64,000 nucleotides of DNA, taken from positions 1,302,001-1,366,000 of the forward strand of contig NZ_CP047420.1 in assembly GCF_009866655.1 (NCBI RefSeq). Reading direction: 5' to 3'. Below, piece after piece: positions 1 to 64,000 of the stretch. The notes below the pieces were generated by a model. That model had not been told where the DNA came from. It saw only the letters and a list, made by a program, of their open reading frames with translations, and ran no database searches. Origin of the DNA: Rathayibacter sp. VKM Ac-2804. GTDB taxonomy: Bacteria; Actinomycetota; Actinomycetes; Actinomycetales; Microbacteriaceae. Position numbers and translations under genes: made by a program. Position 1 is the first letter of the stretch. Every line of letters begins with the position of its first letter.

Positions 1-1
1 T

Positions 2-48
2 GGAGTTCCACCGCTCGGCCAGACCCTGGTGCATGGCGGTGGAACTCC
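2..48. repeat. Perfect inverted repeat, 13-nt arms
   Basis: The arms at 2-14 and 36-48 are exact reverse complements separated by 21 nt. The element lies just past the stop of the response-regulator gene, which reads toward it. There is no T run, so it is either a weak terminator or a copy of a small palindromic repeat family. The first 104 nt hold no visible start of a partner kinase gene. Confidence 0.5.
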
Positions 49-104
49 CTCGAAGTCGTGCGGGCGCCCGCCCCCTCGCGGGGCCGGCACCGGGGCGGCG
101 GAGG

Positions 105-794
105 TCAGACCTTCGCGACCTTCAGCATGTATCCGAATCCTCGCTTGGTCTGGATGAGCGATTCCTCCGAATGCGTGTCGAGCTTACGTCGGAGGTACGA
201 GATGTAGGACTCGACGATGCCCGCATCGCCGTTGAAGTCGTACTCCCAGACGTGATCGAGGATCTGCGCCTTGCTGAGCACCCGGTTGGGGTTGAGCATC
301 AGGTAGCGCAGCAGCTTGAACTCGGTCGGGCTGAGCTCGACGGGCTCGTCGCCGACGAGGACCTCGTGGGTGTCCTGGTCCATCGTGAGCTCGCCGGCCC
401 GGATGACCGCGTCCTCCTCGGCGTGCATCGTGCGGCGGAGGATCGCCTTGATGCGCGCGACGATCTCGTCCAGGCTGAACGGCTTGGTGACGTAGTCGTC
501 GCCGCCGACGGTGAGGCCGGTGATCTTGTCCTCGGTGTCGTCCTTCGCCGTGAGGAAGAGGATGGGCGAGGTGTAACCGGCCGAGCGCAGGCGCTTGGTG
601 ACCCCGAAGCCGTTCATGTCCGGCAGCATCACGTCGAGGATGATGAGGTCCGGCTCCTCCTCGAGGACTGCGGAGATGGCCTGAGCGCCGTTGCCGACCG
701 CGCGCACGGCGAAGCCGGCGAAGCGGAGGCTCGTGGTGAGCAGGTCGCGGATGTTGGGCTCGTCGTCGACGATGAGAATGCGGGGTCCGTCCAT
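105..794 (-). CDS. OmpR/PhoB-family response regulator
   Basis: A 229-residue DNA-binding response regulator. The receiver domain (about 1-120) shows the acidic pair D10/D11, phospho-acceptor D54 in LIILDVMLPD, T82 and K104 in YVTKPF. The winged-helix effector domain (about 130-228) ends in the usual RRKLD...KRGFGYML pattern. The start is the ATG that places the DDEP motif nine residues in; the frame stays open further upstream but without homology. It probably regulates transcription after phosphorylation by a histidine kinase, which would be expected downstream, beyond the left edge of the window. Family assignment is firm; the regulon is unknown. Confidence 0.93.
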   Translation of the reverse strand: MDGPRILIVDDEPNIRDLLTTSLRFAGFAVRAVGNGAQAISAVLEEEPDLIILDVMLPDMNGFGVTKRLRSAGYTSPILFLTAKDDTEDKITGLTVGGDDYVTKPFSLDEIVARIKAILRRTMHAEEDAVIRAGELTMDQDTHEVLVGDEPVELSPTEFKLLRYLMLNPNRVLSKAQILDHVWEYDFNGDAGIVESYISYLRRKLDTHSEESLIQTKRGFGYMLKVAKV

Positions 795-895
795 GCGGAC
801 AGTATCTGCGCGTGGCCTGGGTGGAGTCTGGGAGTCGCGTGACCGGCCGCTCGTCGCGGCCTCGGTGCCGCCGGAGAGGTCGGTGCGGGTCCGCG

Positions 896-1144
896 CTACG
901 AGGCGCGGCGGCGGCGGACGCCGACCACGAGCATCGCGATCATCATCAGGAAGGCGATCGGCAGACCGACCAGCGGCAGGGCGATGACGAACTGCCAGAG
1001 GCCGCCGCTGTAGTCGCGGACGCCCATCATGGGCGCCACCAGGACGGCGATGAACGCGAGCACCGTCACGACGATGATCGCGACGAACATGTAGGCGAGC
1101 GTGCGCTCCGCGCGTCCGATGCCCGCAGGCTGCTGTGGCTTCAC
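896..1144 (-). CDS. Small two-TM membrane protein
   Basis: An 82-residue protein with two hydrophobic segments (about 16-38 and 50-73) and a basic C-terminus (VRRRRAS), so both ends are probably cytoplasmic. The start is GTG. A TATCCT hexamer (1151-1156, minus strand) ends six nt before it, which suggests leaderless transcription. It is divergent from the cold-shock gene. Short proteins of this kind are common in actinobacteria and often misnamed as transporter parts. No function can be assigned. Confidence 0.75.
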   Translation of the reverse strand: MKPQQPAGIGRAERTLAYMFVAIIVVTVLAFIAVLVAPMMGVRDYSGGLWQFVIALPLVGLPIAFLMMIAMLVVGVRRRRAS

Positions 1145-1173
1145 GGGTCAAGGATAGGGCGGGCGCCGTCCAC

Positions 1174-1205
1174 TAAACTGATGGCTGCTTCATTTCCAGG
1201 AGGGG
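1174..1205 (+). promoter_or_regulatory. Promoter -10 and strong SD of the cold-shock gene
   Basis: TAAACT at 1174-1179 is a good actinobacterial -10. An extended Shine-Dalgarno AGGAGGGG at 1198-1205 precedes the ATG at 1212. The strong ribosome-binding site fits a highly translated cold-shock protein. Confidence 0.6.
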
Positions 1206-1211
1206 TTCCGC

Positions 1212-1592
1212 ATGCCTACCGGCAAGGTCAAGTTCTACGACGAGGAGAAGGGCTTCGGCTTCATCAGCACTGATGACGGCCAGGAGGTCTTCCTGCACGC
1301 TTCCGCGCTGCCCTCCGGGACCGCGGTCAAGGCCGGCACCCGCCTCGAGTTCGGCATCGCCGACGGCAAGCGCGGTGCGCAGGCGCTCTCGGCCCGGATC
1401 ATCGACACTCCTCCCAGCATGGTCAAGCTCAATCGCAAGTCCGCCGACGACATGTCGGTCATCGTCGAGGACACGGTGAAGCTGCTGGACGGGATCGGCA
1501 CGGGCCTCAAGCGCGGCCGCTACCCCGACAAGGCGCACGGGCGCACGATCGCGACGCTGCTGCGCCGGGTTGCGGACGAGCTGGATGCCTGA
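1212..1592 (+). CDS. Cold-shock domain protein with C-terminal extension
   Basis: A 126-residue protein. Residues 1-65 form a cold-shock domain with RNP1-type GKVKFYDEEKGFGFI and RNP2-type VFLHASAL, both nucleic-acid binding motifs. The extra 60 residues carry KLNRKSADDM and a basic helical tail; this longer form is typical of actinobacterial Csp paralogues, while CspA itself is about 67-70 residues. It is expected to bind single-stranded RNA/DNA in the cytoplasm as an RNA chaperone. The stop overlaps the start of the next gene, so the two are probably co-translated. Confidence 0.93.
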   Translation: MPTGKVKFYDEEKGFGFISTDDGQEVFLHASALPSGTAVKAGTRLEFGIADGKRGAQALSARIIDTPPSMVKLNRKSADDMSVIVEDTVKLLDGIGTGLKRGRYPDKAHGRTIATLLRRVADELDA

Positions 1593-2565
1593 CGCCGACG
1601 AGACGACCGGCGACCCGTCGCCCCGGAACGACGCTCCGGCTCCCGAGTCCGAGCGGACGGCACCCGCGAGGGGCGCTGCCGACGACGTCCTGTTCCAGGA
1701 CGGCACCGCCGAGGAGTCCGCCGTTGAGGAGACCGCCGCCGCGGACGCGCCGGCCGCCGACGCTGCGGCGGAGCGCGACACCGAGCCGTCGAAGCCGGTC
1801 TCGTCGCCGGTCTGGAGCGACGAGATCGACGAGGACGACGAGTCGGACGACGACGAGGCCGCCGAGGCGGGCGTGGATCCGGAGGCGGGGCCCGCAGCGG
1901 ACGCCGGAGAGCCGGAGCCCCAGCCGGTCTACGAGCTCGACCCCGTGCTCGCAGGCTCCGAGGACCGTGCGCGCGAGGCGCTCCTCGACATCACGACCGC
2001 CGACACGATCGGCACCCTGGTCGCGACGATCGCCCAGGGCGAGCACGTCGTCTCGCTGCAGTTCACGAATCTGATGCGCGGCTACCCCGGGTGGCTCTGG
2101 ACGGCGACGCTGTCGAGGATCGACGAGTCCGAGGGCGTCAACGTGCTCGAGGTCGAGCTGCTGCCGGGCGAGGGCTCCGTGCTCGCGCCCGACTGGGTCC
2201 CGTGGTCGGTCCGGCTCGCGGACTACCGCGCGGCGCAGGACGCCAGCGGTGAGCGCGACGAGACCGAGGACGACGAGTACGACGACGACATCGTCGTCGA
2301 CGGCGACGCGGTGGCGGACGAGGACGAGATCCTCGACGACGACGACGAGGCGGACGACGACGACGTCTCCGACGACGACGAGGACGCCGACGACGACTCG
2401 GACGAGGACGACCCCGACTCCGACACCGACTCCGACGACGACACCGACTCCGACGAGGACGACTCCGATGACGACGACTCCGAGGGCGAGGACGCCGTCG
2501 CCGGCGCCTCGAACGACCGACGACGGGGCGGCAGCGGCCGCGGACGTCGGCGCCGCCGCCGCTGA
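1585..2565 (+). CDS. DUF3027-family protein with polyampholyte C-terminal tail
   Basis: A 326-residue protein starting at an ATG that overlaps the end of the cold-shock gene by eight nt. The central part (about 105-220) matches the actinobacterial DUF3027 pattern, including GYPGWLWTATLSRI and LAPDWVPWSVRLADYR. It is preceded by an acidic Ala/Pro/Glu-rich region. The last ~105 residues are almost entirely Asp/Glu/Ser/Thr and end abruptly in an Arg-rich RGRRRRRR block. No catalytic motif is visible. Pairing with a Csp gene is a recurrent actinobacterial arrangement and suggests a role near RNA or stress physiology; that role is inference. Confidence 0.88.
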   Translation: MPDADETTGDPSPRNDAPAPESERTAPARGAADDVLFQDGTAEESAVEETAAADAPAADAAAERDTEPSKPVSSPVWSDEIDEDDESDDDEAAEAGVDPEAGPAADAGEPEPQPVYELDPVLAGSEDRAREALLDITTADTIGTLVATIAQGEHVVSLQFTNLMRGYPGWLWTATLSRIDESEGVNVLEVELLPGEGSVLAPDWVPWSVRLADYRAAQDASGERDETEDDEYDDDIVVDGDAVADEDEILDDDDEADDDDVSDDDEDADDDSDEDDPDSDTDSDDDTDSDEDDSDDDDSEGEDAVAGASNDRRRGGSGRGRRRRRR

Positions 2566-2573
2566 CGGCACTC

Positions 2574-2601
2574 GGCCGAGCGGGAACGCCCTCGCTCGGC
2601 C
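2574..2601 (+). terminator. Hairpin after the csp-DUF3027 operon
   Basis: GGCCGAGCG at 2574-2582 pairs exactly with CGCTCGGCC at 2593-2601 across a ten-nt loop, immediately after the stop codon. There is no clear T tract, so it is a GC-rich actinobacterial-style terminator at best. It also lies between convergent genes. Confidence 0.55.
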
Positions 2602-2647
2602 CGGGCGCTGAGGCGACGACGCTCCGCGCGGTGACGGATGTCGAGGC

Positions 2648-2875
2648 TCAGCGGCGGTTGCGGCTGTAGAAGAGGCCGATCGTCCCGAGGACGAGGCCGA
2701 TCACGACGGTCGACAGGACGAGCGGCGCCACCGACGCGCCCGCCGCCGCGGCGATCAGCACGCCGATCAGGGCGAGCAGCCACACGACGCACCCCACGAG
2801 GAGCGCCGTCGCGTCGTCGGAGGCGTACGGCGGGGGAGCGGGGCGGCGCCCGTCCGGACGGAGCCAGAGCCTCAC
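2648..2875 (-). CDS. DUF2530 small membrane protein
   Basis: A 75-residue protein beginning at GTG. It has a short N-terminus (RLWLRPDGRRPAPPPYASDD), two hydrophobic helices (about 24-45 and 48-68) and a terminal FYSRNRR. This matches the actinobacterial DUF2530 family, which is inner-membrane and of unknown role. It lies 28 nt downstream of serC on the same strand and may be co-transcribed with it. Confidence 0.8.
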   Translation of the reverse strand: MRLWLRPDGRRPAPPPYASDDATALLVGCVVWLLALIGVLIAAAAGASVAPLVLSTVVIGLVLGTIGLFYSRNRR

Positions 2876-2903
2876 CGCGCGCCTCCCCGATCCGCCCGGT
2901 CGA

Positions 2904-4025
<1,122 letters not shown>

Positions 4026-4028
4026 TTA

Positions 4029-4034
4029 ATACTA
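4029..4034 (-). promoter_or_regulatory. -10 element of serC, probable leaderless promoter
   Basis: On the minus strand TAGTAT ends six nt upstream of the serC ATG, placing the expected transcription start at or next to the start codon. No Shine-Dalgarno sequence is present. Confidence 0.5.
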
Positions 4035-4114
4035 GGGTTCCCGGCCCGCCCCGCCTTCGACCATCGGAGGCCCTGCGCCCTGCCCCGTCGCCGATGACGG
4101 GACACGGTGCCCAG

Positions 4115-4120
4115 TAAGGT
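4115..4120 (+). promoter_or_regulatory. -10 element of the IdeR/DtxR gene
   Basis: TAAGGT at 4115-4120 is a plausible -10. It is followed by a short leader with a GGAAGG ribosome-binding site at about 4136-4141 before the ATG at 4148. Confidence 0.45.
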
Positions 4121-4147
4121 TGTGCGCGCTGAGACCGGAAGGCTGAG

Positions 4148-4840
4148 ATGACGGATCTGATCGACACGACCGAGATGTACCTGCGCACCATCCTGGAGCT
4201 GGAGGAGGAGAACATCATCCCCCTCCGGGCCCGCATCTCCGAGCGGCTCAGCCACTCGGGCCCCACCGTCTCGCAGACCGTCGGCCGGATGGAGCGCGAC
4301 GGCCTCGTCGTCGTCTCCGGCGACCGCCACCTCGAGCTCACCGGCGACGGGCGCCGCAAGGCGATCCACGTCATGCGCAAGCACCGCCTCGCCGAGCGCC
4401 TCCTCCACGACGTCATCAAGCTCGACTGGGAGTTCGTGCACGAGGAGGCCTGCCGCTGGGAGCACGTGATGAGCGAGCAGGTGGAGCGCCGCCTCCTCGA
4501 GATGCTCGACCACCCCACCGAGTCGCCCTACGGCAACCCGATCCCGGGGCTCGACGAGCTGGGGGACACCCCCGCCTCGCGCTTCGCGGACGGCGTCATC
4601 AGCATCCCCCGCTTCGTCGCCGGCTCGGCCGAGCCTCAGCGCGGCGTCGTGCGCCGACTGGGCGAGCCCGCGCAGGTGGACCCGGAGCTGCTGCTGCAGC
4701 TCAAGCAGGCGGGCGTCGTCCCCGGAGCCGAGGGCGAGTTCTCGGCGCTCAACGGCTACGTGCTCGTGCGCATCGACGGCGTGGAGGCGGGCATCGAGCT
4801 CCCCAACGAGGTCGCTGCGCACATCTTCCTCGTCAGCTGA
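4148..4840 (+). CDS. ideR: Iron-dependent DtxR/IdeR repressor
   Basis: A 230-residue metal-dependent regulator. Residues 1-70 are the winged helix, 70-140 the metal/dimerisation domain and 150-228 an SH3-like (FeoA-like) domain. Metal ligands fall exactly at the positions known in diphtheria toxin repressor: M10, H79, E83, H98, C102, E105 and H106. Cys at 102 marks the iron-type (DtxR/IdeR) rather than the manganese-type (MntR) protein. It is expected to repress iron uptake and siderophore genes when Fe(II) is bound. It is monocistronic and divergent from serC. Confidence 0.93.
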   Translation: MTDLIDTTEMYLRTILELEEENIIPLRARISERLSHSGPTVSQTVGRMERDGLVVVSGDRHLELTGDGRRKAIHVMRKHRLAERLLHDVIKLDWEFVHEEACRWEHVMSEQVERRLLEMLDHPTESPYGNPIPGLDELGDTPASRFADGVISIPRFVAGSAEPQRGVVRRLGEPAQVDPELLLQLKQAGVVPGAEGEFSALNGYVLVRIDGVEAGIELPNEVAAHIFLVS

Positions 4841-4904
4841 ACGTCCGCTCCACGCGTACTACTGCATCCGCGGGGTGGGTCGGGACACGATCCGGTCTCC
4901 GAAT

Positions 4905-4921
4905 GGTGACAAATCGGTAAC
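4905..4921 (+). promoter_or_regulatory. Direct repeat GGTGAC-N5-GGTAAC, possible MtrA site
   Basis: GGTGAC (4905-4910) and GGTAAC (4916-4921) are direct repeats one helical turn apart, upstream of a cell-wall hydrolase gene. MtrA response regulators of actinobacteria bind repeats of GTAAC/GTCAC type upstream of such genes. Spacing and context fit; binding is inferred. Confidence 0.4.
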
Positions 4922-4932
4922 GGTCGCTTACG

Positions 4933-5068
4933 CTCTGTGGAGCCCTGCGGCCGAACCCCGGTCGTGAGGCGCGGAGTCCGACGTCCCTTCCCGTCTCGGG
5001 CCCCGTGAACACCGATGCTTCGCGCACGTGAGACGGGACAGCTGCCTGGGCTGACGGGACGTCGGAGG
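4933..5068 (+). ncRNA. Structured leader, candidate translational riboswitch
   Basis: An 11-bp perfect stem joins 4977-4987 to 5056-5066, enclosing a second 9-bp perfect stem (4989-4997 with 5030-5038). A third stem (4933-4939 with 4970-4976) precedes them. The 3' strand of the 11-bp stem runs into GGAGG at 5064-5068, nine nt before an in-frame TTG at 5078. The ribosome-binding site is therefore partly sequestered. c-di-AMP (ydaO) riboswitches precede NlpC/P60 and Rpf genes in actinobacteria, and part of the sequence (GACAGCTG) is reminiscent, but I could not fit the whole consensus. Whether the 5' stem is transcribed is unknown. Confidence 0.55.
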
Positions 5069-5077
5069 TCCTCCCCC

Positions 5078-6022
5078 TTGCCCCAGAACCCCGCCGGCCC
5101 CGCCGGTTCCCCCGATCGGTTCCGCTCCACCCACCCGGACAGCCCCCGCAACACGTCCTCCCTCGAGAACCGCCCGCCGGTCGTCCGCGCCCGCTACACC
5201 GACGAGGCGCCCGTCGCCCGCCGGGCCGTGCCGACGGCGCCGTCGCGCCAGGCCGATGTCACCGACTTCGTCCCGACGCCCGCGGGCTCGCCCCGCCGAC
5301 GCAGCCGCGGTCGCACGATCGGCAAGGTCGCCATCGTCGGATTCGCCGGTGCCCTCGTCGCCACCATGGCGCTCCCCGCCTACGCCTTCTCGCCCGGCAC
5401 CGAGAGCGACGGGCTCTTCGCCGCCTCGCAGGCCGACCTCCTCCGGCAGGGCGACGCGCAGACCGTCGCCGTCGCCGGGGGAGTGGTCCAGGCCGCGATC
5501 GCGCGCGACGGCTTCACCGCCGAGGCCGCGCCGCCGCCCCCGCCGCCCGAGCCTGAGCCGGTGGTCGAGCCCGTCGTCGACACCACCGACGTCGCCGAGG
5601 CCCGCGCGGAGACCGCGGAGAGCTTCAACTCCTACGAGGGCGCCTCGGCCAGCGAGCTCGCGGCCACCGCGCCGAGCACGAGCTACAGCCTCTCGGCCGT
5701 CTTCAACACGGCGCTGCAGTACCAGGGCGTGCCGTACGTCTTCGGCGGCGCCGACCCGAGCGGCTTCGACTGCTCCGGCCTCGTCATGTACGTCTTCGCG
5801 CAGTACGGCATCTCGATGCCGCACTCGGCCGCGGGTCAGGCGGCCATGGGCACGCAGATCCCGCTGTCCGAGGCGCAGCCCGGCGACCTGGTGATCATGC
5901 CCGGCCACGACGGCTTCTACGCGGGCAACGGCAACATCCTGCACGCGCCGTACGAGGGCGCGAGCGTCCGCGTGCAGCCGATCTGGACGAGCAACTACAC
6001 GATCGTCCGCATCTCCGGCTGA
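5078..6022 (+). CDS. Secreted NlpC/P60 peptidoglycan endopeptidase
   Basis: A 314-residue protein if started at TTG 5078, which has GGAGG nine nt upstream; an ATG at 5015 in the same frame lies inside the structured leader and lacks a ribosome-binding site. There is a long basic N-terminus, a signal/TM segment at about 83-104 (IGKVAIVGFAGALVA...AYAF), a Pro/Glu-rich linker (about 150-170), then a C-terminal NlpC/P60 domain. The catalytic triad is visible: C232 in FDCSGLV, H277 in MPGHDGF and H289 in ILHAP. It should cleave peptide stems in the cell wall outside the membrane. The leader suggests post-transcriptional control. Confidence 0.9.
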   Translation: MPQNPAGPAGSPDRFRSTHPDSPRNTSSLENRPPVVRARYTDEAPVARRAVPTAPSRQADVTDFVPTPAGSPRRRSRGRTIGKVAIVGFAGALVATMALPAYAFSPGTESDGLFAASQADLLRQGDAQTVAVAGGVVQAAIARDGFTAEAAPPPPPPEPEPVVEPVVDTTDVAEARAETAESFNSYEGASASELAATAPSTSYSLSAVFNTALQYQGVPYVFGGADPSGFDCSGLVMYVFAQYGISMPHSAAGQAAMGTQIPLSEAQPGDLVIMPGHDGFYAGNGNILHAPYEGASVRVQPIWTSNYTIVRISG

Positions 6023-6042
6023 CGCCTGCGCGTCCGCTCCGC

Positions 6043-6073
6043 GAGAGCCCGTCCCGAGCAGGGGGCGGGCTCT
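6043..6073 (+). terminator. Rho-independent-type terminator of the NlpC/P60 gene
   Basis: GAGAGCCCG (6043-6051) pairs with CGGGCTCTT (from about 6065) across the intervening loop, 21 nt after the stop codon, followed by TTCC. Confidence 0.7.
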
Positions 6074-6164
6074 TCCGCGTCCCGCGTGCGTCGTTCCGCG
6101 GCTGCGCGTGTGAAATGGTGATGACGAATAGCCGCCATCCCCTGGTGTTCCGTGCGCGAAGGGT

Positions 6165-6410
6165 TAATCTGAACCTCAGTCCGCTCGCGTGGCGAGCGGA
6201 GGATTCGTCGAGGGACGGAGTGCCGGAATGGCCGAGCGGGACGGGCACCACTGCGTGGGGCTGCGTTCGCGCGTGCGGCGCACCGACGCGATCCGGGCGG
6301 GGATCCTCCTCGCCGCACTCCACTCCGCCGACACTCGGATACGGCACCACGTCACCGCGCGGCTCCACGCCGCGGCCTCGAAGGGCGCCGTCATGACGAC
6401 GGCGCCCTTT
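6165..6410 (+). ncRNA. Candidate small RNA with its own promoter and terminator
   Basis: A good -10 (TAATCT, 6165-6170) is followed by a perfect 8-bp hairpin (6181-6188 with 6192-6199). About 235 nt later comes a perfect 12-bp terminator hairpin ending in TTT (6381-6409). No convincing reading frame stays within these bounds: the 78-codon frame from ATG 6228 runs through the terminator to the HNH start. It does not match tmRNA, RNase P or SRP RNA motifs that I know. It may instead be the 5' leader of the HNH gene with an attenuator. Confidence 0.4.
6381..6409 (+). terminator. Perfect 12-bp hairpin with T run
   Basis: The arms 6381-6392 and 6398-6409 are exact reverse complements with a five-nt loop and end in TTT. 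This is one of the strongest intrinsic-terminator-like hairpins in the window. It lies 54 nt upstream of the HNH start codon, so it would end a transcript coming from the left, or act as an attenuator. Confidence 0.7.
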
Positions 6411-6463
6411 CGCGTGGTCGCGGCGTCTCCGCACGACGGCGTGCGACAGCACGGAGGTCACTG

Positions 6464-6964
6464 ATGCGCACACTCGTCCTCAACGCCGGCTACGAGCCGC
6501 TCGCGGTGGTGTCCTTCAAGCGGGCGCTGGTGCTGCTGATGTCCGAGAAGGCGATGATCATCGTCGCCGACGAGGAGCACCCGGTGCACGGCGCGACTGG
6601 CGACTACGTCCGGCCCTCGGTGATCGTGCTCACGCGCTACGTCCGCATCCCGAGCTCGCGCAGCGTGCCGGTCTCGCGCCGCGGGGTGCTGCGGCGCGAC
6701 AACCACCGCTGCGGCTACTGCGGTCAGCACGCCAACACGATCGACCACATCCAGCCGAAGTCGCGGGGCGGGCGGGACACCTGGGAGAACCTCGTCGCCT
6801 GCTGCCACCGCTGCAACAACCTCAAGAGCGACCGGACGCCGCTCGAGATGGGCTGGCAGCTGCGCTCGGTGCCGCGGATGCCGCGCGCCGGCTCCTGGCT
6901 CGTGCGCGGCGCGGAGCGCACCCAGCCCGAGTGGGACGACTACCTGACCGCTGCGGCGGCCTGA
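6464..6964 (+). CDS. HNH endonuclease family protein
   Basis: A 166-residue protein with GGAGG six nt upstream of the ATG. The N-terminal ~70 residues (LVLNAGYEPLAVVSFKRAL) are typical of the stand-alone actinobacterial HNH family. The nuclease motif follows: CGYC (C83, C86), catalytic DH (94-95) in NTIDHIQPKSRGG, and CCHRCNN (C114, C117, N118), giving a zinc-bound beta-beta-alpha-metal fold. It is a chromosomal cytoplasmic nuclease whose biological role is not established; it is not next to a methylase or phage gene here. Confidence 0.9.
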   Translation: MRTLVLNAGYEPLAVVSFKRALVLLMSEKAMIIVADEEHPVHGATGDYVRPSVIVLTRYVRIPSSRSVPVSRRGVLRRDNHRCGYCGQHANTIDHIQPKSRGGRDTWENLVACCHRCNNLKSDRTPLEMGWQLRSVPRMPRAGSWLVRGAERTQPEWDDYLTAAAA

Positions 6965-6970
6965 CCCCTG

Positions 6971-7033
6971 CCGCGAGATGCCACGTGTGCACGCTCGACA
7001 CGGCGTGTCGCGTGCACAAGTGGCATCTCGCGG
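6971..7033. repeat. 63-nt near-perfect hairpin between convergent genes
   Basis: The outer 14 bp (6971-6984 with 7020-7033) are perfect. After one mismatch nine more pairs follow, then a further six-pair inner stem closed by GGC. It sits between the stop codons of the HNH gene (+) and xfp (-), so it can act as a bidirectional terminator. Its size and symmetry also fit a REP-like palindromic repeat found in Microbacteriaceae intergenic regions. Confidence 0.75.
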
Positions 7034-7041
7034 AGAGCGGG

Positions 7042-9504
7042 CTACTCGTTGTCGCCGCCCGTGGCCTCCGAGGCGTTGCCCGAGCGGGAGCCGGACCAGG
7101 TCCAGTTCGCGACCTCGGGGATGTCCTCGCCGTGCTCGCGGGTGTACGCGCGGGCACGGATCCGTGCGTCCTGCATCTCCTGGCGGAGGCCCGCCGCCTT
7201 CGCGCCGAGGCCGGGAGTGCGGTCGATGACGTCCATCACCAGCGAGTAGCGGTCGAGATCGTTCAGCATCACCATGTCGAACGGTGTGGTCGTCGTGCCG
7301 TTCTCCTTGTAGCCGCGGACGTGCAGGTTGCCGTGACCGGTGCGCTTGTAGGTCAGGCGGTGGATCAGCCACGGGTAGCCGTGATACGCGAAGATCACCG
7401 GGCGGTCGGGCGTGAAGACCGCGTCGAACTCGCGGTCGGACAGGCCGTGCGGGTGCTCGGACTCCGACATCAGCCGCATCAGGTCGACGACGTTGACGGT
7501 GCGGATCGCGAGGTCGGGCAGCGCCTCGCGGAGGATGCTGACGGCCGCGAGGGTCTCGAGGGTCGGGACGTCGCCGGCGCAGGCCAGCACGACGTCCGGC
7601 GACTCGCCGCGGCGCTCGCTGCTCGCCCACTCCAGGATGCCGAGGCCGCGGGTGCAGTGCGCCACCGCCTCCGCCATGGTGAGCCAGGCGGGGGCGGGCT
7701 GCTTGCCGGCGACGACGACATTGACGTAGTCGACGCTGCGGAGGCAGTGGTCGTAGACCGAGAGCAGCGTGTTGGCGTCGAACGGCAGGTAGACCCGCAC
7801 CACCTCCGGTTTCTTGTTGACCACGTGGTCGATGAAGCCGGGGTCCTGGTGGCTGAATCCGTTGTGGTCCTGGCGCCAGACGTGGCTGGAGAGCAGGTAG
7901 TTGAGGCTCGCGATCGGGCGGCGCCACTCGATGTCGCGGGTGCCGTCGAGCCACTTCGCGTGCTGGTTGAACATCGAGTCGATGATGTGGATGAAGGCCT
8001 CGTAGCAGGTGAAGAGCCCGTGGCGGCCGGTGAGCAGGTAGCCCTCCAGCCAGCCCTGGCACTGGTGCTCGGAGAGCACCTCCATCACGCGGCCGGCGCG
8101 GGCGAGGTGGTCGTCGAGCGGGCTGAGCTCGGCGTTCCACTGCTTGTCGGTCGCGGCGTAGACGCTCTGCAGGCGGTTGCTCGCGACCTCGTCGGGGCCG
8201 AAGATCCGGAAGTTCGTCGGGTTCTCGCGGATGACGTCGGCGAGCCACTCGCCGAGCACCTTCGTCGCCTCGGCGATGGTGCCGCCCGGCTCGTGCACGA
8301 CGACCTCGTAGCGGCGGAAGTCCGGCAGCCGGAGGGTCTGGCGGAGCAGGCCGCCGTTGGCGTGCGGCGTCGCGCTCATCCGCAGCTCGCCCTCGGGCGC
8401 GAGCGAACGGACGCGGTCGGCGATGCCGCCCTCCTCGGTGAAGAGCTCCTCGGGGCGGTAGGACCGGAGCCACTCCTCGAGCAGGCGGGTGTGCGCCTCG
8501 GTGTCGCGGGCGTTCGCGAGCGGCACCTGGTGGGCGCGGTAGGTGCCCTCGACCTGCACGCCGTCGATCTCCGCGGGGCAGGTCCAGCCCTTCGGGGTCT
8601 TCAGGATGATCATCGGCCAGGCGGGGCGGGAGAGGTCGCCCTCCGCGGCGCGCGCCTTGATCGCGGCGATGCGGTCGAGCACGGTGTCGAGCACCGCGGC
8701 GAAGCGCTCGTGCACCCGCATCGGGTCCTCGCCGTCGAAGCCGCCCTCGACGGTGAACGGCTCGTGGCCGTAGCCGCGCATCAGGCTCTCGAGCTCCTCG
8801 TGCGGGATGCGGGCGAGGACGGTCGGGTTGGCGATCTTGAAGCCGTTGAGGTGCAGGATCGGCAGCACGACGCCGTCGGTCGCGGGGTTCACGAACTTGT
8901 TGGAGTGCCAGCTGGTGGCGAGCGGGCCGGTCTCGGCCTCGCCGTCGCCGACCACGGCGGCGACCAGCAGGTCCGGGTTGTCGAACGCGGCGCCGTAGGC
9001 GTGGCTGAGCGAGTAGCCGAGCTCGCCACCCTCGTGGATGCTGCCGGGGGTCTCGGGGGCGGCGTGGCTCGGGATGCCGCCGGGGAAGCTGAACTGGCGG
9101 AAGAGGCGGCGCAGGCCGTCCTCGGTCTCGTCGATGTGCGAGTAGATCTCGCTGTAGGTGCCGTCGAGGTAGGCGTTGGCGACCATGCCCGGTCCGCCGT
9201 GGCCGGGGCCGGTGATGTAGAGGGTGGGCTGCGCGCGCTCGGTGATCGCGCGGTTGAGGTGCGCGTAGATCAGGTTGAGGCCGGGGGTCGTGCCCCAGTG
9301 GCCGAGCAGGCGCGGCTTGATGTGCTCCCTCGCGAGGGGCTCGCGCAGCAGCGGATTGGCGAGGAGGTAGATCTGGCCGACCGCGAGGTAGTTCGCGGCG
9401 CGCCACCAGGCGTCGATCGTGTCGAGGGTGGCGGGGTCGAGCGGACTGTCGTCGCGGGCGGCCCAGACGTGCTGAGCAGCGGCGGTGGTGAGGGATGCGG
9501 CCAT
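7042..9504 (-). CDS. xfp: Xylulose-5-P/fructose-6-P phosphoketolase
   Basis: An 820-residue thiamine-diphosphate enzyme that cleaves xylulose 5-phosphate (and usually fructose 6-phosphate) to acetyl phosphate plus glyceraldehyde 3-phosphate or erythrose 4-phosphate. Family hallmarks are [21 protein letters not shown], the ThDP-binding [19 protein letters not shown] and the C-terminal [25 protein letters not shown]. The length matches the family. It appears monocistronic; an acetate kinase or phosphotransacetylase gene is not in this window. It gives a phosphoketolase bypass from sugars to acetyl-phosphate. Confidence 0.96.
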
Positions 9505-9584
9505 GCTGCAACGCTCCCAGGCGAGCGGGCGGGGCGGAAGGGCCTTGCGGGCGGCGGGGCGCCGTCGGCACGGGGCTGCTCGCC

Positions 9585-9655
9585 GCAGAACATCGGCTGA
9601 GAAGGGAGGGCATCGCTCCTCAGCGGAGGCCCCCCTCTCTCAGCTGTTGTTCTGC
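9585..9655 (-). terminator. Inverted repeat, terminator of the ABC operon
   Basis: GCAGAACA (9585-9592) is the reverse complement of 9648-9655, and the inner GCTGAGA...GGG pairs with CCC...TCTCAGC. The 71-nt structure lies just after the stop of the ABC permease (minus strand) and upstream of xfp, so it should end the GntR-ABC transcript. Confidence 0.6.
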
Positions 9656-9661
9656 AGCGGG

Positions 9662-10417
9662 TCAGCCGCGCGGGGTGGCCCGGCGGAGGATCAGGGCGCC
9701 GAGGACCGCGGACAGGGCTGTCGGGACGAGCAGCAGGGCGAAGGCGCCGGTGAAGCCGATGGCCTGGAAGGCGAGCCAGACGGAGTCCCAGCTCTCGGTG
9801 AGGGTGAACAGGGCGATCAGGCCGACGATCAGCGCGGCGAGGGCGAGGAAGAAGACGGTCATCCCCGTGGCCCGCCAGCGGACGTAGACCGCGGCGACCG
9901 CCGAGCCTGCGAAGAAGAAGAAGAGGAACAGGCTGAAGGTGGCGAAGGTCTGGGCGAGCCAGGAGACGTCGCCGTAGGCGGCGGCGCGGAACATGTAGCC
10001 GCCGAGCCCCCAGCCGTTCGTCGCCTGCTCGAGCGCGGACATCGTGGAGTAGAGGACGGTCCAGGCGGCGGACAGGCCGACGAAGGTCATCGCCGTGCCG
10101 AGGGAGTAGTCGCGGCGGGTCGAGCCGTAGCCCAGCGCGAGGGCGAAGGTGACGTTGGTGGCCTGGACGGCGACGACCAGCATGTAGATGAAGATGAAGG
10201 TCGTGCCGCCGGTGATCTGCACGCCGGAGTCGCCGCCGGCGGCCGGGACGCCGACCATCCGCAGCACGAGCAGCCAGATGATCAGGCTGCCGACGAAGAT
10301 CGCGCCGAGGATCGCGAGCGGAGTGACGAGCAGCGTCGCCGGGTTCGCGAGGTGCAGGCGGACGATGCTGAGCAGGCGGTGGCGCGCGACGGAGCGCTGC
10401 GGGGCGAGGGCGGTCAT
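9662..10417 (-). CDS. ABC transporter permease (YtrA-operon type)
   Basis: A 251-residue polytopic membrane protein with about six hydrophobic segments (around 35-60, 80-105, 110-130, 160-180, 190-210 and 218-243). The ATG overlaps the stop of the ATPase gene, and the GntR regulator, ATPase and permease form one operon. It is most likely the membrane half of an exporter that responds to cell-envelope stress or an antimicrobial; the substrate is unknown. The family is clear from context, not from a signature motif. Confidence 0.85.
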   Translation of the reverse strand: MTALAPQRSVARHRLLSIVRLHLANPATLLVTPLAILGAIFVGSLIIWLLVLRMVGVPAAGGDSGVQITGGTTFIFIYMLVVAVQATNVTFALALGYGSTRRDYSLGTAMTFVGLSAAWTVLYSTMSALEQATNGWGLGGYMFRAAAYGDVSWLAQTFATFSLFLFFFFAGSAVAAVYVRWRATGMTVFFLALAALIVGLIALFTLTESWDSVWLAFQAIGFTGAFALLLVPTALSAVLGALILRRATPRG

Positions 10418-11289
10418 GAGGCGGCCTTTCCGGTGGTCAGCTGGACGACGAGCTGCTGGAGCGAGACGGGCTCGAGCTCGAGGCCGCGGTGGCGGGCTTC
10501 GTCGCGGTCGGCGGTGCCGAGGTGGGGGAGCGTCGCGGTGGCGAGGCCGCCGACTCCGCTGCGGGAGAGGACCTCGCGGCCCTCGGTGAAGGAGTCGACC
10601 GCGGCACGGCTGCCGGTGACGGTCGCGGCGGCTCCGCGGAGCTCCTCGGTGTCGCTGTCGACGAGGAGGCGGCCGTCGTCGATGACGAGGACGTGCTCGA
10701 GGAGGCTGCTGACCTCGTCGATCAGATGGGTGGAGAGGACGACGGTGCGCGGGTGCTCGCCGAAGTCGGCGAGCAGGCGGTCGTAGAAGAGCTGCCGGGC
10801 GACGGCGTCGAGGCCGAGGTACGGCTCGTCGAAGAAGGTCAGCGGGGCGCGGGAGGCGAGGCCGACGATGACGCCGATCGCGGAGAGCTGGCCGCGGCTG
10901 AGCTTCTTGACGCGGCGATCGAGCGGGAGGCGGAAGTCGACGATGAGCTCTTGGGCGAACTCCTCGTCCCAGCCCTCGAAGAACCAGCGGGCGCTGCGGA
11001 GGACGTGCGTGACCTTGAAGTCCTCCGGGTACTTCTGGCTCTCCTTGATGAAGCAGGTGCGGGAGAGGACGGCGGCGTTCTCGACGGGCGTCTCGCCGAA
11101 GACGCGGATGCTGCCGGTGCTGGCGAACTCCTGGCCGGTGAGCAGCGACATCAGGGTGGTCTTGCCGGCGCCGTTGCGGCCGAGGAGGCCGTGGATCCGG
11201 TTCTCCTCGAGGGTGAAGCTGACGTCGGAGACGGCGTGCATGCTGCCGTAGTGCTTGCTGAGGCCGGCGACCTCGATGACCGCGCTCAT
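10414..11289 (-). CDS. ABC transporter ATP-binding protein
   Basis: A 291-residue ATPase. Visible motifs are Walker A GRNGAGKT (about 36-43), signature LSRGQLSA, Walker B LTFFDEPYLGLD and the H-loop STHL. The C-terminal ~80 residues are a family-specific extension. It is co-translated with the GntR regulator upstream (4-nt overlap) and the permease downstream. It powers export with the permease; YtrA-type regulators control similar ABC genes in other Gram-positive bacteria. Confidence 0.92.
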   Translation of the reverse strand: MSAVIEVAGLSKHYGSMHAVSDVSFTLEENRIHGLLGRNGAGKTTLMSLLTGQEFASTGSIRVFGETPVENAAVLSRTCFIKESQKYPEDFKVTHVLRSARWFFEGWDEEFAQELIVDFRLPLDRRVKKLSRGQLSAIGVIVGLASRAPLTFFDEPYLGLDAVARQLFYDRLLADFGEHPRTVVLSTHLIDEVSSLLEHVLVIDDGRLLVDSDTEELRGAAATVTGSRAAVDSFTEGREVLSRSGVGGLATATLPHLGTADRDEARHRGLELEPVSLQQLVVQLTTGKAAS

Positions 11290-11648
11290 CGCGATCCCCC
11301 TTCGATGTCGGTGATCATGGCGGTGAGCTGCTCGCGGGTGAGGCCGAGCTTGGCGGCCTCCGCGAGGAGCGGTGCGACGAACTGCTCGCGGAACTGCGTG
11401 CGGCGCTTCTCGACCAGGCGGTCGCGCGCTCCCTCGGCGACGAACATGCCGATCCCCCTCTTCTTGTACAGGACGCCCTCGTCGACGAGCAGGTTCACGC
11501 CCTTGCCGGCCGTGGCCGGGTTGATGCGGTGGAACGCGGCGAACTCGTTCGTCGACGGGACCTGGTCCTCCTCGGGCAGCGCGCCCGCGATGATGTCGTT
11601 CTCGATCTGCTCGGCGATCTGCAGGAAGATCGGGCGGGAGTCGTCCAT
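11286..11648 (-). CDS. GntR-family regulator, YtrA subfamily
   Basis: A 120-residue protein with an N-terminal winged helix (PIFLQIAEQIENDIIAGALPEEDQVPSTNEFAAFHRINPATA) and a short helical dimerisation tail instead of a large effector domain, which is the YtrA pattern. It is the first gene of the ABC operon and probably represses it. A 9-bp inverted repeat immediately upstream (11686-11715) is the expected operator. Confidence 0.9.
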   Translation of the reverse strand: MDDSRPIFLQIAEQIENDIIAGALPEEDQVPSTNEFAAFHRINPATAGKGVNLLVDEGVLYKKRGIGMFVAEGARDRLVEKRRTQFREQFVAPLLAEAAKLGLTREQLTAMITDIEGGSR

Positions 11649-11685
11649 GGGGCTCCTTCCCTCGGTCTCGGGTGGTTCGTGGTGT

Positions 11686-11737
11686 GTTGGTTAGTTGGTG
11701 CAGTAGCTAACCAACCATGCGCTTTATACCGTGTCAA
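11686..11737 (-). promoter_or_regulatory. GntR operator and promoter of the ABC operon
   Basis: GTTGGTTAG (11686-11694) and CTAACCAAC (11707-11715) are a perfect inverted repeat with a 12-nt spacer. On the minus strand TTGACA (11732-11737) lies upstream of it, so the palindrome overlaps the region expected for the -10. This arrangement fits autorepression by the GntR protein 38 nt downstream. Confidence 0.65.
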
Positions 11738-11777
11738 GGGCGACGGCTCCGGGCGATCGGTACACTGGACGACACCG

Positions 11778-11852
11778 GCCTCTGTAGCTCAATGGAAGAG
11801 CGACTCCGTCCTAAGGAGCAGGTTGGGGGTTCGAGTCCCTCCAGGGGCACCA
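11778..11852 (+). tRNA. tRNA-Arg (anticodon CCT)
   Basis: A full cloverleaf can be drawn. Acceptor GCCTCTG pairs with CAGGGGC; the D stem is GCTC/GAGC; the anticodon arm has loop GTCCTAA with anticodon CCT; the T arm is GGGGG-TTCGAGT-CCCTC; discriminator A and an encoded CCA (11850-11852) follow. It reads AGG codons. It borders the accessory-looking 12-16 kb segment. Confidence 0.95.
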
Positions 11853-12074
11853 CTGCTCTTCTTTCGGCGATGTGCGTCCGGTCGTCCGGCGGCCCCCCGC
11901 CCGTCGGCTCGCCCTTTGCGTTCGTGGCGCTCAGGCGGCCACGGTCGATCTGGCAGCGTGAGGCGACGCCGTGCGCCAGTCCGGCGTACCTGAGGGAAGC
12001 TCGCCTACTGTCGTCCGCAGAGACAGCGGGTTCCTCGGTCAGTGGTGCGCCGTCCGCGGTCGGCGGAGGTGCGG

Positions 12075-13571
12075 ATGCGCTGGACGGGGTGCGGCAGGAG
12101 TCGGCGGGCGTGCGGTGGGCGTCTCGCGTGGCTCCGGTCGCCGATCGTCCCTCTCGCGCTCCTCGCATTCGCGGTGTACTCGGTCTACTCGATCTCCCGG
12201 GCCGACCAGCTGCTCACGGCGGGGTACGACCTCGGCATCTTCGACCAGGGGGTGCGGGCGTACTCGCAGTTCCGTCCGCCGCTCTCGCCGCTGAAGGGCG
12301 ATGACTTCACCCTGCTCGGCGACCATTTCCATCCGATCCTCGTCGTCCTCGCTCCGCTGTACTGGATCTGGGACGACGCGCGGGTGCTGCTCGTGGCGCA
12401 GGCCGCGCTGGTCGCCGGTTCCTCCGTCTTCGTCTGGCGCGTCGCGCGCCGGCGTGTGGGAGTGGGGGCGAGCTGCCTGCTGGCCGTCGGGTATCTCCTC
12501 GGCCGCCCGCTGCAGTCGCTGGCCGACTTCGATTTCCACGAGGTCGCATTCGCGGTGCCGGTCCTCGCCTGGGCGGTCGACGCCTTCGACAGGAGGAGTG
12601 ATCGACAGCTCGTCGCGGCGTCGGCGGTCCTCCTCCTGATCCGGGAGGACATGGGGGCGGTGGTGCTGATCCTCGGCCTGCTGCGAGTGGCGAGGAGACC
12701 CAGGATCGTCGGGGTGCTGCTGGCGTGTCTGGGGGCAGCGGCGTTCGCGGTCGTCGTCGGGGTGGCGATCCCCTCGATCGGCGGACGCGGGTACGCCTAC
12801 TGGGACTACGGAGCGCTCGGAGCCGACGGGGGCGAGGTGGTCCGGACGATGCTCGGGCGGCCGTGGATCGCGATCGGGCTCTTCTTCACGCCGATCGTGA
12901 AGACGATGACGCTTCTGGGGCTGCTCTCACCCCTCCTCCTGCTTCCGCTGCTCTCGCCGGTGTCGCTGCTCGCGCTGCCGCTCCTGGCCGAGAGGTTCCT
13001 CTCCGACCGGCCCGCGCTCTGGACGAGCGGGTTCCACTACGACGCGCCCGTCTGGGTCGTGCTGGTCCTGGGCGCTGTCGACGGCGGGGGGCGGCTTCTG
13101 CGGCGGCTTCCGTCCTCCGTGTGGAGAGCTCGGGTGGCGCTGGTCGTCGGCGCGGTCGTCTGTGCCGTGCCGGTGATCGGGACGATCGTGTGCCACGACG
13201 ACGAGGTTCTCCCGCTGGCGCGGATGGTCACCGGGGAGGCGTGGTCGCGGACGGCGCACCGGAGAGATCAGGTCGCTGCGGTCGAGAGGGTGCCGGCGAG
13301 CACGTGCGTCGCGGCCGACGACCGGCTCGCGCCGCTGCTGACGCGGAGCAACCGGGTGTCGCTGCCTGGCGTCCTCAGCCGGCCGCCCGACTTCGTCCTC
13401 CTGGACCTGAGCCAGGAGGAAGCGGGATCGGTGCGCGGGCTGGAGCTGCGGACGACCACCATCCGCGACGACGCGCTGGCGGACGGGTATCGCGTCGTCG
13501 CGAGGTTCGGCGAGGTGGAAGTCCTCGAATCGGCCGAGTACCGGGCGCCGTCAACTGAGTGCGCCCGCTGA
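12075..13571 (+). CDS. DUF2079 polytopic membrane protein
   Basis: A 498-residue protein; the ATG at 12075 has GGAGG five nt upstream, whereas an earlier in-frame GTG at 12042 has none. It has many hydrophobic helices and the DUF2079 hallmarks YDLGIFDQGVRAYSQF, LLGDHFHPILVVLAPLYW, DFDFHEVAFAVP and FHYDAPVWVVL. The family resembles GT-C type glycosyltransferases in topology, with acidic loop residues; no substrate is known. It lies 222 nt after the tRNA and is convergent with the lipoprotein array. Confidence 0.88.
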   Translation: MRWTGCGRSRRACGGRLAWLRSPIVPLALLAFAVYSVYSISRADQLLTAGYDLGIFDQGVRAYSQFRPPLSPLKGDDFTLLGDHFHPILVVLAPLYWIWDDARVLLVAQAALVAGSSVFVWRVARRRVGVGASCLLAVGYLLGRPLQSLADFDFHEVAFAVPVLAWAVDAFDRRSDRQLVAASAVLLLIREDMGAVVLILGLLRVARRPRIVGVLLACLGAAAFAVVVGVAIPSIGGRGYAYWDYGALGADGGEVVRTMLGRPWIAIGLFFTPIVKTMTLLGLLSPLLLLPLLSPVSLLALPLLAERFLSDRPALWTSGFHYDAPVWVVLVLGAVDGGGRLLRRLPSSVWRARVALVVGAVVCAVPVIGTIVCHDDEVLPLARMVTGEAWSRTAHRRDQVAAVERVPASTCVAADDRLAPLLTRSNRVSLPGVLSRPPDFVLLDLSQEEAGSVRGLELRTTTIRDDALADGYRVVARFGEVEVLESAEYRAPSTECAR

Positions 13572-13629
13572 CGCGTGGGGGCACCCGGCGCTGCCCGTGT
13601 CGGGTGAGGCCGATTCGTCGGCAGCCCGG

Positions 13630-14184
13630 TCACTCGTCGACTTTGTAGCCGGCGATCTGGTCGACGGTCACTAGGTGGTAGGTGTCGAGCTGCTCCTCGA
13701 CGCCGTCGGGGCACTGTCCGTCGACGACGCGGACCCTCTTCGAACCGAGTTCACCGAGATAGCGGATGCAGAGGAGAACGCTCGCCGACCTCGAGCCGAA
13801 GATCTCCCCTGAGGAGGAGCCTTCGATGATGATGAGCGCGTCTGCGGTGATATCGGTCTTCGTCACACCCTGCTCGATGCCGATGATCCAGTTCCCGCCC
13901 CAGTTGATGTTCTGTTCATCGTCCTTCCACAGGCGGGCTTCTCCTGTCTCCGTTGAGGAGTAGTGCCCGACCTGGTCTTCGACGCCTGGAACGTCACTCC
14001 GAGCTTTGAAGATACGGCCGAGGTATTCACCGAGGAGCTGCACGCGCACAGCAGCTCTGTAGTAGACGAAGTCCTCGACCTCGCTCGATGCGCAAGCGCT
14101 GAGCCCGAAGAGGGTTGCGACGGTGACCGCCGCGGAGACGGTTCTTCGCCAGCGTTCCGCTCGTCGTGACTTCCGATCGGTCAC
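13630..14184 (-). CDS. Orphan lipoprotein, intact copy of a tandem family
   Basis: A 184-residue protein with a signal peptide ending in a lipobox (LSAC, about 27-30). The mature part carries EVEDFVYYRAAVRVQLLGEYLGRIF, WGGNWIIGIEQG, DITADALIII and a C-terminal CIRYLGELGSKRVRVVDGQCPDGVEEQL with two Cys. I recognise no family. It overlaps the preceding paralogue (GTGA), so the copies form one transcript. It is probably anchored on the outer face of the membrane. Confidence 0.8.
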   Translation of the reverse strand: MTDRKSRRAERWRRTVSAAVTVATLFGLSACASSEVEDFVYYRAAVRVQLLGEYLGRIFKARSDVPGVEDQVGHYSSTETGEARLWKDDEQNINWGGNWIIGIEQGVTKTDITADALIIIEGSSSGEIFGSRSASVLLCIRYLGELGSKRVRVVDGQCPDGVEEQLDTYHLVTVDQIAGYKVDE

Positions 14185-15038
14185 TCGTCGACCTCGTAGT
14201 CGGCGAGCTGGTCGACGGTCACTCGATGGAAGGAGCTGAGCTGCTCCTCGACGCCGTCAGGGCAGTATCCGTCGACGACCTCCACCTTCTTCGAACCCAG
14301 CTCCCCGAGGTAGCGGACGCAGAGTAGGACACTTGCGGGTTCCCTTGAGAAGGGCCCGCCCGATAACTTGCCGGGGATGGTGATGAGCGCGTCCGCGGTG
14401 ATGTCGGCGCTCGCTGCGAAATAGTCGAGGCCGGTGATCCAGTTGCCGCCGAAGGAGATGTTCGACTCTCCCTTCACCCAGAGATACGCTCCGCCGTACG
14501 CGGACTCAGCTTCGTTCTCCACCTGCTTCTCGACGCCCGCCAACGCATTCTGCTCGGCGAAGACCTTTCCCATGTAGTCACCGAGATGATCCACGCGATA
14601 AGCGGCGCTGAGATAGACGAAGTCTTCGACTTCCGTTGAGGTACAGGCTGATAGGGCGAGGAGAGTGGCGACACCAATAGACGAAGCCGCGATGGTGATC
14701 AGGGCGTCAGCGACGATGTGGGTCTCCGATGAGCCCTGGTCGATGCCTGTGATCCAGTTCCCGCCCCACGCGGCGTGCTGTTCGGTGTCGTCCCAGAGTC
14801 GGGCACGGGGGACCTCTGCTTCTGATTCGCGCCTGAGTTGCAGTTCGACGCCAGCGAAGTCGCTCTGTTCGGCGTAGACGTCGCCGAGGTACTCAGCGAC
14901 GGTATGGACTCGGCGCGCTGCTCTGCCGAAGACGAAGTCGTCGATCTCGGTCGGTGCGCAGCCGGCGATGAGGAGCAACACACTCCCGACGGCGGTCGCG
15001 CTTGCGATCCTGCGTCGAAGCGGTGCTCTTCGATCCAT
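14181..15038 (-). CDS. Fused double lipoprotein of the same family
   Basis: A 285-residue protein built from two paralogues. Unit 1 has a signal with lipobox Cys27 (LLIAGC), then IDDFVFGRAARRVHTVAEYLGDVY, WGGNWITGIDQG and VADALITI. At about residue 117 it runs straight into the second half of another signal peptide (IGVATLLALSAC, Cys132), followed by a full mature unit. Unit 1 has therefore lost its C-terminal ~55 residues and unit 2 its signal N-terminus, as expected from an in-frame deletion between tandem copies. The ATG at 15038 is chosen because it starts the signal; the frame is open to 15227 and beyond. Confidence 0.65.
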   Translation of the reverse strand: MDRRAPLRRRIASATAVGSVLLLIAGCAPTEIDDFVFGRAARRVHTVAEYLGDVYAEQSDFAGVELQLRRESEAEVPRARLWDDTEQHAAWGGNWITGIDQGSSETHIVADALITIAASSIGVATLLALSACTSTEVEDFVYLSAAYRVDHLGDYMGKVFAEQNALAGVEKQVENEAESAYGGAYLWVKGESNISFGGNWITGLDYFAASADITADALITIPGKLSGGPFSREPASVLLCVRYLGELGSKKVEVVDGYCPDGVEEQLSSFHRVTVDQLADYEVDE

Positions 15039-15044
15039 CGGCCG

Positions 15045-15227
15045 TGGTACTTCTCGCGTCATCGCCTCCGCGGAGATGTCGTCGACGCCGTCGCCGTCGT
15101 GGGTCACGTTCGAGAGCGAGACCTTCGGAGTACCGGCGAAGTCCCAGCCGATGGAGGTCGATCCTGCCGAGGTACTGGCCCAGGGTGGACCGGACGCCCG
15201 GCGCGAGGGATGCGAGAGGACGCGCAT
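15045..15227 (-). pseudogene. Remnant of a third lipoprotein copy
   Basis: The minus strand has a good ribosome-binding site (AGGAG) before an ATG at 15225-15227. Family motifs survive in different frames: VRSTLGQYLGRI (15159-15195) resembles the LLGEYLGRIF block, and GVDDISAEAMT (about 15057-15090) resembles SADITADALIT. The segment between them is much shorter than in the intact copy, and a frame change is needed to join them. The open frame from 15227 may still be translated as an N-terminal extension of the fused lipoprotein. Confidence 0.45.
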
Positions 15228-15713
15228 CGAGATCTCCTGATCGATCGGCCGGCCGAGATGCGGCGATTCGGCAAGGGTCCGGCGCGCGACCAGGGGTACG
15301 GAAGGGAACGGGAGAGCGCCTGAGGGGAACTGCAAGAAGCACGGTGCCACGCGGTGGTGTCGCGGGGATCATTCGAGGCGGAAATGCATCACTGTGGCAG
15401 TTCGCCGCAGTATTGGCGGATTTCGTCGAATCTGTCGTCCGTCGACGAGATTCAGGGTCTCCCTGCGCGGGCGCTCCTTGCTTCCGGGTCGCGGAGGAGG
15501 TGGCGTTGATCGTCGATCGAAATGCACATCGGCTGCCAGAACATTGATCGGCGCCGCTTCTGCGATGATCGGGCACCATCGGATGTACGGTGTCCGCACC
15601 ACGCAGAGTCCGCTCACAGTGCCGTTCGCGCTCGACGCGATGTCGAGCTCCTGGCGGCGTGCGGGCACGATCAAAGTGGCCGAATAGTCACTGGCAGACT
15701 TCCGGGAGCTTCG
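15228..15713. other. Intergenic stretch without a supported gene
   Basis: About 486 nt of lower-GC sequence than its neighbours. Short frames exist on both strands (for example minus 15369-15674), but none has a ribosome-binding site with family-like content. It must contain the promoters of the lipoprotein operon (-) and the exported protein (+). I see no repeat or RNA gene. Confidence 0.5.
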
Positions 15714-16244
15714 ATGTCAATCGCGAAACGAATCATTGCTGTCTTCGGCATAGCAGGCGTTCTCGTGGCGTGTGCCGTCGCCGGTGTTCAGGTCGCCTTT
15801 GCCGGCCAGCAGGCGACTGGCGCGCGGTCCAGCGAGACCGTGAATCGCGTACCAAGGGCTGTTGCTGAGGACGAATCGGCTCCTGCTCCGAACGTCGCGC
15901 ATCCTCCGGCAGCAGCGAGCAGCGCAAGCGCGGAGGACGGCGTGCCCCACTACGACGCCTCCAGTGACATCTCGCTGATCGCCTACCCCACGTCGTTCGA
16001 CTCCGTCGAACTGGCGGCTGCGCGGGAGTGGGTCGAAGTTCAGTCCGAGACGGCGGGGTGCATGCGCGACAAGGGGTTCGATTACGACTTCGTGCTCTGG
16101 TGGGATCGACCGCTCTCTCAGAACGGAGAGGGTCTGCCCTCGTCCGACGAGAAGTACGGCTCGCCGGAATTCGAGGCGCTCTACGGCGACGTGAGCAGCG
16201 GCGCGGGTTGTCGCGGACAAGTCCTCGCGAGGAGAGACGGGTAG
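15714..16244 (+). CDS. Orphan exported protein, possible lipoprotein
   Basis: A 176-residue protein with GGGAG five nt before the ATG. The N-terminus is a signal peptide (MSIAKRIIAVFGIAGVLVAC) with a lipobox-like LVAC at 17-20, although the hydrophobic stretch continues. Next comes an Ala/Pro/Ser-rich linker (about 38-80), then a compact domain with REWVEVQSETAGCMRDKGFDYDF and a second Cys in GAGCRGQ. Cys-pair domains of this type occur in actinobacterial secreted proteins of unknown role. It belongs to the accessory 12-16 kb segment. Confidence 0.72.
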   Translation: MSIAKRIIAVFGIAGVLVACAVAGVQVAFAGQQATGARSSETVNRVPRAVAEDESAPAPNVAHPPAAASSASAEDGVPHYDASSDISLIAYPTSFDSVELAAAREWVEVQSETAGCMRDKGFDYDFVLWWDRPLSQNGEGLPSSDEKYGSPEFEALYGDVSSGAGCRGQVLARRDG

Positions 16245-16315
16245 GAAGAGAACATCCGCGACCGGTTTGTGCGATGTCCCTGCAGCCGCGAGCGAAGTGG
16301 CGAGGGAGGGGGCTT

Positions 16316-17197
16316 TCAGCGCAGCGCCTCGCCGTGGAACTCGGCGCGGTACTCCGAGGGGCTCGTGCCGTTGATGGCGCGGAACTGGCGGGAGAAGTAG
16401 AAGGCGTCGGAGTAGCCGACGGCTCGGGCGATGTCGGCGATCGAGGCGTCGGTGGTGATCAGGAGCTCGCGGGCGCGGGCGCTGCGCAGGCGCTTGACGT
16501 ACTCGACGGCGCTCATGCCGGCGGCCTTCTTGAAGAGGGCGGAGAAGTGCGAGGTGCTCATGCCGGCCAGCGTCGCGAGCTCAGTGATGCTGGTGGGGGA
16601 GTCGAGGTGCTCGCGGAGGTGGTCCTGGGCCATGCGGATCCGGTCGCCCGACTCGAGGGTGCCGCGGGCGCGGTCGGAGGCGAGCTGGGCCAGGAGGTTC
16701 CAAGCGGCGCCGCTCGCGGCGTAGAGGCTCGAATCGGTCTCGTCGCGCTCGAGGGCGGCGACGGCGTGCTCGATCAGGGCCTTCGCCGAGAAGGCGTCCC
16801 GCGCGGTGACGACGGGGGACGTCCGCTCCTCGATGACGGCCGACACCAGGGCAGCGGCGTCGGCTCCAGCGACGTGCAGCCACCAGATCGTCCACGGGTC
16901 GTCGAAGTCGGCCCAGTACCGGTGCGGGACGCCCGGGGCGATGATCGCGACCTCGCCGGTGCCGACCGGGGCCGTCGAATCGCCCGTGTCCACCCAGCCC
17001 CGGCCGGCGGTGCAGAGGATCACCACGGCCTCCCGCGTGCCCTCGGGGCGGCTGCGGCCGTGAGCGGCAGCGTGCGGGAAGTGTCCAGCATCGGTCACCA
17101 GCAGGCGCTCGGTGATCGGGGCCGCGAGCGCCTCGGCGACCCGCGGTTTCGGGAGGACATGCAGGCGCTGGCCGAGGAAGCCGTCGGGGATCAGCAT
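16316..17197 (-). CDS. AraC-family regulator of the sugar locus
   Basis: A 293-residue protein. The N-terminal cupin-like sensor (about 20-160) contains GEVAIIAPGVPHRYWADF. The C-terminal double helix-turn-helix (about 190-285) contains SITELATLAGMSTSHFSALFKKAAGMSAVEYVKRLR and DIARAVGYSDAFYFSRQFR. It is divergent from the glycoside hydrolase gene, so it most likely activates the 17.3-21.9 kb operon when its sugar ligand binds. The ATG lies seven nt after TACACT (17205-17210, minus), suggesting a leaderless message. Confidence 0.92.
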   Translation of the reverse strand: MLIPDGFLGQRLHVLPKPRVAEALAAPITERLLVTDAGHFPHAAAHGRSRPEGTREAVVILCTAGRGWVDTGDSTAPVGTGEVAIIAPGVPHRYWADFDDPWTIWWLHVAGADAAALVSAVIEERTSPVVTARDAFSAKALIEHAVAALERDETDSSLYAASGAAWNLLAQLASDRARGTLESGDRIRMAQDHLREHLDSPTSITELATLAGMSTSHFSALFKKAAGMSAVEYVKRLRSARARELLITTDASIADIARAVGYSDAFYFSRQFRAINGTSPSEYRAEFHGEALR

Positions 17198-17289
17198 GCC
17201 GACGAGTGTAGGTCAGAGCAGAGAATCGTCCAGCTAATGGCGTCCAACGCTTCATTGGTCGGCGCTGGGTGCGTGCCTAGGCTGGCGCC
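17198..17289. promoter_or_regulatory. Divergent AraC/hydrolase promoter region with direct repeats
   Basis: Minus-strand TACACT (17205-17210) serves the AraC gene. On the plus strand TTGGTC (17255-17260) and TAGGCT (17278-17283), 17 nt apart, form a promoter ending six nt before the hydrolase ATG. Between them CGTCCA occurs twice in direct orientation (17227 and 17241), each followed by an AATGG or ATTGG block, overlapping the plus -35. This is the layout expected for AraC-type activation. Confidence 0.6.
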
Positions 17290-18606
17290 ATGCTCACTGC
17301 GGAGTACTCCTCGACCCCCTATCAGCCGGTGCCGCTCGCGGATCGCCTCCCCGAGCGCCTCACCATCACCCTCTGGGACTTCTCCTGGTACGTCCGCACC
17401 GGACCGGGCGAGCCGTTCGAGGACCTCGACGCCGCCCTCGCCGGTGCCGTCGAACGGGGGTACAACACCATCCGGATCTGCGCGATGCCGTTCCTGCTCT
17501 TCGGGTCCGGACTCGACGCCCGGGAGCTGCGGCTCGGGCCGCTCGGCGGCCCCTACGCGCAGCGGGTGCGTTGGTACGACGTGGCCGGGCCGACCGTCCT
17601 CGACGGCCGCGCCCACCTCCTCGACCTGTTCGCCGCGGCGCAGCGGCACGGGGTGTTCGTCATCGTCTCGTCCTGGGAGTACCAGCAGTCCTCGTCCTTC
17701 GCGCTCGAGCGGGACTGGTTCGACGCTCTGATGGCGGTGCCGCCGGAGGACCGGGCCGAGAGGCTGGCGGAGGCGCACGCGGAGCTCGTCGGGTTCCTCG
17801 CGGAGCACGACCTCGACGACCGGATCGCCTTCGTCGAGCTGCACAACGAGGTGCAGGCGGGGCACCTCACCGAGGGGCTCGACTACGACCGCGCCGACCT
17901 CGACGCGGCGACGCTCGCCCTCACCCCGCGCCTCACCCGCGGCATCGACCGGTTCCACGAGCTGACCGACGGCGTCCCGTGCTCCGTCAACTACGCGCAC
18001 GTGCCCGTCGGCGGGATGCGCGGGATCCCGTGGAACTCGGACGTGCTCGTCCTGCACCCCTACATCTACGGCGTGCTCAACGAGTTCATCGCCGACTTCG
18101 CGCTGCGCAGTCCGATCGAGGAGTTCGAGCAGGACCTCGCCGCCGAGACCTTCCTGCTCGAGGGGGCGCCGCCGATCGCCGAGTGGACGCTCCCCGCCGA
18201 GGACCAGTGGAAGCTGACCGCGACGATCGTCGGCAAGGGCGAGATCTACGCGCACGACTGGGGCGACGCCGAGCAGATCGACCGCTGGCTGTACGAGCGC
18301 TACGGCGCTCACCACCTCGAGATGCGCTCGACGTTGAAGATCTGGATCGCCGTCGCCGCCGACCACGCCGCCCTGCGCGGGGTGCCGCTCGTCTTCGGCG
18401 AGGGCTGGGTCGGCTACACGCCGCTCGAGGGCCGCTTCGAGGAGGGGCCGATCGGCGCCGAGTACTGCCGGCTCGCGATGCGCGAGTCGCGGCGGGTCGG
18501 CGCCCGGGGATCGATCGTCTGCTCGAACGGCGCACCCCAGCACCCGATGTGGGACGACATCGCCCTGCAGCGCGAGTGCAACGCGATCTTCGCCGCGCCC
18601 GCCTAG
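17290..18606 (+). CDS. Cellulase-like glycoside hydrolase (clan GH-A type)
   Basis: A 438-residue cytoplasmic protein without a signal peptide. TIM-barrel features include LWDFSWYVRTGPGEPFEDLDAAL, the acid/base candidate E187 in FVELHNEVQ, LHPYIYG, and the nucleophile candidate E371 in VFGEGWVG. These fit a retaining clan-A hydrolase of the cellulase-like group. As it is intracellular and heads a sugar-uptake operon, it probably acts on an imported oligosaccharide or glycoside. The substrate is unknown. The ATG is six nt downstream of the -10. Confidence 0.85.
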   Translation: MLTAEYSSTPYQPVPLADRLPERLTITLWDFSWYVRTGPGEPFEDLDAALAGAVERGYNTIRICAMPFLLFGSGLDARELRLGPLGGPYAQRVRWYDVAGPTVLDGRAHLLDLFAAAQRHGVFVIVSSWEYQQSSSFALERDWFDALMAVPPEDRAERLAEAHAELVGFLAEHDLDDRIAFVELHNEVQAGHLTEGLDYDRADLDAATLALTPRLTRGIDRFHELTDGVPCSVNYAHVPVGGMRGIPWNSDVLVLHPYIYGVLNEFIADFALRSPIEEFEQDLAAETFLLEGAPPIAEWTLPAEDQWKLTATIVGKGEIYAHDWGDAEQIDRWLYERYGAHHLEMRSTLKIWIAVAADHAALRGVPLVFGEGWVGYTPLEGRFEEGPIGAEYCRLAMRESRRVGARGSIVCSNGAPQHPMWDDIALQRECNAIFAAPA

Positions 18607-18630
18607 GCGGACCCGGCGACGGCACGACCG

Positions 18631-18728
18631 GCACGATCCACCACCAGCACGATCCACCACCAGCACGATCCACGACCAGCACGACGGCACGACCAGCACC
18701 GCAGCACGACCGGCCCCGCAGCACAGCA
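18631..18728 (+). repeat. Tandem 16-bp repeats between hydrolase and SBP genes
   Basis: The unit GCACGATCCACCACCA occurs at 18631-18646 and 18647-18662, and with one change at 18663-18678. Degenerate GCACGACC/GCAGCAC units continue to about 18728. The array fills most of the 157-nt gap between the hydrolase stop and the SBP ribosome-binding site, and no other element is visible there. Confidence 0.8.
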
Positions 18729-18763
18729 CGGCCCCCCGGTTTCACGGAGTCAAGGAGGACACC

Positions 18764-20056
18764 ATGACCACTGATCAGCGATTCCCGAACCTCACCCGAC
18801 GAGGCTTCCTGTACGGCGCGACCGCGCTCGGCAGCACCGCGCTCCTCACCGGCTGCATGGGCGGTGGCGGCGGGGGCGGCGGCGCGGGCGGCGGCGGGAT
18901 CGTCCTGCAGTCCTCCCTCTCCGACCCGGCCCCGAAGGCGGCGCTCGAGGCGCTCGTGAAGAGCTACTCGAGCGGCTCCGTCACCCTGAACACCGTGGCG
19001 ATCGAGCAGTTCCGCGCGCAGCTCTCCACCTACCTCACCTCGGGCAACCCGCCGGACGTGCTCACCTGGTACGCCGGCTCGGTGGCCCGCGACTACGCCG
19101 CGCAGGACCTGCTGCTCGACCTCTCCGACCTCTGGACCGGCGACGGCGCCGCGGCCGGCTACTCCGCCGCGCTCAAGGACCTCTCGACCGACGCGAGCGG
19201 CAAGCAGATCTTCCTGCCGACGAACTACTACTGGTGGGGCGTCTTCTACCGCAAGTCGGCCTTCGAGGAGTGGGGCGTGGAGGTGCCCACCACCTGGGAC
19301 GAGTTCATGGCCCTCTGCGAGACGCTGCAGGGCCAGGGGATCGTGCCGCTCTCCAACGGCATCGGCTCGACGCCGTGGATGGCGTCCGGCTGGTTCGACA
19401 TCCTCAACCTCCGCGTGAACGGCGCGGACTACCACAAGGAGCTCCTGGCCGGGAAGTCGTCGTTCGACTCGACCGAGGTGAAGAACGTGATGAAGTACTA
19501 CGCCGACATCGTGCCGTTCATGGATCCGAACGCCCCCTCCTACGCCTGGCAGGACGCGGTCACGCCACTGGTGCAGAAGAAGAACGCGATGTACCTCGTC
19601 GGCGCCTTCATCAGCCAGAACATGCCGGAGGGCGAGGGCGACGACCTCGACTTCTTCTCCGTCCCGGTCATCGACGCGAGCATCCCGACCGCGGAGGAGG
19701 CGCCGACCGACGGCTACTTCGCCAGCGCGAAGACCAAGGACGCGGACGCGACCAAGGCATTCCTCGCCTACCTCGCGGGGGCCGAGAGCCAGTCCGCCTA
19801 CATCGAGGCCTCGCAGTCCTCGAACCTGCCGACCTCGCCCGACGTCGACACCTCGGTGTTCTCGCCGCTGGTGCAGAAGGGCGTCGCGCTGCTGGCCGGC
19901 ACCGAGCAGATCACCCAGTTCTTCAACCGCGACTCCTCCGACGACCTGCAGACCACGGCCGATGCGGCGCTCACCAAGTTCATCGCCCAGCCGGGCGAGG
20001 TCGACAGCATCCTGAAGGAGTGGCAGACGGCGGCCGACAAGGTCTTCAACCCGTGA
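18764..20056 (+). CDS. Sugar ABC transporter substrate-binding lipoprotein
   Basis: A 430-residue family-1 extracellular solute-binding protein with AAGGAGG just upstream. The N-terminus has a Tat motif (TRRGF) and lipobox LTGC (Cys31), then an unusual Gly-rich run (residues 33-43). Mature features include LTWYAGSVARDYAAQDLLLDLSDLW, WWGVFYRKSAFEEWGVEVPTTWDEF and a C-terminal Lys-rich SBP signature. It delivers an oligosaccharide to the two permeases encoded directly downstream; its stop overlaps the first permease start. Confidence 0.93.
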   Translation: MTTDQRFPNLTRRGFLYGATALGSTALLTGCMGGGGGGGGAGGGGIVLQSSLSDPAPKAALEALVKSYSSGSVTLNTVAIEQFRAQLSTYLTSGNPPDVLTWYAGSVARDYAAQDLLLDLSDLWTGDGAAAGYSAALKDLSTDASGKQIFLPTNYYWWGVFYRKSAFEEWGVEVPTTWDEFMALCETLQGQGIVPLSNGIGSTPWMASGWFDILNLRVNGADYHKELLAGKSSFDSTEVKNVMKYYADIVPFMDPNAPSYAWQDAVTPLVQKKNAMYLVGAFISQNMPEGEGDDLDFFSVPVIDASIPTAEEAPTDGYFASAKTKDADATKAFLAYLAGAESQSAYIEASQSSNLPTSPDVDTSVFSPLVQKGVALLAGTEQITQFFNRDSSDDLQTTADAALTKFIAQPGEVDSILKEWQTAADKVFNP

Positions 20057-21027
20057 CCGGGACGACCAGGGCGGCCGCTGTGGAGCGGCCGCCCGCTCCG
20101 GCGCCGGGGACTCCACCGGTGCCGCCGGCCCGCCCGCTGGTCCGATCGGGGAAGGGGCGCCGGATCACCCGGGTGCCCGCGGTGGTCTGGCTCTTCCTGC
20201 TCGTCCCGCTCGCGGTCGAGCTGGCCTGGGTCTTCTGGCCCGCGATCAACTCCTTCTACCTCTCGCTCACCCGGTGGAACGGGATCGGCGAGCCGGAGTT
20301 CATCGGCCTCGACAACTTCGTCGACCTCGGCTCCGACCCGATCTTCGCGACCGCGCTGGTCAACAACGTCATCTGGGTGATCGGCTTCGGCGGTCTCTCC
20401 GTGGCGATCGGGCTGGCGCTCGCCGTGGCGCTGAACAAGCCGAGGCGCGGGGTCGGGATCTACCGCAGTGCGATCTACCTGCCGATGGTGTTCTCGCTCG
20501 CGGTGACCGGCCTGTTCTGGCGGGTGATCTACCAGCCGGACGGCGTGGTCAACAGCTTCCTCGGCGGGATCGGCCTGGGCGACCTCGAGCGGCAGTGGCT
20601 CGCGGATCCGACGCTCGCGCTCTACGCGGTGCTGGTCGCCGCGGTCTGGCGGCAGTGCGGCTACATCATGGTGCTCTACCTGGCCGGGCTGAAGGGCGTG
20701 GACCCGAGTCTCGAAGAGGCCGCCCAGGTCGACGGCGCCTCGCGGACGCAGCGCTTCTGGCGGATCGTGATGCCGCAGCTGAAGGGCGTGAACGGCGTCG
20801 TCTTCGCGGTCACCGTGATCGACTCGCTGCGCACCTTCGACATCGTCTGGGCGATGACCCGCGGCGGTCCGTACAACTCGACGCAGCTGCTCTCGACCTA
20901 CATGTTCCAGGAGAGCTTCACCGTGCTGAACCTCGGCTACGGCTCGGCGATCGCGGTCGTCATCTTCCTGCTCGCGATCGTCTTCATCATCAGCTACCTC
21001 GTGCGCGCCACGAAGGAGGAGGACTGA
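20053..21027 (+). CDS. Sugar ABC transporter permease (MalF type)
   Basis: A 324-residue inner-membrane protein starting at a GTG that overlaps the SBP stop. After a Pro/Ala-rich N-terminus (about 1-40) it has six TM helices. The EAA loop is visible as EEAAQVDGASRTQRFWRIVMPQLKGV, the contact site for the shared ATPase. No ATPase gene is in the operon, which is usual for actinobacterial sugar importers served by MsiK. Confidence 0.93.
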   Translation: MTGTTRAAAVERPPAPAPGTPPVPPARPLVRSGKGRRITRVPAVVWLFLLVPLAVELAWVFWPAINSFYLSLTRWNGIGEPEFIGLDNFVDLGSDPIFATALVNNVIWVIGFGGLSVAIGLALAVALNKPRRGVGIYRSAIYLPMVFSLAVTGLFWRVIYQPDGVVNSFLGGIGLGDLERQWLADPTLALYAVLVAAVWRQCGYIMVLYLAGLKGVDPSLEEAAQVDGASRTQRFWRIVMPQLKGVNGVVFAVTVIDSLRTFDIVWAMTRGGPYNSTQLLSTYMFQESFTVLNLGYGSAIAVVIFLLAIVFIISYLVRATKEED

Positions 21028-21028
21028 C

Positions 21029-21904
21029 ATGGCCGTCATCGCTCCGGTCGCGCCCGGTCTCGCCGCGCCGACCCTCCCGCGCCGCCGGGTGAAGGGCTCG
21101 TGGATCTTCCACGCGATCATGGCGCCGGTCGCGCTGCTCTGGGTGCTGCCGATGCTGTTCGTGCTCTTCGTGGCCGTCCGCAGCTTCGACGACATCACCG
21201 GCAACGGGCTCGGCGCCCTGCCGGCGAGCTTCAGCCTCGACGGCTTCGTCACGGTGTTCACGGCCGGGCTGGTCGGCGAGGCGCTGGTGAACAGCCTGAT
21301 CGTCACGGTCTTCACCGTGTTCCTCTCGCTGCTGCTCGCCTCGTGGGCGGCGTTCGCGCTCAGCCGCTTCCACATCCCGTTCCGCCGGGGGATCCTGCTG
21401 CTGATGCTGGCGGGCAACCTGCTGCCGCCGCAGATCCTGCTGATCCCGGTCTCGCGGATCACCGAGAGCCTCGGCATCTACGACACGCTCTTCGCGCTGA
21501 TCGTGGTGCAGGTCGGCTTCGGGCTGGGCTTCTACACCTTCGTGCTGCACGGCTTCATGCGGTCGATCCCGGCCGAGATCTTCGAGGCCGCGCAGGTCGA
21601 CGGCGCGGGAGTGCTCCGCACCTACTGGCGGATCCTGCTGCCGCTGTGCCGGCCGTCGCTCGCGGCGCTCGGGGCTCTGGCGACGACCTGGATCTGGAAC
21701 GACCTGATCTGGGCGGTCACCGTGCTGCGGACGGAGACGAACTTCCCGATCACGGCGGCGCTGCTCAACATCCAGGGCGGCTACGTGAGCCAGTGGAACG
21801 TGGTCGCCTCGGGGGCCGTGGTGGCGGCGATCCCGACCGCGATCGTGTTCTTCGCGTTCCAGAAGCAGTTCGTCTCGGGGCTGATGGTGGGCTCGAGCAA
21901 GTAG
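21029..21904 (+). CDS. Sugar ABC transporter permease (MalG type)
   Basis: A 291-residue inner-membrane protein with about six TM helices and the EAA motif FEAAQVDGAGVLRTYWRILLPLCRP. It starts two nt after the previous stop with GGAGG overlapping that gene's end, and partners the MalF-type permease. A UUCG-loop terminator follows directly. Confidence 0.94.
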   Translation: MAVIAPVAPGLAAPTLPRRRVKGSWIFHAIMAPVALLWVLPMLFVLFVAVRSFDDITGNGLGALPASFSLDGFVTVFTAGLVGEALVNSLIVTVFTVFLSLLLASWAAFALSRFHIPFRRGILLLMLAGNLLPPQILLIPVSRITESLGIYDTLFALIVVQVGFGLGFYTFVLHGFMRSIPAEIFEAAQVDGAGVLRTYWRILLPLCRPSLAALGALATTWIWNDLIWAVTVLRTETNFPITAALLNIQGGYVSQWNVVASGAVVAAIPTAIVFFAFQKQFVSGLMVGSSK

Positions 21905-21919
21905 GGGGACGCGCGAGGA

Positions 21920-21947
21920 GAGGGCCGGCTGTTCGCAGCCGGCCCTC
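21920..21947. terminator. Bidirectional terminator with TTCG tetraloop
   Basis: AGGGCCGGCTG (21921-21931) and its exact complement (21936-21946) enclose TTCG, with one more pair outside. It lies between the convergent permease (+) and DUF5107 (-) genes. Confidence 0.85.
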
Positions 21948-21976
21948 CTTCGTGTGCGCGGTGCGCGCTGCCCCGC

Positions 21977-24877
21977 TCAGTCGCGGTGGAAGAGCAGCAG
22001 CGCGGGCAGGCTCGTGGCGAAGTAGTCGGTGGAGCCGTCGTCGAGCGTCGCCTGCGGGGCGTCGTAGCGGGGACGCGCCTCGCCCAGCGAGGCCGGGGGA
22101 GTCGCCGTGCCGAGACCGAGTGCCGCCCGCGCCGCGTCCCAGGCCGCGAGGGTGCAGCCCTCGCCGCCCTCCCAGGGCTGGAAGCGGCGCGATTCCAGGA
22201 GCGAGAGCGCCTCCTGCGCGCGCCCCGCCTCGATCAGCAGGCCCGCGTACTCGACGGTCAGGTCGTCGCGGGCGAGTAGGAGCTCGCGCTCGCTCTCGAG
22301 GCGGGCGAGGCGGTCGGCGGCCGAGTGGCCGAGGCGCGCGGCGAGCTGGTCGAGCTCGTAGAGCAGGCGGGCGTCGCGCGGGGCGAGCTCGCGGGCGCGG
22401 AGGTAGTGCGTCCAGGCCGCGTCGTCGTCCGCCTCGTCGTTGTAGGCGGCGAGGCCCGCGTTGCGGTGGGTCACGGCGTCGCCGTCGCCGTCCGCGATCG
22501 CGCGGCGCCAGTGCTCGGCGGCCTCGGCACGGCGGCCGGCGTCGTAGAGGAGCATGCCGAGCAGCGACCGCGCGGTGCTGTCGGCGGGGTCCGCGGCGAC
22601 CGCGGCCGTCAGCGCGTCGTGCGCGTCGAGGCCGGCGGGGAAGGCGCGGGTGAGGTCGAGCGCGCGGGTGTCGACGGGCTCGCCGAGCCGGGCCAGGAGG
22701 TAGGCGGCGGTCGGCGCGGCGTTGCCCGCTCCGGCGGCACCGCCGTCACCGTGCGCCACGGCGCGGAGCAGCCGGCGGGCCTCGCCGGTCTCGCCGAACG
22801 AGGCGAGGTCGAGTGCGACGTCGATGCTCTCGTGCGCGTCGGCGGGGTCGGTGCCGGTCAGCGTGCGGGCGAGCTGGTCGAGCGGATCCAGGCGCAGGGT
22901 CTCGTGCAGGATCCGCTCGGCGTCGACGGTGCGGCCGAGCGCGCGCAGGCAGACCGCCTGCAGGGCGCGGGCGCGGAGGTCGTCGGTGTCGAGGCGGAGC
23001 GAGGTGGCGAGATCCTCCAGGGCCGCTGCGCGGTCGCCGGCGGCGGCGGACAGCCGGGCGCTCTCGAAGAGCGCGGCGTGCGCCCACTTGCCGTCCCAGG
23101 CGGCCTTGCCGAACGCCGCGGCGGCCTCGGTCGTGCGGCCGAGGCGGCGCAGGATCAGGCCGCGCAGGTAGAAGGCCTCGGTGTCGGCCGGGTTGCCGTT
23201 GCGGGCGGTGAGCCGCCGGATCGCGGCGTCGGCGTGCACGAGCGCGTCCGCGTACTCGCCACGGCGGTAGGCGTGGTCGGCGAGGGCGAGGTGGACCCGG
23301 GCGTCGCCGGGATCGCGGCGGAGCGCCTCCCGCCAGTAGGGCAGCGGCGAGCGGGTCGGGTGCCGGTACTGCGCGAGGTGCACGCCGACGAGGTACAGCT
23401 CGTCGACCGACGCGGTCTCGGCGGGCGGGAGCGGCTCGGTCGCGACCTCGGGCTCGGTGTCGTCGAACTCCGTCGGCACCGTGTAGGCGAGGACGGTCGC
23501 ACCCTGGGCGACGAGGGTGACGCCGAGTCCCTCCGGACCGACGCGAGCGGTCGGCAGATCGGCGAGCAGCGGCTGCCCGGGCTCGAGGTCGACGGTCCAC
23601 TCGTGCAGGACGGTGCCGTCGGCCCGCAGCGTCACGGTCGCCCCCGGGAAACGACGCGTCGTCGCGACGCCGAGCCGGAGGCTCCCGGCCTCGACGTCGA
23701 GGTGCACGGCCACGTCGCGGGTCGCCTGGTGCGCCACTCCGATGCCGCTGATCGGGTACCAGTACTGCGAGAAGGTCTTGGTCTCGCCGGGCATCAGCCA
23801 GGAGAAGTCGGGCTGGTTGTCGGTGTAGACGCCGGCCATCAGCTCGACGTAGGGGCCGTCGGCGTCGGTGAGCTGCGCGTCCCAGGCGTGGCCGAACGGG
23901 GCGTCGCCCCAGGTCCACTGCTTCTTGCCGGGGGCGAAGCGGCGGTCTGCCCAGTGCACGAAGCCCGCGCCGGCGCGGTGGTCGTAGCCGCCGAAGAACG
24001 AGTCGTCGGTGCGGACGACCATGTACGAGGTGGGGACCGGGATGTTGCGGTACCAGTCGATGCTGTCGGCGGGCGGGCCGTCGGTGCTCTCGGCGGCGAG
24101 GGCCGGGTAGTCGACGCCGTAGTAGGGGCGGTCCGCCGCGGGGAAGGCCGTGATCGCGCGGCGGGCGTGATCGGCCACGTAGCGGACGTCGCGCGGGAAG
24201 AACGACTGGTAGTCGTCGTGCACCCGGGCCGCGACGTTCGCCCACCAGAGGAAGGTGTGCCGCTCGCTGGTGCGGTTGTGCAGGCGCACGTCGAGCTCGA
24301 CGAGGCTGGACCCCGGGCGCAGGCGCACGCCGTGCAGGCCCTTCATCCGGCTGAACGGGTCGTGGTCGCTGCACCAGACGACGACCGAGCCGTCGTCGGC
24401 GCGCTCGAGGCTCCAGGCGGTGGGCAGGTAGGTGCCGGGGCGGTGGTGCTGCGGCCAGTTGAACTCGACGCCGCCGCTGATCCACGGGCCGGCCAGGCCG
24501 ACGAGCGCCGGCTTGATGACGGTGTTGCGGTAGAAGAAGTCGTAGCCGGTGGTCTTGTCGTAGCCGGAGTAGATCCGGCCGCCGAGCTCGGGCAGGACGA
24601 CGACCTGGACGAACTCGTTCTCGAGCACGACGACGCGCCACTCCTGGTCGACGGCGTCGGAGGCGATCCGGTCGATGAAGGGCAGCGGATACACCCGCCC
24701 GCTCGAGCCCTGGTAGACCCGGCGGTCGAGGAACATCGGCAGCTGCACCGGCTCCTCGGGGGTGTAGGTCGGGAGGGTGATCGTCGTCTCCCACACGGCC
24801 GCCGCGCCCCGCGCGAGGAGGTCGGCCGCCGCCGGCGGGGGCGCGATGAGCTGCGAGGCTTCTGCGATGACTGCCAT
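21977..24877 (-). CDS. DUF5107 and TPR-repeat protein
   Basis: A 966-residue cytoplasmic protein. The first ~400 residues match DUF5107, a galactose-mutarotase-like beta-sandwich domain, with VVVLPELGGRIYSGYDKTTGYDFFYRN, GGVEFNWPQHHRPGTY and WWANVAARVHDDYQSFFP. From about 480 onward there are repeated TPR-like helical pairs rich in Ala, Leu and Asp. Similar proteins occur in glycoside-degradation loci and may be hydrolases or sugar-sensing scaffolds; the activity is not established. The ATG lies six nt after TACCCT (24884-24889, minus). The epimerase gene lies upstream on the same strand. Confidence 0.85.
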   Translation of the reverse strand: MAVIAEASQLIAPPPAAADLLARGAAAVWETTITLPTYTPEEPVQLPMFLDRRVYQGSSGRVYPLPFIDRIASDAVDQEWRVVVLENEFVQVVVLPELGGRIYSGYDKTTGYDFFYRNTVIKPALVGLAGPWISGGVEFNWPQHHRPGTYLPTAWSLERADDGSVVVWCSDHDPFSRMKGLHGVRLRPGSSLVELDVRLHNRTSERHTFLWWANVAARVHDDYQSFFPRDVRYVADHARRAITAFPAADRPYYGVDYPALAAESTDGPPADSIDWYRNIPVPTSYMVVRTDDSFFGGYDHRAGAGFVHWADRRFAPGKKQWTWGDAPFGHAWDAQLTDADGPYVELMAGVYTDNQPDFSWLMPGETKTFSQYWYPISGIGVAHQATRDVAVHLDVEAGSLRLGVATTRRFPGATVTLRADGTVLHEWTVDLEPGQPLLADLPTARVGPEGLGVTLVAQGATVLAYTVPTEFDDTEPEVATEPLPPAETASVDELYLVGVHLAQYRHPTRSPLPYWREALRRDPGDARVHLALADHAYRRGEYADALVHADAAIRRLTARNGNPADTEAFYLRGLILRRLGRTTEAAAAFGKAAWDGKWAHAALFESARLSAAAGDRAAALEDLATSLRLDTDDLRARALQAVCLRALGRTVDAERILHETLRLDPLDQLARTLTGTDPADAHESIDVALDLASFGETGEARRLLRAVAHGDGGAAGAGNAAPTAAYLLARLGEPVDTRALDLTRAFPAGLDAHDALTAAVAADPADSTARSLLGMLLYDAGRRAEAAEHWRRAIADGDGDAVTHRNAGLAAYNDEADDDAAWTHYLRARELAPRDARLLYELDQLAARLGHSAADRLARLESERELLLARDDLTVEYAGLLIEAGRAQEALSLLESRRFQPWEGGEGCTLAAWDAARAALGLGTATPPASLGEARPRYDAPQATLDDGSTDYFATSLPALLLFHRD

Positions 24878-24883
24878 GGGTCG

Positions 24884-24889
24884 AGGGTA
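24884..24889 (-). promoter_or_regulatory. -10 of the DUF5107 gene, probable leaderless promoter
   Basis: Minus-strand TACCCT ends six nt before the ATG at 24877, and no Shine-Dalgarno sequence is present. Confidence 0.45.
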
Positions 24890-25011
24890 CGGAGCGCGGC
24901 GCGCGTGAAGGAATGGGCGATCTGCCGCGTCACCTGGACGATTCGCGGGCGGCCTCTCCCTCCGCCGACTGCTCCACCGGGTGTTCCGTGCGGCGGCCTG
25001 AACGAACCTGC

Positions 25012-25893
25012 TCAGTCGGAGTGGATGCCCCAGCGGAACTCGGCGCGCTCGCCCGGCTCCAGCCAGCGGAGCCCCTCGCCCGAGTTCAGGGCGTCGGGCG
25101 GGGCGGTCATCGGCTCGATCGCGATCGCGGGCGGGCGCCGGTCGCGGTCGATGTAGAGCTGCAGGGCGGTGAAGGACGCGTCGGCCCAGAGCGTGGTGCG
25201 GCCGTGGCCCGGAGCGCTGAGGTCGGCGCGGACCGTGCCGTCGGGGTCGCGGTCGAGGGCGGTGAAGCTCGCGTGCCAGGGCGCGTCCCGCTCGAGGACG
25301 CCGGCGCGGAGATCGAAGGGCGTGCCCGAGACGGGGCGGCGCTCACCGGTGGGGAGGTGGCGCTCGTCGAGGACGAGGCGCTCGCGGGCGGGGAAGCGGA
25401 TCGTCGGCTCCTGCGCCTCACCGGCGCGGAGGTAGGGGTGGACGCCGAGTGCGACCGGGGCGCTACGGCCCGATTCGTTGACGAGGACGTGCCGGGCGTC
25501 GATCCCGGCGGGGCGCAGCCGGTAGCGGACGCTGGTGGCGAGCGCGAAGGGGTAGCCGGGCGGGGAGGCGAGGCGGGCGTGCAGGACGACGCTGTCGGCG
25601 GTGCGCTCGCCGACGCGGTAGCGGGTCGTGGCGAGGAGGCCGTGGTTGGCCGAGTGCGTCGCCGGGTCGGTGATCGCGAGCTGCTGGACGGCGCCGTCGA
25701 GGAGCCAGCGGCCGTCGCGGACCCGGTTCGGCCAGGGGGCGAGCACCGCGCCCGCGGCGCCGGGCGGCTGGTCGCCCGCGTAGGGCTCGACGAGGGCGCG
25801 GCCGCGCACCGCGAGGGTCCGGATGCTCGCGGCGACGGGGTTGATCGAGGCGCGGACGGAGCCGTCGGCGCTGACGAGCTCGATGTCGGGCAT
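25012..25893 (-). CDS. Aldose 1-epimerase family protein
   Basis: A 293-residue galactose-mutarotase-like enzyme interconverting sugar anomers. Motifs seen are the Arg-containing substrate loop PNRVRDGRW, the catalytic-type histidines in HSANHG and VALGVHPYLRAG, and the C-terminal EPMTAPPDALNSG with the position expected for the catalytic acid. The start ATG overlaps the stop of a 14-codon upstream frame. It fits the same sugar-use locus as the hydrolase and importer. Confidence 0.9.
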   Translation of the reverse strand: MPDIELVSADGSVRASINPVAASIRTLAVRGRALVEPYAGDQPPGAAGAVLAPWPNRVRDGRWLLDGAVQQLAITDPATHSANHGLLATTRYRVGERTADSVVLHARLASPPGYPFALATSVRYRLRPAGIDARHVLVNESGRSAPVALGVHPYLRAGEAQEPTIRFPARERLVLDERHLPTGERRPVSGTPFDLRAGVLERDAPWHASFTALDRDPDGTVRADLSAPGHGRTTLWADASFTALQLYIDRDRRPPAIAIEPMTAPPDALNSGEGLRWLEPGERAEFRWGIHSD

Positions 25894-25937
25894 CAGACGG
25901 CTCCGTTCGGGAGCTCGACGATGAGCGCGGCAGGCAT
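25893..25937 (-). CDS. 14-codon upstream ORF coupled to the epimerase
   Basis: Minus-strand TACACT (25945-25950) ends seven nt before an ATG (25935-25937) that opens the 14-residue frame MPAALIVELPNGAV. Its TGA overlaps the epimerase ATG (TGATG). A leaderless start would therefore translate this peptide first and couple to the epimerase, whose own GGAG lies inside the small frame. It may equally be that only the epimerase start is used. Confidence 0.3.
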   Translation of the reverse strand: MPAALIVELPNGAV

Positions 25938-26172
25938 GCTCGCGAGTGTACGGGCGGCTCGCTCGGCGGGGTGGATCCCGGTGCTGAAGGCGCCGACGCC
26001 TTTCGAGGATTCGGTAGGAGCCTTCCGACCGGTGCGGTGCGGTGATCCTCTGTCGCGCGCACGATCTCGCGCCAGAACAGCGGCATCAATTGCCCGCATC
26101 AGCCGTCTTCGACTTCAATACGCGTATGGCGTTCACGACGGAAGTGGACCCTTCACAGATGGAGTCACCGAC

Positions 26173-26571
26173 ATGAAGAGATCGACGAAAGCACTGGCGA
26201 CCGGCGGTCTCGTGGCCGCGCTGATAGTCGGAGCGACCGGCACCGCGTACGCCGGAACCAAGAACATCGCCTTCAACGAGACCCTTCCCCGCTTCCAGAT
26301 CGCCGGGTGGACGAACAGCCAGACCAAAGAGGTGTCGAATCTCGCCGGCCATGTGAACGTCGGAACTGTCGGTGACGACTACTCCGTCGACGTCGAACTG
26401 TGTCAGAGCCTGCTTCTGGTCTGCAGTGAGAAGGTGCACGGTCTCCGCGATCGGGACGACACGGACCTGGCCAACAGCTTTCGAGCCGGCGCCGAAGTCA
26501 GGCTGCAACTGCGCGTCGGAAGCGGCAACGTCGTGCATGTCCAAGTTCAAGGAGCATGGCGCAGCAATTAG
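26173..26571 (+). CDS. Small exported protein of an ABC cassette
   Basis: A 132-residue protein with GGAG eight nt upstream. It has a clear Sec signal peptide (MKRSTKALATGGLVAALIVG...AYA, cleavage after about 27), then a ~105-residue mature domain rich in Asn, Val and Ser with two close cysteines (C77, C84) that could form a disulphide. No known family is recognised. It is followed directly by two membrane proteins and an ABC ATPase on the same strand, the organisation of lactococcin-972-like and other exported-peptide loci. A 10-bp palindrome (26118-26127) lies upstream. Confidence 0.78.
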   Translation: MKRSTKALATGGLVAALIVGATGTAYAGTKNIAFNETLPRFQIAGWTNSQTKEVSNLAGHVNVGTVGDDYSVDVELCQSLLLVCSEKVHGLRDRDDTDLANSFRAGAEVRLQLRVGSGNVVHVQVQGAWRSN

Positions 26572-26644
26572 CGCCCGGCATCGTGAGAACTGCCGACTCG
26601 CCTCAACGACGTTCAGTTCGACGTGGAGCGGAAGGATTCGATCA

Positions 26645-27469
26645 GTGATTCCTCAGGGAGGGCGATCCGCTCGCGTTCTGGTCGGGCTGGTTCAGCGAGA
26701 GCTCGTCAGACGGCGTTGGCGCCTCACACTGTGCTTCGCGGGAAGCGTGGGGACGGCGGTCATCGTCCAGAGGATCTCCGCGAACGCGCGCTCGGTCTTC
26801 CGCGACGACGGTGATGTTCTGAGTTCACTGCTCGGCTCGCCGATAGGGATCGTCTTCCCCTTGCTCGTCACCCTGGTGGGCTCGCTGCCGTTCACGAGAG
26901 ACGTCGCGAATCGCGGTGTCGTCAACGAACGTCCGCGACAGTCCTACTCGACCCTCGTCTCGAGCAAATTCATCGCTGCGGGGCTTCTCTCCTCGGTCGT
27001 CTTCTTCCTCTACGGTCTAGCGCTGACCCTCATCGCTTCGGTCGCGTGGCCCCTTCTCGGACATCCAGGGGTCAAGCCCTCCGTGTACTCGAACGTCACT
27101 CCGTTCCAGCAGCGGGAGACGTTCGCCGATCTCAGCGGTGGGAACGTCCTCGTGTTCGGGCTGCTGATGTCGCTCTGGTTCGCTTTCGCGGCGGCGGTCT
27201 ACTCGGTGCTCACGTCGGCGAGTCTGGTCCTCGTCCCGAACAGGGCCGTCGCCCTGCTTCTGCCGTTCGCGTTCTATCTCGGGCTGACCGTCGTGCTGTC
27301 CGTGCTCCATGAACCGGCCTTGACGCCGATGTTCTCCGTCTTCCCCGCGGGTCTTGAGCAGTCCCCGTGGTTGATCGCGGCGTCCCCGACCCTCCTCACC
27401 GCTCTCCTGGCGGCCGCGCTCTGGGTGTTCGTCGTGCGGCGGCCGAGCGAGAGCAGGCACCTCCTGTGA
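26645..27469 (+). CDS. Polytopic membrane protein, ABC-cassette permease 1
   Basis: A 274-residue protein starting at GTG with AAGGA eight nt upstream (the frame is open further left but overlaps the previous gene). It has a basic N-terminus (QRELVRRRWR) and about six hydrophobic segments. The C-terminus overlaps the next start by four nt (GTGA). Size and topology fit an ABC-2 type permease subunit; no signature motif is visible. Confidence 0.78.
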   Translation: MIPQGGRSARVLVGLVQRELVRRRWRLTLCFAGSVGTAVIVQRISANARSVFRDDGDVLSSLLGSPIGIVFPLLVTLVGSLPFTRDVANRGVVNERPRQSYSTLVSSKFIAAGLLSSVVFFLYGLALTLIASVAWPLLGHPGVKPSVYSNVTPFQQRETFADLSGGNVLVFGLLMSLWFAFAAAVYSVLTSASLVLVPNRAVALLLPFAFYLGLTVVLSVLHEPALTPMFSVFPAGLEQSPWLIAASPTLLTALLAAALWVFVVRRPSESRHLL

Positions 27470-28896
27470 CGGGGCGGAGACTCACCGCGCTGGTCTTCCT
27501 CGGTCTCACCGGGGCGTACGCCCTCTACTCGCGCTTCTTCCAGGAGACGGCGACCGGCCGATCACCGGGGGTCTGGGACGTCCTCCTCGACGTCGCCGCC
27601 GATCCCTATTACCTCGGTCTCGTCGTCGTGCCCCTGTGGTCGGTGATGTCGGCGCTGCAGGTGACGCGGACCGGCTCGCCCGGAGCGCTGCTGCGCTACG
27701 GCTCGCTCCTGCGAGCGTGGGCCGGGACCCTCGTGATCCTGGCGAAGCTCTCCACGAAGGCGGCGGCGGGTGCCCTCGCCGTCTGCCTCGTCTGCAGCGC
27801 GGGTCTGCAGCCGACGGCGTTCGCCCGTCCCGAGAGCGTCGCCGCCGTCTTCCGAGAGCAGGGATTCGCTCCCGTCGCGGCTCTGGTCGCTCAGGTCGCT
27901 CTGCTGGGAGCGTCACTCTGCGCGGTGGCCGCTGTCGTGGTGTCCGTCCGGCTGCTCTCCGGCAGGGCCGCCGTCACCTGGGCAGCGGTCGGCGGCATCT
28001 TCCTCTGGGTCGTCCTCTCAGTGCTCGCTGTCGTGCCGCCGAGTGCGCCCCTCAGCGCCGCCGCCTTCCTCGACCTGGCGGTCGGCATGGAGAGGACGTC
28101 CCTGATCGGGACGGCGCTGAGGCCGCTGATCGTCCTCATCGGCGTCGGACTGGTGGTGCGGCTCGCCGCACGAGCCTCGAGCTGTGCGGACCGGGTCGCC
28201 GTCTCCGCTCTCCTGGCCGTCTCGACGCTGCTCGTCGTCTTCTCCTTCCTGCAGGCGTCCGCCGGCCGCGACCTGCTCGAGGTCGCAGGTCTCCTGGTGC
28301 CCAGTCCGCTCGGATCGATCGCGGAGTCGATGCAGTACCTGCTCGTCTTCCTCCCGTTCCTCCTGGTCGGCCTGATCGGCCGGGGGTCGCCGACACCTCA
28401 GCGCGAGCATCACGAGCTCATCAGATTCGGGAGTCGGGCCTCCCGGCTGCGACGCGAGGTCGTCCGGGGCTCGGTCGGCTCGTTCGCGGCGTGGACGGTC
28501 GCGGCTCTGCTCGTGCTCGCCGGCGTCCTCGGCGCGGCGCACGCGGTCGTCCCGCCCTCGCCGGAGTGGATCGCGGTGGCGGGTGCCGTCGCCGCGGGAG
28601 GAGTGTGCGCGGCCCTGTACGGCAGCGTCGGGGTTCTCCTGCGCTGCTCGATCGCGAGCGTCCCGTCGAGGTTCGTCGCGGTCTGCCTCGTCGCCGTCGC
28701 CGTCGTCCTGTCCCGCTCGATCTCCCCGGACAACCCCTTCCTCCTCGGCAGCCTCGCCGACGGCGGCCTCGGCGGTGATCGGGTCCTCCGGCGGATCGTT
28801 GTCCTCCTGGCGTCCCTGCTCGCCCCGCCGCTGCTCGGAAGCATCGGCTTCCTGGCCCTCACTGCACGAAGAAAGGTCGTGGTCTGGTGGACGTGA
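27466..28896 (+). CDS. Polytopic membrane protein, ABC-cassette permease 2
   Basis: A 476-residue protein with roughly ten hydrophobic helices and few charged loops, so it is integral to the membrane. It is translationally coupled to the preceding membrane protein, and the ATPase start lies ten nt before its stop. It may be the larger permease half. I find no family motif. Confidence 0.78.
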   Translation: MTGRRLTALVFLGLTGAYALYSRFFQETATGRSPGVWDVLLDVAADPYYLGLVVVPLWSVMSALQVTRTGSPGALLRYGSLLRAWAGTLVILAKLSTKAAAGALAVCLVCSAGLQPTAFARPESVAAVFREQGFAPVAALVAQVALLGASLCAVAAVVVSVRLLSGRAAVTWAAVGGIFLWVVLSVLAVVPPSAPLSAAAFLDLAVGMERTSLIGTALRPLIVLIGVGLVVRLAARASSCADRVAVSALLAVSTLLVVFSFLQASAGRDLLEVAGLLVPSPLGSIAESMQYLLVFLPFLLVGLIGRGSPTPQREHHELIRFGSRASRLRREVVRGSVGSFAAWTVAALLVLAGVLGAAHAVVPPSPEWIAVAGAVAAGGVCAALYGSVGVLLRCSIASVPSRFVAVCLVAVAVVLSRSISPDNPFLLGSLADGGLGGDRVLRRIVVLLASLLAPPLLGSIGFLALTARRKVVVWWT

Positions 28897-29522
28897 TCAC
28901 CCTCGCCGAGGTCGGCAAGAGCTTCGGCCGGAAGGAGATCCTGCGGGACGTGTCCCTCCGGATCGAGGACGGGCGGACCTACGGCCTCGTCGGGCCGAAC
29001 GGCGCCGGCAAGTCGGTGCTGCTGCTCCTGATGTGCGGCCTGCTGCGACCCTCGGGCGGCACCGTGACGATCGATCCGGCCTACCTCTCCCGGGGTCGGG
29101 ACTACCCCGATCGATTCGGCGTCTCGATCAACGGCCCGGGCTACCTGGCCGGCAGGAGCGCTCGCCAGAACCTCGCCGACCTGGCCTCGATCCGGAAGCA
29201 GGTGGGCGAGGACCGCATCGACGAGGTCCTCGAGCAGGTCGGTCTCTCGCCGACATCGCCGCTGAAGGCCCGGAACTTCTCGCTGGGCATGCTGCAGAAG
29301 CTCTCGCTCGCGCAGGCGCTGCTCGAGCACCCCGCTGTCCTCCTCCTCGACGAGCCGTTCAACGCCCTCGACGCGGAATCGGTCGAGCGCCTGCGGGAGA
29401 TCCTCGTCGCGGAGAAGGCGAAGGGGACGACCATCGTGTTCACCAGTCACCGCGACAGCGACATCGAGATGCTCAGCGACGAGGTGCTGAGGGTCGAGGG
29501 CGGCCGGGTGACGGACGGGTGA
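28887..29522 (+). CDS. ABC transporter ATP-binding protein
   Basis: A 211-residue ATPase with Walker A GPNGAGKS, a Q-loop region, the signature-like FSLGMLQKLSLAQ, Walker B AVLLLDEPFNALD and the H-loop FTSHRD. The short length and LGMLQ-type signature resemble the bacteriocin-export/immunity ATPase group. It begins at GTG inside the end of the membrane-protein gene and closes the four-gene cassette. Confidence 0.9.
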   Translation: MDVITLAEVGKSFGRKEILRDVSLRIEDGRTYGLVGPNGAGKSVLLLLMCGLLRPSGGTVTIDPAYLSRGRDYPDRFGVSINGPGYLAGRSARQNLADLASIRKQVGEDRIDEVLEQVGLSPTSPLKARNFSLGMLQKLSLAQALLEHPAVLLLDEPFNALDAESVERLREILVAEKAKGTTIVFTSHRDSDIEMLSDEVLRVEGGRVTDG

Positions 29523-29591
29523 CGACCGTCTGATCGTCGGGCGGCTCGGTGGGCGACGTCCTCTTGGTCTCGGGCGGCCGGATCCGGGCGG

Positions 29592-30302
29592 CTAGGACCG
29601 CAGGATCGCCTCGAGCTCGGCGACGACGAGGTCGGGTCGGGAGAGGAAGGGGTGGTGGCCGGTCGGCAGGTCGATCGAGCGGGTGGCGCGCTCGGCGTGG
29701 ACGCGCTGGAGGCCGACCGAGGTGCTGCCGTCCTCGGTGCAGACCAGGTACGTGGACTCGACGCCCTGCCAGCCGGCGACGGAGGTCGGGGTGGTGAAGG
29801 CGGCGATCGACTGAGTCGTGACGCGCTCCCAGGCGGCCCGCTGGGTCGTCTCGTCGGCGTCCTGAAGGAAGCGGCGGCCGAACGAGGCGGCGTCGTAGCC
29901 GGCGACGCCGAGCGTGCCGTCGTCGCCGGGCGCGATCGAGACGGGGTCCGTCTCCCCGGCCATGATGCCGCCCTGGGCCGAGCCGATGTCCGGGAGGTAG
30001 GAGGAGATGTAGACGAGGCGGGCGACGGCGGCGTGCGCTCCGGCCTCGGCGATCACCGTGCCGCCGTAGGAGTGGCCGACGACGATCGCCTCGTCGTCCT
30101 CGATGTCGTCGAGCGCGGCGCGCAGGGCGGCGGCGTCCTCGACCAGCCCGGCGCCGGCGCGGTCCGCCGCCGACTCGCCGCAGGAGGGCAGGGCGACGGC
30201 GCGGCTCGCGACACCGGTGCGCTCGAGGAGCAGCTCGGCGGTGCGGTGCCACCACCAGTCGCCGTCGCGGACCAGGGCGCCGTGCACGAAGAGCAGTTCC
30301 AT
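29592..30302 (-). CDS. Alpha/beta hydrolase
   Basis: A 236-residue cytoplasmic protein. The ATG is chosen where the fold begins (MELLFVHGALVRDGDWWW); the frame upstream has no homology. The nucleophile elbow is GHSYGGT, and the terminal His is in TGHHPFLSRPD. It is similar to small esterase/salicylate-esterase-like actinobacterial hydrolases. It stands alone, convergent with the ABC cassette. The substrate is unknown. Confidence 0.88.
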   Translation of the reverse strand: MELLFVHGALVRDGDWWWHRTAELLLERTGVASRAVALPSCGESAADRAGAGLVEDAAALRAALDDIEDDEAIVVGHSYGGTVIAEAGAHAAVARLVYISSYLPDIGSAQGGIMAGETDPVSIAPGDDGTLGVAGYDAASFGRRFLQDADETTQRAAWERVTTQSIAAFTTPTSVAGWQGVESTYLVCTEDGSTSVGLQRVHAERATRSIDLPTGHHPFLSRPDLVVAELEAILRS

Positions 30303-30484
30303 GGCAGGAGTCTGCCTCCGATCGCCCGCCGTCGCCTCCCCGGAGGACCCGAGTCCGCTGACAGCGGAGCGCGGGGGCGACCCCTGGTCGGAGCGGGCGC
30401 TCTCGGCGTCCGGAGGGCGTTCCACCGGGCTTCGCTCAGGAGGGCCCGCCACTATCGAACCTGTTACCCGACGGAAGGTCCCCT

Positions 30485-31366
30485 GTGAGCACTCTCAAGC
30501 GCATCCTCAGCATGGCGTCGAAGGCGCTCGACTCCAAGAGCTCGTCGAGCTCCTCCTCGCGCCCCGCGACCGGTGGCGGCACGGACTGGCGCGACATGGT
30601 CCGCTCGGCCGCGAACGCGGTGACGGGCGACTCCCGATCCGCGTCCTCGAGCACGGCCGCGCCCAGCGCTCCCGCCTCGCGGACGCCCGGCCCCGCCCCC
30701 GCCTACGGCTCGCCGCACCCCTCGGCCCGTCCGCAGGACGCCCGACCGGCGGCCGCCATCGCGCCGGAGGACCGCGCGGCGATCGCCCGCTACGACTATC
30801 TGCTCCGCACCGCCGACCCCGAGCAGCTGGAGCAGGTGCACCGCGACGCGTTCGCCAAGCTGACCCCGGCCCAGCGCGCTCAGGTCGAAGGGCGCCTGCG
30901 CGACGAGCTGCCCGCGAACGAGCAGCCGCGCTCCTCCGCGCCCGACGATCTCGCCCGCGCGGCGACCAGAGGCGAGGCGCACAACCCCGGCTTCCTCAAG
31001 AAGATGTTCTCCAAGCCCGGGACCAAGGGTGCGCTGGCCGGTGCCGGAGTGGGCGCCGTCGCCGGCGTCGGCCTCGGTGCCGCGGGCGGACTGCTCGCGG
31101 CGGTCGCGGGCGGCGCGGTGCTCAGCGGAGTGGCCGGTCCGCTGCTCGCACAGGCGGCCGGGATGGGCGTGGACTTCGAGAACCTGGCCGGCGGGCTGGG
31201 CGAGTTCGGCGACCTCGGCGAGTTCGGCGACATCACCGGCGGCGTGGGCGAGTTCGTCTCCGGTGCCGGCGAGCACGTGTCGGGGCTCGGCGAGCAGGTG
31301 TCGGAGTTCGGCTCGAACTTCGAGATGCCCGACCTCGGCGGACTCGGGAACCTCTTCGACCGCTGA
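30485..31366 (+). CDS. Hypothetical protein with Gly-rich hydrophobic hairpin
   Basis: A 293-residue protein starting at GTG with GGAAGG upstream. It has a Ser/Ala/Pro-rich disordered first third, then a helical block (PEDRAAIARYDYLLRTADPEQLEQVHRDAFAKLTPAQRAQVEGRLRDEL) and a Gly/Ala-rich hydrophobic stretch (about 180-225) that could be a membrane hairpin. It ends in repeated acidic GEFGDLGEFGD-type segments. Relatives are often mislabelled as cation-transporting ATPases. No function can be assigned. Confidence 0.75.
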   Translation: MSTLKRILSMASKALDSKSSSSSSSRPATGGGTDWRDMVRSAANAVTGDSRSASSSTAAPSAPASRTPGPAPAYGSPHPSARPQDARPAAAIAPEDRAAIARYDYLLRTADPEQLEQVHRDAFAKLTPAQRAQVEGRLRDELPANEQPRSSAPDDLARAATRGEAHNPGFLKKMFSKPGTKGALAGAGVGAVAGVGLGAAGGLLAAVAGGAVLSGVAGPLLAQAAGMGVDFENLAGGLGEFGDLGEFGDITGGVGEFVSGAGEHVSGLGEQVSEFGSNFEMPDLGGLGNLFDR

Positions 31367-31367
31367 G

Positions 31368-31757
31368 TCAGCGGGCGCGGCGCCGCACGAGGAGTGCGAG
31401 CGCCGTGCCCACCACTCCCAGCAGCGCGAGTGCGGCGCCGGTGATCGCGACGGCGGTGGTCGACCAGTCCGGCGCGGAGTCGACGACGGTGCCGTCGAGC
31501 AGCTCCCAGCGGCAGGTGCCGCCGAGCGGCCACCAGGACCAGGAGCCGGCGACGAGCGAGCCCTCCTCGGCGGGCACGCGGCCGACGCTGGCGAGGCAGA
31601 CGTCGTCGAAGCCCTGCGCGGCGAGGGTCGAGTACTGCAGCGCCACCAGGCCGAGGAGTGCCAGACCGACGACGAGTGCGGTCAGCGCGGCGATCAGCGC
31701 CACGCGGCGCGGGGTGAGGAAGCGGCGTCTCGCGGGGGCGGGGATCGGCGCGCTCAT
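31368..31757 (-). CDS. Small two-TM membrane protein
   Basis: A 129-residue protein with TM helices at about 18-42 and 100-123 flanking an extracytoplasmic loop that contains two cysteines and a WSWWPLGGTCRW motif. The C-terminus is basic. Its stop lies one nt past that of the convergent neighbour. Function unknown. Confidence 0.72.
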   Translation of the reverse strand: MSAPIPAPARRRFLTPRRVALIAALTALVVGLALLGLVALQYSTLAAQGFDDVCLASVGRVPAEEGSLVAGSWSWWPLGGTCRWELLDGTVVDSAPDWSTTAVAITGAALALLGVVGTALALLVRRRAR

Positions 31758-31929
31758 CCGTCGATGGTGTCACGCGGCGGCTGGGAGGCGGGTACGTCGT
31801 GCAGGTGGCTGTTCGTTCTGCAGGCGATCACGAGGCGAGAGCGCGTTCCGCCGCGTGGAGGTTTCCGGAACGCTCGGATCACCTGCAGATCGAACCGGTG
31901 GTGGTCGGGCGGAGGTGGTCGAGTGGGGC

Positions 31930-33093
31930 TCAGAGCCGGTGGCCCGCGAGCCGCAGGGCGACCGTGAGCAGCAGTGCCGTCGCCGCCAGGCCGACGGCGA
32001 GCAGGAAGATCCGCGGGTCGTAGCCGGTGACCGCGAGCGGGAGCAGGGCGCCGAGGACCGTGCCGATCTGCACGACGGCCATGTAGGCGCTCGCCCCGGC
32101 GCCGGGTCCGCCGCCGCTGGTCCGCTCGAGCAGGAGCAGGCCGATGCTCTGGTAGCCGGCGGCCGCGACCGCGTAGAGGGCCTGCGAGACGAGCAGCGCC
32201 GGATAGGACTGCGTGCTCGAGAGGATCGAGAACGCCAGGACCCCGGCGAGTGCGACGACGGCGAGCGTGAGCACGCTGCCGCGGGCGCTGCTGAGCCGGC
32301 TCAGTGCGGGCAGCGCCGCGAGCTCGAGGACCGCGGAGGCGAGGAGCACCGGCGCGACGAGCGCGGCGGGGACACCGGAGGAGACGGCGAAGAGCGGCAG
32401 GTAGATCGCCCGGAGCGTGTCGACCGACTTCAGCAGCGCGACCAGCGCCAGCGCAGCGAGGAAGACGAGGGCGAGGCGCGGGCGGGTGGAGCCGTCGCTG
32501 CGCGGCCCGTCCGGCGCCGCGAGGCGGGTCGACCGGCAGCCGGTCGCGCAGACCGCGGTCACCACGGCGGCGGCGACGGCGGCGAGCAGCGGATCGAGCC
32601 CGGCCTGCGCGAGCAGCGCGTAGAGGACGAGCCCGAGGATGTAGCCCGAGATCAGGACCGCGCGCATCCGGGCGATCGACGCCTCCTGAGTGTCGCCACC
32701 CCGCGCGGCGACGCGGCCGAAGAGCTGGGGGACGAGTGTGCTGACGAACAGCATCAGCGCCCCGCCCAGGTAGAGCACGACGACGTGGCCGCCGCTGGCG
32801 CGCACGAGGAGCAGCCCCACCGGGACGGCGAGCGAGGTGGCGACCAGGGCGGCCCTCGGGTAGCCGGCCCGGCGGATCCGGGGCACGAGGAGGGTGTTGT
32901 ACGCGATCGCGATCGCGGCGTTCACGACGAAGAAGACCGCGATCTGCACCTTGGCGAGTCCCGCGGCATCGAGCGCGACGGGCACGCCGACGGCCGTGAT
33001 GCCGCCGAACACCGCGTTGCTGAGCAGCGCGCCGGCGACCGGCCGGGGGAGGCGGATCGCGAGGGCCGTCGTCGTGCGGTCGTCGCTGGTCAC
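31930..33093 (-). CDS. MFS transporter, sugar-efflux (SetA) type
   Basis: A 387-residue membrane protein with twelve hydrophobic helices and the layout of SetA/SotB-like exporters (AVFGGITAVGVPVALDAAGLAKVQIAVFF near the N-terminus, SYPALLVSQALYAVAAAGYQSIGL in the second half). The GTG at 33093 is preferred over GTG 33099 because GGAGGA then has proper spacing. The substrate is inferred only from the family. Confidence 0.82.
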   Translation of the reverse strand: MTSDDRTTTALAIRLPRPVAGALLSNAVFGGITAVGVPVALDAAGLAKVQIAVFFVVNAAIAIAYNTLLVPRIRRAGYPRAALVATSLAVPVGLLLVRASGGHVVVLYLGGALMLFVSTLVPQLFGRVAARGGDTQEASIARMRAVLISGYILGLVLYALLAQAGLDPLLAAVAAAVVTAVCATGCRSTRLAAPDGPRSDGSTRPRLALVFLAALALVALLKSVDTLRAIYLPLFAVSSGVPAALVAPVLLASAVLELAALPALSRLSSARGSVLTLAVVALAGVLAFSILSSTQSYPALLVSQALYAVAAAGYQSIGLLLLERTSGGGPGAGASAYMAVVQIGTVLGALLPLAVTGYDPRIFLLAVGLAATALLLTVALRLAGHRL

Positions 33094-33339
33094 TCGCACT
33101 CCTCCGGACGCGCCGGATCCCCTCGACGCGGCAGCAGCATCGGGTCTGCAGGCGTGATCGGGGATCCTCCGGTCGGCGGATGCCGACCCTCGGCTCGGGA
33201 GGAGACGCTAGCCGCGACCGCGCCCTGCTCGGAGGCCGCTGGCGCGCGGTACGCGGTCACCGCGGGACTCGAGGTGCACCGCCGCGGCGCCGGGCACGTC
33301 GGAACGGCGACTGCGAGGATCCTCAGGGGTTCGGCGACG

Positions 33340-33345
33340 TACCCT
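33340..33345 (+). promoter_or_regulatory. -10 of the PLDc_N gene, probable leaderless promoter
   Basis: TACCCT ends seven nt before the ATG at 33353, and no Shine-Dalgarno sequence is visible. Confidence 0.45.
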
Positions 33346-33352
33346 CGGACGC

Positions 33353-33739
33353 ATGGGGTTTCTGTTCTCGCTGCTGACCGTCGTGCTGATGGTGCTGGCG
33401 CTCGTGGATGTCGTGCGTCAGCCGGACAACGTGGTCCGCAATCTGCCCAAGATCGTCTGGATCCTGCTGATCGTCTTCATCCCGCTGATCGGCGTGACGA
33501 TCTGGTTCCTGCTCGGGCACGACTGGAAGAAGGGCGAGGGCGCCTCGTTCGTCCCGGGCGGGCGCACGAAGCGGCCGCGCCGCTCGAAGACGCCGCCCCC
33601 GCCGACGATGGTGGTGCGGCCGCCGACGAAGAGCACCGAGGAGCAGCTCGCCGACCTCGAGCGCGAGGAGGCGCACTACGCGCGGCTCGCCGAGGAGCAG
33701 CGCCGGCTCCGCGAGGGCGAGCGGCCGCAGGACGCCTGA
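33353..33739 (+). CDS. PLDc_N-domain membrane protein
   Basis: A 128-residue protein. Two N-terminal TM helices (about 2-20 and 33-52) carry the cardiolipin-synthase N-terminal (PLDc_N) pattern with IVWILLIVFIPLIGVTIWFLLG. A basic Pro-rich linker and a charged Glu/Arg helix follow. It lacks any phospholipase D HKD motif, so it is not itself a synthase. Such stand-alone proteins are common in actinobacteria; role unknown. Confidence 0.85.
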   Translation: MGFLFSLLTVVLMVLALVDVVRQPDNVVRNLPKIVWILLIVFIPLIGVTIWFLLGHDWKKGEGASFVPGGRTKRPRRSKTPPPPTMVVRPPTKSTEEQLADLEREEAHYARLAEEQRRLREGERPQDA

Positions 33740-33763
33740 GGCGTCGCGCGGCCGCTCCGGGCG

Positions 33764-34669
33764 CTAGCCCGCGGCTCCGAAGTTCGACGCCGTCCACTGC
33801 ACCGAGGCGATCTTCGCCTGGCCCGCGATGCTGGGGTGGAAGTAGTCGGTGGTGCCGATCAGCGCCTTCGTGACGGGAGTCGCGGTGAGCGCGCCGCCGT
33901 CGTAGTCGCAGAGGGTTCCGGCCGCCGTGCAGGCCTTCTGCAGTGCGGTGTTGTACTGCGTCGTCCGGGTCTTCGCGGCGGTGGCCGAGGCCGAGGCGGC
34001 GGTGGTGCTGAGGCGGCCGCCGGTCGCGCTGACGCCGCGGGTGGTGCGGCAGAGGTTGCCCGAGGCCCAGACGACCGAGCCGAAGCCGCCCTTGACGACC
34101 GCCCACTCGGCGGCGACGTTCGGCATCGAGGAGAGGACGATCTTGGCGGCGGGCCAGGTGCTGCGGATCTTCGTGATCGCGGCGCTCGCTCCGGTGCTGA
34201 AGGCGGCGGCCGTGGTCATCGTGTAGCCGTCGGCGGCGACCGGGTTCTTCGCGGAGCAGAGGTCGTTGCCGCCGATCAGCAGGGTGACGACGTCGGGGCG
34301 GACACCGGCGGCGACGGCGGCGTCGATCCGGGCGGGGACGCCGGCGACGAGGTCGCCGGTCTGTGCGAAGTTGGCGGTGGTCACCGTGGTGCCGGGGTTG
34401 GCGGTGCGCAGGCGGCTCGCGAAGGAATTGACGGTCGTGTTCGTGCCGGTCGACCAGTTGTTGCGCGGGCAGTCGGCGAACTGGCCGCAGGTGCCGTAGG
34501 CCTGGGTGATCGAGTCACCGAGGCTGAGCATCGACAGGGTGGGGGTCGCGGCGGAGGCAGCGCCCGCGGGCACCACCGCCGCAGCGAGGGCGAGCACGGC
34601 GCCGACGGCGAGCGCGCGCACGCGGCGGCTCCCGGGACGGCGCGGGCGGAGGGAGGTGGGGAGGCGCAT
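33764..34669 (-). CDS. Secreted SGNH/GDSL hydrolase
   Basis: A 301-residue protein with a twin-Arg-rich signal peptide (VRALAVGAVLALAAAVVPAGAASA). The SGNH blocks are all visible: the Ser nucleophile in LSLGDSITQAYG, Gly in the ANFAQTGDL region, Asn in LIGGNDLC, and Asp-His in DYFHPS near the C-terminus. Several Cys pairs fit an extracytoplasmic enzyme. It is probably an esterase or lipase (Streptomyces-lipase-like group). Confidence 0.92.
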   Translation of the reverse strand: MRLPTSLRPRRPGSRRVRALAVGAVLALAAAVVPAGAASAATPTLSMLSLGDSITQAYGTCGQFADCPRNNWSTGTNTTVNSFASRLRTANPGTTVTTANFAQTGDLVAGVPARIDAAVAAGVRPDVVTLLIGGNDLCSAKNPVAADGYTMTTAAAFSTGASAAITKIRSTWPAAKIVLSSMPNVAAEWAVVKGGFGSVVWASGNLCRTTRGVSATGGRLSTTAASASATAAKTRTTQYNTALQKACTAAGTLCDYDGGALTATPVTKALIGTTDYFHPSIAGQAKIASVQWTASNFGAAG

Positions 34670-34794
34670 GAGGGGGAACCGCTCTCGGTCGGGGGACAGC
34701 GGTGGGGGCCGCCGATCCTGACGTTAGGCCTGCGGGGTCTCCGGCGGTCCTGCGCGCGTGGCCCCAGAACGGGGCCCGAGACGTCCGGCTCGAT

Positions 34795-35448
34795 TCACTC
34801 GCGTCGGGCGCCGGAGGCCTGCAGGCGGCTGAGCGCCCAGACCACGGCGCCCGAGAGGACGAAGACGGCGGCGACGACCAGGACGTAGACCGCGACCCGG
34901 TCGTAGCCGATGCTGGGGCTCAGGAAGGGGTACGGCACCCAGCCGTCGGTCGCACCGCGGATCAGCACCACGACCAGCCAGACGATCGGGTAGATCGTGA
35001 CGACCCAGAGGCGGCGCCAGGGCAGCGGCGGCCGGTCGGTGAAGAAGATCCAGTCGAGGAGGCCGTAGACCGGGAAGAGCAGGTGCATCACGGTATTGGC
35101 CCAGGGCAGCGTCACTCCGCCCGCGAGGCCGACGAGCAGCGTGTTGTAGACGAGGCCGACGACGATGATGTAGCTCGTCGTCGCCCCGCGGACCAGTGCC
35201 ATGGTCCCGCTCTGCGCCCGGCCGGCGAGGGACAGCGCGGCGGTGATCAGGAGGACCGCGGCCATCAGCAGGTTGCCCTGGATCGTGAAGTAGCCGAAGA
35301 AGTTGACGGGGATCAGCGGCGTGCGCGAGGCGGAGTCGATCGCGGTGGCGGTGACCGCGGCGAGCACCGTGAGGGCGACCGCGATGCGCAGGACGGCGAG
35401 GAGGATCCGCAGCGCGCGGGTCCCTCGTGCGGGGGAGATCGGCGTCAT
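34795..35448 (-). CDS. Pr6Pr family membrane protein
   Basis: A 217-residue protein with six TM helices. The motifs NFFGYFTIQGNLL, VGLVYNTLLVG and WANTVMHLLFPVYGLLDWIFF are typical of the actinobacterial Pr6Pr family. The ATG is chosen at the beginning of the hydrophobic protein; an open frame continues upstream into the promoter of the divergent DUF429 gene. Function unknown. Confidence 0.88.
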   Translation of the reverse strand: MTPISPARGTRALRILLAVLRIAVALTVLAAVTATAIDSASRTPLIPVNFFGYFTIQGNLLMAAVLLITAALSLAGRAQSGTMALVRGATTSYIIVVGLVYNTLLVGLAGGVTLPWANTVMHLLFPVYGLLDWIFFTDRPPLPWRRLWVVTIYPIVWLVVVLIRGATDGWVPYPFLSPSIGYDRVAVYVLVVAAVFVLSGAVVWALSRLQASGARRE

Positions 35449-35491
35449 CGCACGAGCGTAGCGAGCCGGCGGGAGGGGCGCGCCCGGCGGG

Positions 35492-35497
35492 TAGCCT
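35492..35497 (+). promoter_or_regulatory. -10 of the DUF429 gene, probable leaderless promoter
   Basis: TAGCCT ends six nt before the ATG at 35504, and no ribosome-binding site is present. Confidence 0.5.
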
Positions 35498-35503
35498 GAC
35501 CTG

Positions 35504-36244
35504 ATGCTCACGATCGGTGTCGACCTCGCCGCGGAGCCCGTGCGGACGGCGGTCGCCGCGCTGGAGTGGAGCGGCGGCGAGGCGGTCGTCCGCTCGCTGG
35601 TGCTCGGCGCCACCGACGAGGACGTGATCGCCGCGTCGCGGGAGGCGACGACGATCGGCATCGACTGCGCGTTCGGCTGGCCGCTGGAGTTCGCGGCGTT
35701 CGTGTCCGCGCACACCCGCCGGGAGATCGCGCCGCGGACGCTCGCCGGGCGCGACTGGCGGCGGCGGCTCGCCTACCGGGAGACCGACCGCGCCGCGCGC
35801 GAGGTCACGGGGCGCTGGCCGCTGAGCGTGTCGACCGACCGGCTCGGCATGACGGCGATGCGCTGCGCCGAGCTGCTGGACGCCTTCGCGGCGGCGGGCG
35901 AGGACGTCGACCGATCCGGCGGCGGCCGGCTGGTCGAGGCCTACCCGGCGGCGGCGCTCCGGCTCTGGGGAGTCGACACCACGGGCTACAAGACGCGGCC
36001 CGAGGCGGTGGCGCTCGCCGTCGAGGCGCTGCGCCGGGCGGCGCCGTGGCTCGTGCTGCCGGTCGGCGCGGCGGCGCTGATGGCGCGCTCGGACGACGCC
36101 TTCGACGCGGTGATCGCGGCGCTGAACGCCCGCGCGCACGCCCTCGGGCGGACGGTGCCGGTTCCGGAGGAGCTCCGGGAGTCTGCGCTGGCCGAGGGCT
36201 GGATCGCGCTGCCGACGTGCGGGCTGGACGAGCTCGCCGGCTGA
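35504..36244 (+). CDS. DUF429 domain protein
   Basis: A 246-residue cytoplasmic protein with DUF429 features: TIGVDLAAEP at the N-terminus, GIDCAFGWP, RETDRAAREV and VEAYPAAALRLWG, then SDDAFDAVIAALNA. The conserved acidic residues suggest a nuclease-like (RNase H-like) fold. The biochemical role is unknown. It stands alone, and its stop lies five nt from the next convergent gene. Confidence 0.87.
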   Translation: MLTIGVDLAAEPVRTAVAALEWSGGEAVVRSLVLGATDEDVIAASREATTIGIDCAFGWPLEFAAFVSAHTRREIAPRTLAGRDWRRRLAYRETDRAAREVTGRWPLSVSTDRLGMTAMRCAELLDAFAAAGEDVDRSGGGRLVEAYPAAALRLWGVDTTGYKTRPEAVALAVEALRRAAPWLVLPVGAAALMARSDDAFDAVIAALNARAHALGRTVPVPEELRESALAEGWIALPTCGLDELAG

Positions 36245-36248
36245 GGCG

Positions 36249-36467
36249 TCAGGCGGACAGCTTGCGGTCGGCGGCCGAGGTGATCGCCTCGGCGGCGCGC
36301 TCGGCCTCCTCGACGGTGGCGAAGGGGCCGGTGAAGGCCCCGGTCAGGACGGCTCGTCCGGGTTCGATCTCGAGTCGGAAGCGGGGCAGCTCCGCCCCGG
36401 GAACGACGACGATCCGGACTCCGTTGCGACTCCATCGTGCGGGCTGAAGAATGGGGATCTGGGTCAT
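36249..36467 (-). CDS. Small hypothetical protein
   Basis: A 72-residue soluble protein with a beta-rich first half (RWSRNGVRIVVVPGAELPRFRLEIEPG) and a terminal helix with many Glu/Ala. The start has no strong alternative. There is no recognisable family. Confidence 0.6.
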   Translation of the reverse strand: MTQIPILQPARWSRNGVRIVVVPGAELPRFRLEIEPGRAVLTGAFTGPFATVEEAERAAEAITSAADRKLSA

Positions 36468-36584
36468 TGGTGCTCTTTCGCGTGCATCGTGCTCGGAAGG
36501 CTTCCGCCTCGACCGTGCGTCCTCACGCTAGGTCCGCGGGCGCCCTTCCCGAACGGGGTTGACCTCCCAGGTGCGCGGAGGTAG

Positions 36585-37385
36585 TCACCGACGGGACACC
36601 GTGTCCTGCCTCTCGGCGGCGAGGGCGGACTCGAGCTCCGCGTCGAGGGAGGAGTCCTCGTCCGGCTCGCCGCGACGGGGGAGCGGGGCGGTGAGACCGC
36701 GCTGCACGCGGAACCGGTGACCGAGCACGATCCCCAGGAGCGCGACCAGGAAGACGGCCAGACCGGTTCCCGCGATCGGGATCGCGACCGTGCCGAGCGC
36801 GCCCGGGACGGCGTCGCCCTCGTCGGTGACGGTGAGGGTGACGCGGATCGACTCCGGGACGCCCTGGGCGTCCTGCTCCCGCGCGATCCGGTCGAGGAGG
36901 GCCGTGGTGGCGGTGCGGGAGAGCTCGACGGCGCGAGCGGGATCGAACGAGGTTCCGATCACCGAGAGGAACGGCAGGGTGAAGCGGCCGCCGTTCGACT
37001 CGTCGCCGCGCGGCTGGGTGGTGCGGCGGACGGCGCCGACGCCGTCGCCCTCCTCGAGCGGACCGGCCTGCTCGGCGACGGCGGCGCGCACCTCCTCGCC
37101 GCTGGCGAGGTAGGCGTAGATCACCGCGGTGCTGCTGAGGTCGCTGACCTGGTCGTCCTCGACGCCGGGGACGCGCTCGACCCCGGGGATCTGGGCGACG
37201 AACGGGTTCTTCGGGCCGCCACCGAGCAGCACGGTCACGGCGGCGCTGTGCTCGCGGTCGCCGCGGAGGGTGAGCCCCTCGTCGGTGACGGTGAAGTGCA
37301 CGGCGGTCGCGACGATCACGGCGAGGGCGGCGCTCGCGACGACGAGGAGCTTGCAGCGCCAGAGGACGAGGAGGTAGGTCGGCAT
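36585..37385 (-). CDS. Wzz-like chain-length/polysaccharide membrane protein
   Basis: A 266-residue protein with one N-terminal TM helix (LLVLWRCKLLVVASAALAVIVA), a ~165-residue extracytoplasmic region and a second TM near 205-228, followed by a cytoplasmic acidic tail. This is the topology of Wzz/CapA-type polysaccharide co-polymerases, but no tyrosine-kinase domain or Tyr-rich tail is present. It lies 64 nt downstream of the histidine kinase and may share its transcript. Confidence 0.68.
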   Translation of the reverse strand: MPTYLLVLWRCKLLVVASAALAVIVATAVHFTVTDEGLTLRGDREHSAAVTVLLGGGPKNPFVAQIPGVERVPGVEDDQVSDLSSTAVIYAYLASGEEVRAAVAEQAGPLEEGDGVGAVRRTTQPRGDESNGGRFTLPFLSVIGTSFDPARAVELSRTATTALLDRIAREQDAQGVPESIRVTLTVTDEGDAVPGALGTVAIPIAGTGLAVFLVALLGIVLGHRFRVQRGLTAPLPRRGEPDEDSSLDAELESALAAERQDTVSRR

Positions 37386-37449
37386 TTCCACTGCTTCAGG
37401 GTGACCGTCGGGACCTTTCGCCAGCCTGAACAGCCTCGATGTCCCGCGG

Positions 37450-38769
37450 TCAGCCGGGAGCCGGCAGGCGGATCTCGAGCCGTGCGCCGCCGAGCGGGGA
37501 GTCGAGCAAGCGGGCGCTGCCGCCGCCGGCCCGCGCCGCCTCGGCGACGATCGCGAGGCCGAGCCCTGAGCCGCCGGTGTCGCGGGCGCGGGCGTCGTCG
37601 CGGCGCTCGAAGCGGAGGAAGACCCGCTCGCGGTCCCCGGCCGGCACACCCGGACCGTCGTCGTCGACCTGCACGACCGCGGTGCCCTCCTCCTGCCGGA
37701 CCGTGAAGGCGACGGCACTCGTCGCGTGCCGCCGGGCGTTCTCGGCGGCGTTGCGGACCGCGCTGTGCAGCAGCGGCTCGTGCCCGTGCACTTGAGCGGG
37801 TCCGACGCCCTCGGTGCGCACGTCGACGCCCAGCGCGCGGAGCCGCGCGGCCTCGGCGAGGACGAGGTCGTCGAGGTCGACGTCCTGCTCCGCCACCGCC
37901 TCGCGCTCGTCGACCCGAGCGAGCAGGAGGAGGCTCGAGACCAGCTGCTGCATCCGCTCGCCCTCGTCCTCGACGACGCGGGCGAGGTCGGCGAGCGGCA
38001 CCGCGGCCGGATGCTGCAGCGCGACCTGGGCGTGCTGCCGGATCGCCGCGACGGGCGAGCGCAGCTCGTGCGAGGCGTTGGAGACGAAGCGGCGCTGAGC
38101 GGTCTGCGAGCGCTCGAGGCGGCCGAGCAGTCCGTTCATCGTGCGGGCCAGGCGGGCGAGCTCGTCGCGGCCGGGCGGCTCCTGCACCCGCCGCTCCAGG
38201 TCGGCGGCCTCGATCGCCTCGACGTCGGCGCGGATCCGCTCGACCGGCCGGAGCGAGCGGCCGACGACGAACCAGACCAGCGCGCCGACGACCGCGGTGA
38301 CGAGCGGGACGGCGACCGTGAGCAGCCGGACGGCCGAGCCCGCGGCGTCGTCGGCGCCGGCGAGTGTCCGTGCGACGACGACGGTCTCGCCCGGGTCGCC
38401 GCCGAGCTGGAGGCTCTCGGAGCCGACGACGAAGCGGGCGCCGTCGATCGAGGTGATCTGCGGCTCGTCGGAGACCGGCAGCGGCACGGCGTAGACGACG
38501 TCGTCGTCCGCGACCGCGACGACCGATCCCTCCCGCTGCAGCTGGATCACGACCTCGTCGGTGTTGAACGGCGGCAGCCGCCCGGCGCTCTCGGTGTCGG
38601 TCGCGATCTGGCGGGCCTGCTGGTTCGCGGTGAACGCCTCGGCGTCGACGAGGGACTGCTCGAGCAGGGCGGTGAAGGCGACGGAGCCGGCGACCAGGAC
38701 GGCCAGGATCGCGGCGGAGACCAGGGCGGTCAGCCGCACGCGGATGCTCCAGGGCGGGCGGGGAGCCAT
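37450..38769 (-). CDS. Sensor histidine kinase
   Basis: A 439-residue membrane kinase. TM1 is at about 12-34, a sensor loop follows to about 170, and TM2 (LLTVAVPLVTAVVGALVWFVVG) leads into HAMP. The H-box is VSNASHELRSPVAAIRQH, the N-box VRNAAENARRHA, G1 DDDGPGVP and G2 GGSGLGLAIV. It starts six nt after the stop of the response regulator and should autophosphorylate and signal to it. The stimulus is unknown; the adjacent Wzz-like gene hints at envelope polysaccharide. Confidence 0.94.
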   Translation of the reverse strand: MAPRPPWSIRVRLTALVSAAILAVLVAGSVAFTALLEQSLVDAEAFTANQQARQIATDTESAGRLPPFNTDEVVIQLQREGSVVAVADDDVVYAVPLPVSDEPQITSIDGARFVVGSESLQLGGDPGETVVVARTLAGADDAAGSAVRLLTVAVPLVTAVVGALVWFVVGRSLRPVERIRADVEAIEAADLERRVQEPPGRDELARLARTMNGLLGRLERSQTAQRRFVSNASHELRSPVAAIRQHAQVALQHPAAVPLADLARVVEDEGERMQQLVSSLLLLARVDEREAVAEQDVDLDDLVLAEAARLRALGVDVRTEGVGPAQVHGHEPLLHSAVRNAAENARRHATSAVAFTVRQEEGTAVVQVDDDGPGVPAGDRERVFLRFERRDDARARDTGGSGLGLAIVAEAARAGGGSARLLDSPLGGARLEIRLPAPG

Positions 38770-38775
38770 CGGTCC

Positions 38776-39447
38776 TCAGCCTTCGACGAGCCGGTAGCCG
38801 GCGCCGCGGAGCGTGGTGATCGACTCCGTGCCGAACGGGCGGTCGAGCTTGGCGCGCAGCCGCGCCACGTAGACCTCGACGATGTTGAGGTCGCCGTCGA
38901 ACGCGTCGTCCCAGACGCCCTCGAGGATCTCGCGCTTGGAGACGACCCGGTCGCGGTGGCGGGCGAGGAAGTCGACGACGGCGAACTCGCGCGAGGTCAG
39001 CCGGACCGGGACGCCGCCGCGATGGACCTCGCGCAGCGCCGGGTCGATCAGCAGCTCGCCGAGGCGGTGGACCACCGGCCGCTCCGGGCGTCCGCGCCGC
39101 ACCAGCGCCCGGAGTCGCGCCACCAGCACGGAGTACTCCAGCGGCTTCACGACGTAGTCGTCGGCGCCGGCGTCGAGGCCCTCGATCTGGTCGTGGTCGC
39201 CGTCCTTCGCGGTCAGCATCAGGACCGGGGTCCAGTCGCCCTCGTCGCGGAGGGTGCGGCAGAGGGCGGAGCCGCTCAGGCCGGGCATCATCAGGTCGAG
39301 GACGATCGCGTCGTAGACCGTCTCGCGGGCGCGCCACAGCCCGTCCACGCCGTCGTGCGCGACGTCGACCGAGAAGCCCTCGGCCTCGAGACCGCGGCGG
39401 ACGCCGTCGGCGAAGACCGCCTCGTCGTCGACCACCAGAATCCGCAT
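38776..39447 (-). CDS. OmpR/PhoB-family response regulator
   Basis: A 223-residue regulator with the acidic pair D7/D8, phospho-acceptor D51 (VLDLMMPG), T79 and K101, then a winged helix ending in TLRGAGYRLVEG. The ATG at MRILVVDDE is chosen although the frame is open far upstream. It forms a two-component pair with the kinase 6 nt downstream. Confidence 0.94.
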   Translation of the reverse strand: MRILVVDDEAVFADGVRRGLEAEGFSVDVAHDGVDGLWRARETVYDAIVLDLMMPGLSGSALCRTLRDEGDWTPVLMLTAKDGDHDQIEGLDAGADDYVVKPLEYSVLVARLRALVRRGRPERPVVHRLGELLIDPALREVHRGGVPVRLTSREFAVVDFLARHRDRVVSKREILEGVWDDAFDGDLNIVEVYVARLRAKLDRPFGTESITTLRGAGYRLVEG

Positions 39448-39497
39448 CCCGTCGAGTATCGCCGGTGCGGGGCGGCCCGTGCACGGAGGCCGGGCGG

Positions 39498-39995
39498 TCA
39501 GTCCAGGCGGTCGAGCGTCGCGCTGATGGTGCGCAGGCACTCGATCAGGACGCCGATCTGGCGGGAGTCGAGGTCGGCGAGGACCTCGCCCTCGGCCGCG
39601 ACGAGGTGGCGCATGGCGTCGTCGACGCGCTTCGTGCCGCGCGGGGTGAGCGAGACGATCTTGCTGCGCGAGTCGGCGGCGTTCTGCTCGCGGACGACGA
39701 GGCCGCGCGCGCCGAGCCGGTCGACGCGGCTGGCGAGGTTGCCGCTCGAGATGCCCAGGCGGGTGGACAGGACGGACGGGGTCATCGTGCCGGCCGGGTT
39801 CTGGCGCAGCAGCGAGAGCAGCTCGAACTCCCACGGGGCGAGCTCGCCGGCCGCGAAGGAGAGGCGCCGCACCTCCTGCACCCGCGGGCTGAGCCGGCGC
39901 AGGCGGGAGAGGACGTCGAGCGGGGCGAAGTCGAGATCGGGCAGGGCGTCGGCCCACGCGTCGATCACCAGATCGACATCGTCGTCTTCACGCAT
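39498..39995 (-). CDS. MarR-family regulator
   Basis: A 165-residue winged-helix protein. The recognition region (GTMTPSVLSTRLGISSGNLASRVDRLGARGLVVREQNAADSRSKIVSLTPRG) is a typical MarR domain with the DxRxK wing. The N-terminal DDVDLVIDAWADALPDLDFAPLDVLSRL is the dimerisation helix. It stands alone, so its target and ligand are unknown. Confidence 0.92.
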   Translation of the reverse strand: MREDDDVDLVIDAWADALPDLDFAPLDVLSRLRRLSPRVQEVRRLSFAAGELAPWEFELLSLLRQNPAGTMTPSVLSTRLGISSGNLASRVDRLGARGLVVREQNAADSRSKIVSLTPRGTKRVDDAMRHLVAAEGEVLADLDSRQIGVLIECLRTISATLDRLD

Positions 39996-40114
39996 CCCCC
40001 GATTATCGTCGGCCCCGGCGGTGCCGGGCGACGGCTGGCCGCGGCGGCGCGGGAGGCCTACCCTGCCCGCCGCGGCGCACCTGCCGCTAGCCTGGTCGGG
40101 TCGGAAGGACTCCT

Positions 40115-40408
40115 GTGCGCGCGCACCTCGAGCAGCTCCTCGCTCTGCTGAGCGGGACGTTCCTGCTGCTCGCGCTCGTGTCGAGTCCCGACGCCGCGGT
40201 CGTGCTGGTCGTCACCACCACCGCGGTCGCCGCCCTGGTCCTCGGGGCGCGCTACCTGGCCGTCGGCGCTCGCCGGCCCGTGCTGTCGATCGGGAGGCGG
40301 GCCAGGGAGCACCGGCTCGGCCTCGCCGCGCAGCCCTCGCCGCAGCACCCGTGCACGCGGGGGCGCGTGCGCTCGCGGGCACCGGGCCTGCCGGGACTGG
40401 TCGCGTAG
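40115..40408 (+). CDS. DUF6412-like small membrane protein
   Basis: A 97-residue protein starting at GTG with GGAAGGA upstream. It has two hydrophobic helices (about 5-22 and 26-50), then a basic tail with SIGRRAREHRL and a HPCTRGRVRSRAPGLP ending. It precedes the YidC-like gene by 67 nt on the same strand, a pairing seen in Microbacteriaceae. Function unknown; perhaps linked to insertase activity. Confidence 0.72.
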   Translation: MRAHLEQLLALLSGTFLLLALVSSPDAAVVLVVTTTAVAALVLGARYLAVGARRPVLSIGRRAREHRLGLAAQPSPQHPCTRGRVRSRAPGLPGLVA

Positions 40409-40475
40409 CCCGGAGCTCTGCCTCGGGAGGCGCGACCGTTCGCGACCGCGCTCACCTCCCGACGACAGGACTCCC

Positions 40476-41231
40476 ATGAACTTCTACGACTTCCCGCCCA
40501 TCGCGGCGGCGCTCGACGCCGCCTCCCACCTCGTCACCGGCCTCGCCTCGGCCCTGGAGCCCCTCGCGGGCGGCGCCTCGGCCGCCGCCGCGATCGTGCT
40601 GGTGACCCTCCTCGTCCGCGTGCTGCTGATCCCGGTCGGGATCTCGCAGGGCCGGGCCGAGATCACCCGCCGCCGCCTCGCCCCGCTGCTGCGCGAGCTG
40701 CAGCGGAAGCACGCGAAGAATCCGGAGGCGCTGCAGCGCGCCACCATGAAGCTCTACGCCGACGAGAAGGCCTCGCCGCTCGCGGGCTGCCTCCCGGTGC
40801 TGCTGCAGGCGCCCGTGGTCTCGCTGCTCTACGGGCTGTTCGTGCACCCGGACATCGCCGGTCACGGCAACGCACTGCTCGACGCGCGGCTGCTGGACGT
40901 GCCGCTCGGCCGGTCGTTCGTCACGGCGCTCGGCGGCGGCGACCCTGCGCAGCTCGGCGTCTTCGCGGTGCTCCTCGGGGTGATCGCGCTCGTCTCGTGG
41001 CTGGCGCGCCGGGTCGCGCTGCGCCAGGCGGCGCTCACCCCGGTGCCGGAGGGGACGCCCGCGGCCGTCGCCCAGCTGATGGGGGTGCTCAGCTGGATGC
41101 CGTTCCTCACGGTGGTGTTCGCGGCGTTCGTGCCGCTCGCGGCGACGCTCTACCTGACGATCACGACGACCTGGACGCTCTGCGAGCGCGTGATCGTGCG
41201 GCGGGCGCTGACGAGCGCGGCGCGTCCGTGA
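40476..41231 (+). CDS. yidC: YidC/Oxa1-family membrane insertase
   Basis: A 251-residue membrane protein. It shows the 60KD_IMP pattern: VTLLVRVLLIPVGISQGRAEITRRRLAPLLRELQRKHAKNPEALQRATMKLYADEKASPLAGCLPVLLQAPVVSLLYGLF, with the conserved Arg in the first core helix and five TM segments. It inserts proteins into the cytoplasmic membrane with or without SecYEG. It is short and not in the rnpA-yidC-jag cluster, so it is probably a second YidC paralogue. Confidence 0.9.
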   Translation: MNFYDFPPIAAALDAASHLVTGLASALEPLAGGASAAAAIVLVTLLVRVLLIPVGISQGRAEITRRRLAPLLRELQRKHAKNPEALQRATMKLYADEKASPLAGCLPVLLQAPVVSLLYGLFVHPDIAGHGNALLDARLLDVPLGRSFVTALGGGDPAQLGVFAVLLGVIALVSWLARRVALRQAALTPVPEGTPAAVAQLMGVLSWMPFLTVVFAAFVPLAATLYLTITTTWTLCERVIVRRALTSAARP

Positions 41232-41240
41232 GGCGCCCGC

Positions 41241-44122
41241 TCACCAGCCCGTCGTCAGCACCTCGTCGAGCTGGTCCGCGAAGAAGTCGGCGCTCTCGAC
41301 GGTGAAGCAGAGCGGCGGCTTGATCTTCAGCACGCACTGGCGATCGGAGGTGGGCTGCACGATCACGCCGCGCTCGCGGAGCCGCTCGCAGATCGCGCGC
41401 GTCTGGGCGGTCGCCGGCTCGAGCGACACCCGGTCGCGGACCAGCTCGAGGCCGAGGTACAGCCCGCTGCCGTGCACGGCGCCGATCAGCGGGTGGCGCT
41501 CGGCGAGCTCCTCGAGTCGGCGGCGGAGGTGCGCGCCGGTGGTCCGCGCGTTCTCCTGCAGCCGCTCGCCGGCGAGCACGTCCAGCACCGTCGTCCCCAC
41601 GACGGAGCTGACCGGGCTGCCGCCCGCCGAGGAGAAGAACGAGCCCTGCGAGCGGTAGCGGTCGGCGATCTCCCGGGTGGTCACGACCGCGCCGAGCGGG
41701 TGTCCGTTGCCCATCGCCTTCGCGACGGCGACGACGTCGGGCACGACGCCCTGCTGCTCGAAGCCCCAGAACCACTCGCCGAGCCGGCCGTAGCCGACCT
41801 GCACCTCGTCGGCGATGCAGAGGCCGCCGTGGGCGCGGACGGCCGGGTAGACGGCGGCGAGGTAGCCGTCGGGCAGCGGGATGCCTCCGGCGTTGCCGTA
41901 GAAGGTCTCGGCGATGAAGCCGCCCGGGGGAGTGCCGGCCGCGGCCAGCTCCTCGATCCGGGCGACCGCCTCGGGCGCGTAGCGGTGCGCCTCGGCCCCG
42001 CGGTGCGTGCCGCGGTAGCTGTTGGGGGCGTCCAGAGTGTGGACCCAGGCGGGCCGCGTCGCGAGCGCGTCGGGGTTGTCGGCGACGGAGGTGGAGACCG
42101 CATCCGACAGGCCCGACCAGCCGTGATACGCCTCGCGCACCGCCAGCACGTCGTCGCGGCCCGACCAGGCGCGGGCGATCCGCAGCGCGAGATCGGCCGC
42201 CTCCGTGCCGCTGTTGACGAGCAGCACGGTGTCGAGCCCCTCCGGCAGCAGGGCCGCCAGCCGCTCGCAGAACGCGCCGATCGCGGGGTAGGAGAAGCGC
42301 GAGTTGGTGTTGAGCAGCCGCCACTGCCGCTCGACGCGCTCGACGAGCAGCGGGTGCGCGTGGCCGATCGAGGTCACGTTGTTGAGCACATCGAGGTGCA
42401 CGCGGCCGGAGTCGTCGACGAGGTGCTCGCGCCAGCCGCGCAGCATCGTGGGCGGGTCCTCGAAGTAGTGCTCCTGGGCCTCGGCCAGGTGCGCGAGCCG
42501 CCGCTCGAGCACCTCGGGGTCCGGGCGCGGGGCGGGGAGGGCGCGCCCCAGGAGCAGCGGAGTCGGGTCGAGGAGGACGTCGAGCCAGGCGTCGGCCCAG
42601 CGCGCGCGCGCGAACGGCGGCAGGTCGGCCGCGTCGAGCAGGCGCGGCGCGGCCTGGGCGCGCAGGAGTCCGCGGGCGGTGCCGAGCGGGTCGCCCGCGG
42701 TGACCCGGGTGCCGGGCGCGGGCGGCTCGTCGACGCCGTCGAGACGCAGCCGGACGCCGTCGGCGAGCAGCGTGACTCCTCCAGGGACGCCGCCGCCCAC
42801 CTCCGCGTCGAACGGGGCGCTCAGGGAGGTCCGCGCGGCGAGGTGGACCTCCACGACCAGCGCGGTCGTCTCGGGCTCGTGCGCGGTGTGCGGGCGGCCG
42901 CGGGTCAGGCGGCGCTCGCCGTAGCGCAGCACCGCGCCCCGGCGCCGCCCGCGAGCGCCGCGCGGGCGAGGGCGGGCTCGGCGTCGTCGTCGAGCCAGCG
43001 GCCGGCGTCGAGCGCCGGGCTCTCGGGCGAGAGGTCGACGACGACGGCGTCGAGGCCGCCGAGCACGGGGGCCGCGGCGGGCAGGGCGGCCGGTGCGCTC
43101 GGCCGGCCGAGGGCGCGCCGGACCAGCGCCTGGAGCACCGGCAGCGGCGCGGCGGTCGCCCGGTCGAGGATCAGGCGCTCGTGCTCGAGGTTCTCGCGGG
43201 CGTAGTCGTTGCCCGGGTCGCCGGCCAGGACGTCGTGGGCGCTGACGACGAGCACCGCCGCGCGGAGCACCACCAGCGGCCAGAGCGCCTCGACCTCGGC
43301 CTCGGCGAGCGGGCGCACGGCGTCGTAGGCGGTGGCGGCGCGGAGCACCGTGGCCGCGTCGGCGTCCGCGTGGTGCAGGAGCGAGGACAGCGTGATCGCG
43401 AGCTCGCCGACCGCCCAGCCCGCGCCGAGATCGCCGAAGTCGATGACGCCGTCGGGGAGGACACCCGCGTCCACCACCACGTTGTCGTCGGTGAGGTCGC
43501 CGTGCACGAGCTGCACCGGGAGCGCGGCGGCGAGCGGATCGACGACCGCCAGCGCCGCACCGACGGCCGTCCGGATCGCCCGCGCCGAGCGACGGGGCAC
43601 CCGGCCGATCAACGCGTCGACGACCCTGCCCGCCCGGCGCAGGTCCCACTGGTCCGTGTCCTCGAGGCCGTCGAGCGGCTGCTCGGCGAGCGCGACGTCG
43701 ACGCGGGCGGCGAGGTCGCCCATCGCCCGGACGACGGCGGGGGAGAGGTAGCCGGAGCCGGAGAGGGTCCGGCCGGGGACGAAGTCGAGGACCCGCGCGA
43801 CGGCGGTCGTGCCGCCGAGGTCGAACTCGTGCAGGGTGCGGCCCTTGCGGTCCGGCCGGACGCGCGGGAGCCGGACGCCCTCGAGCCGGTCCGCCAGGCG
43901 GGCGACGGCCTCCGTCTGCGCCTCGATCCGCCCGATCGGTGTCGCGGGGTTCGCGATCTTGAGCAGCAGCCGCTCGTCGCCGCTGTCGACGAGGACGTTG
44001 CGGTCCTGATTGCTGCCCAGCTCGCGCAGCGCGCCGTGCAGCCCGTAGCGCTCGCGCAGCAGTGCGGCCGCGACCTCGTGGTCGAGCGCGGGCGGGGGCG
44101 GCGGTGCGGCGTCGGACGGCAT
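41241..44122 (-). pseudogene. Kinase-M23-class III aminotransferase fusion, frameshifted
   Basis: Two overlapping frames together make one known ~960-residue architecture. 44122-42905 encodes an APH-type kinase domain (HGDLTDDN, VIDFGDLG). The second frame, from about 42950 to 41241, encodes an M23/lipoyl-like segment (APFDAEVGG...GTRVTAGDPLG) and a class III aminotransferase with ADEVQVGYGRLGEWFWGFE and PLP lysine in VAVAKAMGNGHPLG. The frames cross at a CCCC run (42937-42940), where one extra C would restore AGGAVLRYGERRLTRG. Either the gene is broken, or it is a sequencing error or programmed slip. Kinase plus phospho-lyase-type domain suggests an amino-alcohol substrate (inference). ATG 44161 is an alternative start. 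Confidence 0.8.
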
Positions 44123-44206
44123 GGCGAGGGTCCTGTCGAGCGGGGGATCGGGTGCATCCATGATCGCGCGTCGTCGCGGCGCCGCGTGTCCCGTCGGCCG
44201 CCGCTG

Positions 44207-44334
44207 CATGCTGGTCGAGGAGCCCCGGAGGGACGTATGGAGACCTGCCGTCCTCAGCAGTGCGGGCAAGCAAACCGGCTTCCGGCGATGGTGGATCTCG
44301 ATACGCCCGCTGCGCGAGCTACTCGATCAGCATG
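44207..44334. repeat. Palindromic repeat unit A1
   Basis: The 128-nt unit starts CATGCTGGTCGAG and ends CTCGATCAGCATG. Its two halves are imperfect inverted repeats around a variable core (GTCCTCAGCAG...). It is the first of four units between the aminotransferase and monooxygenase genes; related units recur at 51.3-51.55 kb. Confidence 0.85.
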
Positions 44335-44358
44335 CACTCCCTGCGGAGGACGCTCTCT

Positions 44359-44487
44359 GCGTGCTGGTCGAGGAGCCCCGCAGGGCGTATCGAGACCTGC
44401 CGTCCTCAGCAGGGTGGGTCTGCAGACTCGGCTTCTGCCGCTGGGGGATCTCGATGCGCCCGCCTCGCGGGCCACTCGATCAGCATG
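44359..44487. repeat. Palindromic repeat unit A2
   Basis: Same family as unit A1: GTGCTGGTCGAGGAGCCCC at the left and CACTCGATCAGCATG at the right, with the core CTGCAGACTCGG, which is also seen in the 51.4 kb copy. Confidence 0.8.
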
Positions 44488-44633
44488 ACTGCGCGAACGG
44501 ACCCGCAACGGGCCCCGCACCCGGAGCAGCGCCCCGCCCGCGTCCAGTCGGAAGGGAGGACGCGCGCGAGTGGACCCGGACAGGGCCCTGGAGCTCCGCT
44601 GGGCACCGCCGCGCGTCCAGTCGGCCGCCGCTG

Positions 44634-44762
44634 CATGCTGGTCGAGGAGCCCCGCGGGGGCGCATCGAGACCGGCCGTCCTCAGCAGGGCGGGACTGCAG
44701 ATCCCTCTTCTGGCGGTGGTGGATCTCGATACGCCCGCTGCGCGAGCTACTCGATCAGCATG
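44634..44762. repeat. Palindromic repeat unit A3
   Basis: 129 nt, CATGCTGGTCGAG to CTCGATCAGCATG. The ~20 nt before it (GTCGGCCGCCGCTGCATG) also repeat the sequence preceding unit A1, so the duplicated block is larger than the palindrome. Confidence 0.85.
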
Positions 44763-44810
44763 ATCCCGCGGGCGATCCTGCGAAGGGCCGAGTCCAGGGG
44801 CTCACCCGTG

Positions 44811-44900
44811 CATGGTGGTCGAGTAGGCCCGGAGGGGCGTATCGAGACCCGCAGTCCTCAGCAGAGGGCCGCCCGCTCCGCGGATTGCTCGATCAGCATG
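44811..44900. repeat. Palindromic repeat unit A4, truncated
   Basis: About 90 nt. The left end is CATGGTGGTCGAGTAGG and the right end GCTCGATCAGCATG; the core is shorter than in A1-A3. It ends one nt before the stop codon of the monooxygenase gene, so it also forms that gene's 3' end. Confidence 0.75.
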
Positions 44901-44901
44901 G

Positions 44902-46356
44902 TCAGTGCGCGTAGGCCGACGGGTCGAAGCGGCCGAGCTCCTCGCGGAAGGCGAAGGCGAAGTCGGGCCAGAGCAGGGTGAGGCGGTGGGAGGCGGCGTC
45001 GACGTACCAGCTCTCGCAGCCGCCGTTCGTCCAGACGGTGTCGGCGCTGAGCGCGTCGAGGCGGGCGAGGGAGGCGGCCTCGGCCTCGGCGGTGACCTCC
45101 AGGACGTCGACCCCGGCGCTCGAGCGGTGCTCGAGCGCGGCGAGGACGTAGTCGATCTGCGACTCGATCATGTGCACGGCGGAGTTGTGGCCGAGGCTCG
45201 CGTTCGGCCCGTTGATCACGAAGAGGTTCGGGAAGCCGTGCACGGCGGTCGAGTCGTAGGCCGACATCCCGTCGCCCCAGCGGTCGGCCAGCAGCTCGCC
45301 GCCGCGGCCTCGGATCCGGCGGGCGAACGGCGGGCGGGTCGCGAGGAAGCCGGTCGCGAGGATCAGCGCGTCGATCTCGTGCGGGACGCCGCCGTCGCCG
45401 ATCGCCGCCGAGCCCTCGACCCGGCGCAGCGGGCCCGGCACGACCTGCACGTGCGGCTGCGCGAGCGCGGGGTAGTAGTCGTCCGAGAGCAGCACCCGCT
45501 TGCAGCCGATCTCGTAGTCCGGCGTGAGCACGGCGCGCAGCTCCGGGTCGGCGACCTGCGCGGCGAGGTGGCCGAGCGCCTCCGCCCGCAGCCGGTCGAT
45601 GGCCTCGGGCACGCCGACCCGGCCGGCGAAGCCGAGCTCCGCGCGCCAGAACAGCTCGGAGCGCAGCCGCTCGACGGCGCCCGGAGCGCGGGCGAGCGCC
45701 CGGCGCTCCGCAGGCGGGTAGGCGCGGTTCCGGCGCGGGACGACGTACGGCGCCGAGCGCTGGAAGAGCACGACCTCGGCGGCGCGCTCGGCGAGGTGCG
45801 GCAGGATCTGCACCGCGGAGGCGCCCGAGCCGACGATGCCGACCCGCGCTCCGTCGAGGTCGACGTCGTCGCGCCAGCGGGCGGAGTGGAAGACAGGCCC
45901 GGCGAAGCCGTCCAGCCCCGGGACGTCGGGCAGTCGCGGCTCCGACAGCCGCCCGGCGCAGACCACGAGGACGGCCGCGTCGAAGTCCCCCCGCGAGGTG
46001 CGGACGCGCCAGCGACCGGCGAGCTCGTCGAAGGTCATCTCGAGCACGTCGGTGCCGAGATGCAGCTGCGGCGCGAGCCGCTCGCGCTCGACGACCCGCT
46101 CGAGATAGGCCTGGATCTCGGCGCCCGGTGCGTAGAAGGCCGACCAGTCGGGCTCGGGCGCGAACGAGTACGAGTAGAGGTGCGAGGGGATGTCGCAGGA
46201 GACGTTCGGATAGCGGTTGTCGCGCCAGGTGCCGCCGACGCGCTCGGCCCGCTCGAGCACCGCGAAGGAGACGCCGCCGCGGCGGGCGAGGCGCGCCGCC
46301 GCTCCGATGCCCGCGAAGCCCGCGCCGACCACGACGACGTCGACGGAGGTCGCCAT
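44902..46356 (-). CDS. BVMO-like FAD-dependent monooxygenase
   Basis: A 484-residue flavoprotein. It has an N-terminal FAD-binding GAGFAGIGAA, then GGTWRDNRYPNVSCDIPSHLYSYSF, a Baeyer-Villiger-type fingerprint (FAGPVFHSARW), the NADPH-binding GSGASAVQI, and ATGFLATRPP. It should oxidise a ketone or similar substrate with NADPH and O2 in the cytoplasm. Its ATG overlaps the stop of the hydrolase gene, so it is last in the fbiC-hydrolase-monooxygenase operon. Confidence 0.88.
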   Translation of the reverse strand: MATSVDVVVVGAGFAGIGAAARLARRGGVSFAVLERAERVGGTWRDNRYPNVSCDIPSHLYSYSFAPEPDWSAFYAPGAEIQAYLERVVERERLAPQLHLGTDVLEMTFDELAGRWRVRTSRGDFDAAVLVVCAGRLSEPRLPDVPGLDGFAGPVFHSARWRDDVDLDGARVGIVGSGASAVQILPHLAERAAEVVLFQRSAPYVVPRRNRAYPPAERRALARAPGAVERLRSELFWRAELGFAGRVGVPEAIDRLRAEALGHLAAQVADPELRAVLTPDYEIGCKRVLLSDDYYPALAQPHVQVVPGPLRRVEGSAAIGDGGVPHEIDALILATGFLATRPPFARRIRGRGGELLADRWGDGMSAYDSTAVHGFPNLFVINGPNASLGHNSAVHMIESQIDYVLAALEHRSSAGVDVLEVTAEAEAASLARLDALSADTVWTNGGCESWYVDAASHRLTLLWPDFAFAFREELGRFDPSAYAH

Positions 46357-47183
46357 CAGACGATCGTCCGGGGGAGCGTCGACCCGGCCGGGTCGCGGTG
46401 CGGGTCGGCGATGAAGCGCTCGACGAGCGCGAGCAGCTCGGCCGACCGCTCGGCCAGCACGCAGTGGCCCGCGTCGATCACGGCGTAGCGGGCGTCGTCG
46501 ATCGCCCCGAGCAGCGCCTCCGCCCCCTCGACGCCGACGACGGCGTCGGCGGTGCAGCCGACGACCAGCGCGGGGACGCGCAGGCGGGCCGCGGCCTCGG
46601 TCGCGTCGGCGCGGGCGGCCGCGGTGAGGAGCGCGGCGGTCGCGGCGTCGGCGGCCAGGGGAGTCTCGCGCCCGGGTCCGAGGTCGGCGAGCGTGCGGAC
46701 GCCGATCACGCGCGCCAGGTCCGCGCGGGCGTCGGGGAGGTCGGCCAGCGACTCCCACAGCCGGGCGACCGCGACCAGGCGCTCGGTGGGGTGCAGCCAG
46801 CCGGCGGCCAGCACCAGGGCGCCCACCCGCGGATCCGCCTCGGCGGCGGTGATCGCGGCCCAGGCGCCGAGGGAGACGCCGACGACGACCGCCCGCTCGG
46901 CGCCGAGCCGGTCGAGCGCGGCGGAGACGGCGCGAGGCGCGTCGCGCAGCGGATCCCGCAGGTCGGCGAGCTCGACCGCCGCCACCCGGTGCCGGCGAGC
47001 GAGCATCGGCAGCAGCAGCGCCCCGTCGGCCCGGGCACCGCGCCCTGGCCCGGTCGCGAGCAGGACGACGTCCGTCGCCGGCTCACCACCGGAGTAGAGG
47101 CGGACCGTGTCGTCGCCCACCGTCAGCGAGGACTCCTGGATCAGCGCGGCCTGCCGCTCGAGGTACGCCGACGACCGCGTCAC
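46356..47183 (-). CDS. Alpha/beta hydrolase
   Basis: A 275-residue protein with the nucleophile elbow GVSLGA, an oxyanion-side VVLLATGPGRGARADGA and a C-terminal catalytic-type DAGHCVL. GTG start overlapping the fbiC stop, and stop overlapping the monooxygenase start. Pairing with a Baeyer-Villiger-like enzyme suggests it hydrolyses the ester product (inference). Confidence 0.85.
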   Translation of the reverse strand: MTRSSAYLERQAALIQESSLTVGDDTVRLYSGGEPATDVVLLATGPGRGARADGALLLPMLARRHRVAAVELADLRDPLRDAPRAVSAALDRLGAERAVVVGVSLGAWAAITAAEADPRVGALVLAAGWLHPTERLVAVARLWESLADLPDARADLARVIGVRTLADLGPGRETPLAADAATAALLTAAARADATEAAARLRVPALVVGCTADAVVGVEGAEALLGAIDDARYAVIDAGHCVLAERSAELLALVERFIADPHRDPAGSTLPRTIV

Positions 47184-49564
47184 GAGACGCGGCCGGCCTC
47201 GCGCACCGGGAAGCGCAGCCGGCGGGTCGCGGTGCTGCCGGGCGCCGGCACCGTCATCGCGCGCTCGGCGGCGACGTGTCCGTAGTCGGTGGTGCGCTGG
47301 CGCCAGGGCCGGCCGATCTCGCCGGTGAGGCGCGCGATGGTCGCGATGTCGAGCGAGCGGTGCGCCTCGGCGCCCGACTCCGGACTCATCGCGCCGTCGA
47401 GCAGCAGCCCGCCGAGGTCGTCCGCGCCGCCGCGCAGCAGCTCCTGCGAGAGCTGCAGTCCGAGCTTCGTCCAGGCCGTCTGCACGTGGTCGATCCGCCC
47501 GTGCAGCAGCAGCCGCGCCACGGCGTGCACCGCGCGCGTCTCACGCCGGGTCGGCCCGCCGCGGGTCTGCGCGACGACCGTCGCCGGCGCCTCGGCCGGC
47601 ACGAACGGCATCGCGATGAACTCGGTGAAACCGCCCGTCTCGTCCTGGATCGCGGCCAGCGCACGGAGGTGGTCGATCTGCTGCTGCGGCGTCTCGACGT
47701 GCCCGTAGACCATGGTCGCGGTCGAGCGCAGGCCGCCGCGGTGCGCGGTCGTCACCGACTCCCGCCACTCGGCGACGCTCGGGTCCGCGCCCTCGCTGAG
47801 GAGCGCGCGCACCCGGTCGTCGAGGATCCGCGCCGCGGTCCCCGGAACGGAGTCGACGCCCGCCTCGCGCAGTGCGGCCAGCATCTCGGCGGGGGTGCGC
47901 CCGGTGCTCACGGCCGCGTCGAGGATCTCGCCCGGCCGGAACGCATGCAGGTGCAGCGTGGGGTGCCGCGCGTGCAGGGTGCGCACGATCAGCAGATGGT
48001 CCTCGCCCGGGGTCGCGAGCGGTCCCTGGAGGCACAGCTCGGTGGCGCCGAGCGCGACGGCCTCGTCGGCGAGCTGCTCCAGGGTCTCGACGGTGAGCCC
48101 GCCGGCGCCCCAGAGCGCGGTGTCGATGTTGCGGTTCGCCACCACGGTGACGGTGTCGCCCACGGCCGAGCGGCGGATGTCGTCGGCGAGGGCGGCCAGC
48201 GCGTCGAGGTCGTCGCCGTCGGCCGCGAGCAGGGCCAGGTAGTCGGCGTCGTCGAGGCCGGCCGGCTCGGCGGCGGCGCGCTCGAGGACGGCGGCGAGGG
48301 TCGGGGCCGCCGGGCGCGGGGCGGGCTCGAGCTCCTCCCGGTACGGGCGCGCCACGATCGGCGCGGACTCGTCGGCCAGCCACGACTCCCGATCGGCGAG
48401 CGCGAGCACGTACGGCGCGACCCGCGGGTCGATCCAGGTCTCCGCGTCGCTCAGGTACCGCGGGTGGGCGGTGAGGCGCTCGTGCAGCCGGTAGCCGGAG
48501 TCGGCGGTCAGTCGCGCGAGGTCGTCGATGTTCGGCCACGGCCGCTCGGGGTTCACGTGGTCCGCGGTCAGCGGGCTCACCCCGCCCCAGTCGTCGATCC
48601 CGGCGCGGAGGAGGAGCCCGAGCTCCTGCTCGTCGGTGAGGTTCGGCGGCACCTGGATGGTCATGTCGGCGCCGAGGACGAGGCGGGCGACGGCGACGTT
48701 CGCGACGTACTCCTGCAGCTCGAGGTCGACCTCGTTCTGCATCGCGGTCCGCGGCTTGGCGCGGAAGTTCTGCACGATGCACTCCTGCACATGGCCCCAG
48801 AGCGCGTGCGAGTCGCGGATCGCGAACAGCGCGTCGGCTCGCTCCGCCGTGTTCTCGCCGATGCCGAGCAGCACGCCCGTGGTGAACGGGATCCGGCTGC
48901 GCCCGGCGTCGTCGAGCACCCGCAGCCGCAGCGCCGGATCCTTGTCGGGCGAGCCGTAGTGCACCCCGCCCTTCTCCGACCACAGCCGTTCGGCGGTCGT
49001 CTCGAGCATCATCCCCATCGAGGGCGCGACCGGGCGCAGGCGCTGCAGCTCGGCCCAGGACATCACACCGGGGTTGAGGTGCGTGACCATGCCGGTCTCG
49101 GTCATCACGAGCACGGCCATCGCCCGCACGTACTCCAGCGTCGACGCGTAGCCGTGCTCGGCGAGCCAGGCGCGGGCGACGGGCCAGCGGTCCTCCGGGC
49201 GGTCGCCGAGGGTGAACAGCGCCTCCTTGCAGCCGAGCGCGGCGCCGGCGCGGGCGACCTCGAGGATCTCCTCCGGCTCCATGAAGGTCGACTCGCGCTT
49301 GAGGGCGAGGCCGCCCGGCGTCTCGACGAACACGCAGTAGTGGCAGCGGTCGCGGCAGAGCTTGGTCAGCGGCACGAAGACCTTGCGGGAGTAGGTGATC
49401 ACTCCCGGCCGGCCGCGCCGGGCGAGCCCCTCGTCGCGCAGCCGCCCGGCCGCCAGCAGCACCGCGTCGAGGTCGTCCCCGCGCGCCTCGAGGAGCACCT
49501 CGGCGCTCGCGCGCGTGATCGGCTCGCCCTCGGCGAGGCGGGCGAGGAGGGTGGGCACGGTCAT
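47180..49564 (-). CDS. fbiC: FO synthase FbiC (CofG-CofH) lacking the CofH radical-SAM motif
   Basis: A 794-residue fusion. The N-terminal CofG half has an intact radical-SAM C70-x3-C74-x2-C77 (KLCRDRCHYC). The C-terminal CofH half has typical sequence downstream (GATELCLQG, HAFRPGEIL, DSVPGTAARILDD, YGHVETPQQQIDHL, GGADDLGG). However, where CofH normally has VCxxxCxFC after NRNI, it reads NRNIDTALWGAGGLTVETL (about 478-495), with no cysteine and roughly 20-30 residues missing. Known FbiC makes the deazaflavin FO from ribitylaminouracil and tyrosine and needs both clusters; the Mycobacterium protein is ~60 residues longer. fgd lies upstream. Confidence 0.9.
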   Translation of the reverse strand: MTVPTLLARLAEGEPITRASAEVLLEARGDDLDAVLLAAGRLRDEGLARRGRPGVITYSRKVFVPLTKLCRDRCHYCVFVETPGGLALKRESTFMEPEEILEVARAGAALGCKEALFTLGDRPEDRWPVARAWLAEHGYASTLEYVRAMAVLVMTETGMVTHLNPGVMSWAELQRLRPVAPSMGMMLETTAERLWSEKGGVHYGSPDKDPALRLRVLDDAGRSRIPFTTGVLLGIGENTAERADALFAIRDSHALWGHVQECIVQNFRAKPRTAMQNEVDLELQEYVANVAVARLVLGADMTIQVPPNLTDEQELGLLLRAGIDDWGGVSPLTADHVNPERPWPNIDDLARLTADSGYRLHERLTAHPRYLSDAETWIDPRVAPYVLALADRESWLADESAPIVARPYREELEPAPRPAAPTLAAVLERAAAEPAGLDDADYLALLAADGDDLDALAALADDIRRSAVGDTVTVVANRNIDTALWGAGGLTVETLEQLADEAVALGATELCLQGPLATPGEDHLLIVRTLHARHPTLHLHAFRPGEILDAAVSTGRTPAEMLAALREAGVDSVPGTAARILDDRVRALLSEGADPSVAEWRESVTTAHRGGLRSTATMVYGHVETPQQQIDHLRALAAIQDETGGFTEFIAMPFVPAEAPATVVAQTRGGPTRRETRAVHAVARLLLHGRIDHVQTAWTKLGLQLSQELLRGGADDLGGLLLDGAMSPESGAEAHRSLDIATIARLTGEIGRPWRQRTTDYGHVAAERAMTVPAPGSTATRRLRFPVREAGRVS

Positions 49565-49667
49565 GCGGAGGCGGCTCTTCCGGAGGGGTCGGTCGGCGGG
49601 CGCCGACGGGTCGGGGCGCGGGAGGGTCGGACGGCCGACGGCACTGCGCCGGCCGGTCGCGACGGAA

Positions 49668-50684
49668 TCAGAGGGCGCGCAGGCGCGGCGCGAGGTCGCG
49701 CTCGAACCCGTCGAAGAAGCGCTGCTGGTCGTCGCCCGGCGCGTGGAACACGAGGTGGTTGAAGCCGGCGTCGACGTAGGGCTTGATCTGGGCGACCGTC
49801 TCGTCCGGGTCCGAGCCGACGATCCAGCGCTTGGCGACCTGCTCGATCGGCAGCTCGTCGGCGGCGCGCTCCATGTCGACCGGGTCGGTCAGCGAGTGCT
49901 TCTGCTCGGGAGTGAGCGAGAGCGGCGCCCAGAAGCGCGTGTTCTCGAGCGCGAGCGCCGGGTCGGGGTCGTAGGAGAGCTTGATCTCGATCATCCGGTC
50001 GAGCGCGGCGGAGTCGCGCCCGCCCGCCGCGATGCCCTCCTCCACGGCGGGGAGCAGCTTCTCGGTGTAGAGCTCCATGCCCTTGCCGGAGGTGCAGATG
50101 AAGCCGTCGCCTGCGCGCCCGGCGTACTTCGCGACGACGGGTCCGCCCGCGGCGATGTAGACGGGGACGCCGTTCTCGGGCTTGTCGTAGATGGACGCCT
50201 CGTGGGTGGAGTAGTACTCGCCGTCGAAGGAGACGCGGTCGCCGGCCCAGAGGGCGCGCATGAGGCGCACGGCCTCGCGCAGGCGGGCGAAGCGCTCCTT
50301 GAAGTCGGGCCAGCTCTGCTCGCCCGCGCCCTGGTAGCCGGTGGCGACCTCGTTCAGCGCCTCGCCGGTGCCCACGCCGAGCATGATCCGGTCGGGGTAG
50401 AGCACGCCGAGCGTGCCGAACGCCTGCGCGATGACGGCGGGGTTGTAGCGGTAGTGCGGCGTCATCACCGAGGTGCCGAGCCGGATGGTCGAGGTGCGCT
50501 CGCCGGCCGCGGCGAGCCAGGCGAGCGAGAACGGCGCGTGGCCGCCGGTGTGGCGCCAAGGCTGGAAGTGGTCGGAGACCACGGCGCTCTCGAAGCCGTG
50601 CCGCTCGGCGCCGACGGCCAGCTCCACGAGCTCGCGCGCCCCGAACTGCTCCGCCGATGCCTTGTACCCGAGCGTGATCGTCAT
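49668..50684 (-). CDS. fgd: F420-dependent glucose-6-phosphate dehydrogenase
   Basis: A 338-residue luciferase-like monooxygenase-fold protein. It matches mycobacterial Fgd closely by motif: [26 protein letters not shown] (catalytic-type His39 and Trp43), [15 protein letters not shown] (Glu108), [27 protein letters not shown] and [18 protein letters not shown]. It oxidises glucose 6-phosphate and reduces F420. It is followed 103 nt later by fbiC on the same strand, which is consistent with an F420 locus. Confidence 0.94.
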
Positions 50685-50771
50685 AGTGCCGCCTTCGTCA
50701 GAGGGAGGGGACCGCTCCGGACACCGGGCGGTCCCTCCATTCTGCGCCCGCGCGGGCGGCGATCGGGACGC

Positions 50772-51188
50772 TCAGGCGGACGCGCCCGAGATGTTGACCA
50801 TCCAGTGCACGCCGAAGCGGTCGGTCAGCATCCCGAACCGGTCGCCCCACGGCGACGTGGTCAGCGGCTCCTGGACCGAGCCGCCGGCGGCGAGCCCGTC
50901 CCAGTAGCCGCTGAGCTCGGCGTCGTCGTCGCCGAAGAGCGCCACGGTGATGCGCGCCCCTTCCTCGAACGTCATCGAGCTCGGAGTGTCGGACGCCATC
51001 AGGATCAGGCCGCTCGGCGTGGTGAGCTGCGAGTGCATGAGCAGGTCCTGCTCGGCCGGATCCTCGCTCGCGTGGAAGTCCGCGAAGGTGCTCGACACCA
51101 GCTCCCCGCCGAAGACCGAGTGGTAGAACTCCATCGCCTCGCGAGCGTTGTCGCGGAAGCCGATGTAGGGGCTGAGACTCGTGGACAT
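50772..51188 (-). CDS. VOC-family protein (PhnB-like)
   Basis: A 138-residue glyoxalase-fold protein with two beta-alpha-beta-beta-beta units: YIGFRDNAREAMEFYHSVFGGEL and the C-terminal WGDRFGMLTDRFGVHWMVNI, typical of PhnB/3-demethylubiquinone-methyltransferase-like proteins. A good ribosome-binding site (AGGAAGG) precedes the ATG. Reaction unknown. Confidence 0.88.
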   Translation of the reverse strand: MSTSLSPYIGFRDNAREAMEFYHSVFGGELVSSTFADFHASEDPAEQDLLMHSQLTTPSGLILMASDTPSSMTFEEGARITVALFGDDDAELSGYWDGLAAGGSVQEPLTTSPWGDRFGMLTDRFGVHWMVNISGASA

Positions 51189-51256
51189 GACGGCGCCTTC
51201 CTGTCGAGGAGGGCCCCAGTATCGACCCGCCGGCGATCTCGCTGCAACGGCCTCCC

Positions 51257-51393
51257 TCCTGCTGATCGAGTAGCCCGCGCAGAGGGCGTCCCCCTGCTGA
51301 TCGAGTAGTCCGCGCAGCGGGCGTGTCGAGATCCACGCGTCCAGCAGGGGCGGGTCTCGATACGCCGCCTTCGGCGGCTACTCGACCAGCATG
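51257..51393. repeat. Palindromic repeat unit B1 with duplicated left arm
   Basis: The left arm (CTGCTGATCGAGTAG..CGCGCAG) occurs twice, at 51257 and 51294, before a single right arm ending CTACTCGACCAGCATG at 51393. Same family as the 44.2-44.9 kb units. Confidence 0.8.
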
Positions 51394-51423
51394 AATGCCG
51401 CCACCTTCTGCTGATCGTCCCCG

Positions 51424-51551
51424 CATGCTGATCGAGTAGCCCGCGCAGCGGGCGTATCGAGATCCACCAGCGTCAGAGGCCGAGTCTGCAGACTCGCCCT
51501 GCTGATGCCGCGGGGCTCGACACGCCCCTGCGGGGCTGCTCGACCAGCATG
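51424..51551. repeat. Palindromic repeat unit B2
   Basis: 128 nt from CATGCTGATCGAGTAGCCC to GCTGCTCGACCAGCATG, with the GTCTGCAGACTCG core. The B cluster fills most of the 51.19-51.61 kb gap between the VOC and PfkB genes; nothing else is visible there. Confidence 0.85.
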
Positions 51552-51610
51552 TCTGCGCGCGTCTCTTCCCAGTAGATCCCCGTGTCCGGCAGGCGCGGAC
51601 GGAGCGCCCC

Positions 51611-52522
51611 CTACAGTTCCGCGCGGGTCGGGGGGTTCGCGCCCGAGCGGGAGGTGGTGACGCCGGCGACGCGGGCGGCCCAGTGGCCGATCGCGCGCAG
51701 GGACGGCTCGTCGAGGAGCAGGCCGTTCGGGGCGCCGAGGCCCTGGCGGAAGGCCTCGTCGAGGATCGCGCCCATGGCGGAGTCGCCCGCGCCGATGGTG
51801 TCGGCGACGACGATGCGGGCGGCGGGGACCGTGGCCCGGGCGACGGCGGAGGCGAGCAGCAGGCCCTCGCCGCCGCGGGTCACGACGGCGAGCTGGGCGC
51901 CCAGCTCCAGCAGGCGGGTCAGCACCTCGTCGAGCTGCATCGTCGGGTAGAGCCACTCGGCGTCCTCGTCGCTGAGCTTGACGATCTCGCAGGCCGCGGC
52001 GACCCGCTCGAAGCGGGCCAGTGCGTCGTTGTGCTCGCCGACGAGCGCGGGGCGGATGTTCGCGTCGACGCTCGCGGTGACGCCGGCCGGCAGGGCCTCG
52101 AGCAGCTCGACGATCGCGGAGCCCCCCGGCTCGAGGTAGACCGCGATCGAGCCGGTGTGCACGTGGGTCGCGCTCGAGGGATCGGCGGCCGGCGGGTTCC
52201 AGGAGAGGTCGAAGTCGTACTCGGCGGAGCCGTCCTCCTGCAGGCGGGCCCGGGCGGTCGAGGTGCGCTCGGCGTCGCCGTGCAGCACGGTCACGCCGGA
52301 GGCGCCCAGGTGCTCGGCGATGCGCCGACCGCGCTCGTCGTCGGCGATGTCGGTGACGAGGGTCGCCTCGCGGCCCAGCCGGGCGAGAGTCAGGGCGACG
52401 TTCGCGGGCGAGCCGCCCACGTGCTCCGTGCTCGCGCCGTCGCGCTCGACGATGTCGATCAGGGCTTCGCCGATGACCAGGATGCGGGGCGCCGCGCTGT
52501 CGCGGACGTCGGTGGAGGACAT
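51611..52522 (-). CDS. PfkB-family carbohydrate kinase
   Basis: A 303-residue ribokinase-fold enzyme. Signature 1 is GGSPANVALTLARLG; signature 2 is DTIGAGDSAMGAIL with the catalytic Asp; VTRGGEGLLL is the nucleotide region. It resembles fructokinases. It phosphorylates a sugar using ATP; the substrate is not fixed by sequence. CATGAT ends six nt before the ATG, again a leaderless pattern. Confidence 0.92.
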   Translation of the reverse strand: MSSTDVRDSAAPRILVIGEALIDIVERDGASTEHVGGSPANVALTLARLGREATLVTDIADDERGRRIAEHLGASGVTVLHGDAERTSTARARLQEDGSAEYDFDLSWNPPAADPSSATHVHTGSIAVYLEPGGSAIVELLEALPAGVTASVDANIRPALVGEHNDALARFERVAAACEIVKLSDEDAEWLYPTMQLDEVLTRLLELGAQLAVVTRGGEGLLLASAVARATVPAARIVVADTIGAGDSAMGAILDEAFRQGLGAPNGLLLDEPSLRAIGHWAARVAGVTTSRSGANPPTRAEL

Positions 52523-52574
52523 CCCGCCATCATGCCGGTCCGCGCGGCGTCGTCGCGAGACCTCCCGGGCCTCG

Positions 52575-53120
52575 TCAGGCTCCCGTGCCGGAGACGGCCA
52601 GCACCTCGTCGACGGTGGTGAGGGTGATCAGGGGCGCGAACAGCGCCATCGCGTCGAGCGCGCGGGCGTGATCGGCCTCGGAGGCGCCCGCACAGGCGTC
52701 GGTCACGACCCGGACCTGCACGCCGGCGTCGGCCGCGGCGAGCGCCGTCGCGATCACGCAGCAGTCCGTCGAGACGCCGGTGAGGACCAGGGAGCGGGAG
52801 TCGTCGAGGAGCGCCTCGAGCTCGGCGCCCCACTTGCCGAAGGTCGGCGCGGTGATCGTGCGGTGCCCCTCGAAGCCGGGGACGAGCGCGTAGAGCGGAT
52901 CGGCATCGGGCACGAGCGCGAACGGCCACTCGCGGTAGTAGGGGATCCACGCGCCGCTGGGCTCGGCCGGCGCGACGAAGCGGGTGGTGACCACTCGCTC
53001 GGCGAAGTGCGGGAGCAGCCGGGTCGTCCCCTCCGCCGCACGGGTGAACTCCGCCGACGCCCACGGCGAGGACGCGTCGGCGAAGACGTGCTGCAGGTCG
53101 ACGGCGACGAGCAGGCTCAC
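52575..53120 (-). CDS. Isochorismatase-superfamily hydrolase
   Basis: A 181-residue cysteine hydrolase. The triad is visible: Asp in LLVAVDLQHVF, Lys in PTFGKWGAELE and Cys in GVSTDCCVIATA. It is related to nicotinamidase/ureidoacrylate-type amidases. The start is a GTG overlapping the stop of the permease gene, so permease and hydrolase work together, probably on a nucleobase- or nicotinamide-like amide. Confidence 0.9.
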   Translation of the reverse strand: MSLLVAVDLQHVFADASSPWASAEFTRAAEGTTRLLPHFAERVVTTRFVAPAEPSGAWIPYYREWPFALVPDADPLYALVPGFEGHRTITAPTFGKWGAELEALLDDSRSLVLTGVSTDCCVIATALAAADAGVQVRVVTDACAGASEADHARALDAMALFAPLITLTTVDEVLAVSGTGA

Positions 53121-54562
53121 GCGTCGGCCTCCTGGCGACGCACGGCCGAGCGGGAGAGCACGAGCGTGCCGGCGAAGCCGATCACGAGGGCGACCAGCAC
53201 GCCGAGGTTGGCTCCGGCCCACTCGCCGTCGCGTCCGCCGATCGGGCCGAGCAGATAGCCCTCCCACTCGAAACCGGGGGAGTAGTTGACGACGAGGCCC
53301 CAGCCGATCACGGCGCCGATCACCACGAGCAGCACCGGCGCGAGCGAGACGCTGCCGTAGCGGCCGCGCGAGGTGTAGAGCGCCTCCTGGTCGTAGTCGC
53401 GGCGGCGCAGGAGCAGGTCGGCCAGGAAGACGCCGAGCCAGCCCGCGATCGGCACGCCGAGGGTGATCAGGAAGCCCTGGAACGGGCCGAGGAAGTCGCC
53501 GGCGACGAAGACGACGTAGATCGCGCCGAGCACCATCAGCACGCCGTCGATGCCGGCCGCGACCGGCCGCGAGACCTTGAGGCCGGTGCTGAGCAGCGCG
53601 AGCCCCGAGGAGTAGATGTCCATCACGGCACCGCCGATGAGCCCCAGCAGGGCCACGACGATGAAGGGGAGCAGGAACCAGGTCGGCAGGATGCTTGCGA
53701 GCGCGCCGATCGGGTCGGCCGCGATCGCGTCGGACAGCTCCGTCGAGGAGGCGGCGAGCAGCAGGCCGACCACCACGAGCACGACGGGCGCGACGGCGCC
53801 GCCGATCGTGGTCCAGCCGATGACCCCGGCGGTGCCGGCGGTGCGCGGCAGGTAGCGCGAGTAGTCGGCCGCCGCGTTCACCCAGCCCAGCCCGAAGCCG
53901 GTCATCATGAAGACGAGTCCGCCGATCACGGCCCCCGCCGATCCCGAGGGCAGGCTGCCGACGGCGGCGAGGTCGATGCGGTCGAGCACGAGCACGACGT
54001 AGACCACGGTCAGCACGGCGGTCGCGATCGTGATCGCGAGCTGGAGCCGCATGATCAGCCGGAAGCCGGCGATCCCGGCGATCACGATCAGCGCCGCGAC
54101 GACGATCAGCGCGACGACCTTGGTCAGCACGCCGCCGTCCCAGCCGAACTCCTCGAAGACGGTCGCGGTCGCGAGCACGGCGAGGGAGGCGAGCACCGTC
54201 TCCCAGCCCACCGTGAGCAGCCAGGAGATCACCGCGATCAGCCGGTTGCCGTCGACGCCGAAGGACGCGCGGCTGAGCACCATCGTCGGGGCCGAGCCGC
54301 GCTTGCCGGCGACGGCGACGAAGCCGCAGAAGAGGAAGGAGACGACGATGCCGATCACGGCCACCGCGGTCGCCTGCCAGAACGAGAGGCCGAAGCCGAG
54401 CAGGAACGAGCCGTAGCTCAGGCCCAGCACCGAGACGTTGGCCGCGAACCACGGCCAGAACAGGTCGCGGGGGCGGCCGTGCCGCTCCGACTCCTGGATG
54501 GTGTCGAGACCGTTGAGCTCGATGCCGCCGGCGGGGCGGGTGGTCGGTTCGGGAGAGGTCAT
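53117..54562 (-). CDS. NCS1-type purine-cytosine permease
   Basis: A 481-residue membrane transporter with twelve TM helices. Family features are FWPWFAANVSVLGLSYGSFLLGFGLSFWQA near the N-terminus, RGSAPTMVLSRASFGVDGNRL and GLGWVNAAADYSRYLPR. The ATG at 54562 follows a GAGGGA ribosome-binding site; the frame is open further upstream without homology. It imports a nucleobase or related heterocycle by cation symport and is coupled to the isochorismatase-like hydrolase. Confidence 0.92.
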   Translation of the reverse strand: MTSPEPTTRPAGGIELNGLDTIQESERHGRPRDLFWPWFAANVSVLGLSYGSFLLGFGLSFWQATAVAVIGIVVSFLFCGFVAVAGKRGSAPTMVLSRASFGVDGNRLIAVISWLLTVGWETVLASLAVLATATVFEEFGWDGGVLTKVVALIVVAALIVIAGIAGFRLIMRLQLAITIATAVLTVVYVVLVLDRIDLAAVGSLPSGSAGAVIGGLVFMMTGFGLGWVNAAADYSRYLPRTAGTAGVIGWTTIGGAVAPVVLVVVGLLLAASSTELSDAIAADPIGALASILPTWFLLPFIVVALLGLIGGAVMDIYSSGLALLSTGLKVSRPVAAGIDGVLMVLGAIYVVFVAGDFLGPFQGFLITLGVPIAGWLGVFLADLLLRRRDYDQEALYTSRGRYGSVSLAPVLLVVIGAVIGWGLVVNYSPGFEWEGYLLGPIGGRDGEWAGANLGVLVALVIGFAGTLVLSRSAVRRQEADA

Positions 54563-54713
54563 GGCATCCCTCGTTCTCGCGCGGAAGGCCCGGGCGAACG
54601 CCGGATCCTGTCGAATGTAGTGCAGGATCGGCGCCCTATCGCGGCGGCGGAGAAGACCGGTGGACGGCATCGCGCGACCCGCTGCTGGGGAGGAGCTCCC
54701 CGGCCTCCGCCCG

Positions 54714-55124
54714 TCAGTCGTCCGCGCGCTCCAGCAGCCCCCGCAGCGTCTCGAGGTCCGCCGCGACCCGGTCGCAGTCCTCGTCCCATTGCTCGAGCGT
54801 CATCCCGTCGTGCCGGCGGACGGTGAAGGCGACCTCGGCGCCGTCGCCGTTGGCGAGGATCCGGAGCGGGTTGTCGAAGACCCGGCCGCTCTCGGTGATC
54901 ACCCGATGATCCGCCACGCCGTAGGGGTTCCGCGGCGCGAAGACGATCTCGACCCGGCCCATCGGCGAGTCGGCGAACCAGTGGCCGTCCACCTCCTCGA
55001 CGGACGCCTGCGCCAGCCCCGCCGCCCAGAGCGACAGGTTCGAAGGATCGACGACGAAGGAGTACACCTCGTCCGCCGGCGCGTCGATCACGACGCCGAC
55101 CGGGCGCGACTCGTACAGGACCAT
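54714..55124 (-). CDS. SRPBCC-family protein
   Basis: A 136-residue START/Bet v1-like ligand-binding protein: SRPVGVVIDAPADEVYSFVVDPSNLSLWAAGL at the N-terminus and a terminal helix (DEDCDRVAADLETLRGLLER). GGAG lies just upstream. It is one nt downstream of the M20 peptidase and probably in its operon. Ligand unknown. Confidence 0.85.
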   Translation of the reverse strand: MVLYESRPVGVVIDAPADEVYSFVVDPSNLSLWAAGLAQASVEEVDGHWFADSPMGRVEIVFAPRNPYGVADHRVITESGRVFDNPLRILANGDGAEVAFTVRRHDGMTLEQWDEDCDRVAADLETLRGLLERADD

Positions 55125-55125
55125 C

Positions 55126-56322
55126 TCAGTCTCCCTCCGCGGCGAAGCTCGCCACGAGCAGCGCCGCGAGCGCGGTCCGCTCGAGCATCCCCTCGATGCT
55201 CACCGATTCTCCCCGGGCGTGCGCGCCCTCGCCAGGGGCGCCGAGCCCGTCGAGCACGGGGATCCCGAGCGCGGCGATCAGGTTGCCGTCGCTGGCGCCG
55301 CCCACCGCGGTCTCGGTCAGCGGCAGGTCCATCGTCTTCGCCACTCGCTCGGCCCGGCGGTAGAGCGCGCCGACGGCGGCCGTCCGCTCGAAGACGGGCC
55401 GCTGCCACGAACCGCGGACCTCGAACCGGATCCGCGGGTCCGACGCTTCGAGCGCGTTCATCTCGGCCTCCACCCGCGCCGCCTCGGCCGCGCCGCGGAT
55501 CCGCACCTCGAGCTCGAGCCGCACCTTCGCGGTCGTCACGTTCACCCGGCTGCCGCCCTTGACCACGCCGATGTTGACGGTCGTGCCCGCCTCCGGCCGG
55601 GCGATCCCGAGCACCCGAGGGATCAGCGCGCCGAGCTCGTGGATCGCGCTGGCCCCCTTCTCGGGCTCGACGCCCGCGTGCGCCTCGATCCCGACGACGT
55701 CGACGACGAAGTTGCCGATGCCCTTGCGCGCGGTCTTCACCGCGGTGCCGATCGCCCCCTCGAACACGAGCGCCGCCTCCGCCCCGCGGCTCTGGTGCTC
55801 GAGGAAGCTGCGCGAGGCGAGGCTGCCCACCTCCTCGTCCCCGTTCATCACCAGGCGGACGGCCGGGTGGGCCAGGCGGGCGTGCCGCAGCGCGAGCACC
55901 AGCCAGACCATCTGCACGAGGCCGACCTTCATGTCGTAGCTGCCCGGTCCGCTGAGGCGGTCGCCGTCGACGGCGAACGGCCAGCCGCGGGTCGTGCCGA
56001 GCGGCCAGACGGTGTCGTAGTGCCCGACCAGCGCCACGAACGGCCGGGACCCGCGCGGTCCGCGCCCCGCGGCGCTGCCCGGGAAGGTCCAGCTCGAGGC
56101 GCTCGGGCAGTCCTGCTCGCGGAGGTGCTCGGCCTCGCCCGCGTGCCCGAGCCGCTCGCCGACCCAGTGCACGAGGAACGCGTGCAGCTCGTCGAGCGCG
56201 TCCAGCGAGTCGCTCGGGCTCTCCATCATCACGAGGTGCCGGACGTCGTCGAGGATGCGCGCGCGCTGGTCGCGGAGGAAGGTGCGGACGCGGGCGGCGT
56301 CGGCGGCATCGGGGAAGGTCAC
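55126..56322 (-). CDS. M20-family metallopeptidase (CPG2-like)
   Basis: A 398-residue zinc peptidase of the glutamate-carboxypeptidase-like group. Motifs: GHYDTVWP (zinc His and catalytic Asp), GSYDMKVG (bridging Asp), NGDEEVGS (catalytic Glu and zinc Glu), HAGVEPEKGASA in the dimerisation domain, and a C-terminal GEGAHARGE with the last zinc His. It cleaves a C-terminal amino acid or related amide in the cytoplasm. GTG start. Divergent from the ECF sigma gene. Confidence 0.92.
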   Translation of the reverse strand: MTFPDAADAARVRTFLRDQRARILDDVRHLVMMESPSDSLDALDELHAFLVHWVGERLGHAGEAEHLREQDCPSASSWTFPGSAAGRGPRGSRPFVALVGHYDTVWPLGTTRGWPFAVDGDRLSGPGSYDMKVGLVQMVWLVLALRHARLAHPAVRLVMNGDEEVGSLASRSFLEHQSRGAEAALVFEGAIGTAVKTARKGIGNFVVDVVGIEAHAGVEPEKGASAIHELGALIPRVLGIARPEAGTTVNIGVVKGGSRVNVTTAKVRLELEVRIRGAAEAARVEAEMNALEASDPRIRFEVRGSWQRPVFERTAAVGALYRRAERVAKTMDLPLTETAVGGASDGNLIAALGIPVLDGLGAPGEGAHARGESVSIEGMLERTALAALLVASFAAEGD

Positions 56323-56372
56323 CGCTCCGGAGTACCAGAGTGCGGCGCCGCGCGCGAACCGGGAGCCGCGGT

Positions 56373-56397
56373 GAACCGGACGCCGCGCCTCTACGTT
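56373..56397 (+). promoter_or_regulatory. ECF-type autoregulatory promoter
   Basis: GAAC(C) at 56373 and CGTT at 56394-56397 are separated by 17 nt, the classical -35/-10 layout of actinobacterial ECF sigma promoters. It is placed just upstream of the sigma gene, consistent with autoregulation. Confidence 0.65.
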
Positions 56398-56417
56398 GAA
56401 GGAAGGAAGAGGTGGAG

Positions 56418-56927
56418 ATGTCCGAGGATCAGGCCGAGATGCTGCGTGCGCTGCACGACGAGCACTCGGCGGCGCTGTGGCGGTTCGTCCTCCGGCTCAC
56501 GGGCGATCGCCAGCTGGCGGAGGACGTGGTGCAGGAGGCGCTCCTGCGCGCCTGGAAGCACCCGGAGATCCTGGCGCAGGGCGAGGCCGCGGCCCGCTCC
56601 TGGCTCTACACGGTGGCCCGCAACATCGTCATCGACGACCGCAGGAGCGCCCGGCACAACCGCGAGTTCGGCACCGACGAGGTGCCCGAGCGCGCGCACG
56701 GCGACCGCACCGACCAGGTGCTCGACGCCTGGCTGCTCTCCGAGGCGCTGAGCACCCTCAGCCACGACCACCGTGCGGTGATCGTGCACGCGTACTACGG
56801 CGGGCGCACCGTCGGCGAGATCGCCGAGCTGCTGGGCATCGCGCCCGGCACGGTCAAATCGCGGATGCACTACGGAATGCGGGCGCTCAAGCTCGCCCTG
56901 GAGGAGAAAGGCGTGACCGAGCCGTGA
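56418..56927 (+). CDS. ECF sigma-70 factor
   Basis: A 169-residue protein. Region 2 contains LAEDVVQEALLRAWKHPE, and region 4 contains LSHDHRAVIVHAYYGGRTVGEIAELLGIAPGTVKSRMHYGMRAL with a helix-turn-helix. There is no C-terminal extra domain. The ATG is preferred over a GTG two codons earlier because of the GGAAGAGG spacing. It resembles SigK/SigL-type actinobacterial ECF factors. The anti-sigma gene overlaps it by four nt. Confidence 0.94.
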   Translation: MSEDQAEMLRALHDEHSAALWRFVLRLTGDRQLAEDVVQEALLRAWKHPEILAQGEAAARSWLYTVARNIVIDDRRSARHNREFGTDEVPERAHGDRTDQVLDAWLLSEALSTLSHDHRAVIVHAYYGGRTVGEIAELLGIAPGTVKSRMHYGMRALKLALEEKGVTEP

Positions 56928-57712
56928 GCACCGATCCGACCCGCGACGACGCCTTCCGCGACGACGCCTTCCGCGACGACGCCTTCCGCGACTGGGACGC
57001 GGCGTACCTCCTCGGCGCGCTCGCGCCCGCCGACCGCCGCGCCTACGAGCAGCACCTGCGCAGCTGCCCCGGCTGCCGCGAGGCGCTCGGCGAGTTCGTC
57101 GCGATCCCCGGCCTGCTCGCCCACCTGCCGAAGGAGGACGCGCTCGGCCTGCTCGAGACGGAGCAGCGCGCCGAGGAGTCCGCTCCGCCCGCCCTGCTCC
57201 CGCGGCTCGCCCGCGCCACCGATGCCGTGCGCCGCCGCACCCGGTTCCGGATCGCGGGGCTCGTGCTCGCCGCCGCCGGAGTATCGGCCGCCGCGGCCGT
57301 CGCCCTCCCGCTCGTCGTCGGCGCACCGCCCGCGGTCGTCGAGAACACGGTGGCGCTCGCCGCGGCGCCCGGCGTGCCGGTCGAGGCGTCGGTCCGGTTC
57401 GTGCCGGAGCAGTGGGGCACGCGGATCGAGATGGACTGCAGCTGGGGGGACGGCGGCCAGGAGGACGCAGGCCAGGATCCGGCCGGCGGCACGTCGCCCG
57501 CCGGCAGCGCGTCCGTCGGCACCGCGTCCGTGGGGTACGTCATGTACGTGACCGACACCGCCGGGTCCTCGGAGGCGATCGGCTCGTGGACGAGCACGCC
57601 CGGCTCGACAGTGGAGCCGAGCCTGTCGACCGGCCTTCCGCTCGCCGAGATCGCCTCGGTCGAGGTGCGTCTCCAGGGCTCCGACCAGGTCGTCCTCACC
57701 GGCAGCCCCTGA
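56924..57712 (+). CDS. Membrane anti-sigma factor (RskA-like)
   Basis: A 262-residue protein. It starts at GTG overlapping the sigma stop. The zinc-type anti-sigma motif HLRSCPGC (about 45-52) is cytoplasmic; one TM helix (IAGLVLAAAGVSAAAAVALPLVVG, about 106-130) follows, then an extracytoplasmic C-terminal domain with SVRFVPEQWGTRIEMDCSW typical of RskA. It binds the sigma factor until released, normally by proteolysis. The N-terminus has three tandem DDAFR repeats from a 15-bp DNA repeat (56945-56989). Confidence 0.92.
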   Translation: MSTDPTRDDAFRDDAFRDDAFRDWDAAYLLGALAPADRRAYEQHLRSCPGCREALGEFVAIPGLLAHLPKEDALGLLETEQRAEESAPPALLPRLARATDAVRRRTRFRIAGLVLAAAGVSAAAAVALPLVVGAPPAVVENTVALAAAPGVPVEASVRFVPEQWGTRIEMDCSWGDGGQEDAGQDPAGGTSPAGSASVGTASVGYVMYVTDTAGSSEAIGSWTSTPGSTVEPSLSTGLPLAEIASVEVRLQGSDQVVLTGSP

Positions 57713-57765
57713 CGCGGGGTCCGGTGCCGACCCCGATCTCCCAGGTGCGGGGCCACTGGACTGAG

Positions 57766-57771
57766 TAGCTT
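57766..57771 (+). promoter_or_regulatory. -10 of the DedA gene inside a small palindrome
   Basis: TAGCTT ends seven nt before the ATG at 57779 (leaderless pattern) and lies within the inverted repeat ACTGAG...CTCAGT (57760-57777), which could be an operator. Confidence 0.45.
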
Positions 57772-57778
57772 CTCAGTC

Positions 57779-58486
57779 ATGACGATCGCGACCCTCGCCC
57801 TCGCCCCTGCCTCCGTGACGGCGGCCTCCTCCACCGACAGCATCGACGAGCTCTCCGGTCTCGTCGGCGTCGCCGCCCGCGTGATCGCGGCGCTCGGCGA
57901 GGCCGGTGTCGGACTGCTGACCCTGATCGAGACGGTCTTCCCGCCGATCCCGAGCGAGCTGGTCCTGCCGCTGGCGGGCTTCCTGGCGCAGCAGGGCCGG
58001 ATGAACCTGGTCCTCGTCGTGATCACGGCGACCCTCGGCGCCTACCTCGGCGGGCTGGTCCTCTACTGGCTCGGCTTCCGCATCGGCACGGAGCGCTCGA
58101 TCCGGCTGCTCTCGAAGCTGCCGCTCGTCGACCGCGAGGACTTCGAGAAGGCCGTCGGCTGGTTCCGCCGGCACGGCACCTGGGCGGTCCTCTTCGGCCG
58201 GCTGATCCCCGGGGTCCGGAGTCTGATCTCGCTGCCCGCGGGGGCCGAGCGGATGAACCTGCTGCTGTTCTCCGGGCTGACGATCCTCGGCTCCGGCGTC
58301 TGGAACGGCCTGCTGATCGGCCTCGGCGCGGCTCTCGGCACGCAGTACGAGCTCGTCGACCAGTACGCGGGCGTGCTCGACGCGATCATCTACGGCGCGA
58401 TCGGCGTGGTCGTGCTGCTGCTCGTGATCCGCAGCATCCGCCGGCACCGCGCCGCCCGCGGCACCGGCGCGCGTCGCCGGCACTGA
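57779..58486 (+). CDS. DedA-family membrane protein
   Basis: A 235-residue protein with the DedA/SNARE-associated domain: VFPPIPSELVLPLAGFLAQQG, then the LGAYLGGLVLYWLG glycine-rich helix and FGRLIPGVRSLISLPAGAERMN with the conserved Arg/Pro. About five TM segments. Family members are membrane-lipid flippases or transporters supporting envelope homeostasis. Basic C-terminus. Confidence 0.92.
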   Translation: MTIATLALAPASVTAASSTDSIDELSGLVGVAARVIAALGEAGVGLLTLIETVFPPIPSELVLPLAGFLAQQGRMNLVLVVITATLGAYLGGLVLYWLGFRIGTERSIRLLSKLPLVDREDFEKAVGWFRRHGTWAVLFGRLIPGVRSLISLPAGAERMNLLLFSGLTILGSGVWNGLLIGLGAALGTQYELVDQYAGVLDAIIYGAIGVVVLLLVIRSIRRHRAARGTGARRRH

Positions 58487-58609
58487 TCCCGGACGGGGTC
58501 GGAGGGTAGCGCGCGCTCGCGTCGAGCGCGACGCCCCCCGTGTCCCGACCGCTGCGGCGCGGATGTGCCCTAGCGTTCGAGGGGTCAGCCCCCGACGCGA
58601 AGGAACGCC

Positions 58610-59203
58610 ATGCCCGAGAACACCGTCGAGAACGGCGCCGCCACTCCCTCTCCCGCTCTCTCCCGCACCGCTGTCGAGCGCAGCTGGATCATCGGCGTCT
58701 CGCTGATCGCCATCGCGCTCGGCGTGATCGCGGTGCTGATCCCGGGCCCGACCCTGCTCACCGTCGCGATCGTCTTCGGCATCCACCTGATCGCCGCAGG
58801 CGTGTTCCGCCTCCTGCTGGCGTTCACGGCCACGCGCCTGCAGACGCGGGTGCGCTGGCTCGCCGGGCTCCTCGGCGCGCTGATCCTGGTCGCGGGCATC
58901 CTCTGCCTGTCGAACCCGTTCGAGTCGCTGAGCATCCTCGGCCTCGTGATCGGCCTGGGCTGGATCCTCGACGGCGTCTCGAGCATCACCAGCGGGCGCA
59001 CCGTCGCCGGGCCGTCCTGGCTGCCGATCGCCGCGGGCATCGCCTCGGTGATCGCCGGCGTCCTCACGATCATCATGCCGGTGCTCGCGCTGTCCGCCTT
59101 CGTGACCGTCGCGGCGATCCTGCTGATCGTCGTCGGCGTCTCCGGCCTGCTGCTGCTGCCGGGCCGTACGAAGCCGACGCAGGAGAGCGCCGCGACGCAC
59201 TAG
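58610..59203 (+). CDS. HdeD/DUF308-family membrane protein
   Basis: A 197-residue protein with six hydrophobic helices arranged as repeated pairs (ALGVIAVLIPGPTLLTVAIVFGIHLIAAGVFRLLLAF; LGALILVAGILCLSNPFESL; AGIASVIAGVLTIIMPVLAL), typical of the HdeD acid-resistance family. AAGGA precedes the ATG. Role beyond membrane stress unknown. Confidence 0.9.
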   Translation: MPENTVENGAATPSPALSRTAVERSWIIGVSLIAIALGVIAVLIPGPTLLTVAIVFGIHLIAAGVFRLLLAFTATRLQTRVRWLAGLLGALILVAGILCLSNPFESLSILGLVIGLGWILDGVSSITSGRTVAGPSWLPIAAGIASVIAGVLTIIMPVLALSAFVTVAAILLIVVGVSGLLLLPGRTKPTQESAATH

Positions 59204-59880
59204 GCGCCGGGCCAGAGACCGAGCATCGGCACCGTGATCGCGTAGGCGAACCAGGAGAGCGGTGCGAGGATCCAGGTCGCGAGGATCCGCCGACGGCCGT
59301 CCGCATGCGCGAGCACCACGGCCACCTCGGAGCGCGCGATCCGCGGCGAGTAGAGCAGCGGTGCGTTCACCACGATCGACAGCAGCGCGCCGAGGAGCAC
59401 GGGCCCGCCGGCGAGGACGGCGATCCCCGGCACGATCTGCAGGGCGAGCGCCAGGGCGGCGACCAGCCAGATCGCGAGCAGGGTGACGGCGCTCGCCCTG
59501 GTCGCCCGCTGAGCGAGGCTCCGGCCGGAGGCGATCACCGGGTCGAGCGGCTCGGCGCGGTCCCGGCGCACGGCCGGCACGGCGCTGATCCGGAGCACGG
59601 CGGCGACGGCGAGCGCCAGCACCGCGTAGGGCAGCCCCGCCCGCGACAGCGCCAGCGGCAGCCAGGGCGTGCCGAGGAAGAGGACGGCGCCGAGGAGCGA
59701 GCCGGCCACCAGCAGGACCACCGGCACGACGACGGCGAGGCTGAACGGGAACCGCGGGGGACCGTCGAGCCCCGGGCGGAGGTGCTCCCGGCCCGCATGG
59801 CTGTTCGGGCGCTCGCCGGTCGCCTGCGGGGCGTCCGCGTCGTTCCCGTCGTCCCCGATCCCCGTGCTCTCCGCCCCCAT
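59200..59880 (-). CDS. Membrane protein of unknown function
   Basis: A 226-residue protein with a charged N-terminus (about 1-42) and five or so TM helices. It overlaps the stop of the convergent HdeD-like gene. TAGGGT (59888-59893, minus) ends seven nt before the ATG. No family recognised. Confidence 0.75.
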   Translation of the reverse strand: MGAESTGIGDDGNDADAPQATGERPNSHAGREHLRPGLDGPPRFPFSLAVVVPVVLLVAGSLLGAVLFLGTPWLPLALSRAGLPYAVLALAVAAVLRISAVPAVRRDRAEPLDPVIASGRSLAQRATRASAVTLLAIWLVAALALALQIVPGIAVLAGGPVLLGALLSIVVNAPLLYSPRIARSEVAVVLAHADGRRRILATWILAPLSWFAYAITVPMLGLWPGA

Positions 59881-59944
59881 GCCGTCGACCCTAGTCCGGG
59901 CCCCGCGCCGCTGCGCCGTTGCGGACCCGTGGCACGATGGCGCC

Positions 59945-60394
59945 GTGAGCGCCGCTGATCAGGTCCCCGACCCCGCCTTCGAGCCCGACCTCGTCCCCGA
60001 GCTCCTCGTCGAGGACCTCGAGCGCAGCCTCGCCTTCTGGTGCGGCCCCTGCGGCTTCGCGGTCCGCTACGCGCGGCCGGAGGAGGGCTTCGCGTCTCTC
60101 GTCCGCGGCAGCGCCCACGTCATGCTCGACCGGATCGGCAGCACCCGCGACTGGATCACCGCGCCGCTGGAGCGCCCATTGGGGCGGGGTCTCAACCTCC
60201 AGATCGACGTCGACGACGCCGACGCCGTCGCGACGGCCCTCGCCGAGGCGGGAGTGGCGCTGTTCGCCCCTGCCGAGACCCGCTGGTACCGGGTGGGGGA
60301 GGAGGAGGCGGGTGTCCGCCAGGTCCTCGTCACCGACCCCGACGGCTACCTGCTGCGCTTCCAGTCCTCGCTCGGGCGGCGCCGCGCGACGTGA
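59945..60394 (+). CDS. VOC-family (bleomycin-resistance-like) protein
   Basis: A 149-residue glyoxalase-fold protein. The GTG at 59945 opens PDPAFEPDLVPELLVEDLERSLAFWCGPCGFAVRYARPEEGFASLV, and LVTDPDGYLLRFQSSL closes the domain, the pattern of bleomycin-binding-like VOC proteins. Ligand unknown. The upstream in-frame extension is not supported. Confidence 0.88.
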   Translation: MSAADQVPDPAFEPDLVPELLVEDLERSLAFWCGPCGFAVRYARPEEGFASLVRGSAHVMLDRIGSTRDWITAPLERPLGRGLNLQIDVDDADAVATALAEAGVALFAPAETRWYRVGEEEAGVRQVLVTDPDGYLLRFQSSLGRRRAT

Positions 60395-60464
60395 GCCGAA
60401 CGGCGCGCGCCATCATGCCAGCGGAGGACGCAGGAGACGGCCGCCGACTGGTTCCATCGGTTCC

Positions 60465-60818
60465 ATGTCCACTCCGTCCACCGGCACCCTCGCGCTGCCG
60501 ACCACCGATCCGGCTCCCGCCGCGCCCGCCGCTCTCCCCGACGACGACGAGGTCCTCCGCCCGGCCGATCTCGTCACCGCGCTGACCGGGATCACCCTCG
60601 GCTTCTTCGCCGTCTTCGTGCACGGCCTCGCCCAGTGGTCGTACGTCGGCCCCGCCGTCGAGCGGGCGAGCGTGCTCGGCTGGCTCGCGCCCGCGCTGGT
60701 CGGGCTGATCTGCGTGGTCACGGCCGCGGCGTCCGTCGCCGTCCGGGCCGTGCGCCGGGAGAGTCGCCGCCGGGAGAGCCGCCGCCGGGCGTCCGCGCCG
60801 GCCGGAGCCGACTCGTGA
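60465..60818 (+). CDS. Small two-TM membrane protein
   Basis: A 117-residue protein with a Pro/Ala/Thr-rich N-terminus, two helices (about 40-60 and 70-92) and a repetitive basic tail (RRESRRRESRRRAS). Its TGA overlaps the GTG of the next gene. Function unknown. Confidence 0.68.
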   Translation: MSTPSTGTLALPTTDPAPAAPAALPDDDEVLRPADLVTALTGITLGFFAVFVHGLAQWSYVGPAVERASVLGWLAPALVGLICVVTAAASVAVRAVRRESRRRESRRRASAPAGADS

Positions 60819-61252
60819 CCGCCGTCCTCGCCGTCCCGTCCGCCGCCGCCCCCTCGGTCGCCCTCGCGCAGGAGCTGCTCCGGCGCACCGGCTGCGCCCG
60901 GCCCGGGCTGCCGTGGGTCGTCGGGACCGACGCCGGTCCGGTCGTCGACCTCGTGCTCCTCCGGTGCGGCGTGCACCTGCTCGACCTCTCCGAGGAGGCC
61001 GTCGCCAGGATCGCGCTGTCGATCGCCACCGGCCGCCCGGTCGACCTGCGCTCGGCCTTCGCGCATCTGACCCGCGACCACGCCGAGGCCGTGATGATCG
61101 CGGTGGCCTCGGCCGGCGGGCACGACCGGGTCGAGAGCCGCATCGTGCTCGTGGACGGCGAGCGCCGGGTCGAGAGCGTACCTCCGCTCGGCGTCTGGCC
61201 GGACCGGGGAGGCAGGGCCGGCCGCGACACCCGCGCGAGCCGTTCCTTCTAA
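60815..61252 (+). CDS. Hypothetical protein
   Basis: A 145-residue soluble protein coupled (GTGA) to the small membrane protein. The alpha/beta first half carries LPWVVGTDAGPVVDLVLLRCGVHLLDLSEEA, and the tail is basic. No family is recognised, but codon usage matches the neighbours. Confidence 0.62.
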   Translation: MTAVLAVPSAAAPSVALAQELLRRTGCARPGLPWVVGTDAGPVVDLVLLRCGVHLLDLSEEAVARIALSIATGRPVDLRSAFAHLTRDHAEAVMIAVASAGGHDRVESRIVLVDGERRVESVPPLGVWPDRGGRAGRDTRASRSF

Positions 61253-61265
61253 CCTGAGCCCGGCA

Positions 61266-61276
61266 CCCCCCCCCCC
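61266..61276 (+). repeat. Run of 11 cytosines
   Basis: A C11 homopolymer in the gap between the hypothetical gene and the helicase-like gene. Such runs are slippage-prone and its length may vary between reads or cells. Confidence 0.8.
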
Positions 61277-61282
61277 AGACGC

Positions 61283-61296
61283 GGGTGGCACCGCGG
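61283..61296 (+). promoter_or_regulatory. T-box-like core motif, possibly fortuitous
   Basis: GGGTGGCACCGCGG matches the conserved T-box core GGGTGGNACCGCG, followed six nt later by CGTCC-like sequence. There is no room for a normal stem I between the previous stop (61252) and the motif, and the downstream gene is not an amino-acid gene, so it is either a remnant or chance. Confidence 0.25.
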
Positions 61297-61355
61297 TCGT
61301 CCGGCCGGTCCGCGTCGCTACGGCCTTTCGCAGATCCCCGGCTTAGGGTGTCCGT

Positions 61356-64000
61356 GTGCAACGTGTCGACGATTTCCCAGGAGCCGGACCGGTGGCGACC
61401 TCCCCCGAGTCCGGTGACCCGCGCGAGGCGTCCGCCCTCCAGCTCCCCTCCAACGCCGCGACGCCCGTCCAGGTGACGAGCGGCGAGGCCGGCTACCAGG
61501 GCGGCAACGCGGCCGACCCGGTCTGGCAGTCCTGGCGGGAGGAGCTCGCCAAAGTCGGCGGCCCCTCGCCCCTGCTGCACTTCGTCGACTCGCCGCGCAC
61601 CCGCATCGAGCTGTCGACGACGCACCCCGGCGGGCTGCCGCCGTTCATCTCGGGCAAGACGACCCTGCTCTCCTCCCTGATCCGCGACGAGCTGGCGCTG
61701 CGCACGGCGAAGAACGCCGCCGCCGCCATCACCGACAAGGGGATCGAGCTGCGCTCGGTCCGCGGCATCGAGGGCGTGCACCTCGCGATCGGGCTCGCGC
61801 AGTGGCGCGCGGGCGAGACGGAGTTCACCGCTCCCGTCCTGCTGCGCCCGCTCGCGATCCGCCGCTACGGCCGCGACTTCGAGCTCAAGCTCAAGGGCCA
61901 GCCCTACTTCAACCCGCAGCTCGCGCGCGCGCTCAAGCAGCAGTTCGGCATCACGATCGACCCGGAGCAGTTCGTCGAGCTCGCGGTGCAGAACGGCGTC
62001 TTCAAGCCGCAGCCGGTGATCGACCAGCTCCGCGGTCTCACCTCGCACCTGCCCTGGTTCGCGGTGCACCCGCGCCTCGTGGTGTCGAGCTTCGCCGACG
62101 TCGCGGGCGACATGCTCCGCGACGCCCGGATGCTCGAGCACCCCGTCCTCGACGCGGTCGCCGGCAACCCGGCCGCCAAGCGCGCGCTGCAGCAGTCGCA
62201 GAAGGTGGCGTCGATCATCCCGCAGGACGAGCGTCCGCCGGCGACCGACAACCTCCTCCTCGACGCCGACGCCGAGCAGGAGCAGGTCATCGCGAACATC
62301 GCGGCCGGCAACTCGCTCGTCGTGAAGACCCTGCCCGGCACGGGCGGCACGCAGACGATCGTCAACGCGATCGGCGCGCTCGCCGCGCAGCACAAGCGCG
62401 TCCTCGTGGTCGGCGCCCGCCGCTCCAGCCTCGACAGCATCCACCAGCGCCTGCTCTCCGCCGGCCTCGGCGGCATCGCCGTCAGCCCGCGGACGCTCCG
62501 CCGCGACCTGATCCAGTCGATCGGCCGCAACGAGAAGGCCGCGCGCCCGTCCGTCAGCGAGATCGACGACGCGCTGCTGCGCCTGCGCAAGGTGCTGCTC
62601 GACTACCGCGGTGCCCTCTCCCGCCGCGACCCCAGCTTCGGCGTCTCGGCGCTGCAGGCCCTCGAGGAGCTGGCGCGCCTCTCGCAGCTGCGCACGCCGC
62701 CGTCGACCGCCGCCCGCCTCGACCGCCGTGCCGTCACCGCCCTCGCGCACAGCCGGCCCGAGGCGACCCGGATGCTGATCGAGTCGGCCCGCCTCGGCGA
62801 GTTCCGCTACGGCCCGGGCGACTCGCCCTGGTACGGCGCGCAGTTCGACTCCACCGCCGACGCCGAGGCCGCGCACGAGCTGGCCAAGCGCCTGCACCTG
62901 CGCGATCTGCCGCGCCTGCTCGACCGCGCCCAGGACGTCATCGCGCAAACGCGCATGCGTCCGTTCGAGTCGGTCGCCGAGCTCGGCATCTACCTCCGCC
63001 TGCTGCAGGACGTCCGCGAGACGCTGGACAAGTTCCAGCCCGCCGTCTTCGATCGCTCGATCCAGGACCTCATCGTCGCCACCTCGCCCCGCCGCGAGGC
63101 AGCCGAGATGTCGTCGACGAACCGCCGCCGCCTGAAGAAGCTCGCCCGCGAGTACATGCGGCCCGGCGCGCACGTGACCGACCTCAACGCGTCGCTGCGC
63201 CGCGTGCAGCAGCAGCGCACGCTCTGGCAGCGCTACGCCGTCGCGGGCACCGTCCCCGAGGTGCCGGTCGGCGTCGCCGATGTGCAGGTCGCGTTCCAGC
63301 AGGTGTCCGATCAGCTCGGCCGGCTCGACGAGCCGCTGGGCCGTCGCGGCGGCAGCACGCCGCTCGCCTCCCTCCCGCTCGCCGAGCTCGTCTCGATGGT
63401 CTCCGGGCTCGCCGAGGACAGCGAGGTGCTCGCCAACCTGCAGGAGCGCACGACGCTGCTCTCGACGCTGCGCGAGTGGGGGCTGGACCCGCTGCTCACC
63501 GACCTCTCGCGCCGCCACGTGCCGGCCGAGCTGGTCGCGATCGAGCTGGACCTCGCCTGGTGGCGCTCCGCGCTCGAGATCATGCTGACCGACGAGCGCG
63601 CCCTGCTCGGCGGCAACACCAGCGTGCTCGACCGGCTCGAGGCCGACTTCAAGCTCGTCGACGAGGCGCACGCCGCCTCGAGCGCCGAGCTGCTCGCCTG
63701 GAAGCTCTCGGAGACCTGGAAGATCGGCCTGGTCGACTGGCAGCTCGAGCGCGACGCGCTGCGCGCGCTGCTGCGCTCCGAGGCCTCGACCACGCCGCAG
63801 GAGCTGCAGAAGGCCGCGCCGCACCTCTCGCGCGTGCTCGCCCCGGCCTGGCTCGCCTCGCCGTACGAGGTGCACCGCATCGGCACCGAGACCACCTTCG
63901 ACGCGGTCTTCCTCGTCGACGCCGGAGCCACGACACTCGCCGAGAACGTCGGAGCGATCCGCCGCGCCAAGCAGGTCGTCGCGTTCGGCGACCCGGTGAC
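61356..64000 (+). CDS. Large SF1-helicase-like AAA protein, 3' end outside window
   Basis: At least 881 codons, open to the right edge. The GTG at 61356 follows TAGGGT (61344-61349) by six nt, so it is probably leaderless. The N-terminal region (about 70-250) contains LLHFVDSPRTRIELSTTHPGG and LLRPLAIRRYGRDFELKLKG, as in actinobacterial DNA2/UvrD-like helicase-family proteins. The expected Walker A appears as TLPGTGGTQT (325-334), with Gly331 where the lysine of GTGKT should be. The C-terminal motor motifs lie beyond the window. Confidence 0.82.
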   Translation, partial: MQRVDDFPGAGPVATSPESGDPREASALQLPSNAATPVQVTSGEAGYQGGNAADPVWQSWREELAKVGGPSPLLHFVDSPRTRIELSTTHPGGLPPFISGKTTLLSSLIRDELALRTAKNAAAAITDKGIELRSVRGIEGVHLAIGLAQWRAGETEFTAPVLLRPLAIRRYGRDFELKLKGQPYFNPQLARALKQQFGITIDPEQFVELAVQNGVFKPQPVIDQLRGLTSHLPWFAVHPRLVVSSFADVAGDMLRDARMLEHPVLDAVAGNPAAKRALQQSQKVASIIPQDERPPATDNLLLDADAEQEQVIANIAAGNSLVVKTLPGTGGTQTIVNAIGALAAQHKRVLVVGARRSSLDSIHQRLLSAGLGGIAVSPRTLRRDLIQSIGRNEKAARPSVSEIDDALLRLRKVLLDYRGALSRRDPSFGVSALQALEELARLSQLRTPPSTAARLDRRAVTALAHSRPEATRMLIESARLGEFRYGPGDSPWYGAQFDSTADAEAAHELAKRLHLRDLPRLLDRAQDVIAQTRMRPFESVAELGIYLRLLQDVRETLDKFQPAVFDRSIQDLIVATSPRREAAEMSSTNRRRLKKLAREYMRPGAHVTDLNASLRRVQQQRTLWQRYAVAGTVPEVPVGVADVQVAFQQVSDQLGRLDEPLGRRGGSTPLASLPLAELVSMVSGLAEDSEVLANLQERTTLLSTLREWGLDPLLTDLSRRHVPAELVAIELDLAWWRSALEIMLTDERALLGGNTSVLDRLEADFKLVDEAHAASSAELLAWKLSETWKIGLVDWQLERDALRALLRSEASTTPQELQKAAPHLSRVLAPAWLASPYEVHRIGTETTFDAVFLVDAGATTLAENVGAIRRAKQVVAFGDPV

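What the first reader, a model, noticed from the sequence alone, without database searches (positions are those of the whole stretch)
47180..49564. FbiC whose CofH half has lost the radical-SAM cysteine motif
The CofG half keeps CRDRCHYC, but at the place of the CofH CxxxCxxC the sequence reads NRNIDTALWGAGG with no cysteine and some 20-30 residues missing, while the rest of CofH is intact and in frame. Without the second [4Fe-4S] cluster the protein should not complete FO synthesis, yet fgd is adjacent and intact. Either a separate CofH exists, the domain has been repurposed, or the strain imports or lacks F420.
Basis: partly seen in the sequence, partly recalled or inferred. Interest (0 to 1): 0.82.

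Follow-up and report, generated by a model that had tools for sequence, protein, structure and literature searches.

The report
Cluster-free F420 enzyme with monooxygenase partner
One half of the enzyme that builds the core of coenzyme F420 lacks its iron-sulfur centre here and in many other actinobacteria, and in the loci examined it sits next to a flavin monooxygenase gene, which points to an oxygen-using way to make this coenzyme that has yet to be tested.

Summary
FbiC at 47180-49564 (-) keeps the CofG motif CRDRCHYC; the CofH half has no CxxxCxxC and is 17 residues shorter there than a canonical relative. It is not a local defect: all 13 other same-genus loci with a readable CofH half share it, as do loci from 22 named genera, which form one clade. 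The genome has no second CofH, but has FbiA, FbiB, FbiD and Fgd.

It lies downstream on the same strand in 80 of 80 cluster-less CofH loci and is absent from 43 of 43 canonical ones. Of 79 genomes carrying the pair, all have CofG and 74 lack canonical CofH. In four Nocardia FbiC ends after CofG, with the pair elsewhere. CofH and monooxygenase distances covary.

Best reading: the pair replaces the radical-SAM CofH step with oxygen chemistry. Replacement is well supported by comparison; the chemistry is inference. No activity or F420 was measured.

The parts
49668..50684 (-). fgd, F420-dependent glucose-6-phosphate dehydrogenase, upstream of fbiC on the same strand
   Evidence: TIGR03554 628 bits, cut-off 420
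48278..49564 (-). FbiC, CofG half (residues 1-429)
   Evidence: TIGR03550 473.6 bits, cut-off 213.35
49334..49357 (-). intact radical-SAM motif CRDRCHYC of the CofG half (residues 70-77)
   Evidence: sequence; C[RQ]DRCHYC in 118 of 120 homologues
47183..48277 (-). cluster-less CofH half (CofH*), residues 430-794
   Evidence: TIGR03551 327.8 bits, below its cut-off of 374.1; AF2 model pLDDT 90.8 with an MqnE-like barrel
48098..48136 (-). NRNIDTALWGAGG (residues 477-489), the shortened stretch in place of the [4Fe-4S] loop
   Evidence: alignments
47936..47938 (-). Arg543: Arg in 81 of 81 CofH*, Ser or Thr in 43 of 43 canonical CofH
47828..47830 (-). Arg579: Arg in 66 of 81 CofH*, Glu in 43 of 43 canonical CofH
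46356..47183 (-). alpha/beta hydrolase with GVSLG nucleophile elbow; its GTG start overlaps the fbiC stop by 4 bases
   Evidence: PF12697; junction and GxSxG
44902..46356 (-). type I Baeyer-Villiger-like flavin monooxygenase (BVMO); its ATG overlaps the hydrolase stop (TGATG)
   Evidence: AF2 model pLDDT 90.5, all 50 Foldseek rows shown are BVMOs
45874..45906 (-). BVMO signature FxGxxxHxxxW (FAGPVFHSARW, residues 151-161)
   Evidence: F151, G153, H157, W161 invariant in 23 aligned proteins

Best explanation
This is a two-component, cluster-free replacement of the CofH step of FO (deazaflavin) synthesis. The CofH half (CofH*) kept the TIM barrel but lost the [4Fe-4S] loop, so by established radical-SAM chemistry it cannot make a 5'-deoxyadenosyl radical. 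The step is instead done with a dedicated type I Baeyer-Villiger-like monooxygenase (BVMO) encoded downstream. Shown here: cluster motif absent, strict CofH*-BVMO pairing in the loci examined, co-variation, no other CofH, CofG and the other F420 genes kept. Inferred (about 0.35 for this exact chemistry): the BVMO, with O2 and NADPH, oxygenates an aryl-CH2-C(=O) metabolite of tyrosine such as 4-hydroxyphenylpyruvate, inserting O between C=O and CH2. That breaks the same C-alpha/C-beta bond that CofH breaks by a radical. The 4-hydroxybenzyl ester formed is a masked p-quinone methide. CofH* holds 5-amino-6-ribitylaminouracil and lets its C5 add to the quinone methide, giving the normal CofG substrate. 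CofG, still a radical-SAM enzyme, closes the ring to FO, and FbiD/FbiA/FbiB finish F420.
For: BVMO downstream on the same strand in 80 of 80 CofH* loci, 4-base overlap the commonest spacing (22 of 80), against 0 of 43 canonical CofH loci. The pair keeps its order while CofG is in one frame with CofH* (33 loci), in a separate frame in the fetched DNA (26) or absent from it (21). CofG over the cut-off in 79 of 79 pair-bearing genomes searched (39 of 39, 40 of 40); canonical CofH over the cut-off in 5 of 79 (5 of 39, 0 of 40). Four Nocardia with FbiC ending after CofG and the pair on another contig. CofH* is one side of a branch (SH-aLRT 100), linked BVMOs likewise (95); distance correlation CofH*-BVMO 0.88, partial given CofG 0.77, 0 of 999 permutations. 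FbiA over the cut-off lies within the fetched DNA of 8 of the 80 loci, in two Nesterenkonia overlapping the BVMO stop by 4 bases. BVMO fold and signature intact; CofH* barrel intact.
Against: No biochemistry or F420 measurement exists here. Five Nocardia keep canonical CofH besides the pair, and G161 of the class sample has both, so the pair could serve another product there. BVMOs near the linked clade occur without CofH* nearby (G326, G143). BVMOs of this broad family are common (186 of 344 genomes). Nine of 60 relatives have FbiA over the cut-off but no FbiC match, so FO or F420 may be obtained without FbiC in this order. The window's CofH* half evolves faster than its CofG half. The substrate is inferred from chemistry and BVMO family resemblance only.
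Confidence: 0.7

Rival explanations
1. CofG does both radical reactions; CofH* only holds the substrates, and the BVMO has an accessory role such as supplying a tyrosine derivative or removing a by-product.
For: CofG motif intact in 118 of 120; CofH* barrel and 70 of 146 canonical-invariant columns kept.
Against: CofH* is encoded apart from CofG in 47 of 80 loci yet always before the BVMO; CofH* covaries more with the BVMO than with CofG (partial 0.77 against 0.37).
Confidence: 0.1
2. The organisms import FO or F420, and the CofH*-BVMO pair (with CofG) makes something else.
For: Nine of 60 relatives have FbiA but no FbiC match, so some may obtain FO otherwise; five Nocardia keep both versions.
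Against: CofG in 79 of 79 pair-bearing genomes searched; FbiA, FbiB or Fgd near the pair in several genera; in two same-genus genomes fgd, FbiD, fbiC*, hydrolase and BVMO follow each other.
Confidence: 0.1
3. The pathway makes a different deazaflavin (altered aryl part), used as a variant F420.
For: New invariant residues in CofH*, e.g. Arg543; a different aryl donor is conceivable.
Against: In G000 Fgd, FbiA, FbiB and FbiD score above curated cut-offs for the ordinary cofactor.
Confidence: 0.07
4. CofH* is a decaying remnant, or the motif is missing through a sequencing error.
For: CofH* evolves faster than CofG within the genus (NG86 dN/dS 0.15-0.56 against 0.07-0.37 in 12 comparisons).
Against: Same state in same-genus relatives, one clade over 22 named genera, Arg543 in 81 of 81; dN/dS below 1 in all 12 comparisons.
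Confidence: 0.02

Closest known systems
Canonical FO synthase FbiC / CofG+CofH (NF006687, TIGR03550, TIGR03551)
   Same: CofG half with its cluster motif; CofH barrel with 70 of 146 canonical-invariant columns kept in at least 80% of CofH*; F420 genes nearby in some genomes
   Different: CofH cluster loop absent, QGG mostly QGP/QGA, LMEE..SR changed to LLDG..P, invariant Arg543; paired with a BVMO; below the curated cut-offs
MqnE aminofutalosine synthase (PDB 6xi9, 6xig)
   Different: MqnE is a radical-SAM enzyme; 26% identity; CofH* lacks the cluster loop
Type I BVMOs: steroid, cyclohexanone and phenylacetone monooxygenases
   Same: fold (best Foldseek E 1.1e-44), FxGxxxHxxxW signature, two Rossmann motifs
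   Different: about 30% identity; a separate clade tied to CofH*; substrate unknown

Membership tests
FO synthase FbiC/CofGH (NF006687) | score above the curated cut-off (1018 bits) | tested here: not met
   995.8 bits
FO synthase FbiC/CofGH (NF006687) | CofG CxxxCxxC | tested here: met
   CRDRCHYC, residues 70-77
FO synthase FbiC/CofGH (NF006687) | CofH CxxxCxxC | tested here: not met
CofH (TIGR03551) | score above the curated cut-off (374.1 bits) | tested here: not met
   327.8 bits
CofH (TIGR03551) | MqnE/CofH-type barrel fold | tested here: met
Radical SAM superfamily (CofH* half) | three-cysteine [4Fe-4S] motif | tested here: not met
   motif absent
Radical SAM superfamily (CofH* half) | reductive cleavage of SAM | not testable with these tools
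   needs an assay
Type I BVMO | FxGxxxHxxxW signature and two GxGxxG/A motifs | tested here: met
   window protein; one relative (L062_7) as called lacks the first motif, perhaps a late start
Type I BVMO | class B flavin monooxygenase fold | tested here: met
Type I BVMO | NADPH- and O2-dependent conversion of a ketone to an ester | not testable with these tools
   needs an assay
F420 producer | FbiA, FbiB, FbiD and Fgd encoded | tested here: met
F420 producer | F420 present in cells | not testable with these tools
   no measurement here; none seen in the searches listed under Tried and rejected

The most novel reading that the evidence does not exclude
Actinobacteria have an oxygen-dependent FO synthase in which a Baeyer-Villiger monooxygenase and a radical-SAM barrel stripped of its cluster replace radical-SAM CofH by ionic chemistry through a p-quinone methide, so that the two-radical mechanism described as universal for F420 is not universal.
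Probability: 0.45. Interest if true: 0.93.

Novelty: new variant of a known kind. Interest (0 to 1): 0.85.

Why it matters
A 2021 review states that in all studied F420 producers FO is made by a universal mechanism with two SAM-radical domain enzymes (PMC8498797, passage). A cluster-free version would break that rule. It would show how a radical-SAM barrel can be kept for non-radical chemistry with an outside oxygenase, and would change how such genomes are annotated: several database entries for these proteins are named as CofG alone. It may also be practical: with a canonical FbiC, FO yield in E. coli rose when oxygen was limited (PMC11917521, passages), so an oxygen-using synthase could suit aerobic production. 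It is directly testable with three genes in E. coli.

Tried and rejected
Second CofH in the genome: searched, none. Extra CofH-like hits in two Actinoplanes genomes are MqnC/MqnE-like by motif (CVTACKFC, CSASCAYC; 28-29% identity). A third strict partner: none. By script clustering the next widest neighbour family after CofH* and the BVMO looks by eye like an ABC transporter ATPase (25 loci, median 4.6 kb away). FbiA was checked by profile: 8 of 8 neighbours over the cut-off. One search put 12 loci in the FbiB-like family, but direct matches to its example number 3 and only one was profiled (over the CofE cut-off, L086), so I do not use the 12. Of six Fgd/LLM neighbours profiled in the 80 loci or the genus (L086, L089, L105, L148, L141, L065; L141 is the same gene as L072's), L105, L148, L141 and L065 pass the Fgd cut-off and L086 and L089 do not. 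The alpha/beta hydrolase was found next to the BVMO in Rathayibacter and a few other Microbacteriaceae only; in Agreia a hydrolase-like domain precedes the BVMO in one protein and its nucleophile elbow looks degenerate by eye. Plasmids: 73 records match, all under 60% identity; the annotated rows shown carry canonical names, motifs not checked. The Pfam radical-SAM count (7 in G000) gave no candidate substitute; I did not identify each.

Literature searched for a report of this system: (PubMed Central open-licence papers only). None of the listings shows one. Seen as passages only: PMC8498797, PMC3034190, PMC11917521. All other listed papers were seen as title and start of abstract. One search (MqnE structure) gave nothing used.

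Limits. The search for related loci kept the best 80 of 243 relatives; the other 163 were not examined. The 80 overlap the first comparison (e.g. L073 is Kineococcus siccus = L061; L141 is the genome of L072) and are not independent lineages. Handle L101 was not held, so 79 genomes were searched; several are bins or drafts of unknown completeness. In the class sample G343 (below cut-off, E 3e-83) was not examined. Control loci had flanks of about 8 kb, but some contigs were shorter (e.g. L208, L227, L231). Trees used the quick method with SH-aLRT only; the Hydrogenophaga protein P0201 was counted as unlinked without knowing its neighbours. Fusion counts were revised: said 46, said 31, said 34; 33 is less L150, where CofG lies downstream. 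BVMO gaps below -200 in L109, L132 and L135 come from my ORF caller. NG86 values are rough in GC-rich DNA. PAMO catalytic residues are named in PDB titles but I did not align them residue by residue. The quinone-methide chemistry, and that Rathayibacter toxicus is a listed agent, are recalled.
Full report
Observation. The ORF at 47180-49564 (-) encodes a 794-aa FbiC. Its CofG half is ordinary (TIGR03550 473.6 bits, cut-off 213.35; CRDRCHYC). Its CofH half scores below the CofH cut-off (327.8 against 374.1 bits) and the whole below the CofGH equivalog (995.8 against 1018). Aligned with relatives, the canonical NRNINFTNVCYTGCRFC... stretch reads NRNIDTALWGAGG: the three cysteines are gone, the segment is 17 residues shorter than in the canonical L018, and the following helix is kept. 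fgd next door is intact. The finding is correct as seen, except that 17 residues are missing rather than 20-30.

Not a local event. All 13 other same-genus loci with a readable CofH half have the same change; a 14th is cut by a contig end. The genus is Rathayibacter by the names of near-identical proteins. A search with residues 425-790 gave 4501 hits (only the 7997 candidates sharing most words were scored); the 120 listed include Rathayibacter, Agreia, Gryllotalpicola, Conyzicola, Cryobacterium, Amnibacterium, Nocardioides, Arthrobacter and Pseudarthrobacter. Of these 120, 118 have exactly one CxxxCxxC, in the CofG part, and two short ones have none. In a tree of 81 cluster-less (CofH*) and 43 canonical CofH with three MqnC/MqnE-like rows, the CofH* are one side of a branch (SH-aLRT 100). 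Within the genus both halves show dN/dS below 1 in 12 of 12 comparisons, CofH* less strictly.

Genome context. G000 has no other CofH but has FbiA, FbiD, FbiB/CofE and Fgd. In the window, fgd, fbiC, an alpha/beta hydrolase and a flavin monooxygenase run on one strand, with overlapping stop/start codons between the last three. The BVMO is found downstream in 13 of the 14 same-genus loci that hold a CofH half; in the 14th (L007) the contig ends first. The monooxygenase has the type I BVMO signature FxGxxxHxxxW. Its nearest solved sequences are steroid, cyclohexanone and phenylacetone monooxygenases, and its model (pLDDT 90.5) finds only BVMOs among the 50 Foldseek rows shown.

The pairing. In 13 neighbourhoods compared first, the BVMO was next to cluster-less CofH in 9 of 9 and next to canonical CofH in 0 of 4; in two genomes it lies between separate cofG and cofH* genes. 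A scan of named genomes with an alignment of nine CofH* halves gave 243 relatives, of which the best 80 were kept. None of the 80 matches has CxxxCxxC in its first 130 residues and all 80 loci have the BVMO, on the same strand and downstream; 65 of 80 lie within 200 bases, and the commonest spacing is a 4-base overlap, 22 of 80. The 80 cover 22 named genera and 11 named actinobacterial families, plus unnamed bins and one contig filed under Acidobacteriaceae. The control: 43 canonical CofH loci (38 from the class sample, four from relatives, one Nocardia), all with the motif, 0 with the BVMO at E up to 1e-5 in the fetched DNA. The 80 were chosen by similarity to CofH*, not by neighbours; they are not independent lineages. 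But CofG is in one frame with CofH* in 33, in a separate frame in the fetched DNA in 26, and absent from it in 21, so the pair travels as a unit while CofG moves.

In an even sample of 344 genomes of the class, 225 have CofH over the cut-off and 11 have only matches below it at E up to 1e-50. Ten of those 11 carry a CofH without the motif next to the BVMO (for G000 the fetched stretch is partial and the motif was read); the eleventh, G343, was not examined; G161 has both kinds. BVMOs of this broad family are common (186 of 344 at E up to 1e-90), so it is adjacency that carries the signal. Two genomes, G326 and G143, have a high-scoring BVMO with no CofH* nearby. Linked BVMOs (93) fall on one side of a branch against ten counted as unlinked (SH-aLRT 95). 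Over 59 loci holding all three genes, distances correlate 0.88 for CofH*-BVMO, 0.73 for CofH*-CofG and 0.68 for CofG-BVMO; the partial correlation CofH*-BVMO given CofG is 0.77, reached by 0 of 999 permutations, against 0.37 for CofH*-CofG given BVMO.

Replacement. In 79 genomes carrying the pair, CofG is over its cut-off in 79 (39 of 39; 40 of 40), while canonical CofH over the cut-off occurs in 5 (5 of 39; 0 of 40), all Nocardia. In four other Nocardia (miyunensis, jiangxiensis, macrotermitis, vaccinii) the CofG frame stops 7-48 residues after the CofG match with no CofH behind it, and CofH*-BVMO lies on another contig. In N. transvalensis the full canonical FbiC is still there beside the pair. 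This looks like displacement caught at several stages. FbiA over the cut-off lies within the fetched DNA of 8 of the 80 loci; in the two Nesterenkonia it overlaps the BVMO stop by 4 bases. Fgd over the cut-off lies near the pair in Nocardioides (L105), Amnibacterium (L148) and a Microbacteriaceae isolate (L141), and FbiB/CofE follows the BVMO, on the other strand, in Humibacter (L086). Two LLM neighbours profiled are not Fgd (L086, L089). In two same-genus genomes fgd, FbiD, fbiC*, hydrolase and BVMO follow each other; FbiD is over its cut-off in G004 and just below it in G008.

Mechanism. Shown by comparison: cluster motif and other canonical residues absent, the strict pairing, co-variation, CofG retained, canonical CofH dispensable. 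From established biochemistry (PMC8498797 passage): CofH fragments tyrosine to a p-hydroxybenzyl radical that adds to ribityldiaminouracil, and CofG cyclises the product. Inferred: the BVMO oxygenates an aryl-CH2-C(=O) tyrosine metabolite, most likely 4-hydroxyphenylpyruvate, giving a 4-hydroxybenzyl ester, a masked quinone methide; CofH* holds ribityldiaminouracil for addition at C5; CofG is unchanged. I give about 0.7 to replacement of the CofH step by CofH* + BVMO and about 0.35 to this exact chemistry.

Novelty. The searches (open-licence PubMed Central only) list no paper on a cluster-less CofH or a BVMO in FO synthesis. The parts belong to known families; the combination and the predicted oxygen-dependent step are, as far as these searches go, not described.

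Noticed in passing
window 41241-42932 and 42905-44122 (-): A PRK06149-like kinase/aminotransferase gene is split into two overlapping frames here, while a same-genus relative (L070_4) has one 962-aa frame; a frameshift in this strain or a sequence error.
   Followed up: no
window 44180-44870 and 51255-51510: Intergenic repeats of about 40-130 bases flank the operon region, with inverted copies on the far side (e.g. 87 nt, 87% complementary, 44401-44487 and 51424-51510).
   Followed up: partly
genomes G020, G030, G035, G037, G040, G044, G046, G049, G053: FbiA over the cut-off but no FbiC or CofH match; no CofG or CofH near fbiA in G020, G030, G035. FO salvage, or yet another FO route.
   Followed up: partly
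L241 (G326) and L242 (G143): BVMOs close to the CofH*-linked clade but without CofH* or CofG in the fetched DNA, in genomes that have canonical FbiC.
   Followed up: partly
P0184 and other Agreia BVMOs: An alpha/beta-hydrolase-like stretch precedes the BVMO in the same 670-aa protein; its nucleophile elbow looks degenerate by eye.
   Followed up: partly
L065 (G008): My ORF caller joins FbiD and FbiC* in one 973-aa frame, where G004 has two genes.
   Followed up: no
L089: A CofH*-BVMO contig filed under an Acidobacteriaceae bin groups with Microbacteriaceae and Promicromonospora in the tree, probably mis-binned.
   Followed up: no
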